DNA of 42,312 bases from an uncultured Bacteroidia bacterium (GTDB lineage: Bacteria > Bacteroidota > Bacteroidia > Bacteroidales > Prolixibacteraceae). The stretch covers positions 1-42,312 of the forward strand of contig CAIXZH010000032.1 in assembly GCA_903923905.1 (NCBI GenBank), read 5' to 3'. Position 1 is the stretch's first letter; each line of letters begins with the position of its first letter. The notes under the pieces are model-generated. The model ran no database searches, was not told the origin of the DNA, and worked only from the letters and a program-made list of their open reading frames with translations. Shown piece by piece: positions 1 to 42,312 of the stretch. Both the position numbers and the translations under genes were made by a program.

Positions 1-288
1 AAATAAACAAAAGAGAAATATTAACTAATGGTTAATTAAAATATAAATTACAATAAATTAAATAATTAAGTTGTTTAAAACTTAATCAAAACAGTTCAAA
101 TATCAAACTATTTTAAAAAACAAGAAAAATCAAGAAAAGATTTTCACAAAAAAAACAATCTATATTAATTATCATCTTTAAATCTTTATATAAAATATAA
201 ATATAATACATTAAAAATAATTAAATTGGACATTTAATTAATAGGTTTAAATTTGTGTGAATTTAGTGAAATAAAAATTGTTTGAGAA
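1..288. other. Extremely AT-rich non-coding leader
   Basis: No credible gene is seen here. A hand count gives about 42 G+C in 288 bases (about 15%), far below the rest of the window. The last 65 bases carry a good Bacteroidota-type promoter for the response regulator that follows. No DnaA-box cluster, tRNA or obvious repeat array is visible. Confidence 0.8.
226..255 (+). promoter_or_regulatory. Bacteroidota-type promoter for the response regulator
   Basis: TTG at 226-228 is followed after 19 bases by TAAATTTG at 248-255, a perfect match to the -7 consensus TAnnTTTG with spacing inside the 17-23 base range reported for this phylum. The predicted start of transcription (about 262) leaves a leader of about 27 bases before the ATG at 289. 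Confidence 0.55.
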
Positions 289-675
289 ATGAATTTGGAT
301 AACAAATTGTCAATTCTTTTAGTTGAAGATAATGAACTGAACCAGCGACTTATGAAAATAAGTTTAGCTCGTTTTAATTATATAGTTACAATAGCTGTTA
401 ATGGATTAGAAGGTGTTCAAATATTTAGTAATCAAAGATTTGATATTATATTAATGGATATTATGATGCCTGTAATGGATGGTTTTGAATCTACAAAACA
501 TATTAGGAATATAGAATTTAAGAATCCGGAATTAGGCCATATTCCAATTATTGCATTTACCGCTAATACAATAAATAATGATCGCGAAAAGTGTATTAAA
601 GCTGGTATGGATGATATTCTTGAAAAACCGTTTGACATTATTAAATTTCGAAAGGTACTAAGTTCATTGCCATAA
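289..675 (+). CDS. Single-domain response regulator (CheY-like receiver)
   Basis: This 128-residue protein is a receiver domain with no output domain. The acidic pocket is E13/D14, the phospho-acceptor is D57 in the segment LMDIMMPVMDG, the switch Thr is T91 in AFTAN, and the conserved lysine is K113 in LEKPF. The motif DIMMPVMDGFE plus the pattern xGMDDxLEKP is typical of receivers that partner with hybrid histidine kinases or HPt proteins. No kinase is adjacent, so it is an orphan whose partner lies elsewhere. It is preceded by its own promoter-like motif, and ruvB follows 61 bases later with a second one. The family call is firm; the pathway is unknown. Confidence 0.93.
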   Translation: MNLDNKLSILLVEDNELNQRLMKISLARFNYIVTIAVNGLEGVQIFSNQRFDIILMDIMMPVMDGFESTKHIRNIEFKNPELGHIPIIAFTANTINNDREKCIKAGMDDILEKPFDIIKFRKVLSSLP

Positions 676-700
676 AACTAATGAATTGTATATAATTTTG
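667..700 (+). promoter_or_regulatory. Possible promoter for ruvB
   Basis: TTG at 667-669 and TAATTTTG at 693-700 (TAnnTTTG) are separated by 23 bases. The motif lies in the gap between the response regulator and ruvB and would give a leader of about 30 bases. Confidence 0.4.
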
Positions 701-736
701 ATAAGATGAATTATACTTATAAGCAGCCAGAGTGTT

Positions 737-1762
737 ATGAACGATATTATTAATCTTCATGGTAATTGTACTGATAATATTGATTATGAGTTTGATAATA
801 AATTAAGACCACTCAGATTCTGTGATTTTAGTGGTCAGGGAAAAATTGTTGAAAATCTTAAAATATTTGTCAAGGCTGCAGTAATGAGAGGAGAGTCGCT
901 AGATCATGTATTATTACATGGTCCGCCTGGTTTGGGTAAAACCACTTTATCCAATATAATAGCAAACGAATTAGGAGTTAATCTCAAACTTACCTCCGGA
1001 CCTGTACTTGATAAACCAGGTGATTTAGCGGGTGTTCTCACTAATCTTGAGAATAATGATGTCCTTTTTATTGATGAAATTCACAGGTTAAGTCCTGTCG
1101 TTGAAGAATATCTATACTCAGCAATGGAAGATTATCGAATAGATATCATGATAGATAAAGGTCCTGGTGCCAGATCTATTCAGCTTGATCTTAATCATTT
1201 CACTTTGATTGGTGCAACAACAAGAAGTGGATTACTTACAGCTCCATTAAGAGCACGATTTGGAATTAATTGTCACTTGGAATACTATGACATAGAAGTT
1301 TTGACAGATATTGTAAAGCGTTCAGCAAAAATTCTTGATGTGAAAATACACCAGGATGGCGCTATTGAAATTGCGCGCCGAAGTAGAGGTACACCCCGAA
1401 TAGTTAATGCATTATTGCGTCGAGTGCGTGATTTTGCCATGGTAAAGGGGAATGGAGATATTGATATTGAAATTACGCGTTATTCATTAGAGGCTTTAAA
1501 TATTGATAAATATGGTCTTGATGAGATGGATAATAGAATTTTAAGTTCTATTATTGATAAATTTAAAGGTGGACCAATTGGCCTATCCACTATTGCAACG
1601 GCAGTAGGTGAGGATCCGGGAACAATTGAGGAAGTTTATGAACCATTTTTAATAAAGGAGGGTTTCCTTAAACGCACACCTCGAGGACGTGAAGCGACAG
1701 AATTAGCCTTTAATCATCTAGGAAGAATATATAAAAAAGCTAATGGACAAACTCTCTTTTAG
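737..1762 (+). CDS. ruvB: Holliday junction branch-migration helicase RuvB
   Basis: RuvB is the AAA+ motor that, with RuvA, drives Holliday junction branch migration during recombinational repair. The 341 residues match the usual length. Visible motifs are Walker [10 protein letters not shown] (about residues 62-70), Walker B DEIHRL, sensor 1 GATTRSG, the arginine-finger segment RARFG, and a C-terminal winged helix ending with the conserved KRTPRGRE. ruvA and ruvC are not in the window, which is common because the ruv genes are often dispersed. The gene ends 2 bases before the convergent cyclotransferase gene, so there is no room for a separate terminator. Confidence 0.98.
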
Positions 1763-1764
1763 AA

Positions 1765-2847
1765 TTATTTTTTATTTTTAACTAATTCAATTTCAAAAAT
1801 TTTTGGCCAAAGTTTTCCAGTTACATAAATTTTATTTTTGTCATGATCATATGCAATTCCGTTGAGTACATCTACAGGAGATTTTTGATTGAAAAGATTT
1901 GCAGAGAGTAGTCCTTTAAGATTTATTTCTGCCACTATTTTACCTGTTTTAGGATCAATGATTACTACTGTATCGGATGTCCATATATTAGCCCATATTT
2001 CTCCGTTAATATATTCGAGTTCATTTATATTTTGAACAGTACTCTCTCTATTACATACCTGAATTTTCTTAATTTCTTTTAAAGTTTCCGGATCAATATA
2101 ATAAAGAAATTCTGTACCATCACTCATAATTAGATATTTGCCATCATTAGTTAAACCCCAACCTTGTTCATTTTTATAATTCCAGGATTTTATTAACTCA
2201 AAAGTATCCGCATTACGGACAAATCCAATTTGTGATTTATAGGTTAGCTGGTACAATTTCCCGTTAAAAATAGTAATACCCTCACCAAAATATTGTTTTT
2301 CAAGTTTATACTCTTTTATAATTTTCCAATTAGAAAGATCAGTTTTGTATATTGCTGAACTACCTTCCTGACCAGTTCCTTCATATAAAAAACCATTTTT
2401 AATCTCAAATCCTTCTGTAAAGTGTTCAATATTATGAGGATAAGATTTTATTATTTTATAAGACAATTTTTGTGGTGTTTGATCTGAAAGAAGAAGAAAT
2501 TCACTATAATTTTCTCCTTTGATACCATCGTCAGTAATAGCTATTGCTTTTAAATAATGAGTACCAACTACAAGATTTTCAGTATTAATTTCGTATGTAA
2601 ATTCAGTTTTATTACTTGTAAAAAGAGATTTTCCATCAAGAAATAATTCAGTTTTACGTAGAGAGCCATCTTTAATTTTGGTTTTAAGGGCTACTTGTAA
2701 TTTATTTCCAACGATATACTTCGAATTTTTTGGCATTATATTGATAGAAGTTACAGGTGGTCGTGTTCTTTTGGAGGATTGAGCACAATTCAACAATAAG
2801 CAAGATATAGAAAAAACGATTAAGATACATATACTGAGTGCTCTCAT
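1765..2847 (-). CDS. Glutaminyl-peptide cyclotransferase, lipoprotein
   Basis: This resembles bacterial and plant-type glutamine cyclotransferases, five-bladed beta-propellers that convert N-terminal Gln to pyroglutamate. Recognisable segments are HFTEGFEI, YEGTGQEGSS, FGEGITI, YQLTYKS, EGWGLT-like NEQGWGLT, LIMSDGT, NELEYINGEIWANIW and NGIAYD. The start is placed at the ATG at 2847 because it gives a classic lipoprotein signal (MRALSICILIVFSISCLLLNC). A longer reading frame back to 2901 adds 18 residues that spoil it. Between the lipid anchor and the propeller is a segment of about 110 residues resembling an Ig-like or Big-type domain (VTSINIMPKNSKYIVGNKLQ). The likely location is the periplasm or outer membrane. 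Confidence 0.88.
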   Translation of the reverse strand: MRALSICILIVFSISCLLLNCAQSSKRTRPPVTSINIMPKNSKYIVGNKLQVALKTKIKDGSLRKTELFLDGKSLFTSNKTEFTYEINTENLVVGTHYLKAIAITDDGIKGENYSEFLLLSDQTPQKLSYKIIKSYPHNIEHFTEGFEIKNGFLYEGTGQEGSSAIYKTDLSNWKIIKEYKLEKQYFGEGITIFNGKLYQLTYKSQIGFVRNADTFELIKSWNYKNEQGWGLTNDGKYLIMSDGTEFLYYIDPETLKEIKKIQVCNRESTVQNINELEYINGEIWANIWTSDTVVIIDPKTGKIVAEINLKGLLSANLFNQKSPVDVLNGIAYDHDKNKIYVTGKLWPKIFEIELVKNKK

Positions 2848-2986
2848 AATCAAATTACAAGTGAATAAACAAATCAAATTAAAAACCTGAAAATTATACA
2901 AAATTCAGATGCTATCAACAATAAGCTCTGAATTATTAACATTGCTTCACGTGGAACATTCAATTTTTAGATTTTTACAAAAAAGG

Positions 2987-3015
2987 TAGCTTAACAAGCT
3001 AAAGCATTATCTTTG
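2987..3015 (+). promoter_or_regulatory. -7 element and small dyad ahead of the flippase gene
   Basis: TATCTTTG at 3008-3015 matches TAnnTTTG exactly. Just upstream is a perfect dyad TAGCTT-AAC-AAGCTA (2987-3001). No good -33 TTG is seen at the expected spacing, so the promoter may be activator-dependent, or the dyad may be an operator. Because the -7 box overlaps the TTG at 3013, transcription should start near 3021. That rules out a start codon at 3013 and supports the one at 3043. Confidence 0.45.
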
Positions 3016-3042
3016 TACTTTGTTTTAATTTTAGGAAATACT

Positions 3043-4545
3043 TTGAGTGTATTAAAAAAACTTGCTGGAGAGACTGTTATTTACGGTGTACCCAGTATTA
3101 TAGGTAGATTTTTGAATTGGTGGCTGACTCCTCTTTACGCCTGGATGTTTTTACCAGACGAGTTTGGAATTTTAAGCAACATTCTGGCATATGTTGCTTT
3201 TCTTCAGGTTGTACTTACTTATGGAATGGAAACCTCTTACTTCAGATTTGCGGGCAGAAGTGAACATCCTGAAAAGGTTTTTTCAACTACAATGTTTTCT
3301 TTAGGTGTTACTTCATTGCTATTTATCGTTATTATTTTTGGCTTTTCAAAAAATATTTCTAGCTGGATAAGTTATGAAGGGCATCGGAATTATATAATTT
3401 GGATGGGAATTACAGTTGCACTGGATGCTTTGTCTGCAATTCCTTTTGCCAAACTAAGGTTAGAATCACGACCTGTCAGGTTTGCAATTTTAAAGACAGT
3501 AAATATTGCATTAAGTATAGCCTTGAATTTGTTTTGGATTTTATTATGTCCTAAAATTCTACTATCAAACCCACATTCGATCATACGTTATATTTATAAT
3601 CCTAATATTGGTATTGGCTATGCATTTTTATCTTATCTTGTGGCCTCAGCAGTTACCCTGCTATTATTTCTTCCGGACCTTGGATTAAAAAAATCCAATT
3701 TTGATGGTCATCTGTTAAAGAAAATGCTAAAATATGGTTGGCCAATATTAGTTATAGGCATTGCAGGTATGGTTAACCTGAATATTGATAAAATTCTATT
3801 ACCAAAACTTTTAGTTAATTCAGTTAACCCTATATTTGAATTAGGGGTATATTCGGCAAGTGGAAAACTGGCTATCCTTATGGCCCTATTTATTCAGGCA
3901 TTTAGGTTCTCTTTTGAACCATTTTTATTTTCCCATTATAAGAATGAAGACTCTAAAAAAGTCTATGCAGTGATAATGAAATACTTTGTAATCCTCGGCC
4001 TCATAATCTTTTTAGGTGTGATGTTCAACATGGATATTTTAAAATTCTTTATTGGATCAACTCAATCTGGGTATCATGAAGGGATTAAAGTTGTTCCTTG
4101 GTTACTGATGGGAAATTTGTTTTTAGGGATCTTTTACACCCAATCATTATGGTATAAATTGACTGATCAGACTTATTTTGGAGCACGTTTTGCAATTATT
4201 GGTGCAGCAATTACCATAGTTTTGAATATTCTTTTTATTCCTCGCTTCGGTTATATGGCATGCGGATATGCATTTTTTACAGCATCCTTAATTATGACAG
4301 TTATTTCATATTTCGTTGGACAGAAATATTTTCCAGTTAAATATGATTTGAAACAAATAGGTATGTATTTGATCATTGCTCTGATTTTGTATGAAATATC
4401 AAAAATTCTTGTTTTTGATCATAAAATTTTGCAGGTTGGATTTAATACTATTTTATTTATAGTCTTTTTCATGGTTATATGGATAAAAGAAAAGTCAGAT
4501 TTGAAAGGATTATTTAACTTTAGAAGGAAGAGAATTGAAGAGTAG
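3043..4545 (+). CDS. Polysaccharide flippase, Wzx/MATE-like (MOP superfamily)
   Basis: This polytopic membrane protein of about 500 residues has around 14 hydrophobic segments and starts LSVLKKLAGETVIYGVPSI, the typical opening of Bacteroidota oligosaccharide flippases. Such proteins move lipid-linked glycans across the inner membrane. Charged residues conserved in the family include the R in YFRFAGR and the K in NIDKILLPKLL. The start is taken as TTG 3043, preceded by TTAGGAAATA; the in-frame TTG at 3013 lies inside a -7 promoter box. dut follows after 51 bases. The glycan it carries cannot be told from sequence. Confidence 0.88.
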   Translation: MSVLKKLAGETVIYGVPSIIGRFLNWWLTPLYAWMFLPDEFGILSNILAYVAFLQVVLTYGMETSYFRFAGRSEHPEKVFSTTMFSLGVTSLLFIVIIFGFSKNISSWISYEGHRNYIIWMGITVALDALSAIPFAKLRLESRPVRFAILKTVNIALSIALNLFWILLCPKILLSNPHSIIRYIYNPNIGIGYAFLSYLVASAVTLLLFLPDLGLKKSNFDGHLLKKMLKYGWPILVIGIAGMVNLNIDKILLPKLLVNSVNPIFELGVYSASGKLAILMALFIQAFRFSFEPFLFSHYKNEDSKKVYAVIMKYFVILGLIIFLGVMFNMDILKFFIGSTQSGYHEGIKVVPWLLMGNLFLGIFYTQSLWYKLTDQTYFGARFAIIGAAITIVLNILFIPRFGYMACGYAFFTASLIMTVISYFVGQKYFPVKYDLKQIGMYLIIALILYEISKILVFDHKILQVGFNTILFIVFFMVIWIKEKSDLKGLFNFRRKRIEE

Positions 4546-4596
4546 AGATTCGAATAGTTTACTATCTTAGCAGATTGAAAAATAAAATTTCTTTGG

Positions 4597-5031
4597 ATGA
4601 AAGTAAAGATTGTCAATAAATCGTTGAACGAATTACCGGAATATAGTACACAACATGCAGCCGGACTCGATTTGAGGGCAAATCTGACTGACGCGGTAAT
4701 CCTTGAACCCTTAGAACGGAAACTTATTCCAACAGGATTATATATGGAATTGCCTGTTGGATTTGAAGCACAGGTAAGGCCAAGAAGTGGTTTAGCGCTG
4801 AAAAAGGGAATAACTGTCCTAAATTCTCCCGGAACCATTGATGCAGATTATCGTGGTGAAATACAGGTTATACTTATTAATCTTTCCTCTGAGAAATTTG
4901 TTATTCAACATGGTGAAAGAATTGCTCAAATGATAGTTGCTTCACACGAGAAAGTGAATTGGGAAAAAGTTGAATTTTTGGAAGATACTGTCAGGGGTAT
5001 TGGTGGATTTGGACATACCGGCAAACATTGA
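4597..5031 (+). CDS. dut: dUTP diphosphatase
   Basis: This trimeric dUTPase hydrolyses dUTP to dUMP and diphosphate, keeping uracil out of DNA and supplying thymidylate synthesis. All five family motifs are present in order: AAGLDLRA (I), RPRSGLA (II), [10 protein letters not shown] (III), GERIAQMIV (IV) and [10 protein letters not shown] (V). The length of 144 residues is standard. It sits between the flippase and a TPR lipoprotein gene, a gene order seen in many Bacteroidota genomes from general knowledge, and is probably co-transcribed with them. Confidence 0.98.
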
Positions 5032-5069
5032 AGTGTTGATTGGCCTGTATAGAATTAAAACGAAATAGA

Positions 5070-6848
5070 ATGACAAGAAAGGGAAGATCGATTTGTTTTT
5101 TTTTAGTTACAATTAGTTTAATTGCTGTTTTTTCTTGTAAAATCACAAAACCTGTCTCTTCGATAAGTAGTAGTTTTAAGGCTTCCATTGATTCAACTGA
5201 AGTAAAGCTTAGCGAAGAAGCCCGTAAAGAATTTGAATATCTTTTTATAGATGGATTAAAACAAAAAACTTTGGGAAATACAGATGATGCGATAAAAATA
5301 TTTTCGCGTTGTCTTGAAATTGATCCTCGATCAGCAGCAACGCTTTACGAGATGGCAAACATTCATATTTCAAAAGGAGATTTTCAAAGTTCGATGTTCT
5401 TACTAGAAAAGGCTGTTTTGATTAATCCTAATAATCAGTACTATCATCTTTCGTTGGTAAAGGTTTATCAGCAAAACAAATTGTTTGAAAAAGCGGCTTC
5501 AGAATATGAAACTCTTGCCAGTTTAGTACCCGATAATCCCGATTTTCCTTTTTATCAGGCCGCATTAAGGGTAATGGCAGGGAAAAATGATCAGGCCCTG
5601 GTATTGTATAACCAACTTGAACAAAAATTGGGCATTTCAGAGCCTATTGCTGTTGGAAAACAACAAATCTATATCCAGCTTGGGAATAAACCAGCTGCCT
5701 ATAGCGAGATTGAAAAGCTTATTCAAGCTAATCCTACAGTACCAAAATATTACGGTTTGCTAGCTGATATGTATCTGGCAGATCAGAACAGGGAGAAAGC
5801 ACTTGAAAATTATGATAAAATTCTCAAGCTTGATCCAAACGACGGCTTTGTCCATCTGTCAATTGCAAATTATTATCTGGAAGGTAATGATTCAATCAAA
5901 GCATTTGAACATATCAAATTGGCTTTTAGGAACTCATTACTGGAATTTGAGACGAAAGCTCAAATGTATTTATTGCTAATCAAACCAGGTGCATCAAAAA
6001 TATCGGATAAACTTCAATATGAATTGCTTCACATCTTAATTGATTCTCATATCGATGATGATCGGCCGCGAGCATTAATGGTAGACTATTATCAAGGTAA
6101 AAAACAGTTGGAAGAGGCCCGAAAACAAATCAGACTTGTACTCGATATGAAAAAAGACAATTACCAGTATTGGGAACGTCTTTTATTGATTAATAACGAT
6201 TTAATGGATTGGTCAACGATGGATGCTGACTGTAAAAAAGCCTTGGAATATTTTCCCGGTCAACCTTTGATTTATATTCTTAAATCTGTTGGTTTGTTAC
6301 AACAAAAGAAATATATAGAACTACTTAGTGTAATCGATTCTGGTTTGGTAAATGTGAAGAGTGATAATAAAATTCTTTCACAATTTTATACTTACCGTGC
6401 TGAGGCTTACTATAATTTGAAACGATTTAACGAAGCCTTTGATGTTTTTGATAAGGTTGTAGAACTGGATCCTGAAAACTATATGGCAATGAATAATTAT
6501 GCCTATTATCTTTCCTTAAAAGGAGAACATCTGGGTATTGCTGAAAAATTGAGTGCCAAAGTGATCCAGGCCAATCCGGATAATGCAACGTATCTGGATA
6601 CTTATGCATGGGTGTTTTTTATGAAAAAAGATTATCAGTTGGCAAAGTTTTACATGGAAACTGCCTTATCAAAAGCAACAGAAGATAGTGCTGTTTTAAT
6701 TGAGCATTATGGGGATATCCTATTTTACCTTAATGAAAAGGATAACGCATTACTTCAATGGAAGAAATCACTTGAAAAGGGGAATCCTTCTAAAATTCTC
6801 AAACAGAAAATCGCCGAGGAAAGATATATTGAAACAAAAGAAAACTAA
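5070..6848 (+). CDS. Tetratricopeptide-repeat lipoprotein
   Basis: After a lipoprotein signal with the lipobox VFSC, the protein is a long array of TPR units across nearly its whole length of about 592 residues, for example AIKIFSRCLEIDP, KALENYDKILKLDPND and EAFDVFDKVVELDPENY. The ATG at 5070 is preferred over the upstream TTG at 5040 because it puts the basic n-region (MTRKGR) directly before the hydrophobic core. TPR lipoproteins serve as scaffolds in envelope assembly. The next gene encodes a LolA-like lipoprotein and the one after it an EnvC-like factor, so a role in envelope biogenesis is plausible but not proven. Confidence 0.88.
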   Translation: MTRKGRSICFFLVTISLIAVFSCKITKPVSSISSSFKASIDSTEVKLSEEARKEFEYLFIDGLKQKTLGNTDDAIKIFSRCLEIDPRSAATLYEMANIHISKGDFQSSMFLLEKAVLINPNNQYYHLSLVKVYQQNKLFEKAASEYETLASLVPDNPDFPFYQAALRVMAGKNDQALVLYNQLEQKLGISEPIAVGKQQIYIQLGNKPAAYSEIEKLIQANPTVPKYYGLLADMYLADQNREKALENYDKILKLDPNDGFVHLSIANYYLEGNDSIKAFEHIKLAFRNSLLEFETKAQMYLLLIKPGASKISDKLQYELLHILIDSHIDDDRPRALMVDYYQGKKQLEEARKQIRLVLDMKKDNYQYWERLLLINNDLMDWSTMDADCKKALEYFPGQPLIYILKSVGLLQQKKYIELLSVIDSGLVNVKSDNKILSQFYTYRAEAYYNLKRFNEAFDVFDKVVELDPENYMAMNNYAYYLSLKGEHLGIAEKLSAKVIQANPDNATYLDTYAWVFFMKKDYQLAKFYMETALSKATEDSAVLIEHYGDILFYLNEKDNALLQWKKSLEKGNPSKILKQKIAEERYIETKEN

Positions 6849-6852
6849 TTTT

Positions 6853-7731
6853 ATGAGTGCCCCAAAACAATTCTTTAATTACTTTTTATATTTAGTTATT
6901 CTTGCATTTTTATTACAGAATTGTAAACAAGCAGAAAAAATTGTCCTGCCGAAACGAATTAAACACTACAGCGTTGGGAAGGTAATTAAATTAGTCAGTG
7001 AGCGGTCTTTAAAATATGAAACTTTATCTGTTCGAAAGGTAGCTGTGTCGCTTTCCAATGAAGGAAAGGTTACCTCTGTTCGGGGATCCTATAAAATCCG
7101 ACGAGATAGTATTATTCAGATATATGCTCAGAAACTTGCTATCCCGGTTGGAAAAATTGAGGTGAATACAGATTCATTTAAAGTAGTATATTTTATTGAT
7201 CAAAAATTGTATGTCGGTAAGAATAGTTATTTAACCAAACTTCTAGGAATAGACATCGATTTTGGTGTATTGCAGGCATTACTTAGTAATAAACTATTTT
7301 CATTCAGACAAGATCCTAAGGATAAAGATTTTAGAGAATTTGTTTGTGATATTGAGGATAATATGTATAAAATATCTTCCATTCGCGATCGTAAATTACG
7401 GAGGTTTAACAAGAATGAAGAGGCTCTTGAAAGATATCGTAACCGTCTGGATATTGGTCATCTGATTAAGCAAGATATCTATATTGATCCGGATTCATTT
7501 GTAGTTAAAAAAATGATATTTAATGATCTGGAAAGTAATAAGGGGGTAAAGCTTGAGTTTTCAAAATATGAGAAGGTAGATGAACAATGGTTTCCCGGCC
7601 TAATAGAAATCGCTTTAACTGGACAAAAAAAGATTGAATTATCTATTGAGATGTCCAAAGTAAGCCTGGATGATGAAAAAACCTTTGGATTTTCTGTTTC
7701 TCCAAAGTATAGGAAACAATTGATTGAATAA
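6853..7731 (+). CDS. DUF4292 family lipoprotein (LolA/LolB-like fold)
   Basis: The protein of about 292 residues starts with a lipoprotein-type signal (MSAPKQFFNYFLYLVILAFLLQNC) and then shows the DUF4292 pattern: a short linker, VSLSNEGKVTSVRGSYKIRRDSIIQI-type beta strands, and a C-terminal segment on substrate or lipid handling strands (KMIFNDLESNKGVKLEFSKYE). The family is thought to adopt the lipoprotein-carrier fold. An open frame extends upstream to 6700, but that part overlaps the TPR gene; the ATG at 6853 lies 4 bases after its stop and gives the signal peptide. It belongs to the same transcription unit as its neighbours. Confidence 0.85.
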   Translation: MSAPKQFFNYFLYLVILAFLLQNCKQAEKIVLPKRIKHYSVGKVIKLVSERSLKYETLSVRKVAVSLSNEGKVTSVRGSYKIRRDSIIQIYAQKLAIPVGKIEVNTDSFKVVYFIDQKLYVGKNSYLTKLLGIDIDFGVLQALLSNKLFSFRQDPKDKDFREFVCDIEDNMYKISSIRDRKLRRFNKNEEALERYRNRLDIGHLIKQDIYIDPDSFVVKKMIFNDLESNKGVKLEFSKYEKVDEQWFPGLIEIALTGQKKIELSIEMSKVSLDDEKTFGFSVSPKYRKQLIE

Positions 7732-7765
7732 TAAGTTTAGTGCAGTTAATGGTAATATTTTATCT

Positions 7766-8986
7766 GTGGAATATACTATTTTAAGACTATATAGGTTTAT
7801 AAGCTTTACTTTATTAGCTTGTGTTGCATTCAGTGCATTTGGTCAGTCACTTGAGGATCTCAGGAAGCATAAGGAAAAAACTGCATCAGAAATCGAATAC
7901 ATCAACACCTTATTGAAAGAGACCAATAGTAATGCGAAAGCTTCCCTTAACAGGCTTTCAGTTCTGGAAAAACAAATCAAACTACAGGATATTCTGATTA
8001 GTAATATTACAGGGGAAATTGGCTATCTTGATTCATCTATCAATCAGAATATAATACGTATTGATTCGCTTAGCATTGCACTTCAGTCTGTTAAAAGTAA
8101 GTATGCAGCCATGATACGGTATGCTAACAGGAATCAAAATAACAATAATCAATTGTTATTCATATTGTCTGCAAGTGATTTCAATCAAGCTTACAAACGG
8201 TTTATCTATTTAAGGCAGTATGCAGATTATAGGCGTAAACAGGCTGATAAAATTTCGTTATTTAAAAATTCAATTTCTGAGCAACTATTAGAATTTAATA
8301 AACGCAAGGATGAAAAGCAGCGTCTTTTAACTTCTAAGGTGAATCAAACTGTAATTATTGAACAGCGAAAGAAGCAACAAAAAGATGTTTATTCTGAGTT
8401 AAAGAAAAAAGAAAAGGACTTAAATTCAAAGCTGGACAGTCAAAGGAAGACTGAATTGAGATTGCAACAATTAATAGAGAGGGTTATTGCGGATGAGGCC
8501 AGGAAAGTAAGTCGTAAATCGTCTAAGGAAAAAGGTTTTATTTTGACTTCGGAAGAGAAGTTGTTATCTGGAGATTTTTCGAATAACAGAGGCAAATTTC
8601 CCTGGCCAGTGCAGCGGGGTATAATAACTGACCATTTTGGAGAACATCCTCATGCTGTTCTTAAATACGTTGTTATGCGCAATGCTGGTGTAGATATTAC
8701 AACTCAAGCAAATGCAAAAGCGCGTGCTATTTTTAAAGGAGAAGTAACCAAAGTTATCGCTATTCCAGGTGGAAATATAGCTGTTATTATTCGGCATGGC
8801 AATTACCTGACGGTTTATTCAAATTTAAGTGAGGTATTTGTAAAGGCTGGTCAGCAAGTTGAGGGCAAAGAAGAGATAGGCAATATTTTTACCGACAAGA
8901 ATGATGATAACAAGACTGTCCTGAAATTCCAGCTTTGGCGAGAAAACACGAAGCTAGACCCGGAGGAATGGTTAAAACTAATGTAA
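7766..8986 (+). CDS. EnvC-like coiled-coil protein with degenerate LytM (M23) domain
   Basis: After a signal peptide ending near AFGQ, the protein has long heptad-rich coiled coils (about residues 45-260 counting from 7724) and a C-terminal LytM/M23 domain (about 290-420). The zinc-ligand positions of active M23 peptidases are changed: the first His is N320 (in RNAGVD, the Asp is kept), the YxHL His is N367 (VYSNL), and the HxH pair is replaced in VLKFQL. It is therefore likely a non-catalytic activator of murein amidases, like EnvC, and not an endopeptidase. The start is uncertain: GTG 7766 gives a compact signal peptide, while TTG 7724 would overlap the previous gene by 8 bases. Confidence 0.88.
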   Translation: MEYTILRLYRFISFTLLACVAFSAFGQSLEDLRKHKEKTASEIEYINTLLKETNSNAKASLNRLSVLEKQIKLQDILISNITGEIGYLDSSINQNIIRIDSLSIALQSVKSKYAAMIRYANRNQNNNNQLLFILSASDFNQAYKRFIYLRQYADYRRKQADKISLFKNSISEQLLEFNKRKDEKQRLLTSKVNQTVIIEQRKKQQKDVYSELKKKEKDLNSKLDSQRKTELRLQQLIERVIADEARKVSRKSSKEKGFILTSEEKLLSGDFSNNRGKFPWPVQRGIITDHFGEHPHAVLKYVVMRNAGVDITTQANAKARAIFKGEVTKVIAIPGGNIAVIIRHGNYLTVYSNLSEVFVKAGQQVEGKEEIGNIFTDKNDDNKTVLKFQLWRENTKLDPEEWLKLM

Positions 8987-8987
8987 T

Positions 8988-9019
8988 GGCAAAAATGAAT
9001 CATCCCAATTTGCCTTTTT
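8988..9019 (+). terminator. Weak hairpin and T-run after the EnvC-like gene
   Basis: GGCAAA (8988-8993) can pair with TTTGCC (9009-9014), followed directly by five T. The stem is short and the loop is 15 bases, so this is only a possible terminator between convergent genes. Confidence 0.3.
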
Positions 9020-9032
9020 CCCGTACAATGTA

Positions 9033-9743
9033 TTAACTTCTTGAGTTTGTTAAGTTTGCAACCTTTGTTAATCCAGAAAGGTTGATAATTTTAATTTTAC
9101 GTCCTTGCAGATCTATTAACTTATCCTGTTTAAATTCAGACAGGAGCCGGATTATGGATTCAGTAGCCGTTCCAACTGTATTGGCTAGTTCCTCTCTGGT
9201 TAAAGAAATCTGAAGTGTTTGATCTGCGTCCAGATCAAAGTTTTCTTTAAGAAGCAAAAGTACTTCAGCTAAACGTTCCCGAACTGTTTTCTGTGCAATG
9301 TCGGTAATGTAATCATTAGCCTCTTTTAACTCTGCGCATACAATTCTAAGCATTGCAAGGGAAAATGAGGAATTTTTTTCTATCAGATTAAGTAATGTTT
9401 TATAAGGGACATGGCACAAAATGGCATCTTCAATGATTTTTGAAGTAGTACAGGCAGATTCCTGACTCAGTAATGAGCGATAGGCAATAATATCCCCTTT
9501 TCTTGCAAATCGAATAATCTGCTCTTTACCATCTATACCTGTTTTATAAACTTTGACAATCCCCCGGATTATACAGTAAAACCCAGTGAGCCGGCTGCCT
9601 TCTTTATAGACTATACTTCCTTTCTTGAGGGATGTGCAGGTCTTTTCATAATTCAGACTTTTAAGTTCTTCTTCGCTTAATGACTTGAAAAAGCGAAATC
9701 CTGAAAGTGTAATATCATCCATTGGTTCGGTCAAATTTTTCAT
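9033..9743 (-). CDS. Crp/Fnr family transcriptional regulator
   Basis: The 236-residue protein has an N-terminal cyclic-nucleotide-binding fold (KKGSIVYKEGSRLTGFYCIIRGIVKVYKTG and GDIIAYRSLLS), a long dimer helix, and a C-terminal winged HTH (LTREELANTVGTATESIIRLLSEFKQDKLIDLQGRKIKI read in short pieces). The N-terminal cysteine cluster of FNR is missing (only one Cys near the start), so an oxygen-sensing iron-sulfur cluster is unlikely. The canonical cAMP-binding RXS pattern is also not evident. It is transcribed divergently from the yceI-like gene, with a perfect dyad in between that is a natural candidate for its operator. Confidence 0.93.
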   Translation of the reverse strand: MKNLTEPMDDITLSGFRFFKSLSEEELKSLNYEKTCTSLKKGSIVYKEGSRLTGFYCIIRGIVKVYKTGIDGKEQIIRFARKGDIIAYRSLLSQESACTTSKIIEDAILCHVPYKTLLNLIEKNSSFSLAMLRIVCAELKEANDYITDIAQKTVRERLAEVLLLLKENFDLDADQTLQISLTREELANTVGTATESIIRLLSEFKQDKLIDLQGRKIKIINLSGLTKVANLTNSRS

Positions 9744-9812
9744 AATAGAAAAAAATAGTATAGATATTTTTGTGCGCTAAATATACTATTAAAATTTAAA
9801 AGTTAATTCGTG

Positions 9813-9832
9813 TCATTTTAAGAACAAAATGA
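9813..9832. promoter_or_regulatory. Perfect dyad TCATTTT-N6-AAAATGA, candidate Crp/Fnr operator
   Basis: Seven-base arms at 9813-9819 and 9826-9832 are exact reverse complements around AAGAAC. The site sits between two divergent genes, about 70 bases upstream of the Crp/Fnr start and 44 upstream of the yceI-like start. Size and symmetry suit a Crp/Fnr dimer. Assignment to this regulator is inference from position. Confidence 0.5.
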
Positions 9833-9875
9833 TTCCTGTCATTGTTATTAGCATAATTAAAAACTATAAAATATT

Positions 9876-10523
9876 ATGAAATATCAGGAATTAAAATCAG
9901 AGAATGAACGTATTGAACTAACTAATTTAGGTCGAATTAAAAAATCCGTTATTGCGTGGGCGATGATTTTTGTTTGCTTTAGTATTACAGCTAGTGCCAC
10001 AGATTATGTTGTTGATAAAGGAGTTAGTACGGTAAAATGGGAAGCAAAGAAGGTGACCGGAAAACACAATGGAACTATTGCAATTGCTAATGGAACTCTA
10101 TCAGCAAACAAAGCAACAATTACAAGTGGTACATTCGTAATTGATATGAAAAAAATTATTGATTTGGATCTTACAGATTCAGGGTATAATAAAAAACTGG
10201 TCGGACATCTATCTTCTGATGATTTCTTCGCGGTTGATAAATTTCCTGAATCTACCCTGGTTATTAAAAATGTGACACTTGTATCAGGAAGTGACTATAA
10301 GGTATCAGGCGATCTCACGATTAAGGGAGTTACAAATCCTTTTGAGTTCAATGCAAAAGTTACCCAGAATGGTGATAAACTAAATGCAGAAGGCATTATG
10401 ACCATAAACCGTGCAAAGTTTGGGGTTAAATATGGCTCAAGCAGCTTTTTCCAGGGATTGGGAGATAAAGTAATCTATGATGATTTCACTTTGGCATTTA
10501 ATATTGTAGCTCTGAAAAAATAG
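9876..10523 (+). CDS. YceI family periplasmic lipid-binding protein
   Basis: YceI proteins are lipocalin-like beta barrels that bind isoprenoid or similar amphiphiles in the periplasm. The mature part opens with YVVDKGVSTVKWEAKKVTGKHNGT and includes HLSSDDFFAVDKFPEST and VSGDLTIKGVTNPFEF, all characteristic of the family. A hydrophobic signal segment (AWAMIFVCFSITASA) is preceded by an unusually long n-region of about 28 residues, so the true start may be further inside, but no good alternative start codon is seen. A strong terminator follows. The divergent Crp/Fnr gene and the shared dyad suggest joint control. Confidence 0.92.
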   Translation: MKYQELKSENERIELTNLGRIKKSVIAWAMIFVCFSITASATDYVVDKGVSTVKWEAKKVTGKHNGTIAIANGTLSANKATITSGTFVIDMKKIIDLDLTDSGYNKKLVGHLSSDDFFAVDKFPESTLVIKNVTLVSGSDYKVSGDLTIKGVTNPFEFNAKVTQNGDKLNAEGIMTINRAKFGVKYGSSSFFQGLGDKVIYDDFTLAFNIVALKK

Positions 10524-10545
10524 AGTTTTAGGTTATTTTAATAGG

Positions 10546-10576
10546 AAAAGATGTTCTAAGGAGCATCTTTTTTTTT
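10546..10576 (+). terminator. Rho-independent terminator after the yceI-like gene
   Basis: AAAAGATGTT (10546-10555) pairs with AGCATCTTTT (10562-10571, one G-T pair) around a 6-base loop and runs into a stretch of T. It ends the yceI-like transcript and separates it from the folate cluster. Confidence 0.8.
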
Positions 10577-10620
10577 GCATTCATTGAAAATTTTGGTTTA
10601 AATTTATCCAAAACTAGGAA

Positions 10621-11340
10621 ATGACAAAAGTTGCATTAATAACTGGCAGTGCAGTAAGGATTGGTCGCGAAATTGCCAGTCATTTGGCTGATAATGGGTG
10701 GAATCTTGCACTTCATTTTAGCACTTCATCCATTGAGGTTTCAGCATTTGAAATTGAACTTAAATCGAAATATTCTGATCAGCAATTTCATTCCTTTAAA
10801 ACTGATTTAGGGGCTACAGATCAAACCGAAAAGCTCATCGCACAAGTCATCGGGCAATTTGGATCACTTGACCTTCTCATCAATAATGCTTCAGTGTTTG
10901 AACCTGCCTCATTCAAAAATACATCCAGCGATTTTCTGATCAGGAACACCACCGTCAACTTAGTGTCACCTTACATCCTTATGCGTGATTATGCCAATAA
11001 TGCCTTATGTGGTCAGATAATTAATGTTGTGGATACAAGAATTACAAATGATAAGAGTGATTTTCTTGCTTATTCTCTTTCAAAAAAGTCACTATGGGAA
11101 TTGACTAGGATGGCAGCGCTGGAATTGGCACCACACTTTCGCGTCAATGCAATAGCCCCTGGTGCGGTTTTACCTCCGGTTGGAAAGGACAAATCCTATC
11201 TTGAAAAAATTGCCTTATTTACACCGATGAAAACCCCTTCAGGCATGAATTCAATATTGAAAAGTATTGATTATATAATAGATAATCAGGACTTAACAGG
11301 TCAACTGATCTTTTGTGACGGAGGAGGTCATTTAATTTAA
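10621..11340 (+). CDS. Short-chain dehydrogenase, probable pteridine reductase (FolM-like)
   Basis: This 239-residue Rossmann-fold SDR has the nucleotide motif TGSAVRIGR, the NNAS segment INNASVFEP, the active site Y-x-x-x-K in YSLSKKSLWEL, and ends with a typical GGGHLI tail. The form TGxxxRIGR, with Arg in the glycine motif, plus NNAS followed by an aromatic, is seen in the pteridine reductase/FolM branch, which reduces dihydromonapterin or dihydrobiopterin. The neighbouring folB and folK genes support a pterin role. It may take over part of the dihydrofolate reductase function or make tetrahydromonapterin. The SDR call is certain; the pterin substrate is inference. Confidence 0.85.
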   Translation: MTKVALITGSAVRIGREIASHLADNGWNLALHFSTSSIEVSAFEIELKSKYSDQQFHSFKTDLGATDQTEKLIAQVIGQFGSLDLLINNASVFEPASFKNTSSDFLIRNTTVNLVSPYILMRDYANNALCGQIINVVDTRITNDKSDFLAYSLSKKSLWELTRMAALELAPHFRVNAIAPGAVLPPVGKDKSYLEKIALFTPMKTPSGMNSILKSIDYIIDNQDLTGQLIFCDGGGHLI

Positions 11341-11352
11341 AGATTTTTGAGG

Positions 11353-11385
11353 TTGATGGGTTAAATTTCAAATTTTGTATATTTA
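11353..11385 (+). promoter_or_regulatory. Possible promoter for folB-folK
   Basis: TTG (11353-11355), a 22-base spacer and TATATTTA (11378-11385, seven of eight match to TAnnTTTG) lie in the 78-base gap before folB. Confidence 0.3.
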
Positions 11386-11418
11386 ACCGATCAAAAGAGT
11401 ATCACCAATATTTATCAT

Positions 11419-11772
11419 ATGGCAATAATCCGGATTAAAAATTTGATTATTCCTGCAATTATCGGATTTAACCCCGAAGAGCGGGTTAACCATCAGGAGG
11501 TTATCCTTAATCTTGAAATTGAGGTAGATATTTCCAGGGCTGTCAATACTGACCATGAAGATACAATTTATAATTATAAGACAATTACAAAGGCTATAAT
11601 CTCCTTTGTATCAGAAAGCAGGTATAATTTACTTGAGAAATTGACCTATGAGGTATTAGAACTGGTCATGAAAGATGAACGGGTTATCAGGGCAAAGGTA
11701 GAAATTGACAAACCAGGTGCTCTGCGATTTTCGGATTCGGTTTCGGTAGAATTAGAAACAATTCGGAAATGA
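11419..11772 (+). CDS. folB: Dihydroneopterin aldolase
   Basis: FolB converts 7,8-dihydroneopterin to 6-hydroxymethyl-dihydropterin and glycolaldehyde in folate synthesis. The 117-residue protein shows IRIKNLIIPAIIGFNPEERVNHQEV (E of the pterin pocket in the GFxPEER segment), the mid-section DTIYNYKTITKAI, the helix FNLLEKLTYEV-like YNLLEKLTYEVLELV, and the C-terminal KPGALRFSDSVSVEL with the catalytic Lys region. Length and motifs agree with the family. Its stop overlaps the folK start by four bases (ATGA), so the two are translationally coupled. Confidence 0.96.
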   Translation: MAIIRIKNLIIPAIIGFNPEERVNHQEVILNLEIEVDISRAVNTDHEDTIYNYKTITKAIISFVSESRYNLLEKLTYEVLELVMKDERVIRAKVEIDKPGALRFSDSVSVELETIRK

Positions 11773-12140
11773 ATCACGAGTGTATCATTGGGATTGGATC
11801 GAATATCAATGCAGAGCAAAACTTTGCAGCTGCGCTCTTTTTTCTTAGACAAGAGCATAACCTGATAGCTGTTTCCTCCAAGATTAAGACTGTTCCCATC
11901 GGGATAACAGATCAGCCCGACTTTCTTAATGGCGCCGCCAGAGTTATCACAACAATGGAGAAGGATGATTTCCGAACCTATTTGAAAGGAGTTGAAGACA
12001 GGTTGAGTCGCGACCGCAATTCCCCAAAATTTGGCCCCAGGACTATGGATCTCGACATTGTTATCTGGGACGGAAATATCATTGATCCTGAATATTACGA
12101 TCGTGATTTTTTAAAAACTGTCGTTGACGAAATATTTTGA
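11769..12140 (+). CDS. folK: 6-hydroxymethyl-dihydropterin pyrophosphokinase (short form)
   Basis: FolK transfers pyrophosphate from ATP to 6-hydroxymethyl-7,8-dihydropterin, the step after FolB. Visible are the N-terminal IGIGSNINAEQNFAAAL, QPDFLNGAARV (pterin binding), and FGPRTMDLDIVIWDG with the magnesium aspartates. At 123 residues it is shorter than the usual 150-160: the C-terminal part after the DLDIV motif is reduced to about 25 residues. The reading frame stops cleanly and key residues are intact, so it is more likely a natural short variant than a broken gene. It converges with metH across 34 bases. Confidence 0.9.
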   Translation: MNHECIIGIGSNINAEQNFAAALFFLRQEHNLIAVSSKIKTVPIGITDQPDFLNGAARVITTMEKDDFRTYLKGVEDRLSRDRNSPKFGPRTMDLDIVIWDGNIIDPEYYDRDFLKTVVDEIF

Positions 12141-12174
12141 ACAGATAGAAATTTGTTGAAATAGGGTAAAGATC

Positions 12175-15100
12175 TTATTTATAACTCAAATTTGAAGGGA
12201 GAAATTTCTCAACATATTCAACTGGAGCATCTTTTCGTTTTGCAAAGTCAATAATCTGATCTTTTTCGATTTTTTCCAATCCGAAATAAACGGCATTCTG
12301 ATGCGCAAAATATTGACCACATACTGAAGCGGTCGGGTACATGGAGAAGTGTTCTGTCAGGTGGATATCAGCCTTTTCAGATGCCCCAAGTAAATCAAAT
12401 AATATTTTCTTTTCTGAATGCTCAGGACAAGCTGGATAACCGGCAGCTGGTCTTATCCCCTGGTATTTGCAGTTAATCAGATCTAGAGCCGAAAGATTTT
12501 CACTCGGCGAGTATCCCCAGAATTCTTTTCTTACCCTTTCATGAAGCCTTTCAGCAAATGCCTCTGCCAGGCGATCAGCAAGTGATTCAAGCAAAATTGC
12601 CTGATAATCATTACCTTCCTTTTTAAATTTCTCAACCCATTCTGCCACTCCGATCCCTGCCGTCACAGCGAATCCACCGCAGTAATCTGCAATGCCTGAA
12701 CTTTTAGGTGCCACAAAATCACTCAGACAATAATTAGGCAGCTTTGGGGCCCTTTTTTGCTGTTGGCGCAAATGATGGAAGGTCCCTTGAATTGCCTGAC
12801 GACTTTCATCCGAATAAAGTTCAATATCATCACCCACTGAATTTGCAGGCCAGATTCCGACAACTCCTTTTGCAGTGATCATTTTTTTTGCAATGATTTC
12901 ATCCAGAAAAATATTGGCTTCATCATACAGCTTCCTTACTTCAGCACCCTGATTTGGGTCATCGAAGATAGCTGGAAATTTTCCCCTGAATTCCCAGGCA
13001 ATGAAGAAAAAAGTCCAGTCAATGTAATGTCTTAATTCCTCCAGAGGGTAGTCTTCAAATACCTGAATTCCCAAATTTCGGGGAGTATAGATCATTATTG
13101 AATCATTCCAGCCCGGATTAAATGCATTAGCCCTGGCAGCGGCAAGTGTGAGGTACTCTTTGGGTTTCTTGGCACTGTGGGTTGCCCGCAATTCCTTGTA
13201 TTCGCTTTTTATTGAGGCAAGATATTCAGGTTCATTAGCTAAAAGGTTTGAAACAACCTGAACAGCCCGTGAGGCATCTTTAACATAGACAACAGTCTGA
13301 CTATATTCAGGGGCAATTTTCACTGCAGTATGAATCTTGGATGTAGTAGCGCCTCCAATTATCAGGGGAACTTTGAATCCACGCCGCTCCATTTCATGAG
13401 CCACATGAGCCATCTCTTCCAGGGATGGAGTGATCAGGCCACTGAGCCCTATGATATCTGCATTTTCTTCAATAGCTTTGTCTAAAATTTTTTCTGCAGG
13501 CACCATAACTCCCAGATCTACAACCTCATAGTTGTTACAGGCCAAAACTACACCTACAATATTTTTCCCGATGTCGTGGACGTCTCCTTTAACTGTGGCC
13601 ATCAGAATCTTCTTCTTTTCGGTTGGAGCCTGTTTTAAATCCAGTTTATCCTGCTCAATAAAGGGCTGTAAATAGGCAACCGCCTTTTTCATCACACGGG
13701 CTGATTTAATAACCTGGGGAAGAAACATTTTTCCACTTCCAAACAGGTCACCTACCTTATTCATCCCATCCATTAATGGTTCTTCAATTACCCTGATTGC
13801 ACTGTTATATTCGGGAAGCAATTCGTTAATATCTTCCTCGATAAATTCAGTTATACCTTTAACCAGAGCATGTTGTATTCGTTCTTTTACTTCCAGTAAC
13901 CGCCACTCCTCAGTTTTCTCCTCTTTTTTCCCACGCGCTGCGAGGTTTTCAGAGAATGCGAGAATTCGTTCTGTAGCATCAGGTCTGCGGTTCAGAATCA
14001 CATCCTCAACATATTCGAGCAGGTCTTTTGGGATCTCGTCATAGATTTGCAACATTCCCGGGTTCACAATTCCCATATCAAGACCTGCCGCAATTGCATG
14101 GTATAGAAAAACCGAGTGAAATGCTTCACGAATCGTGTTATTTCCCCGGAAGGAGAAAGAGACGTTGGAAATTCCCCCGCTGACTTTGGCGTAAGGGAGA
14201 TTCTCTTTAATCCATTTTGTAGCCCGAATAAAATCGAGTGCATAAATATTATGCTCTTCAATGCCTGTTCCAACAGTCAGTACGTTAGGATCGAATATGA
14301 TATCCTGGGGTGGGAAATAGACTTCATCAACCAGAATGTGATAAGCGCGCTTGCAAATGCGGATCCGGTCTTCGAAAGTAGCCGCCTGACCCTGTTCATC
14401 GAAGGCCATGACAACGGTGGCAGCGCCGTATTTTTTTATTTTCCGGGCACATTCCTTGAAGAATGCTTCCCCTTCTTTTAGGCTGATTGAATTTACGATT
14501 GCCTTACCCTGAAGGCATTGTAAACCAGCTTCAATGACAGTCCACTTGGAGGAATCAACCATTACCGGCAGGCGGGCAATATCGGGTTCAGACATTACAA
14601 GGTGGAGAAAGCGTATCATCTCTTTTTCAGCGTCAAGCATGGCATCATCCATGTTCACGTCAATCACCTGAGCTCCTCCTTCGACCATTTCGCGGGCTAT
14701 GGCAAGAGCTTCTTCATATTTTTCCTCCCGGATAAGTCTGGCAAATTTTATGGAACCGGCAACATTGCACCGTTCTCCGATATTTATAAAGTTGGATGAT
14801 TTAGCGACAGTCAGGGGTTCCAATCCACTCAATCGCGTTGCTATTTCAGGTTTATTGGGTTTGTGGGGTTTGGCATATGCTGCCATTCTTGCCAATTCAC
14901 GAATATGTTCAGGCGTTGTTCCGCAGCATCCACCGATGATGTTCACCATCCTGCTATCAAAAAACTCCTTTACGTAAACCCCCATCATTTGGGGTGTTTC
15001 GTCATATTCTCCAAATTGGTTAGGTAGCCCTGCATTGGGATGGGCGCTGATATAAAATGGTGCTTTACGGCTGAGTTCTTCGAGGTAGGGACGTAACTCT

Positions 15101-15846
15101 TTGGCACCCAAAGAACAGTTTAATCCTATTGTCAATAAATTAATGTGTGATAATGAATTAAGAAATGCCTCAACAGTCTGACCCGAAAGGGTACGCCCGC
15201 TCGCATCAGTTATTGTGCCTGAGATCATCACGTCGATAGAAATTTGCCGGCTTTCAAGAACCTCCTCGATAGCCATCATAGCTGCTTTGGCATTCAGGGT
15301 GTCGAAAATCGTCTCCACAAGAAGAAGATCAGCACCGCCATCCAGTAGTCCTTCAACCTGTTCGCGGTAGGATTCTTTCATTTCGGCGAAAGTAATGGCA
15401 CGGTAACCTGCGTCATTGACATCGGGTGACATCGAACAGGTTTTATTGGTGGGTCCGACTGAGCCGGCCACATACCGGGGCTTTTCCGGTGTTGAATAAA
15501 GAACAGCTGCCCGGTGAGCAATTTCAGCCGACTTTTTATTGATCTCATAAACAAACTCCTCCATAGCATAGTCTGCCTGGGATACACGTGTGGCATTAAA
15601 TGTATTGGTGGCAATGATATCTGCACCAGCTTCCAGAAAATTCTCGTGAATCTCCTGAATTACTGATGGTTTAGTGATAGAAAGCAGATCATTATCTCCT
15701 TTTAGCGGGGAAGGCCAATTCATAAATTGTTCACCCCGAAAATCTTCTTCAGTCAATTTAACCCGTTGGATCATTGTTCCCATCGCACCATCAAGAACAA
15801 GAATCCGATGTTTCAGGGCTTCCCTTATATCACTAAGTTTAATCAT
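12175..15846 (-). CDS. metH: Cobalamin-dependent methionine synthase
   Basis: MetH moves the methyl group of 5-methyltetrahydrofolate to homocysteine through methylcobalamin. All modules are present in about 1,223 residues: homocysteine domain ([10 protein letters not shown] near the start, zinc cysteines in GLNCSLGA and GGCCGTTP), pterin domain ([19 protein letters not shown]), the cap, the cobalamin domain with the DxHxxG motif in GDVHDIGKN and [11 protein letters not shown], and the AdoMet-reactivation domain ([18 protein letters not shown] cysteine region). The ATG at 15846 is used; ATG 15852 and a further frame to 15873 are alternatives. The 170-base upstream gap shows no cobalamin or SAM riboswitch that I can recognise. 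Neighbouring folate genes share the one-carbon theme. Confidence 0.98.
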
Positions 15847-16043
15847 TTTCATTTTTTGTAAACTAAAAATCAAGAATCCCTGAGGTTATTGGGTACTTTA
15901 TTCCCTATTCATAACAACTTAATAACCTATTTGGATCAGTTAAATGATAATATTTTTAAGAACTTTACAACCTTAATAATTAGGCTCTAAAGTTACTATT
16001 TACTACTTGTTAAATTCAAGTTAGAAGATGAACCTCTAAAATC

Positions 16044-16721
16044 ATGATTAATAATACAATAAATAAGGTTCTTGCCCGATGCAAAGGTGTTTTTTTTGAT
16101 ATGGATGGAGTTCTTTATGATTCCATGGGGGCTCATGCAGATGCTTGGAGCAAGGCATTTGAGCATTTTGGAATTGATTTTTCGCCTGAAAAGGTTTATC
16201 AAAACGAAGGACGAACTGCACACTCTACCATAAACCTTGTCTATCAGCAAAATGAAGAGCGGATGGCTACTGAATCTGAGATTGATCAGATCTATTCAAA
16301 AAAGAGTGAACTAATTGAAGCATATCCTGATGCTATTCCTTTTATAGGAGCAAAAGTACTTATGGGAGAACTTAAGGACAAGGGAATTGATATCTGGGTA
16401 GTTACGGGTTCTATGCAGGATAAATATCTGGAAGCTTTACTCCGGGATTTTGAAGGATTGATTACGGCTGAGAAGATCATATCCGGCCGGGATGTCAGAC
16501 ATTGCAAACCTCATCCTGAACCTTACCTGACGGCATTACACAAATCCGGACTTTTGGCTGATGAGGTAATTGTGATCGAAAATGCACCACTGGGTATCCA
16601 GTCGGCCAAAGCGGCAGGAATTTATACTGTTGCTATAAATACCGGGATTTTGGAAGACTGCATTTTAATGGAATCGGGAGCCGATTTGCTTTTTAAGGAT
16701 TGGAAAGCCCTGATGGAATAG
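16044..16721 (+). CDS. HAD superfamily hydrolase (beta-phosphoglucomutase-like)
   Basis: The 225-residue protein carries all four HAD motifs: FFDMDGVLYDS (nucleophile D19 and acid D21), VVTGS (motif II), the lysine in HCKPHPEPY (motif III) and VIENAPLGIQSAKAAG (motif IV, with Glu-Asn where many members have Glu-Asp). A helical cap sits between motifs I and II, as in subfamily IA phosphatases and beta-phosphoglucomutases. A phosphosugar or similar small phosphate ester is the likely substrate, but it cannot be chosen from sequence. A PQQ-propeller gene follows after 26 bases in the same direction. Confidence 0.92.
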   Translation: MINNTINKVLARCKGVFFDMDGVLYDSMGAHADAWSKAFEHFGIDFSPEKVYQNEGRTAHSTINLVYQQNEERMATESEIDQIYSKKSELIEAYPDAIPFIGAKVLMGELKDKGIDIWVVTGSMQDKYLEALLRDFEGLITAEKIISGRDVRHCKPHPEPYLTALHKSGLLADEVIVIENAPLGIQSAKAAGIYTVAINTGILEDCILMESGADLLFKDWKALME

Positions 16722-16747
16722 CCGTAGATTAAGAATAAATTATTTAT

Positions 16748-18040
16748 ATGAAAAAAATTCAACGTGTACTGGCAATTTGCATGAGGCTGATTTTCCCGAT
16801 TTTTAGTCTGACAACATCTTTTGCACAGGAGAGTAACTGGACCCATTTTAGGGGGAGCCACCTGAATGGAATATCGGGTGACACTTTAGTACCCGTTTTC
16901 TGGAATGATACCACAAATATAATCTGGAAAACTGATATCAGGGGGCGGGGATGGTCCTCGCCAGTAGTTTTCGGGAACCAGGTTTGGATGACCTCAGCAA
17001 CAGTTGACGGGAAAGAGATGTCGGGAATTTGTGTGGATTTCAAATCGGGTAAGCAGTTATTTTATATCCTCCTGTTCAAACAGGACAGTATCTATGGCAA
17101 GCATCCTGTAAACACCTATGCCACTCCTACTTCCTGTATTGAGCAAGGATTTGTCTATCTTAATTTTGGAAGTTCCGGAACGGCATGTGTTAATACCGAA
17201 AGCGGTCAGATTGTGTGGAAAAGGAGCGATCTGAAATGTGACCATATGCAGGGAACCGGAGCTTCACCGATCCTTTATAAAGATCTGCTTATTCTTCACT
17301 ATGAAGGAACAGATCATCAGTTTATTGTGGCACTTAACAAGAAAACCGGGGAGACTGTCTGGCGAACTGAACGTCCACCGGAATGTTATGAGCACCTCGC
17401 ACCCGTCGGGAAGAAGGCCTATGTAACGCCAATTGTTATCAAGGTTGGAGGGAAAGATCTCCTGGTATCCAACGGGGCAGCAGTATGTATTGCCTATGAG
17501 GCAGAGACCGGCAAGGAGGTTTGGCGGGTTGTCCAGGGAGAGGATTCGACCATTGCCATGCCTTTTAGTGAGGAGGAAATAGTTTACTTTTATACCAGCT
17601 TTGTGACGCCAGAGAATGGAGAGAAATATGCCGAATTACTGGCTGTAGATCCTAAAGGTTTGGGTGATATTACCAAAACGAATGTGTTGTGGAGGCTGAA
17701 ATCACCAGTTTTACAACTTCTTACTCCATTAATTAAGGATGGAATAATCTATACGGTTGACAGCCGAAACAACCTTCTGGTAATTGATGCCAGAACCGGA
17801 GTCACCCTATATTCCAAAAAGCTGAAGAACAGATATAACTCTTCACCGGTTTATGCCGGAGGAAGAATCTATTTTACATCGGTTAAGGGTGAGACACTTG
17901 TCCTGCAAGCCGGCAGGACACTCCAGGTAGTAGCGGAAAATAAGTTGCCCGGAGATGTGTATGCCACACCGGCAATTGTTAAGAACTCAATCCTGATTCG
18001 CAATGAGTTTTCACTTTACCGAGTAGGACCGATAAAGTGA
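16748..18040 (+). CDS. Secreted PQQ-like beta-propeller protein
   Basis: A signal peptide ending near SFAQES precedes a propeller of about 400 residues with repeated blades of the PQQ/quinoprotein type: WKTDIRGRGWSSPVV, VNTESGQIVWKRSDL, LNKKTGETVWRTERP, YEAETGKEVWRV, IDARTGVTLYSKK. It starts WTHFRGSHLNG, as in many secreted quinoprotein-like proteins of Bacteroidota and Planctomycetota. Typical alcohol-dehydrogenase PQQ ligands (the vicinal disulfide) are not seen, so a binding or scaffold role in the periplasm is as likely as an enzymatic one. It is followed by a bidirectional terminator. Confidence 0.88.
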   Translation: MKKIQRVLAICMRLIFPIFSLTTSFAQESNWTHFRGSHLNGISGDTLVPVFWNDTTNIIWKTDIRGRGWSSPVVFGNQVWMTSATVDGKEMSGICVDFKSGKQLFYILLFKQDSIYGKHPVNTYATPTSCIEQGFVYLNFGSSGTACVNTESGQIVWKRSDLKCDHMQGTGASPILYKDLLILHYEGTDHQFIVALNKKTGETVWRTERPPECYEHLAPVGKKAYVTPIVIKVGGKDLLVSNGAAVCIAYEAETGKEVWRVVQGEDSTIAMPFSEEEIVYFYTSFVTPENGEKYAELLAVDPKGLGDITKTNVLWRLKSPVLQLLTPLIKDGIIYTVDSRNNLLVIDARTGVTLYSKKLKNRYNSSPVYAGGRIYFTSVKGETLVLQAGRTLQVVAENKLPGDVYATPAIVKNSILIRNEFSLYRVGPIK

Positions 18041-18055
18041 GTTAATGAATTCGTT

Positions 18056-18100
18056 AAAACAGAGAGTGTTATTTCCGGAATAAGTGGCTCTCTCTGTTTT
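18056..18100. terminator. Bidirectional terminator between convergent genes
   Basis: An 11-base perfect stem, AAAACAGAGAG (18056-18066) with CTCTCTGTTTT (18090-18100), encloses a second small hairpin (TTAT..ATAA around TCCGGA). T-rich flanks occur on both strands, so it can stop both the PQQ-propeller gene and the NmrA-like gene. Confidence 0.8.
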
Positions 18101-18118
18101 TATTCTAATTAGATTGGA

Positions 18119-19009
18119 TCAGGATTGGGAGTAAATTGCTGCGAACACTGGTGCAAAAGCTTCAAGTTTGGTCTTACCGAAAACATCCGGGCGGTGAAGG
18201 AGGTAATCTGAAGCCATCTCTCCGCTGCGCATGGCGGCACCCATTTCAGCGTAGTTTTCAGCAATCTCCTGTGGCAGACCAGCCTGGGTCATCCCGGCAA
18301 CGGTATCTTCATCCTTGAAATTGATCCAGGGAAGTTCAGGCTTACCAATAGCTTTTCCTAAAATGGCGGCCACTTCATCGGTTGTTTTTTCATCGCTGGT
18401 TACATATCGAACGCTCTTCCCGGAGAAAGAGAGTCCCAATAATTCTTCAGCAGCTGCCTCGGCAATATCATCGGGATGTACTAATACGAGTTTTGTCCCT
18501 TCACCGTAATTTCCGCCAATGATTCCCATATGCTTAATCATTCCGATGTTAGCCAGGAAATTGGGATAGAAAAATCCGGGGCGAAGATGTTTCACATTAA
18601 CCCCCATTAATGCGTTCAGTGCTTTTTCAGCAAAAAATAATCCGCTAACCGGGCCGCAACCATCTGCCATATGAGCTCCAATACTGCTTAGGTTGACGAC
18701 GTTTTTGACACCTGAAGCCTGAATTGCTGCGGCATATTTTTCACCGACCGAGGCAATGTATTTTTTCCAGTTGCCACTTCCGAAATTAGGTGGTACCATC
18801 GTATAAACAGCGTCAGCTCCGGTGAAGGCATTTGTCAGGAAGAAGATATCCTCTACGGAACCAATAGCGGCTTTAGCTCCAATCGCTTCAATTTGTGCGA
18901 CTTTATCGGCTTTACTGCTGATTACCGTCACGTTGTGTCCGGCAGCAACCAAACGTTCAGCAAGGGGTTTGCTGATATTTCCTAATGAACCTGAAATAAC
19001 ATATTGCAT
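18119..19009 (-). CDS. NmrA-like NAD(P)-binding oxidoreductase
   Basis: This 296-residue atypical SDR begins MQYVISGSLGNISKPLAERL, with a modified glycine motif for NAD(P), and continues VISSKADKVAQIEAIGAKAAIGSVED, the pattern of NmrA/SDR_a5 proteins (quinone oxidoreductase QOR2-like). No canonical YxxxK is evident; the family often lacks it. Substrate and role are unknown; NmrA-like proteins act as NAD(P)H-quinone reductases or redox sensors. It is divergent from the homoserine dehydrogenase gene. Confidence 0.88.
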   Translation of the reverse strand: MQYVISGSLGNISKPLAERLVAAGHNVTVISSKADKVAQIEAIGAKAAIGSVEDIFFLTNAFTGADAVYTMVPPNFGSGNWKKYIASVGEKYAAAIQASGVKNVVNLSSIGAHMADGCGPVSGLFFAEKALNALMGVNVKHLRPGFFYPNFLANIGMIKHMGIIGGNYGEGTKLVLVHPDDIAEAAAEELLGLSFSGKSVRYVTSDEKTTDEVAAILGKAIGKPELPWINFKDEDTVAGMTQAGLPQEIAENYAEMGAAMRSGEMASDYLLHRPDVFGKTKLEAFAPVFAAIYSQS

Positions 19010-19091
19010 GGCTTTTGAAATTAAATGTGTTAATATAGAACATGGTAGCTCAATAAAAGTTCAGAGAGAGGGAGGTTTTCTTAAAATGTGG

Positions 19092-19124
19092 TTGGAGGTG
19101 CCATTCCAAAATTGCTTATATTTC
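19092..19124 (+). promoter_or_regulatory. Possible promoter for homoserine dehydrogenase
   Basis: TTG (19092-19094), 22 bases, and TATATTTC (19117-19124, seven of eight to TAnnTTTG). Transcription would start near 19130, about 18 bases before the ATG at 19148. Confidence 0.3.
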
Positions 19125-19147
19125 GAAAAAATATCAATTACTACAAG

Positions 19148-20467
19148 ATGGATACATTAAACATTGCCATTCTGGGTTGCGGAACAGTTGGCGGGGGTGT
19201 TGCACAGATAATTACCGAAATTAACCATGATCTCTCCATTAGGGCAAGAACAAATATTGTGCTTAAAAAAATCGTTGAGCTTTCTCCCTCTAAAGCATCT
19301 GAGCGGTTTAATCTTCCACTCGGTTTGTTTTGTGGCGGGGGTAAGGACCTTACCGGAACCGAAGCCAACGAATATATCCGGGAGATTATTTCCTCGGGTG
19401 AGATTGATCTGGTAGTTGAAACAATTGGGGGTAAAAGCGACTTCGTATTCAATATTTGCCTCGACATTCTCAATTCCGGGAAACATCTGGTTACGGCCAA
19501 TAAAGCTCTTTTAGCAGAGAGAGGAAAGAGGATCTTTGGAGCTGCTGAAGCCAAAAATGTAAAAATTGGGTTTGAGGCGGCCGTATGCGGTGCAATTCCC
19601 ATCATTAAAACCATTCAGGAGAGCTTCACCGGTGATAAAGTACTTTCGGTATCCGGTATTATGAATGGTACAAGCAATTACATCCTGACACAAATGCAGG
19701 ATGAAAAACTCGAATTCAGTGAAGCCCTTAAGCTCGCACAGGAGAATGGGTATGCCGAAGCTGATCCGTTGCTGGACATCAATGGGGGAGATGCTGGGCA
19801 TAAATTGATTCTGCTGATTAAACTGGCATTTGGGATTGATGTTTCGAAAGAAGATCTCTCCATTATTGGGATTGAAAATATTACCAGGGAAGACATCGAT
19901 TTTGCAAGCGAAATTGATGCAAAAATCAAGCTGATCTGCTATGCAAAAAAGGTTAATGGCGACATTTATGCTACCGTGCGACCTATGCTTGTAAAAAACA
20001 GCAACTTCCTTTCGGATGTCAGCGGAGCTACTAATGCAGTGCGAATCAATAATCAATATTCAGGGGTTCATTTTTTAGTCGGAAAAGGCGCGGGTTCGAC
20101 TGAAACGGCTATGTCTATTGTTTCGGACATCGTTTTCATTGCGCGATATGGCGACAAAATTCAAAATATCCCTGTAAATGAGGAAAGCAACCTGGCCGAA
20201 TCACATAAGTTTGTGTTTCCTTACCTGATTTCTTTTCAGACAGGAAATATTCCGGGTACGACAGGATTTATTACAACTGCCATCGGTAATCAGGAAATAA
20301 ATATTGAAACTGTGAGCCATAACCGGCACAAAGGGGAAAAGGCGATGTTCTCGGTAGCCACCATGCCATGTACGCTTGGGCAGATTGAAAATGCGATTCA
20401 GAAAATCAGGAGCGAAAAACCAGGGATGTTACTGAGTGAACCTAAGATCATGCCGATATTATACTAA
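19148..20467 (+). CDS. hom: Homoserine dehydrogenase with C-terminal ACT domain
   Basis: The enzyme reduces aspartate semialdehyde to homoserine, the branch to threonine and methionine. The 439-residue protein has the nucleotide motif ILGCGTVGGGV, the conserved core AAVCGAIPIIKTI, GIMNGTSNYILTQM, GYAEADPLLDINGGDAGHKL (catalytic Asp and Lys region), and a terminal ACT domain starting near SFQTGNIPGTTGFITTAIG. The ATG at 19148 is preferred over an open frame that extends 60 bases upstream because MDTLNIAILGCGTVGGG is the usual start. ACT implies feedback control, classically by threonine. No aspartokinase or thrB/thrC genes are adjacent. Confidence 0.97.
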   Translation: MDTLNIAILGCGTVGGGVAQIITEINHDLSIRARTNIVLKKIVELSPSKASERFNLPLGLFCGGGKDLTGTEANEYIREIISSGEIDLVVETIGGKSDFVFNICLDILNSGKHLVTANKALLAERGKRIFGAAEAKNVKIGFEAAVCGAIPIIKTIQESFTGDKVLSVSGIMNGTSNYILTQMQDEKLEFSEALKLAQENGYAEADPLLDINGGDAGHKLILLIKLAFGIDVSKEDLSIIGIENITREDIDFASEIDAKIKLICYAKKVNGDIYATVRPMLVKNSNFLSDVSGATNAVRINNQYSGVHFLVGKGAGSTETAMSIVSDIVFIARYGDKIQNIPVNEESNLAESHKFVFPYLISFQTGNIPGTTGFITTAIGNQEINIETVSHNRHKGEKAMFSVATMPCTLGQIENAIQKIRSEKPGMLLSEPKIMPILY

Positions 20468-20500
20468 AAACAGGTTTTATGGAATCCTGATTTCTTAGGA

Positions 20501-21274
20501 TTAGATCTCCATGATCTCCTTTATTTGCTCATAATAGTTGCGCCCTGACGTAAGTTTAGTCTGGCCGGCATCGTCCATCTTAATGATGAACCGGCTGCCG
20601 AAATGTTTGTCGATCTCTTTGATTCGGCTCAAATTGATCAAAAGTGATCTGTGGATACGCAGAAACTTGTCCCCTAATTTTTCTTCCAGGCTTTTAAGCG
20701 GTAAATTGCATAGATAGGTTTTCCCCTCCTTATTATAAATGGTCACATATTTGTCTTCTGCCGAAAAGTAGAGGATATCTTCGATCCGCACAAATAGCAT
20801 ACGGTCGCCCAGTTTTACCGGAATGGAGGTGATCTCCTTTTTTGGAGTCTGCCCCAGGTAATTATCAATGATCCGGAGAAGACCCTCTTTGTCGGAGTTC
20901 ACCTTCAGGGTATCGAGCTTTTCGATCGATTTTTGGATGCGTTCTTCCTTTACTGGTTTTACGATATAGTCGATACTGTTGGTTTCGAAGGCTTTGAGGG
21001 CGAATTCGTCGAATGCGGTGCAAAATATCACAATAGGCGAATGATCTGCTTGCTGCAACACTTCAAATCCGTTGAGGCCTGGCATCTGAATGTCAAGGAA
21101 CAGTAGATCGGGTTTAAGGTGACTGATCATTTCGAGACACTCAATTCCGTTTTGAGCCTCTCCGATGAGCATTATCTTATCCGGATATTCCGACAACAAT
21201 TTTCTGAGTCGGTCACGGGCTGGCTGTTCGTCATCGGCAATCAGGGTACGGTATGTTGTGGCTAATGAATTCAT
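20501..21274 (-). CDS. LytTR-family response regulator
   Basis: An N-terminal receiver (acidic pair D14/D15 area in LIADDEQPARD, phospho-acceptor D61 in LLFLDIQMPGLNGF, switch Thr in FCTAFDEFA, Lys in YIVKPV) is joined to a C-terminal LytTR DNA-binding domain (residues about 150-257; FLRIHRSLLINLSRIKEI, SRFIIKMDDAGQTKLTSGRNYY read as its beta strands). LytTR regulators bind paired direct repeats. The partner kinase lies 114 bases upstream in the same direction, so this is a LytS/LytR-type two-component system of unknown signal. Confidence 0.95.
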   Translation of the reverse strand: MNSLATTYRTLIADDEQPARDRLRKLLSEYPDKIMLIGEAQNGIECLEMISHLKPDLLFLDIQMPGLNGFEVLQQADHSPIVIFCTAFDEFALKAFETNSIDYIVKPVKEERIQKSIEKLDTLKVNSDKEGLLRIIDNYLGQTPKKEITSIPVKLGDRMLFVRIEDILYFSAEDKYVTIYNKEGKTYLCNLPLKSLEEKLGDKFLRIHRSLLINLSRIKEIDKHFGSRFIIKMDDAGQTKLTSGRNYYEQIKEIMEI

Positions 21275-21388
21275 AGGTCTACAGGCATGTGTATTACAAA
21301 AAAGAATTTATCAAAGTAATGCGACTTGCTGCAGGTAACTGGCATCATAATGTTAGAATAAATTGCTTAAAAGTAATACCTTTTGAAT

Positions 21389-22948
21389 TTATTGTTGATT
21401 TATCTCATAATTCTCTATTGGCAAGATCAACTCAATGAACTTTTCAGGTTTGTTTTCCCAGTTAATAGCAGCCTTGGAGCCATAGAGCAATGCTATTCGT
21501 TCCTGGGTGTTCCGGATACCGAAACCCGAGAGCGGTCCTTCGGGGAAAGCCGGGCCATTATCGTAAATTCGGATACCAAGTTTTCGCTCTTCTTTAATTA
21601 TGGACACTTTGATGAATCCGTTTTCTGTGATCTGCGATAAACCATGTTTAATCGCGTTCTCGACCAATGGCTGAATCAACAGTTGCGGAATCGGGATATC
21701 TAAGAAACCTGGTTCACAGTCTATTTCAAAATTTAGCCTGTCACCGAATCTTACTTTTTCGATTTCGAGGTAGGTGCGGATGGCATTCAGTTCTTCCTGA
21801 AGTGAATTGAACTGTTTTTGCTCACGGTTGATTGCGTATTTGAAAAAGTCGGAGAGAGCCAAAGCCATCTTTTCAGTTTTTAGGGGATCCGTTGTGGCCA
21901 GGCTGGCAATTGAATTTAATGCATTGTAGAGAAAGTGAGGGTTGATCTTGGCGCGCAGCGACTGAAGTTCAGCCTGCCGGTGAAGCTCATTCATCTGCGC
22001 AAGCTCTACATCTTTTTGATTGATAACACTTTTATACCTGTCGGTTATGAAAATATAAAGGGCTCTTCCCAATGAAACCGAAAGAATATATGGCAGCATT
22101 ACATTATACCTTAAGGGAATATTGTAGATTATCCCCTCAAGAGACCATCCATAACGAACCGGAAAGGAAACAATGGCCAGCATAAGAAGAGTAATTGAGA
22201 AATTTACTGTAATCTTTGAAATACCTGCAAGTCCACTTTTAAGGAGCACTTTTGTTGAAAGAATTAATCCCAGCAAAAGAAATGCATTGTCTAATTCATT
22301 GTGATACATTTGAATCAGGTACATCCGGTAAGATGCATGCTTTACGAAGTAATTTTTAAATTGTTCCTGAAAATCGTCAGCATAAAGGGTCTTCAAAATA
22401 AAGGAGTCAAACGGGCGATCAATATTGGGATACCTGATATCGTCAGGACCCTTTTCATCAAAAACACAACCCGCTATGCCAGTTGTCCCGGATTTGCCTG
22501 GTGAAAACTGAACAAGTGATCTGTAAAGCATGTAATAAAACACCTTTTTGCGTACCTCTTTGGGGACATCGGATTGAAATTCGCAAAAATTCTGAGTTGA
22601 ATGGATGGAATAGCCACTTGCATCCATGGCCGTGATCCTTCCGTGATGGTCTCCATTTATATTAAAAATGAGATTGGCTTCGTCATTTGTAAAATGTATT
22701 TTTCTAGTAGGAATTACCGCCTTTAAATCCTGAATAAGTTCTACAATACAGGCCGAGTCGATGGCACTGCACTTGCCATCCAGCCGGACTGCAATATCAT
22801 TTCTAAAGATGATCGGTTTTTTAGTCTCACCCAGAAACTTGCCAAAAATGGAATTCCAGGCCGATCTTTGCAGGTCTTTGCCAAGTTCTTCAGCAAGGAG
22901 AGATTGTGCAAATCCAATGAGCAGCAGTAAAATTAAAAGCTTCTTCAT
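21389..22948 (-). CDS. LytS-type sensor histidine kinase with an unusual N-terminal domain
   Basis: The protein of 519 residues has a signal peptide (MKKLLILLLLIGFAQSLLA), an extracytoplasmic region of about 200 residues, roughly three or four membrane segments (FLLLGLILSTKVLL, FSITLLMLAIVSFPV, VMLPYILSVSLGRALYIF), then a His_kinase domain (PF06580 type) with the H-box INPHFLYNALNSIAS and an ATPase domain (LIQPLVENAIKHGL, GFGIRNTQERIALLYG). ATG 22948 is chosen because it opens the signal peptide; the frame runs open to 23044. The outer domain resembles DUF2927 proteins in pattern (YRSLVQF, then PFDSFILKTLYADDF), but that is weak. The LytTR regulator is downstream. Confidence 0.93.
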   Translation of the reverse strand: MKKLLILLLLIGFAQSLLAEELGKDLQRSAWNSIFGKFLGETKKPIIFRNDIAVRLDGKCSAIDSACIVELIQDLKAVIPTRKIHFTNDEANLIFNINGDHHGRITAMDASGYSIHSTQNFCEFQSDVPKEVRKKVFYYMLYRSLVQFSPGKSGTTGIAGCVFDEKGPDDIRYPNIDRPFDSFILKTLYADDFQEQFKNYFVKHASYRMYLIQMYHNELDNAFLLLGLILSTKVLLKSGLAGISKITVNFSITLLMLAIVSFPVRYGWSLEGIIYNIPLRYNVMLPYILSVSLGRALYIFITDRYKSVINQKDVELAQMNELHRQAELQSLRAKINPHFLYNALNSIASLATTDPLKTEKMALALSDFFKYAINREQKQFNSLQEELNAIRTYLEIEKVRFGDRLNFEIDCEPGFLDIPIPQLLIQPLVENAIKHGLSQITENGFIKVSIIKEERKLGIRIYDNGPAFPEGPLSGFGIRNTQERIALLYGSKAAINWENKPEKFIELILPIENYEINQQ

Positions 22949-23080
22949 TTCTTTGATTTTAAAGGTTTCAGCAAAAGAAACTTTTTGTCCACCAATGTAA
23001 AAGAAAATTGCGACAAGCTGCAGAAGCTGAGGGATAAACTGCAAAAATCATTAAAAGGGAGGAGGAGTCCTAATATCTGC

Positions 23081-23088
23081 TAATTTTG
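23081..23088 (+). promoter_or_regulatory. -7-like element ahead of the M24 peptidase
   Basis: TAATTTTG matches TAnnTTTG, but there is no TTG at the expected upstream spacing. The predicted leader would be about 53 bases. Confidence 0.28.
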
Positions 23089-23146
23089 GAGCACGATTCA
23101 TAGCGTTGAAATAGTTAAAGAATAGTCATTAAATAATCTGCATATC

Positions 23147-24340
23147 ATGCAAATAAGAGTACCTATCAAAGAACTGAATTCACGAATTGAACGGTTCAGG
23201 AAGCAAATGGACCGTGATCATCCCACCTGGCAGATTACGGCAGTATTTAGCAAGATCAATCTCTACTATTTTACCGGAACGATGCAGGAAGGGGTATTAT
23301 TTATTCCAAGGTTTGAAGAGGCGGTATTCTGGGTCCGCCGAAGTTATGAGCGGGCAGCGAAGGAGTCGTTGTTTCCGGCTATCAAACCGATGGAGAGTTA
23401 CCGTGATGCTGCAGTAACGATGAAGAATCTTCCCGACACGGTTTATTTGGAGAAGGAGATTGTTCCGATTGCCATGCTGCAACGGTTCCAGAAGTATTTT
23501 CCGTTTACAGTTATCGAACCGGCAGATATTCAGATTGGTAAGGTGAGATCGGTAAAAAGCGGATATGAGCTTGCCTTGATGGAGGAGTCGGGGAAAATTC
23601 ACCAGCGGGTGACTGAGGAGCTTGTGCCGGGTCTTCTCAAGGAGGGGATGAGTGAAATGGAGTTCTTTACAGAGCTCTATTCGCTGCTCATTCACCAGGG
23701 GCATCATGGCGTTGCCCGTTTTGGGATGTTCGATACAGAGTCAATTCTTGGGCAGATTGCTTTTGGTGAGAGCTCAATTTATCCGACCTCTTTTAACGGG
23801 CCCGGGGGAAATTATGGGATGAGTCCGGCAGTTCCGATTCATGGAAGCAGAAACCGGAAGCTCAGGAAAGGTGACCTCGTCTTTGTGGATACCGGCTGTG
23901 GTGTTGAGGGGTACCATACCGACAAAACCATGACCTATATGTTTGGGAAGTCTTTACCGGATGAGGCGATTCAAATTCATTTGCAATGTGTTGAAATTCA
24001 GAATAAAATAGCTGCAATGCTGAGACCTGGTGCAATTCCTTCGGTTATCTACGATGAGATTATGAATGAGTTAACCCCTGCTTTTCTTGAAAATTTCATG
24101 GGGTTTGGAACCAGAAAGGTCAAGTTCCTGGGTCATGGGATCGGGTTGACCATCGATGAACTTCCTGTAATTGCCAACGGCTTTGATGAGCCTATCCTGG
24201 AAGGGATGGTTTTCGCTGTTGAGCCCAAAAAGGGGATCCCGCATATCGGGATGGTCGGGATTGAAAACACCTTTGTTGTCACGCCTCAGGGTGGGCGGAA
24301 TATCACAGGCAATCATCCGGGATTGCTGAAGGTGTATTGA
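23147..24340 (+). CDS. Aminopeptidase P family (M24) metallopeptidase
   Basis: A creatinase-type N-terminal domain (about 1-150) is followed by the M24 pita-bread catalytic domain. The five metal ligands are visible: Asp in [20 protein letters not shown] (two Asp), His in [13 protein letters not shown], Glu in [11 protein letters not shown] and Glu in [10 protein letters not shown]. At 397 residues it fits Xaa-Pro dipeptidases/aminopeptidases that remove N-terminal residues before proline. No signal peptide, so it is cytoplasmic. The exact substrate is not clear: the usual sequence around HGxxH of proline dipeptidases is only partly matched. Confidence 0.93.
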
Positions 24341-24400
24341 GTTAACAGTTATCAGTTGTTTGATCGTTCAGGAGAAAAAAAGCAGGCAAGAATTCAGAAA

Positions 24401-24441
24401 AAGAGAACGGCTGCCTTTTTAAAAATGACAGCCGTTCTCTT
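24401..24441. terminator. Strong bidirectional terminator
   Basis: A perfect 13-base stem, AAGAGAACGGCTG (24401-24413) with CAGCCGTTCTCTT (24429-24441), encloses a 15-base loop. It lies between the convergent M24 peptidase gene and the small secreted protein gene. Confidence 0.8.
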
Positions 24442-24467
24442 AACCGATTCTAAAGATTTGTAGAATT

Positions 24468-24725
24468 TTATTTCTTTTTCTTTGTCATAAAATAAGCTGC
24501 TGCTCCAATAACCACAACAGCACCAGCAATCAGAACATAAGTTGTTGTTCCACAGCCTTTGGATGTTTGTTCTTCGGCCGCTGCATCATAGAAAACCGGT
24601 TTTGCCGCTTTATCTGCATTGACTGAATCTTTTTTTGCTGCCGGCGTAGCCTGTGCAAGTGCTAAACCTAAACTCCCCAGGAATAATATTCCCGTCATAC
24701 AGAACATCAGAATTGTCTTTTTCAT
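24468..24725 (-). CDS. Small secreted protein with C-terminal membrane anchor, unknown function
   Basis: I do not recognise a family. The 85-residue protein has a clear N-terminal signal peptide (MKKTILMFCMTGILFLGSLGLALAQ), a short Ala/Lys/Asp-rich linker, then TSKGCGTTT immediately before a second hydrophobic segment (YVLIAGAVVVIGAAAYFM) that ends in TKKKK. This three-part tail (short motif with Gly-Cys-Gly, membrane helix, basic cluster) looks like the C-terminal sorting signals of sortase-like systems, or simply a C-terminal anchor. It is bounded by a strong terminator downstream and a 20-base gap to the glycosyltransferase gene upstream (24746), so it may be co-transcribed with the two glycosyltransferase genes. 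Confidence 0.75.
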   Translation of the reverse strand: MKKTILMFCMTGILFLGSLGLALAQATPAAKKDSVNADKAAKPVFYDAAAEEQTSKGCGTTTYVLIAGAVVVIGAAAYFMTKKKK

Positions 24726-24745
24726 ACTCTCATTATTAAAATTTA

Positions 24746-26812
24746 CTATTTATACGAATTTGCAAGTTTATCATATTTTTTAGCGACCTCAGGATCCGAT
24801 TTACGGTACGAATCTGCAAGTGAAACGATAGCCGGTTTATAACCCGGATTCAGCGTTAAGCAGGTTTTCAGTAAACCTCTGGATTTCGATATATCACTGT
24901 CGGCCAGCAACCTGGAAAGGCTGACATAAGCCTCGTAGTATTTGCGGTTAAAGCCGATAAGCGTTTGATAATAACCGATTGCTTCCCTGGAATTATTTTG
25001 TGTGACCGCAATATTTCCGAGGTACATCAATACCGGTTCGTAGCCAGGATTGATTTTCAACGCAGACTGAAGCACTACGCGTGCACTGTCAGTTTTGCCT
25101 TCCCTAACCAGCGCTGTCGCAAAATTATAAAAGATTAATTCATCCTGTGTATTTATTTTGAGTGCAGCTGCAAAATTCCGTGATGCATTTGCAGTATCCC
25201 CACTCAATAAAGCCTCATAACCCAGAAGATCGAGTTTTGTCTCACGTTTTAGCACTGCACAGACAGGTATCTGATCGGCATAAATCACATGAATTGCATT
25301 CTTCGGTGGCCATGTCCCGTTTTGAAGCTGGCTGACCGGGATATAACTGTTCGAAACGATCATATAATCCCAGTCAACCTGGCTTCTCTCATCATATTGA
25401 CAATAGAAACTTTTAATATTTGGCTGATTACGAAAATTCCAGATGACAGAAAAATTGGTGGCTATTTTTATCGGTCCATCCTGTTTATTGGTTTTCAGGT
25501 ATTTGGTGAGCCATTCCGATCCTTGGCGTATCGTGTGGTAATAATAATCGGTTTCATAGTTCCCGTAAGCTCCGTCAAGTCCACCAACCAGCTGATTATA
25601 ATAGAGGTAATAATAGGGATGGTTGAGGATAATAAATTTCAGGGGATGAAGCGCCAGCCCTAATGAAAAGAGGAGGATTAAAACTATTATATATTTGTTT
25701 TTAAAGTAGTTGAACAGGTGTGAAAACCCGATGGCAGCGAGGAGAATAATCGATGGATAGACAAACAGGAAATGTCGCCAGGAGCCATAGAGATTTGATT
25801 TTTGGTAGATCACGAAGACGATGGGAAACAGAATGGAAAACAGGATGAAGCCATAGGTTAACCAATTTTCCCGGTTCAGTATCTTCTTTGAAAGTATCCC
25901 AAAGGCCATGAGTCCGGCAAAGATGATCAGGGGAATTGTGATCGCCATATACTTGGGTAAATAATACCAGGGCATCAGATCTGACCACTCCATTTTTCCT
26001 TCGAAGAGTTGTCTGATTGTAGTTGGAAACTGAGACATCACCTGGTACGATTTCCAGATGTTATGAAGCGGATCGATTTGTCCATAGGGCCAGAGCAGAA
26101 GACTTAGGACCAGGGCCGCCAGTGAAATAAAGAGTACTTTGAAAAACTTTCTTCTGACTAACGGGATGTCGGTTTGCTTCTCTTCCTGATACTTATGAAG
26201 GTAAAAGAAGATGAAAAACAGGAAGAGATAGCAGATCAAAATCAAGCCGCCGGATCGTATGCTTATTGAAAAGGCTATACTCGCGGTCAGCAAAAGCGCA
26301 TCATATATTTTTGTTTTATTTTGGTTAAGGAAGAATTTTAAAGTGAAGAAGATGGCGGCAATATAACTCAATGCAAAGGGGATATCTTTCAGGTTGTTTT
26401 GGGCATGACCAAGGAAGGTGGGAGAGAGGGCAAACAGCAAGAGTACCAGGATTCCGGTACCGTAACCGGAAAGCCAGATGGCAAAAAGGGCAGTTACCAT
26501 CGCCGTAAGCCAGCCAGCCACCGAACATGACAGATGGCGAAAAAGAAAGATATCGTCGATATTCAACCATTTGATTAATATGGTGGTCAGGTTATCGAAT
26601 GATTGTCCGTAGTATTTCAGGTGGGTGTTTGGGGTGTTGAGGGCCGATGTATCTTTTCCGAGGGTGGAGATAAAGTTGTATACCGAAACCGATTGATTAT
26701 AGTGAAAATATTCATCGCCTGAGATACCTGCATCACGGCCACCTTTAAGCATCAGGAAAAGGAGGAGTGCGGCAATAATAACGAACAGATATTTAAGCGA
26801 AGGATTATTCAT
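24746..26812 (-). CDS. GT-C glycosyltransferase (PMT/ArnT-like) fused to TPR repeats
   Basis: The 688-residue protein has around ten membrane helices with the acidic pair D33/E34 (SGDEYFHYN) in the first external loop, the usual catalytic position in dolichol- or undecaprenyl-phosphate-sugar-dependent GT-C enzymes of the GT39/83 kind. The C-terminal 150 residues form TPR-like repeats (ASRNFAAALKIN, ARVVLQSALKINPGYEP, AIGYYQTLIG). The start is ATG 26812, which overlaps the stop of the upstream GT2 gene by one base (TAATG); an open frame runs further upstream but is inside that gene. It likely uses the lipid-linked sugar made by its GT2 neighbour. Confidence 0.88.
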   Translation of the reverse strand: MNNPSLKYLFVIIAALLLFLMLKGGRDAGISGDEYFHYNQSVSVYNFISTLGKDTSALNTPNTHLKYYGQSFDNLTTILIKWLNIDDIFLFRHLSCSVAGWLTAMVTALFAIWLSGYGTGILVLLLFALSPTFLGHAQNNLKDIPFALSYIAAIFFTLKFFLNQNKTKIYDALLLTASIAFSISIRSGGLILICYLFLFFIFFYLHKYQEEKQTDIPLVRRKFFKVLFISLAALVLSLLLWPYGQIDPLHNIWKSYQVMSQFPTTIRQLFEGKMEWSDLMPWYYLPKYMAITIPLIIFAGLMAFGILSKKILNRENWLTYGFILFSILFPIVFVIYQKSNLYGSWRHFLFVYPSIILLAAIGFSHLFNYFKNKYIIVLILLFSLGLALHPLKFIILNHPYYYLYYNQLVGGLDGAYGNYETDYYYHTIRQGSEWLTKYLKTNKQDGPIKIATNFSVIWNFRNQPNIKSFYCQYDERSQVDWDYMIVSNSYIPVSQLQNGTWPPKNAIHVIYADQIPVCAVLKRETKLDLLGYEALLSGDTANASRNFAAALKINTQDELIFYNFATALVREGKTDSARVVLQSALKINPGYEPVLMYLGNIAVTQNNSREAIGYYQTLIGFNRKYYEAYVSLSRLLADSDISKSRGLLKTCLTLNPGYKPAIVSLADSYRKSDPEVAKKYDKLANSYK

Positions 26813-27741
26813 TATTTTGGTGGATTCCCGTCGTAAAACTTCTTCACGAAATAGAGGGGTCTGTTTTGGGACTCCTTGTAAATCCGGTAAACATATTCTC
26901 CCACCACACCCAGCGAAACCAGCTGAATAGATCCGAGGAAATAGATACTTAGCAATGTGGAAGACCACCCAATAATTGCAAAACCAAATATCTTGGCAAC
27001 GAGCACATAAATTCCAGCGAACATAAAGACAATTGTTCCGATCAATCCCAGGGTTAAAGTCATTCGTATTGGTAACCTCGAGAAAGAGAATATGGCATCT
27101 GCAGCAAGGATAAAAAGTTTGGAAAGGCTCATTTTGGGATCACCTTCTATCCGTTCCTCGCGGATATAATCGACAAATCCCTGTTTAAATCCAACAAAAG
27201 CCCTGAGCCCTGGCAGATAGCGGACCTTCTCTTTCATTCGGAGCAGGGCATCCACAGCCTCCCGTCTCATCATGGAGAAATTTCCTGTGTTTTCCATGTT
27301 TTGGACGGCCGCAATATTTTTGAACAGAAGGTGGAACAGAAAAGTATAGAAATGCCGGCTGTTTTTCCCTTTGCGTCCGCTCCGTTTTCCGCTGATAATA
27401 TCGAAATTTTCTTCCTCTATTTTGCGGTACATCTCTTTGAACAACTCCGGAGGATCCTGCAGATCCCCATCCATCATGCCGACAATATCCCCTGAGGCAT
27501 ATTCCAGCCCGGCTGTAAAGGCAGCCTGGTGACCAAAGTTTTTAGAGAGAGATAATACTTTAATGCGGCTATATTTCTTTTGCCAGTCCAGCAGTTGCCG
27601 CAGGCTTCCGTCCTCGCTTCCATCATCCACAAACAGGATTTCAAAATCGGAGACAAACGCTTCCAGTGCAGAAACGATCCGTCTCACGAGATCGTCGATC
27701 AATCCTTCTTCATTGTAAATGGGGATAACAATTGAGAGCAT
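26812..27741 (-). CDS. GT2 glycosyltransferase (DPM1/GtrB-like polyprenyl-phosphate sugar synthase)
   Basis: The catalytic domain (1-230) shows the GT-A pattern: SIVIPIYNEEG, FVDDGSEDGS, LSKNFGHQAAFTAGLEYA, and the acidic GMMDGDLQDPPELF. Two C-terminal membrane helices (FSRLPIRMTLTLGLIGTIVFMFAGIYVLV and ILIYFLGSIQLVSLGVVGEYV-like segment) and the final VGEYVYRIYKESQNRPLYF are typical of GtrB/ArnC-like enzymes. These make undecaprenyl-phosphate sugars at the inner membrane. The product probably feeds the overlapping GT-C gene (one-base overlap), which would transfer the sugar outside the membrane. Confidence 0.92.
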   Translation of the reverse strand: MLSIVIPIYNEEGLIDDLVRRIVSALEAFVSDFEILFVDDGSEDGSLRQLLDWQKKYSRIKVLSLSKNFGHQAAFTAGLEYASGDIVGMMDGDLQDPPELFKEMYRKIEEENFDIISGKRSGRKGKNSRHFYTFLFHLLFKNIAAVQNMENTGNFSMMRREAVDALLRMKEKVRYLPGLRAFVGFKQGFVDYIREERIEGDPKMSLSKLFILAADAIFSFSRLPIRMTLTLGLIGTIVFMFAGIYVLVAKIFGFAIIGWSSTLLSIYFLGSIQLVSLGVVGEYVYRIYKESQNRPLYFVKKFYDGNPPK

Positions 27742-27941
27742 ATCTTTTTTCCTGATAATTCAATATTATTTTAATTACAGTCTCATTTTGCTTTCCATAA
27801 ACCTGAGTTCTGATTTCAGACCAGGTTGAACTATCGTTGCTATTATTTACGATCTCCATAACGAACGAAGATAAGTCAAAAGTTGCGATTTTAAAAATCT
27901 TTCAAACCCTTTTCCCGGATGGTAAAGGATTATGCAAATAG

Positions 27942-29063
27942 TTACTTATTGTTGTAGATCTCATCATACTTCTTAATGATTGCCAAATGTTTATCGTTTA
28001 GGGCATTGGCGTGGAAGAAGGTGATTCCTTTGGCCCCGTTGTCGTGTGCCTGCCGGATTGCCTCTTCGAAGTCAGCCATATTATCGCCATAATCTCCGAC
28101 CGCCACACCGGTAAAGAGGAGCTGTCCGGGTTTCAATTCGCGCACACCCTGTTTGGTTGCGAATCCTACCCAGTACATATTTCCCTGGTGATCACCCTTA
28201 TAGGCCATAGGGAAAAAGAGATCGAGGTTCCAGTGGCTCCAGTCCTGCCGGACGTATTCGCGGGCCAGTTCGGGAAAAGGGAAGACCGCAGCAGAGGCTT
28301 TAGTCCCTTCCTCATGGCAGATCTGTACGCACTCTTCAACAAGTGAAGTTATTGCGTCCATCCGGAATTGCTTCCAGGCGGGGTTCTCCTCCTTGTCGGG
28401 AAGGTCCATCGGATCCATGCTGAATTTAGCCTTGAACTCCTTTCTCGCGAGAGGGTGGTAATCGAAGTCAAATTCAGGATATACCCGATCCTGGACAAGG
28501 GGTTTGCCGTTTAGCTTGTATTTTTTCTGTAAATCTGCACCAAGCACGACATCGACATACCGGATGTAGTCGAAATGGACCGAGGCGAGCCCTTTTATTT
28601 TGGCAATTTCCCTGACTCCGTTTTTGACATATTCGCGGGCGCCAGGGGAGAAGGGGCTCAGAAAACTGTAATAACCGACATATGGATGATAATCGAGACA
28701 AGTCTGTCCCAGGCTGTTGACCGAGTACCAATCGGGGTGTTCCCTGCACTCTTTGGCACCGCCCACATTCATCATCCAATGCCAGGCGTGAACCCTGATT
28801 CCATATTTATTCCCAATCCGGATCAACTCCTTTAACTGGTTAGCGTCGCTTCCGGGAAGTATATCGGTGATTCCCGCATTTGCAAGTCTTTCCATCCAGG
28901 CGACCTTAACAGCATCAGTTCCTGCGCCAGGATCGCCCCATGTTGCAAAATAGAATTTCTTGTCGGAATACGTTTGATCCAACGTTTTTTCCGGAGTTTT
29001 GGCAACCAGCTGCATGGTAACGAGAGTTGCGAGAAAAAGGGTAACAACTTTTCTGATCTGCAT
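27942..29063 (-). CDS. Secreted GHL10-like putative glycoside hydrolase
   Basis: After a signal peptide (MQIRKVVTLFLATLVTMQLVAK) the 373-residue protein shows a TIM-barrel pattern: the early strand segment VAWMERLANAGITDILPGS, KYGIRVHAWHWMMN, LSPFSPGAREYV, the signature SVHFDYIRYVD around D165, then DLFFPMAYKGD and GITFFHANAL. These match the YngK/DUF187-like GHL10 group (family-10-related glycosidases). The conserved FDYIRY is the usual catalytic-region motif. No carbohydrate target can be assigned. It follows a Tat-exported Gfo/Idh/MocA gene by 30 bases in the same direction, so the two likely act on the same sugar. Confidence 0.82.
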   Translation of the reverse strand: MQIRKVVTLFLATLVTMQLVAKTPEKTLDQTYSDKKFYFATWGDPGAGTDAVKVAWMERLANAGITDILPGSDANQLKELIRIGNKYGIRVHAWHWMMNVGGAKECREHPDWYSVNSLGQTCLDYHPYVGYYSFLSPFSPGAREYVKNGVREIAKIKGLASVHFDYIRYVDVVLGADLQKKYKLNGKPLVQDRVYPEFDFDYHPLARKEFKAKFSMDPMDLPDKEENPAWKQFRMDAITSLVEECVQICHEEGTKASAAVFPFPELAREYVRQDWSHWNLDLFFPMAYKGDHQGNMYWVGFATKQGVRELKPGQLLFTGVAVGDYGDNMADFEEAIRQAHDNGAKGITFFHANALNDKHLAIIKKYDEIYNNK

Positions 29064-29093
29064 TTGTAAATATTTAGATATTAAATCAATCCG

Positions 29094-30464
29094 TTAAACC
29101 AGGTGCTCTTTGTATATCGATTCCCAGGGTTCTCTCATTTTCCGGTGCAGCATACTATTGGCCACATCATTGTTTGAAAATTGTTCAGTAATTGGGTCCC
29201 AGTCGAGGTCTTGCCGCAGTTTCATCGCAATATTGCCCAAATGAGACATTGTTATCGAGCGGTGACCGATCTCCGCCGGTGCAATGGTCTCTTTGCGTGA
29301 ATAGACGCAGTCGATAAAGTTCCTGAAATGGTTTTCACTTTGATACAGGTGAATTTCGGAAGGGGAGATCACTGAATCCTTAAGACTTTCAGGGAATACC
29401 TGGTGATTTCCACGGTTCGCATGAGCCCATCCTTCACTACCATGAAAGGTAACACCGCTTTGCAACTTATTGGATATAATAAGTTTAACCCCGTTGGCAT
29501 AGAGGCATTCGAAATAATATTCGATAGCTGTATTCCAGATCGGATGAACCGCCCACTCAGCCCTGGCATTCTGAATCTTAACCGGGCCAGTGTATTCAGT
29601 ATCCATTCCCCACTGGGCGATGTCGGGGTGGTGTCCGCCCCAATCGGTTACCTGTCCTCCGGAATAGTCGAGTATCCAACGAAAGTTTACATGAGTACGG
29701 GCAGGGCAATAAGGGGCATCGGGTGCAGGTCCCAGCCAGGTATTGTAATCGAAACCTTCCGGAACCGGGATGGTTTGGGTGAGATTCCCGGTTTTGCCGT
29801 AGTCGGGGGTTCCTGATGGGAGGCCACATTCGACGGTCAGTAATTTGCCGATTCTACCGTTTCGGACCAGTTCACATACCCGCCTGAAATTTACATCCGA
29901 GCGTTGCTGACTTCCGGTCTGGAAAACTGTGCCATATTTCTTAACGGCATTTGCCATTGCCCTCCCTTCCGGAATAGTCAGTGCAAGAGGCTTTTGGCAA
30001 TAGATATCTTTTCCTGCCTTTGCAGCCATCAATACCGGGATGGAATGCCAGTGATCCGGAACGACCACTTCGACAGCATCTACGTCATTTCTGGCGATCA
30101 CCTCCCTGAAATCTTCGAAGCTCTTACAGCCTGTATATTTTTTTCCCAGGAGCTGGGAATAATATCCGTTGACCAGGTTTATACCGATTTCCCTTCCGCC
30201 AATTTTTCCGTTCCAATACCCGGTGCTTTGTTTATTGACATCACAAATGCCAGTGATCTGGACCCGTTTGTCGGTTAAGAAACAGTTGATATCATTCATC
30301 GCCTGGTTTCCTGAACCGATAAACATCAGGTTAACCCGGTCGGAGGGTGCCACATGTCCGTTTTTCCCGCGGGCGCAGGCTGAAATAATCGTTGGTACGG
30401 CAATTGCACCGGCACCGATGGCGGAGGTTAGCTTAATAAAATTCCGTCTGTTCAGTTTCGTCAT
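29094..30464 (-). CDS. Tat-exported Gfo/Idh/MocA oxidoreductase (copy 1)
   Basis: A twin-arginine signal (NRRNFIKLTSAIGAGAIA) with a lipobox-like ISAC marks export, perhaps as a lipoprotein. The Rossmann domain binds NAD(P) (LMFIGSGNQAMND). The conserved EKP motif is changed to QKP (residues 157-159, YCQKPLALT), keeping the Lys used for catalysis. The second half has YSGGQVTDWGGHHPDIAQWGMD, containing the catalytic acid/His region (DWGGHHPD). At 456 residues the length is usual for the exported branch. It is separated by 293 bases from the ThuA gene and leads the GHL10-like gene. The likely role is oxidation or reduction of a sugar or its derivative in the periplasm with a bound cofactor. Confidence 0.92.
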   Translation of the reverse strand: MTKLNRRNFIKLTSAIGAGAIAVPTIISACARGKNGHVAPSDRVNLMFIGSGNQAMNDINCFLTDKRVQITGICDVNKQSTGYWNGKIGGREIGINLVNGYYSQLLGKKYTGCKSFEDFREVIARNDVDAVEVVVPDHWHSIPVLMAAKAGKDIYCQKPLALTIPEGRAMANAVKKYGTVFQTGSQQRSDVNFRRVCELVRNGRIGKLLTVECGLPSGTPDYGKTGNLTQTIPVPEGFDYNTWLGPAPDAPYCPARTHVNFRWILDYSGGQVTDWGGHHPDIAQWGMDTEYTGPVKIQNARAEWAVHPIWNTAIEYYFECLYANGVKLIISNKLQSGVTFHGSEGWAHANRGNHQVFPESLKDSVISPSEIHLYQSENHFRNFIDCVYSRKETIAPAEIGHRSITMSHLGNIAMKLRQDLDWDPITEQFSNNDVANSMLHRKMREPWESIYKEHLV

Positions 30465-30757
30465 TTTATTTGGTTTTGGAGGTATACGTGGCTATTTAAG
30501 ATTTGTCTGGATAAAGAAAACTAGCTAACTAATGGTTCGCTGCTGGCAATTAGCAACTGGCAGCCAGCTTGAGTGTCTTTACCATAGTGTTATCAATTCT
30601 TACTCAGGATTTTGCAAGGATGACTTTATTTCGGTATAATTCTGCCAGCGGCCAGTTGTCAATTGCTTTAATAGTAATCGTTATATTACCAATACCAGTC
30701 GACAAAGCGCAAATTTAAAGAACACGGTTATCTCCGCGATGCGGATCATTTTATGAC
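30465..30757. other. 293-base intergenic region with an imperfect inverted repeat
   Basis: No gene is supported here. The region holds an imperfect inverted repeat (GCAATTAGCAACTGG at 30546-30560 against CCAGTTGTCAATTGC at 30652-30666, 13 of 15 matching) and a small palindrome CTGGC-A-GCCAG (about 30557-30567). It may hold the promoter of the copy 1 Gfo/Idh/MocA - GHL10 unit and the 3' end of the ThuA transcript. Confidence 0.5.
30546..30666. repeat. Imperfect 15-base inverted repeat, 91-base spacer
   Basis: Arms at 30546-30560 and 30652-30666 match in 13 of 15 positions. The sequence around them (TGGCAA, TGGCAG, CAGTTG) is of a simple repetitive kind. It could be a relic of a small mobile repeat or a chance pairing. 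Confidence 0.35.
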
Positions 30758-31975
30758 CTATTTTGCAAGTTGCAGACGAGCCAGTGTGTATTCGGCCACA
30801 TCTTTGATGTTTTCGTTTTTAACGAGTTCTTTGGTCACCGGTATACTTAACTCTGAACCCATCCAGCTGAGTTCGCGAAGCAGTAATTTTTTCCCGTCAT
30901 CTGTAGCTTCTTTACTTTCAAGTACTCTGATCATTTCTTTTTCAAATCCCTGATAATCCGCAGGAGTTTTTGCCTCGTGACGGATACGGCTTTGCAAATC
31001 GGAAAAATACCTCGTGCTTTTGGTAATATCATACTGTGCTATTTTTGACAGGTCATCTTCGAGAGTCAGTTCTTTAAAGTCTGGTCTTAATGAGGAACCG
31101 GCTGAAGTCGGGAAATCGTATGGGATTTTCTGGGTCACTTTTCCGGAAGCGGCCCATTCGGCGCCGCGCTGGAAGGTTGTAATAAAGCCAACACACTCCA
31201 TCGAAGGACCACCGTCTTCATCAGGATGGCCTAAAGTGGTATGAAAAATTCTCCCTTTTCCATAAGTGATCGCCATAAGCATTGGTTCGTCGCGACCGGT
31301 ACCGCCGCCTGTAGTGTCTGAATAAGCTGTTGCGAGGATCTCCATGTTCTTTCCTGGTCCGCGTAACTGGGCATAAAGTTCATCTTTCCCGTGGATCCAC
31401 CGTTGAGGTAACCCTTTGGTAATCGGATGTTCGGTGTTCCGGGCCCTGACTTCAAATTCGTGTCTTTTGGCATGAGAACCACCCCTTCCTGCACTTGAAT
31501 CGATGATCAGGGAATCATGTTTAAAGTAAACATAGGGTCCGTCTTTTTCAGAACGGTTTCCCCAACCTCCGAGACCGATCATCTGGTTATATTCTTTCCA
31601 CTCAGGGAAAGAGTTATCACCCGCATGGTAGACAACCACTCCACCGCCATTATTGACGTAGTTAACAAAAGCTGCCTTGGTTTTGTCGGACCATGAATCG
31701 CCGTTATAGTCGATAACGATTACATTATACTTTGAAAAATCGGGGGTAAAAATAGTCATGTCACCCCCTTTATCCGGAGATTTAGCAATATCCACGGTGA
31801 AAAGCCCGGTTTGCTCAAGCAACTGCTCAAGGATGGGGAAGCTGGATTTCCAGTAGTGGTTATTTTGACCAGTGACAATCAGCGCCTTGTATTCTGTGCT
31901 TTTCTGGCACGCATTGAAAACAGTTAATAATCCGACACAAACGAATATTAACAGATATTTTTTTTTCATTCTCAT
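30758..31975 (-). CDS. ThuA-domain lipoprotein
   Basis: A lipoprotein signal (MRMKKKYLLIFVCVGLLTVFNAC) is followed by a ThuA-type glutamine-amidotransferase-like fold: KALIVTGQNNHYWKSS, IVIDYNGDSW, VVVYHAGDNSFPEWKEYNQMIGLGG, and GRIFHTTLGHPDED. ThuA homologues in rhizobia act with the Gfo/Idh/MocA-type ThuB in trehalose use via a 3-keto sugar. The C-terminal region (about 300-405) looks like a helical repeat (KELVKNENIKDVAEYTLARLQ). The stop of the Gfo/Idh/MocA gene (copy 2) lies 6 bases upstream, so the two are surely co-transcribed. The role in keto-sugar metabolism is inferred from the partner genes. Confidence 0.88.
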   Translation of the reverse strand: MRMKKKYLLIFVCVGLLTVFNACQKSTEYKALIVTGQNNHYWKSSFPILEQLLEQTGLFTVDIAKSPDKGGDMTIFTPDFSKYNVIVIDYNGDSWSDKTKAAFVNYVNNGGGVVVYHAGDNSFPEWKEYNQMIGLGGWGNRSEKDGPYVYFKHDSLIIDSSAGRGGSHAKRHEFEVRARNTEHPITKGLPQRWIHGKDELYAQLRGPGKNMEILATAYSDTTGGGTGRDEPMLMAITYGKGRIFHTTLGHPDEDGGPSMECVGFITTFQRGAEWAASGKVTQKIPYDFPTSAGSSLRPDFKELTLEDDLSKIAQYDITKSTRYFSDLQSRIRHEAKTPADYQGFEKEMIRVLESKEATDDGKKLLLRELSWMGSELSIPVTKELVKNENIKDVAEYTLARLQLAK

Positions 31976-31981
31976 TTCAAA

Positions 31982-33295
31982 TTAAATGGTGGGTAAGCTC
32001 CAGGGTTGACGATAGGGACGACTTAATAAGCGACTTGCTACGGGATTTCCAATAATTTCCTCTTTTACAGGATCCCATTGAATCTTTTGCCCGGTTGTCA
32101 TCGCGATTTCGCCCAATAAAGCAACGGAAATGGCATGATAAGCCACCTGAACCGGTGCTATGGCCTCTTTTCGTGACCGAACGCAATCGACAAAGTTTTG
32201 CCAGTGGTTCTCACTTTTATAGATCTGAATTTCATTTGGACCAATCACCTCCTGGAGAATTTTAGGATCCGAAGCGACCAGCGTTTCTCCACGGTTTACA
32301 TGAATCCATCCTTTTTCGCCATACCAGGTTGTCCCGGATCCTTTTTGGAGATGCCCTTCATTAGCGACTCTCATCTCGATGCCATTGGCATATTTGCACA
32401 GGAAATCGTATTCGACCGGAACATTGAAGATGCCATCTCTTGGATATACCCCTTCGCCTGAAATCTCGACTGGGCCAGTTCGTTCAAGGTCGGCGCCCCA
32501 GTTGGCAATATCGATGTGGTGTCCGGCCCAGTCGGTAAGCTGCCCGCCTGAGTAATCCAGGATCCAACGCCAGTCCCAGTGACTGACACCACGGTAGGGA
32601 ACTTTGAGTGCGGGACCGAGCCACATCTCCCAGTTGAGTTCGGCAGGGATCTCTTTAACTGGCGGGGTTCCGATCCCCCTGTTTCCGTTAGGTAAACCGA
32701 CTTCAATATATTTTATTTTTCCGATTCTGCCATTTCTGACCAGTTCAACACCACGGTGAAAATTGGGTCTTGACCGTTGCCAGCTTCCTGTTTGCCAGAT
32801 AATATTGTTCTTTTCAACTGATTTTACAATGGTCTGACCATCTTTTATGGTGCGGCAAATGGGTTTTTCACCGTAGACATCCAATTTTTTGTTTGCAGCT
32901 GCACTGTAGATCAGTCCGTGCCAGTGGTCCGGTAGGGCAATCGATACGGCGTCCAATTTCTCTTTTTCAAGAAATTCACGATAGTCACCATAGACGCGGC
33001 AATCGTTGTTTTTGTTCGCCTTATCGGCTAAGCCTTTGGCATTTGCCGAATGTTTGGTATCCACATCACAAACTGCAACAAACTGTACCTGATTTTTGAG
33101 TTCCAGGAAGTCTCTCATGTTGCTGGTTCCCTGTGATCCAACACCGATGCCCCCCATTACAATCCTGTCACTGGGTGGAAGTTTTCCCCCCATGCCCATC
33201 GCAGTTGAAGGTATAATCTGCGGGAGGATCAGCGCTCCGGTTGCAACGGTAGCGGATCGTTTCAGAAAATCCCTTCGGTTAGATTTGTCAAACAT
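31982..33295 (-). CDS. Tat-exported Gfo/Idh/MocA oxidoreductase (copy 2)
   Basis: A Tat signal (SNRRDFLKRSATVATGALI) without a lipobox indicates export to the periplasm. The cofactor motif is GGIGVGSQG and the EKP motif is intact (E143-K144-P145, YGEKPICRT). The catalytic-region pattern LTDWAGHHIDIANWGAD follows in the second half. At 437 residues it is a close paralogue of copy 1 in layout. It lies 6 bases upstream of the ThuA gene and 36 bases after copy 3. The likely substrate is a sugar, but it is not known. Confidence 0.93.
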   Translation of the reverse strand: MFDKSNRRDFLKRSATVATGALILPQIIPSTAMGMGGKLPPSDRIVMGGIGVGSQGTSNMRDFLELKNQVQFVAVCDVDTKHSANAKGLADKANKNNDCRVYGDYREFLEKEKLDAVSIALPDHWHGLIYSAAANKKLDVYGEKPICRTIKDGQTIVKSVEKNNIIWQTGSWQRSRPNFHRGVELVRNGRIGKIKYIEVGLPNGNRGIGTPPVKEIPAELNWEMWLGPALKVPYRGVSHWDWRWILDYSGGQLTDWAGHHIDIANWGADLERTGPVEISGEGVYPRDGIFNVPVEYDFLCKYANGIEMRVANEGHLQKGSGTTWYGEKGWIHVNRGETLVASDPKILQEVIGPNEIQIYKSENHWQNFVDCVRSRKEAIAPVQVAYHAISVALLGEIAMTTGQKIQWDPVKEEIIGNPVASRLLSRPYRQPWSLPTI

Positions 33296-33331
33296 TGTTG
33301 TAAAAATTAGTTGTTATTAAGAATCGTTTAG

Positions 33332-34681
33332 TTAAACATGTGCAGGTGTTCCGGGCAGGGGTGTATCGAATACCATATCCACCGGACCAAATTCGATTTT
33401 CCTGGGTCCAAGGTCCATATCCGATTTCATGATGGCGTCCCAGGTAATCATTTGTCCGGTGTAGGCTGCGGTACGCCCCATGATAGCAGTCAGAGTTGAG
33501 ATTGCAGTTCGTTCGGCCTCATTCACATAATTTCCTGTTCTTATGGCATGAACCAGGTGCATATGTTCCTGAACGTATGGGGAAATTTTTATTGTGTTCA
33601 TCGTATTGCCATTCTCGTCCTTGGGGTATTCAAATTTCCATTTGACACTCCCATCCAGGTTCCAGATTGTATTTATGCAATTGGTGTAACCTTCTGTTCC
33701 ATTGATCAGTTCTCCGGTTCCGTTGGCACAGCTGTCCAATTCACGGCACATGCTATGGGAACTTACTCCGTTGCCGTAATCATAGTCAATGCTGAAAAAA
33801 TCGTACTGATCACCGGTTACCCTGCGTGCACGACCCCCGTAACCGATCGCTTTTTCGGGGTGTTTCCCCATGAACCAGTTGATCACATCGATATTATGTA
33901 CGTGTGTATCAAGAATATGATCACCGCATAGCCAACAGAAGTTATTCCAGTTCCGGATCATATATTCCATATCGTTCCATCCCTCTTCGCGCATGCGGAA
34001 CCAAACATGTTCCTGGTTCCAGAATGCTTTTGCAGATACCAGTTTCCCGATAGCGCCATTGGCCACCTGTTTGTAGGTTTCGATATAATCTTCCTGGTGA
34101 CGTCGCTGGGTCCCGGTGACAACGCAAAGTCCAAGCGCTTCGGCTTTTTTTGCCGTCGCGATCATCAGACGGGCGCCGACAGGGTCCACACACACCGGTT
34201 TTTCCAAAAAACAGTGTTTCTTATTTTTGACCGCCTCCAGAAAATGTTCGGGACGAAAATGGGGGGGAGTGGCACAGATCACGACATCAATTTCGGGCAT
34301 AGCCATCAATTTCTTGTAGGCATCAAAACCAACAAAACAGTTTTCGGCGGGGATCGGGAGATTGAACGATTCAAATCTTTTCCGGCAATTATCAATTTTA
34401 TCCTGAAATACATCGGCCAGTGCAATAATCTCCAGGTCGGGACCCGCACTGATAAAATTAATCGCAGCTCCGGTTCCGCGATTTCCTGCTCCAACAAGTC
34501 CGGCTTTAAGTTTCCTTCCTCTGGGTGCACCTTTGAGAATGGGGGGAAGTCCCAAAGCCGCATTGTCTAATTTTTTGGAACATGACGAGAGGATCGCACT
34601 CGCACTGGCAACACCGATTCCTGCCAGGACACCCGCCCCCAGGAATTTCCGTCTGTTGATATTTTTTGAATTGTTTTCCAT
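33332..34681 (-). CDS. Tat-exported Gfo/Idh/MocA oxidoreductase (copy 3)
   Basis: A Tat signal (INRRKFLGAGVLAGIGVASA) ends in a lipobox-like ILSSC, so the protein is probably an exported lipoprotein. The nucleotide motif is GLVGAGNRGTGA, the EKP motif is intact (FLEKPVC), and the catalytic-region segment DTHVHNIDVINWF differs from copies 1 and 2, so it belongs to another branch of the family. The start is ambiguous because several ATG codons cluster at 34681-34708 in an A-rich stretch; ATG 34681 is used here. The cytochrome fusion gene ends 3 bases before 34708 (30 before 34681), so the genes form one operon. Confidence 0.92.
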   Translation of the reverse strand: MENNSKNINRRKFLGAGVLAGIGVASASAILSSCSKKLDNAALGLPPILKGAPRGRKLKAGLVGAGNRGTGAAINFISAGPDLEIIALADVFQDKIDNCRKRFESFNLPIPAENCFVGFDAYKKLMAMPEIDVVICATPPHFRPEHFLEAVKNKKHCFLEKPVCVDPVGARLMIATAKKAEALGLCVVTGTQRRHQEDYIETYKQVANGAIGKLVSAKAFWNQEHVWFRMREEGWNDMEYMIRNWNNFCWLCGDHILDTHVHNIDVINWFMGKHPEKAIGYGGRARRVTGDQYDFFSIDYDYGNGVSSHSMCRELDSCANGTGELINGTEGYTNCINTIWNLDGSVKWKFEYPKDENGNTMNTIKISPYVQEHMHLVHAIRTGNYVNEAERTAISTLTAIMGRTAAYTGQMITWDAIMKSDMDLGPRKIEFGPVDMVFDTPLPGTPAHV

Positions 34682-34711
34682 ATTATTTTTCATTTTTTCA
34701 TTCTTCATTTT

Positions 34712-36247
34712 TCATTTTATGCTGTCAGCCTCGCAGACAACCCTGAACCCGTTGTCGATGCAGTCGGAATACCACCAGATACTCTTGGGCATCTGGGGGT
34801 CGGTTACGAGCCAAGCCTGTGTTTTAGTGAAATCTCTGGCAGCACTTCTCACATCTTTGGCATCACTTTTAAACGATCCACCCCTGATTACATGTTCGGT
34901 TCCCGATTCGGGACCTTTGGGATTAACCACGAATGGTACTCCGGTTTTGTAGGCATCGGGCGAGTAAAAGTCGGAACAGAACTCGGCGATGTTTCCGGCC
35001 ATATTTTTCAACCCGAACGGATTTGCTTTTACCGAGCCGGGATCCTGGGTCTTGGAAGCGCTGTTTACCAGGTACACAATGTGCGAGCTGATAATCGTTG
35101 TATCGGGTCCAAAGATTTTCTTAAAGATCCCTTTTGAGGTGAATTTCTTCGGGTCACCTTCAAAGAAATAAGGAGTAGTCGTATTTCCGCGGCAGGCATA
35201 TTCCCACTCGGCTTCGGTTGGGAGGCGATACTTTTTACCGGTGACTTTGGAGAGCCACTCGCAATAGGTATTTGCAGCACGCCAGGACATGGTAATCGCT
35301 GGTCTTGAACCTTTTCCCCATCCCTGATCGGGAGCTCCCCATGGAGGGGTAGGACCTGTTACGGCATCCACATTCTTATTTACAATTATCTGTCCTTCAG
35401 TTCTTCCCTGTGAAGCAGTTGCCTGGAAGAACGCGAGATATTCGTTCCAGGAGACTTCAATTTTGCCCATCCAGAATTTCGAAACCTTGACTTTATGAAC
35501 CGGACCTTCATCCAGTTTACGCAGTGGCTCATTATCCGGACTTCCCATATTAAATATTCCCTCTGGAATTGCCACCATGTCGAAGGCAACCGTGGTCCCG
35601 GGAATTTTTTCGGTGAAACTTTCAAATTTATCAACCTTGGTCGCACTTGTAAATTTTTCCTGGCTCAGGGCAGCGTCAACTCCGAAATTGGTATCGTGTT
35701 CGTGCTTGACATTTTTGTCGAAATGCCCGACGTTCAAGTGACAGTTGATACAATTAGGCTTGGGATCTTCTTTTACGTTGATATAGGCCAGGTGGGCATT
35801 GCTCCCGTTTACCGATAAAGTTACGGGGAACAGATTGGAATGACATTTAATACACGATTTTTCGTAGGTAAAACCTTTTGCATTGTCAAGTAACTTCTTT
35901 GATTCCCAGTTTAATTTGGAACTATCCTTAAACAGATAGCCATATACATCGATTGCGCCATGTTTGGCTTTGGCGAGCAGGTATCCTTCACCCTTTGGAG
36001 GGAGGTGACACTCAACGCAATGGACAGATACGCCGGTTCTGTTATTGTGGTGAGGGCCGAGTTTCCAGGTCTGTTCTGCCCATGGATGAATATGGCACGA
36101 CATGCAATAACTGTCAGAGGATGTGGTTGTTGATACTGTATTAAAGATGCCGATAACGACCAGGCACAGGAGTGCCCCGAAGGTCATTATCCAAATCCGG
36201 GCCTTTGATCCGTTGATCACCCGAAGAACAAAATTCTTAATATTCAT
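34712..36247 (-). CDS. NapC/NrfH-type tetraheme cytochrome c fused to an FGE-like (SUMF1) domain
   Basis: One reading frame of 511 residues joins two modules. Residues 18-38 form a membrane anchor (IWIMTFGALLCLVVIGIF). Four CxxCH heme-binding motifs follow: C48-H52, C77-H81, C132-H136 and C166-H170, with the NapC/NrfH-style spacing and neighbouring sequence (CMSCH..GPHHNNRTG..CVECHLPP). Residues 221-508 are a formylglycine-generating-enzyme-like fold (VAIPEGIFNMGSPDNE, RPAITMSWRAANTYCEWL, RLPTEAEWEYACRG, GLKNMAGNIAEFCSD, VIRGGSFKSDAKD, NGFRVVC). The paired catalytic cysteines of true FGE, expected after GGSF, are absent. It should sit in the inner membrane with both modules outside. It heads an operon of exported sugar oxidoreductases. 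Confidence 0.93.
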   Translation of the reverse strand: MNIKNFVLRVINGSKARIWIMTFGALLCLVVIGIFNTVSTTTSSDSYCMSCHIHPWAEQTWKLGPHHNNRTGVSVHCVECHLPPKGEGYLLAKAKHGAIDVYGYLFKDSSKLNWESKKLLDNAKGFTYEKSCIKCHSNLFPVTLSVNGSNAHLAYINVKEDPKPNCINCHLNVGHFDKNVKHEHDTNFGVDAALSQEKFTSATKVDKFESFTEKIPGTTVAFDMVAIPEGIFNMGSPDNEPLRKLDEGPVHKVKVSKFWMGKIEVSWNEYLAFFQATASQGRTEGQIIVNKNVDAVTGPTPPWGAPDQGWGKGSRPAITMSWRAANTYCEWLSKVTGKKYRLPTEAEWEYACRGNTTTPYFFEGDPKKFTSKGIFKKIFGPDTTIISSHIVYLVNSASKTQDPGSVKANPFGLKNMAGNIAEFCSDFYSPDAYKTGVPFVVNPKGPESGTEHVIRGGSFKSDAKDVRSAARDFTKTQAWLVTDPQMPKSIWWYSDCIDNGFRVVCEADSIK

Positions 36248-36270
36248 TGGTTATAAGGGTTCAATCCAAA

Positions 36271-36303
36271 AACACAACAGCTGTTGTGCTGTTCTGTTGT
36301 GTT
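36271..36303 (-). promoter_or_regulatory. Palindrome and inverted repeat in the leader of the cytochrome operon
   Basis: CACAACAG|CTGTTGTG (36273-36288) is a perfect 16-base palindrome. In addition AACACAACAG (36271-36280) matches, in reverse complement, CTGTTGTGTT (36294-36303) exactly. The pair lies 24 bases before the ATG at 36247, so it could be an operator or an RNA hairpin that affects translation or early termination. Confidence 0.5.
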
Positions 36304-36390
36304 ATGCATAATGTGTTTTATGGTACGTACTTATATCAAATCAGAACTTAATGTTAGCGATAATTATAACGATATAGCTCATGCGCAAAA

Positions 36391-36410
36391 TCCGTTCTGA
36401 TCCGTTCTGT
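36391..36410. repeat. Tandem 10-base direct repeat
   Basis: TCCGTTCTGA and TCCGTTCTGT lie back to back, one helical turn apart, about 145-165 bases upstream of the cytochrome operon start. Such pairs can be regulator-binding sites. Nothing in the sequence identifies the regulator. Confidence 0.4.
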
Positions 36411-36483
36411 AAACATAGTCGTTTTTTTATTTCAGCCAACAAATAATTTTCATGTTATAAAACAGTAAAATTCAGGCCTGGAA

Positions 36484-39255
36484 TCAGTGGGCAAGCAGCC
36501 AGTTTTCGGCGGCATCCATTTCTATTTCAAGCGGAACATCCAGTTTGACAGCACTTTCCATCTCCTCTTTTACAACTTCCTTTACCGCGTCGAGTTCTGT
36601 TTTCAAAACATCAAAGTTTAATTCGTCATGTACCTGTAGGATCATTTTTGACTGCAAACCTAACGCGGCGAACCGTTTGTTGATGTTGATCATAGCCACT
36701 TTAATGATATCGGCGGCCGATCCCTGGATGGGTGCATTGATTGCATTCCGTTCGGCAAAGGCCCTGACTGCCGCATTGGCTGAATTGATGTCGCTGAGGT
36801 ATCTTCTCCGCCCCATAATCGTTTCAACATATCCTCTTTGGCGGGCCAATACCAGTTGGCTGTCCATATAATCCTTGACCATTGAAAAATTGGCAAAGTA
36901 GTCATCGATAAGCTGTTTGGCTTCTCCCCTGGGAATATTGAGCCGCTGTGAGAGGCCAAAGGCCGAAATTCCGTAAAGGATCCCGAAGTTGGCTGTTTTT
37001 GCTTTCCGGCGCATCTCGGATGTAACTTCACTTATGGGTACTCCGAAAATTTTGGAGGCTGTCGCTGAATGGATATCTTCTCCGTTCCGGAATGCTTCGG
37101 TCATCACCCTGTCGTGGGAGACGGCTGCCATAATGCGGAGTTCGATCTGGGAATAGTCTGCGGAGAGAAAGATATGATCCTTATCACTGGGGATAAAAGC
37201 CTTGCGGATCTCGCGGCCCGCTTCGTCCCTGATCGGGATGTTCTGCAGATTCGGATTGGTGGAGCTTAATCGTCCGGTGGCCGCAATAGTCTGATTGAAT
37301 GAAGAGTGAATCTTTCCGGTTTGTGGATTGATCAGTTTGGGAAGTGCCTCTACATAGGTTGAAAGGAGTTTCTTTAGACCCCGGTGTTCCAGGATTTTTG
37401 CAATGATCGGGTGTTTATCCTGCAGATTGACCAGGATCTCCTCACCCGTGGAGTATTGTTTTGTCTTCGTTTTCTTTGCTTTCGGATCGAGATTTAGTTT
37501 TTCGAACAGGATGTATCCCAGCTGTTTTGGGGATGAAATGTTGAAATGTTCGCCGGCCATTTCAATGATGCTGTTTTCGAGTTCAATGATCTGTTCGCGC
37601 AGGATTACCGCATAATCGTCGAGCACTTTTGGATCAATTTTCAATCCGGAGAGTTCCATCTGAACCAACACTTTTAAAAGCGGCATTTCAACCTGAGAGA
37701 AGAGATTCTTCACTTCGGCCTTAATCATCTCCTGGTCAAGCAACTCTCTGAGCTGGAAGGTGATGTCAGCATCCTCGCAGGCATATTCCTTGATCAGCTC
37801 GGGATCGACCTGTCGCATGGTGAGCTGGTTTTTTCCCCGTTTTCCGATCAGTTCCTCGGTGGCCACTTTTTTATAACCGAGGTAGATTTCGCTCAGGTAA
37901 TCCAGGTTATGCCGAAGATCCGGTTGTATCAGGTAATGGGCAACCATGGTGTCGAAATAATCTCCTTTTATTTCAAGGTCATATCGTGATAGGATGAGGA
38001 TATCAAATTTCATGTTCTGGCCAATCTTCAGAATAGCCTCTTTCGCAAAAATGGGTTTAAATTCATGAACAAGAGCCAGGGCCTTTTTCCGGTCCGTTGG
38101 AACAGGGACAAAATAAGCTTCTCCCGGATTGTAGGAGAATGATAATCCTACCAACTGATCGGACTGTGTGTCGAGACCGGTTGTTTCCGTATCAAAACAA
38201 AAAGCCTTCTGTTCTCCTAACTGTGTGATGAGTTTTTTTATTTTTTCATCGGTATCAGCAAGTATATAGTTGTGTGTCACCGACTTGATATCGGTGTGAA
38301 CTCCGGGTGTTTCTGTCTGGGTTTGTTCCCCCATACTAAACAGAGACCCTTGTTCAAAAGCTGGTGGAGGCTCAACAATTTTATTTTTAGGGGGTAATAT
38401 TTTCTCTGCGAGTGTCCTGAATTCAAGTTCGAGGAATATATCCCGTAAATGGTTATAGTCAGGTGTGGAGAGTATCAGTTCCTCCTGGTTGAATTCAAGG
38501 GGGACATCCAGAATGATTTCAGCCAGTTTGCGTGACATCCGAACCTGTTCCTCAAATTGCTCAAGGCTCTCTTTCTGTTTTCCCTTCAGTTTGGCAATAT
38601 TCTGATAGACTCCATCGACACTTCCAAATTCACCCACGAGTTTCATAGCGGTTTTGGGACCTATTCCGGGACAACCCGGGATATTATCGGCGGTATCACC
38701 CATCAGTCCCAGCACGTCGATGACCTGCAATGGATTGCTGATCTGAAAATTCTCACAAACCTGCTCAACCCCCAGGATCTCCATCTCATTTCCCATTCGT
38801 TTTGGTTTATACATGAAGATATTTTCCGAAACCAGCTGGGCATAATCCTTATCCGGAGTCACCATAAAAACCTGGAAACCGGCTCTTTCTGCGGTTTTGG
38901 CCAGGGTTCCGATTACATCATCGGCTTCGAAACCCTCTTTTTCAAGAATAGGGATTTGATATCCTTTGATAATCTCACGGATGTAAGGGATTGATTTCCG
39001 GATATCTTCGGGCATTTCATCGCGGTGAGCCTTGTATTCGGGGAACATATCATGCCGGAATGTGGGCCCTTTCATATCGAAGGCGATCGCAATATGGGTA
39101 GGTTTTTCTTTTTTCAGGATCTCTTCGAGGGTATTCACAAACCCCAGCATCGTTGAGGTGTTGAGCCCTTTGGAGTTGACGCGGGGTGCATTGATGAATG
39201 CGAAATAGGAGCGATAAATTAATGCATAAGCATCGAGTAGAAACAATCGGTTCAT
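36484..39255 (-). CDS. polA: DNA polymerase I
   Basis: This 923-residue enzyme has all three domains: 5'-3' exonuclease (FLLDAYALIYRS, FDMKGPTFRHD, EADDVIGTLAK, MGDTADNIPGCPGIGPKTA), 3'-5' exonuclease with intact carboxylates (FCFDTETTGLD, GQNMKFDILIL, YACEDADITFQL), and polymerase with motif A (SADYSQIELRIMAAVSHD), motif B (RRKAKTANFGILYGISAFGL) and motif C (LQVHDELNFDV). The ATG at 39255 gives the usual start MNRLFLLDAYA; the frame runs open to 39282. It is divergent from the polyprenyl synthase gene, with a -7 promoter-like box in between. Function is DNA repair and RNA-primer removal. Confidence 0.98.
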   Translation of the reverse strand: MNRLFLLDAYALIYRSYFAFINAPRVNSKGLNTSTMLGFVNTLEEILKKEKPTHIAIAFDMKGPTFRHDMFPEYKAHRDEMPEDIRKSIPYIREIIKGYQIPILEKEGFEADDVIGTLAKTAERAGFQVFMVTPDKDYAQLVSENIFMYKPKRMGNEMEILGVEQVCENFQISNPLQVIDVLGLMGDTADNIPGCPGIGPKTAMKLVGEFGSVDGVYQNIAKLKGKQKESLEQFEEQVRMSRKLAEIILDVPLEFNQEELILSTPDYNHLRDIFLELEFRTLAEKILPPKNKIVEPPPAFEQGSLFSMGEQTQTETPGVHTDIKSVTHNYILADTDEKIKKLITQLGEQKAFCFDTETTGLDTQSDQLVGLSFSYNPGEAYFVPVPTDRKKALALVHEFKPIFAKEAILKIGQNMKFDILILSRYDLEIKGDYFDTMVAHYLIQPDLRHNLDYLSEIYLGYKKVATEELIGKRGKNQLTMRQVDPELIKEYACEDADITFQLRELLDQEMIKAEVKNLFSQVEMPLLKVLVQMELSGLKIDPKVLDDYAVILREQIIELENSIIEMAGEHFNISSPKQLGYILFEKLNLDPKAKKTKTKQYSTGEEILVNLQDKHPIIAKILEHRGLKKLLSTYVEALPKLINPQTGKIHSSFNQTIAATGRLSSTNPNLQNIPIRDEAGREIRKAFIPSDKDHIFLSADYSQIELRIMAAVSHDRVMTEAFRNGEDIHSATASKIFGVPISEVTSEMRRKAKTANFGILYGISAFGLSQRLNIPRGEAKQLIDDYFANFSMVKDYMDSQLVLARQRGYVETIMGRRRYLSDINSANAAVRAFAERNAINAPIQGSAADIIKVAMININKRFAALGLQSKMILQVHDELNFDVLKTELDAVKEVVKEEMESAVKLDVPLEIEMDAAENWLLAH

Positions 39256-39279
39256 AACAACAAGAGATTTAATCGGAAT

Positions 39280-39287
39280 CAAAACTA
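39280..39287 (-). promoter_or_regulatory. -7-like element for polA
   Basis: On the minus strand this reads TAGTTTTG (TAnnTTTG), placed 25 bases before the ATG at 39255. No good -33 motif was found at the expected spacing. Confidence 0.35.
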
Positions 39288-39347
39288 CGTAAATTAATGT
39301 TTACCTTTGGCGGGTTAAAGAAAAAGAAAGGATACAAAATATTCAGC

Positions 39348-40322
39348 ATGTCATCTAAAGACCAGATTATAGCGCCAATTCAGGAGGAACTGATCAACTT
39401 TGAGCCGTATTTTAAAAAAGCGACTAAAAGTGATTTGCCGCTTTTAAGTAATATTATCAATTATATTCTGCGTCGTAAAGGGAAGCAGATGCGTCCGATG
39501 CTCGTATTCCTTACCGCAAAGTTGAACGGGGATTTCAATGAAAGGACTTTTCATGCTGCCTTGACCATTGAGTTACTCCATACGGCCACGCTTGTTCACG
39601 ATGATGTGGTTGATGATTCCTATCAGCGGCGCGGTTTTTTCTCGGTGAATGCTGTCTGGAAGAATAAGATTGCGGTTCTGGTTGGAGATTTTATTCTGGC
39701 CAAGGGGTTGCTCTGGTCAATCGATCATAAAGATTACGATATACTTGGCCATATCAGTACGGCTGTGAAGGATATGAGTGAGGGTGAGATCCTGCAGATT
39801 GAGAAGGCGCGGAAACTCGATATTACGGAAGCGGTCTATTTTGAGATCATCCGGAAGAAAACGGCCTCTTTACTTGCCACGAGCGCTGCTGTCGGAACAT
39901 GCTCAGTAACTACAGATATTGAGGTTATTGAGCGGATGAGGCTTTTCGGGGAATATGCAGGGATGGCTTTTCAGATCAAAGATGATCTTTTTGACTACCA
40001 AAAATCGAATGTGATCGGGAAACCCACAGGGAATGACCTACGTGAGAAGAAAATTACCCTTCCCCTGATTCATGCATTGAACCAGGTAGGAAGCAACGAT
40101 AAGTCGAGAATCCTTAAAATTGTGAGGAAGAGATCCAAATCAGCTGCGGATCTCAGAGAGGTCAGAGATTTTGTTGAGCTTCAAGGTGGATTTACTTATG
40201 CCGAAAAGGTAATGCACGAATATGTTGAAAAGGCAATTGGCCAATTGGCAGACTACACCGAATCGAAAGTTAAAACAGCATTGATCGGATACGTCAATTA
40301 CATCTCATCCCGGGTCAGTTAA
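39348..40322 (+). CDS. Polyprenyl diphosphate synthase
   Basis: Trans-prenyltransferase that extends farnesyl diphosphate into a long all-trans chain, as used for the menaquinone side chain. Both aspartate-rich motifs are visible: LVHDDVVDDSYQRRG (first, with DDVVD followed by the RRG that marks the family) and FQIKDDLFDY (second). KGKQMRPMLV near the N-terminus binds pyrophosphate. The ATG at 39348, preceded by GAAAGG, is preferred over ATG 39297 because homologues begin close to MSSxDQIxAPI. Chain length cannot be read reliably. The gene converges on deoC with one base between. Confidence 0.95.
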   Translation: MSSKDQIIAPIQEELINFEPYFKKATKSDLPLLSNIINYILRRKGKQMRPMLVFLTAKLNGDFNERTFHAALTIELLHTATLVHDDVVDDSYQRRGFFSVNAVWKNKIAVLVGDFILAKGLLWSIDHKDYDILGHISTAVKDMSEGEILQIEKARKLDITEAVYFEIIRKKTASLLATSAAVGTCSVTTDIEVIERMRLFGEYAGMAFQIKDDLFDYQKSNVIGKPTGNDLREKKITLPLIHALNQVGSNDKSRILKIVRKRSKSAADLREVRDFVELQGGFTYAEKVMHEYVEKAIGQLADYTESKVKTALIGYVNYISSRVS

Positions 40323-40323
40323 T

Positions 40324-41193
40324 TTAAAAGTAGACGACTCTTTCCCCTGAAAGCGAAGTGAGCAGGTTATTTGCCAAACGGCTGGCCCCGATTCGGAATA
40401 GCCTGTTATTCAGCCATTTATCCCCAAGAACTTCTTTTACGATGGCGATATATTTCAGGGCATCTGATGTTTCTGCAATTCCTCCGGCTGCCTTAAATCC
40501 AACTTTGAGATTTGTTTTTTCGTAATAGCTTTTAATGGCCTGGCACATCACCCAGGCGGCCTCAGGTGTAGCGGCAGGTTCCAGTTTTCCGGTTGAGGTT
40601 TTGATAAAGTCGGCACCACCCTCCATCGCCAGAAAGGATGCTTTCCAGATTTCGGAATAGCTCTTTAATGCCCCGGTCTCCAGGATTACTTTCAAACGGG
40701 CACTGTCACACGCCTTTTTCAACGTTGAGATTTCCCGAATGGCAGAACTGTAATCTCCGGCAAGAAACTGTCCTAAATTTAGTACAATGTCAATTTCGTT
40801 GGCCCCGTTCGATACCGCCATAATGGTTTCCAAGACCTTGACATCCAGAAAGGTTTGAGAAGCGGGGAATCCTGCCGATACCGAGGTGATACTGACCCCC
40901 GGCGCCCGAAGTGATTTTTTCACCGGTTCCACCAGGGTAGGATAGACACATATTGCTGCAACATCGGGTAATCCGGGAAAATTTTCAGAAAAACGGGAAA
41001 CTTTCAGTGCGAACTTTTCACCCTGAGCCGGAGTGTCTGTTGAATTGAGGGTGGTCAAATCGATGCACGAGAGAGCCAGTTCGTAGTATTTATGACTACC
41101 AAGGTTTTCAGATTTTTGAATGATCTCTGATACTGTTCCTGCTAATTCTTCATTAGAGAAGGTCTGATCTATTGTTTCAAAAAGTAGTTTCAT
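40324..41193 (-). CDS. deoC: Deoxyribose-phosphate aldolase
   Basis: DeoC cleaves 2-deoxyribose-5-phosphate to acetaldehyde and glyceraldehyde-3-phosphate, in deoxynucleoside salvage. The 289-residue protein shows the Schiff-base lysine in GADFIKTSTGK, the second catalytic lysine in VGFKAAGGIAE, and the segments EIDIVLNLGQFLAGDY and LKVILETGAL. It is about 30 residues longer than the E. coli enzyme, as in the eukaryote-like or long DeoC forms. Neighbouring dut, mazG and dtd genes have housekeeping roles in nucleotide and tRNA hygiene, but no deo operon partners are adjacent. A multi-hairpin repeat lies just upstream. Confidence 0.95.
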   Translation of the reverse strand: MKLLFETIDQTFSNEELAGTVSEIIQKSENLGSHKYYELALSCIDLTTLNSTDTPAQGEKFALKVSRFSENFPGLPDVAAICVYPTLVEPVKKSLRAPGVSITSVSAGFPASQTFLDVKVLETIMAVSNGANEIDIVLNLGQFLAGDYSSAIREISTLKKACDSARLKVILETGALKSYSEIWKASFLAMEGGADFIKTSTGKLEPAATPEAAWVMCQAIKSYYEKTNLKVGFKAAGGIAETSDALKYIAIVKEVLGDKWLNNRLFRIGASRLANNLLTSLSGERVVYF

Positions 41194-41312
41194 TATTAAT
41201 GTTATAAATGGTATGCTGAGAATGTTTGAATAATTGGCATAGCCAGTAAGGAGTGAAAAAATTGCAGCTCCGGCAATGCAGAAGGATAAACATTACATTA
41301 TTACCTCATATT

Positions 41313-41428
41313 GAACCCTTTCGGGGTTCCGGTTTTGTTTCTTCCTCCCCCCAATTTTATTGGGGGTTATTAATATAAAATCCTATCAGGATTTCAACAG
41401 GAAACAAAGGCAAATACTCTTAGAGTAT
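41313..41428. repeat. Compact multi-hairpin element (REP/BIME-like)
   Basis: Four perfect hairpins follow each other in 116 bases: GAACCC-N5-GGGTTC (41313-41329), CCCCCAA-TTTTA-TTGGGGG (41348-41366), AAATCCT-ATC-AGGATTT (41378-41394) and ATACTC-TTA-GAGTAT (41414-41428). An outer stem, TTTGTTTC (41334-41341) with GAAACAAA (41401-41408), encloses the second and third. This layout resembles the palindromic repeats spread by REP-associated tyrosine (Y1) transposases in Bacteroidota. No transposase gene is adjacent. A structured RNA or a set of terminators for the mazG/dtd transcript are other options. Confidence 0.65.
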
Positions 41429-41432
41429 ATAT

Positions 41433-41774
41433 TCAGCTGGTTAGCTTATCATTATTCAAATGCCGATACTGGTCGCGCTCGGTTTTCTTCTCCATATTCT
41501 TTGTGAAGGCCTCAGTCAGGTCAACCCCGGTCTGATTGGCAAGGCAAATGAGCACCCAAAGTACATCCGCGAGTTCGTCAGCCAGATTAACTTCTGACTC
41601 CCCACTTTTTGAGGATTGGTCTCCATATTTCCGGGCAATGATCCTTGCAACCTCGCCAACCTCCTCTGTGAGGATTGCCATGTTGGTTAATTCGTTAAAA
41701 TAGCGAACTCCATACTTTGTAATCCATTCATGAACTTCAGCCTGTGCTTTCCTGATTGTAATATCTTCTGTCAT
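41433..41774 (-). CDS. MazG-type nucleoside triphosphate pyrophosphohydrolase
   Basis: This 113-residue all-alpha NTP-PPase has the magnesium-binding pattern of the family: LTEEVGEVARIIARK (EExxE) and later LADELADVLWVLICLANQTG (ExxD). It hydrolyses nucleoside triphosphates, usually damaged or non-canonical ones, to monophosphate and diphosphate; it is a short single-domain form (113 residues), unlike two-domain E. coli MazG. Its start overlaps the dtd stop by four bases (ATGA on the minus strand), so the two are coupled. This gene order is common in Bacteroidota. Confidence 0.93.
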   Translation of the reverse strand: MTEDITIRKAQAEVHEWITKYGVRYFNELTNMAILTEEVGEVARIIARKYGDQSSKSGESEVNLADELADVLWVLICLANQTGVDLTEAFTKNMEKKTERDQYRHLNNDKLTS

Positions 41775-42226
41775 AATTCTTTGTTTTTGGAATCGATAAT
41801 AATTGTCACGGGTCCGTCGTTTGTCAGTTTTACCATCATCATGGCTCCAAATTCACCCGTCTGAACTTCCTTACCCAGGCTTTCCGACAGCAGTTGTACA
41901 AAGTTCCGGTAAAGCGGAATGGCTATTTCAGGCGGGGCGGCCTTGATGTATGAGGGACGGTTTCCCTTTTTGGTTTTGGCGTGAAGGGTAAACTGGCTTA
42001 CTGCAAGGACTTCTCCGTCAATATCTTTCACCGAGAGATTCATTACACCGTCGGGGTCATCAAAAATGCGTAACTGAATAATTTTTTTTATGATCCAGCT
42101 GAGATCTTCGGGTGTGTCTTCACTTTTGAAACCTGCAAGGACAAGGAGCCCCTGCTGAATGGATGATTTCAGAACATGATCAATGGTCACTGAAGCTTCC
42201 GACACGCGTTGAATTACAATTCTCAT
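41771..42226 (-). CDS. dtd: D-aminoacyl-tRNA deacylase
   Basis: DTD hydrolyses D-aminoacyl-tRNAs (and Gly-tRNA-Ala), a quality-control step in translation. The 151-residue protein carries both signature motifs: AVSQFTLHA (SQFTL, with the catalytic Thr) and TNDGPVTIII (the GP cis-proline motif). HAKTKKGNRPSY and the start MRIVIQRVSEASVTI are typical. It overlaps mazG by four bases and is therefore the first gene of a small quality-control operon. Confidence 0.97.
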   Translation of the reverse strand: MRIVIQRVSEASVTIDHVLKSSIQQGLLVLAGFKSEDTPEDLSWIIKKIIQLRIFDDPDGVMNLSVKDIDGEVLAVSQFTLHAKTKKGNRPSYIKAAPPEIAIPLYRNFVQLLSESLGKEVQTGEFGAMMMVKLTNDGPVTIIIDSKNKEL

Positions 42227-42270
42227 AAACCTGTTTTGGAATCAAAGTTAATCGATTTTGATCAAAAAAT

Positions 42271-42298
42271 AAGGGAAGCATTAAAATCTGCTTCCCTT
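42271..42298 (-). terminator. Rho-independent terminator of a gene beyond the right edge
   Basis: A perfect 10-base stem, AAGGGAAGCA (42271-42280) with TGCTTCCCTT (42289-42298) and an 8-base loop, is followed on the minus strand by ATTTTTTG. It implies a minus-strand gene ends just outside the window. Confidence 0.75.
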
Positions 42299-42312
42299 TA
42301 ATAGATTATGAA

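Follow-up and report, generated by a model that had tools for sequence, protein, structure and literature searches.

NrfH and NapC oxidise quinol, and the NrfH/NapC-NirT cytochromes (PF03264), with the solved NrfH 2j7a, are the nearest described counterparts of the tetraheme protein reported here. Among the enzymes of sugar oxidation, LacABC presumably has a cytochrome as one of its subunits and a dehydrogenase of the GMC type. According to one report, LacABC is the membrane-bound enzyme used in the known periplasmic 3-oxidation, where it oxidises lactose (PMC9007349). DgpA and its relatives are Gfo/Idh/MocA glycoside 3-oxidoreductases; DgpA is reported to use bound NAD for oxidising glycosides at C3 and to regenerate it with 3-oxo-glucose, a second sugar, in a ping-pong reaction without a cytochrome (PMC11239390). 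As for covalent flavins, ApbE attaches FMN to [S/T]GA[S/T]-like motifs, and the main texts of two ApbE surveys mention neither SUMF1, nor FGE, nor Gfo proteins (PMC8238504, PMC11334425).

We analysed a 42,312-nt stretch of DNA from an uncultured Prolixibacteraceae bacterium (contig CAIXZH010000032.1), referred to in its whole length as the window. One minus-strand frame (34712..36247), read from 36247 to 34712 with 511 codons and a stop, encodes an NrfH/NapC-like tetraheme cytochrome c fused to a SUMF1/FGE-like domain, while the plus strand is closed across the same positions. The tetraheme part (residues 17–176; 35720..36199, minus strand) matched PF03264 Cytochrom_NNT (E 2.2e-24), starts with a membrane helix at about residues 18–38 and carries CxxCH motifs starting at residues 48, 77, 132 and 166. 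The SUMF1/FGE-like part covers residues 206–511 (34715..35632, minus strand), with PF03781 FGE-sulfatase matched at 223–473 (E 3.4e-42). Beyond these two, Pfam gave only a weak Cytochrome_C7 match and no second catalytic domain in the window fusion. The AlphaFold model showed a helix at 14–42, coinciding with the membrane helix. ORF, Pfam and AlphaFold agree with what an earlier note on this DNA had read from its letters, a single frame of 511 residues that runs from a membrane helix through four CxxCH motifs to an FGE-like domain.

PF03264 and PF03781 are the two domains that the note had proposed to search for, and 47 further fusions were found. All 47 were examined; they are about 49–85% identical, have the same architecture and include one pair more than 95% identical to each other (loci L113 and L114). 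As these relatives share the architecture and all four CxxCH motifs are invariant in 48/48 fusions, chance or a frame error is excluded, and the NrfH-SUMF1 fusion is a real, conserved family. The possibility raised earlier that homologues always occur as two separate genes found no support, since the 295 genomes of the window's order yielded no close relative of the tetraheme half on its own, and the 47 relatives are all built alike. The half-length tetraheme matches, in the genomes G154 and G233, extend to the ends of their contigs.

A collection with one genome per species (84,980 species) was scanned and the best 80 loci were kept; among these were 15 NrfH-SUMF1 fusions and 65 SUMF1 matches without NrfH. 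Fourteen of the 15 fusions bear Bacteroidota titles and one comes from a candidate division KSB1 metagenome-assembled genome, which could be a case of mis-binning. The titles of the 65 others name Bacteroidota, Planctomycetes, Verrucomicrobia, Acidobacteria and others. In the window's order, 46 of the 295 genomes matched at E ≤ 1e-30 and 39 were of the fusion type when the rows were read by eye, including G154, whose match is cut at a contig end. Among 395 genomes of the phylum, 36 matched at E ≤ 1e-40, 33 of them with SUMF1 only; the fusions were those of the window genome, of G105 from the same order and of G637 from another class. No paper on an NrfH-SUMF1 fusion or on a flavinylated SUMF1 was found in searches of the open-licence literature.

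The fusion gene heads a minus-strand run of genes. Three nucleotides past its stop codon starts GfoA (33332..34708), a Gfo/Idh/MocA dehydrogenase with a Tat and lipobox-like signal, followed after 36 nt by GfoB (31982..33295), a Gfo/Idh/MocA protein with a Tat signal whose nearest NCBIfam model is the BT_2158 glycoside 3-dehydrogenase (152 bits, under the cut-off of 750). Then come a ThuA-like protein (PF06283 by Pfam; 30758..31975) after 6 nt, a third Gfo/Idh/MocA protein, GfoC (29094..30464), after 293 nt, and a GHL10-type glycosyl-hydrolase-like protein (by Pfam; 27942..29063) after 30 nt. Upstream of the fusion lies polA, and between the two a terminator-like hairpin (36271..36290, minus strand) was detected, as a consensus match only. 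Elsewhere in the window (20501–23044, minus strand), adjoining response regulator and histidine-kinase-like genes were noticed by eye and are unrelated.

The suggestion that the same gene may stand next to Gfo/Idh/MocA genes in other genomes was borne out. GfoA was found downstream and on the same strand in 40/46 fusion loci with room (at least 700 nt downstream), with 3–238 nt between match ends. Among the six remaining loci, a GfoB-like gene takes the place of GfoA in four (L019, L072, L104 and L115); in the other two, L113 and L114, a GfoA relative lies in convergent orientation. The window genome contains a second fusion, 55% identical, which has its own GfoA. SUMF1 genes without NrfH were followed by GfoA within 1.8 kb in 68/89 loci with room (21/89 without it), and a gene of about 1 kb or longer lies between SUMF1 and GfoA in L025, L031, L044 and L062. 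Distant SUMF1 controls from the window genome and others of the order had GfoA, GfoB or GfoC in 0/13 loci, with flanks of about 1.5–3 kb and with two of them (L171 and L174) cut downstream by the contig end.

The GfoA of the window has a Rossmann domain (PF01408, E 7.2e-15 by Pfam), one of 46 PF01408 matches in its genome, not all of which are exported. A quick tree built from 153 Gfo proteins placed the fusion-linked GfoA together on one side of a branch with support 83; the 105 SUMF1-linked GfoA needed 4 label changes on this tree versus a mean of 41 in shuffles. Counted with loose regular expressions, a twin-Arg pattern was present in 40/40 full-length fusion-linked GfoA and 57/64 other GfoA, a lipobox-like pattern in 33/40 and 51/64, respectively, and, as in Gfo/Idh/MocA proteins, EKP in 40/40 and DH..H in 39/40 of the fusion-linked ones. 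We regard the pairing of the SUMF1 fusion with one exported dehydrogenase as firm, and the fusion is likely to be the electron conduit of GfoA.

Other genes recur near the pair. A xylose-isomerase-like TIM barrel (PF01261), often with a Tat-like start, stands beside it in Bacteroidales and Flavobacteriia, in 11/42 long fusion loci and 18/53 SUMF1-alone loci (examples are L184:3296-4225, L186:8718-9632, L183:7200-8123 and L031:9911-10816). The 53 SUMF1-alone loci also include five with a PSD1-type gene, as detected with PSD1 queries that carry PSCyt1, and seven with a DUF1501-type gene. PSCyt1-PSCyt2-PSD1 and DUF1501 genes occur near SUMF1 at L031:5206-8940 and L027:2962-7311 and may share an electron path with it.

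GfoA is related to DgpA and its kin, as its nearest solved relatives include the DgpA-type 7xr9 (E 8.1e-9). Genes for 3-keto-disaccharide hydrolases were found near some relatives (Pfam matches in L044, L185 and L186), though in only 4/42 long fusion loci, which speaks against the reading. Because GfoB is nearest to the BT_2158 type, a ThuA-like gene belongs to the run and 3-keto-disaccharide hydrolases stand near relatives, oxidation at glycoside C3 is our leading guess for the substrate reaction. The LacABC dehydrogenase is of the GMC type, whereas the partner in the window is a Gfo/Idh/MocA protein with SUMF1 and is not a GMC enzyme. What the two would share under our model is periplasmic sugar oxidation by a membrane-bound enzyme, as reported for LacABC (PMC9007349). 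Another contig of the window genome (C33, L153:2874-6187) carries three consecutive genes, for a protein with a Tat signal and a GMC-like oxidoreductase, both recognised by eye, and for a nine-CxxCH cytochrome with multiheme Pfam matches; together they resemble a sugar dehydrogenase of the LacABC type, as a counterpart of the Gfo system. On contig C47 of the same genome (L152:3740-11047), there is a cluster of genes with 6, 1, 7, 1, 1 and 6 CxxCH motifs and a membrane protein of cytochrome-b-like appearance.

Like the NapC/NirT/NrfH proteins, the tetraheme part combines the PF03264 match with an N-terminal membrane helix and four CxxCH motifs. In the alignment with NrfH 2j7a, its K93 (in 47/48 fusions) and D100 (in 48/48) fall opposite a Lys and an Asp that presumably play a role at the quinone site. 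H54, H66, H152 and H175 are invariant in 48/48 fusions as well, and H54 occupies the position of the Met in NrfH 2j7a, whose first motif reads CHIM, whereas the fusions read CxxCHxH in 48/48. Given the invariant CxxCH motifs and these four histidines, four hemes with four candidate distal ligands are kept. The protein scored 63.3 bits with the NrfH equivalog model TIGR03153 (NCBIfam), under its cut-off of 134.2, and differs from NrfH by its C-terminal SUMF1 domain and by the lack of an NrfA-type partner beside the gene; the genome has only a weak PF02335 match (E 4.3e-5), on another contig. A nitrite-reductase role was dropped, as no standard NrfA is present.

In our preferred reading the hemes would pass electrons to the quinone pool. 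The tetraheme part may instead oxidise quinol, with GfoA reducing, for instance, keto-sugars in the periplasm; this is the direction established for NrfH and NapC, the two residues that match the NrfH Lys and Asp are kept, and the anatomy leaves the direction of electron flow unfixed. Against it, electron transfer from sugar to menaquinone is downhill, and the periplasmic LacABC oxidises lactose (PMC9007349), so that we consider the reverse direction unlikely.

The SUMF1 part belongs to the common fold family of FGE/SUMF1 (PF03781), with a C-terminal signature of its own subfamily (WxxxDPQxPKSxWW). At 51 positions conservation is 90% or higher in both classes, with and without NrfH, and none of these is His or Cys; C329 is kept in 47/48 fusions. 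A branch with support 100 separated the NrfH fusions from all other members in a quick SUMF1 tree (143 rows), which indicates that NrfH joined this subfamily with a single origin. Members of this subfamily in PVC bacteria are joined to a different heme domain, PSCyt1, confirmed by Pfam in 9/10 proteins scanned (the tenth, L022, is without it), while L036, L060 and L061 were counted as PSCyt1 by two CxxCH motifs. The 12 PSCyt1 fusions require four changes on the tree, gains or losses, two of them forced by strong branches. That a single SUMF1 subfamily has been joined to two heme domains unrelated to each other suggests that c hemes are its working partners. In five PSCyt1 loci without GfoA downstream (L035, L036, L046, L060 and L063), the neighbours included nothing dehydrogenase-like when their first 90 residues were read by eye. 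For freshwater Verrucomicrobia with many PSCyt genes, a link to carbohydrates has been suggested (PMC5615132). On the whole, the SUMF1 part resembles a module for docking the exported dehydrogenase next to it more than it does an oxidase, and it is possibly a covalent-flavin carrier for GfoA.

NADH donates a hydride and a heme accepts one electron, so a flavin between NADH and heme is chemically expected. A candidate site is the loop DAVTGPT (residues 294–300; 35348..35368, minus strand), an ApbE-like motif in which Thr300 is the proposed FMN site. Residues 294–302 of the window read DAVTGPTPP, with TGPT in place of [S/T]GA[S/T]. D294 is present in 139/140 and Ser/Thr300 in 140/140 subfamily members. 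Positions 297–300 fit [ST]G[AP][ST] in 46/48 fusions, with Pro often replacing Ala; the strict [ST]GA[ST] occurs in 10/48 fusions, 0/12 PSCyt1 and 8/80 SUMF1-alone proteins, the rest having mostly [ST][RK]P[ST]. The ApbE-like motif was not seen in 15 control SUMF1 sequences, and FGE 6s07 reads DAVVPEA at the loop position. Within GfoA, D.{1,3}[ST]G[AP][ST] matched 0/105 proteins and any [ST]GA[ST] 5/105. AlphaFold gave the Thr300 loop low confidence (block means 46, 55 and 73 for residues 281–310), which is compatible with an exposed site and proves nothing.

A possible likeness to known ApbE-flavinylated proteins (FMN_bind, DUF2271, DUF3570) lies in the [S/T]GA[S/T]-like loop with its conserved Ser/Thr and in an ApbE neighbour in related loci. 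With Pfam-confirmed queries, ApbE was found adjoining SUMF1 or one to two genes off in 19/53 SUMF1-alone and 6/12 PSCyt1-SUMF1 long loci (25/65 together), and near SUMF1 in 3/27 loci with 1.5-kb flanks, in both orientations and on both sides. It was present in 0/13 control SUMF1 loci, which have shorter flanks, and in 1/42 NrfH-type loci, as a weak match (57 bits) 8.6 kb away. All 28 ApbE-adjacent loci are without Gly298 and none has SGAT, and the nine non-NrfH loci with Gly298 have no ApbE beside SUMF1. GfoA is downstream in none of the six PSCyt1 loci that have ApbE (L061 has no room; in L055 and L076 it is upstream), and ApbE thus seems to be associated with SUMF1 as such.

The window genome (97.8% complete) has one ApbE (E 3.6e-80) and no match to the known substrate domains FMN_bind, DUF2271 or DUF3570; its two fusions are thus candidate substrates. 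Over the 295 genomes of the order, ApbE was present in 38/39 fusion genomes versus 230/256 others (p 0.23, not significant), the sets being compiled from match listings with unlisted genomes assigned by complement. In the 28 genomes without FMN_bind, fusions were found in 4/16 with ApbE versus 0/12 without (p 0.11); the other 12 of these 16 genomes may have other ApbE substrates. Covalent FMN is favoured by the ApbE neighbourhood and the invariant residue, and disfavoured by the motif deviations and by the lack of an ApbE neighbour in NrfH-type loci. Covalent FMN on the SUMF1 fold, proposed as probable, is the boldest part of the model.

It is conceivable that the SUMF1 part is a flavin-free scaffold, with GfoA recycling its NAD with a second sugar in the ping-pong manner described for DgpA (PMC11239390), and with the hemes serving another partner or holding the complex at the membrane. 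The FGE fold is structural in GldK/PorK, the top NCBIfam model for the SUMF1 part (112 bits, well under its cut-off of 350; PvdO followed with 104, cut-off 500), and the strict flavinylation motif is missing in the window. Such a scaffold fits poorly with hemes that are invariant in 48/48 fusions, with a second heme domain on the same SUMF1 subfamily and with ApbE beside SUMF1 in more than a third of the long non-NrfH loci, and we find it quite improbable.

The earlier note had read the fusion as tethering an oxidase-like or substrate-binding domain to a membrane electron path. An FGE-fold domain is indeed tied to such a path, but its reading as a metal-dependent oxidase of the FGE/EgtB type found no support. 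The window reads GGSFKS where the solved FGE 6s07 has GGSFLC, and Cys occurs at 461 or 466, which we take to be the FGE copper positions, in 0/48 fusions; in the other subfamily members (n=92), Cys is found at 466 in 9 and at 461 in none, hence at both in 0/92. The DinB-like iron-binding domain of EgtB is absent from the window fusion by Pfam. FGE- or EgtB-type catalysis was set low on these two grounds. That SUMF1 is a catalytic oxidase of the FGE/PvdO/EgtB kind fed by quinol, with GfoA merely in the same pathway, is very improbable, for although PvdO and FGE are among the nearest families, the 48 fusions lack both FGE cysteines, no His or Cys reaches 90% conservation across the subfamily, and the record of one relative is named ADurb, presumably for an anaerobic digester, an odd place for an O2-dependent enzyme.

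We return to the view that the fusion conducts electrons at the membrane for an exported dehydrogenase of sugars or glycosides that contains NAD, with SUMF1 docking GfoA and FMN on Thr300, a reading to which we give slightly better than an even chance. GfoA, exported by Tat with its cofactor bound, would oxidise an alcohol group of a sugar and would be docked by the SUMF1 domain. An ApbE encoded elsewhere in the genome would probably have attached covalent FMN to Thr300, and this FMN would accept the hydride from the captive NADH of GfoA and hand single electrons to the four hemes, which would reduce the quinone pool. AlphaFold models of read-through chains gave no confident arrangement for the fusion with GfoA (74 rows, 20 paired; pTM 0.50) or for SUMF1 with GfoA (20 rows; pTM 0.58), which counts for little in either direction, as paired rows were few and the models contained neither hemes nor cofactors. 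The 50 rows shown by Foldseek for the first model were, by title, nearly all sugar/inositol-type or unnamed oxidoreductases, and are thus informative on GfoA only.

More broadly, the SUMF1 subfamily may be a new class of covalent flavoproteins, in which FMN attached by ApbE to Thr/Ser300 bridges the captive NADH of exported Gfo/Idh/MocA proteins to c hemes, those of NrfH in Bacteroidales and of PSCyt1 in Verrucomicrobia and Planctomycetes, and would thereby equip both Bacteroidota and the PVC group with respiratory sugar dehydrogenases; this wider proposal is tentative, and we rate it somewhat below even. Many Gfo/Idh/MocA dehydrogenases are exported by these bacteria and their captive NADH needs re-oxidation outside the cytoplasm, which in the case of DgpA is done by a second sugar. 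If our reading is true, periplasmic sugar oxidation would become respiratory through a cytochrome conduit of its own, proteins annotated as formylglycine-generating enzymes yet devoid of the FGE cysteines would gain a role, and the ApbE of the window genome, where the three known substrate domains were not found, would have a candidate substrate. The fusion and GfoA probably let these bacteria pass electrons from extracytoplasmic sugars to respiration.
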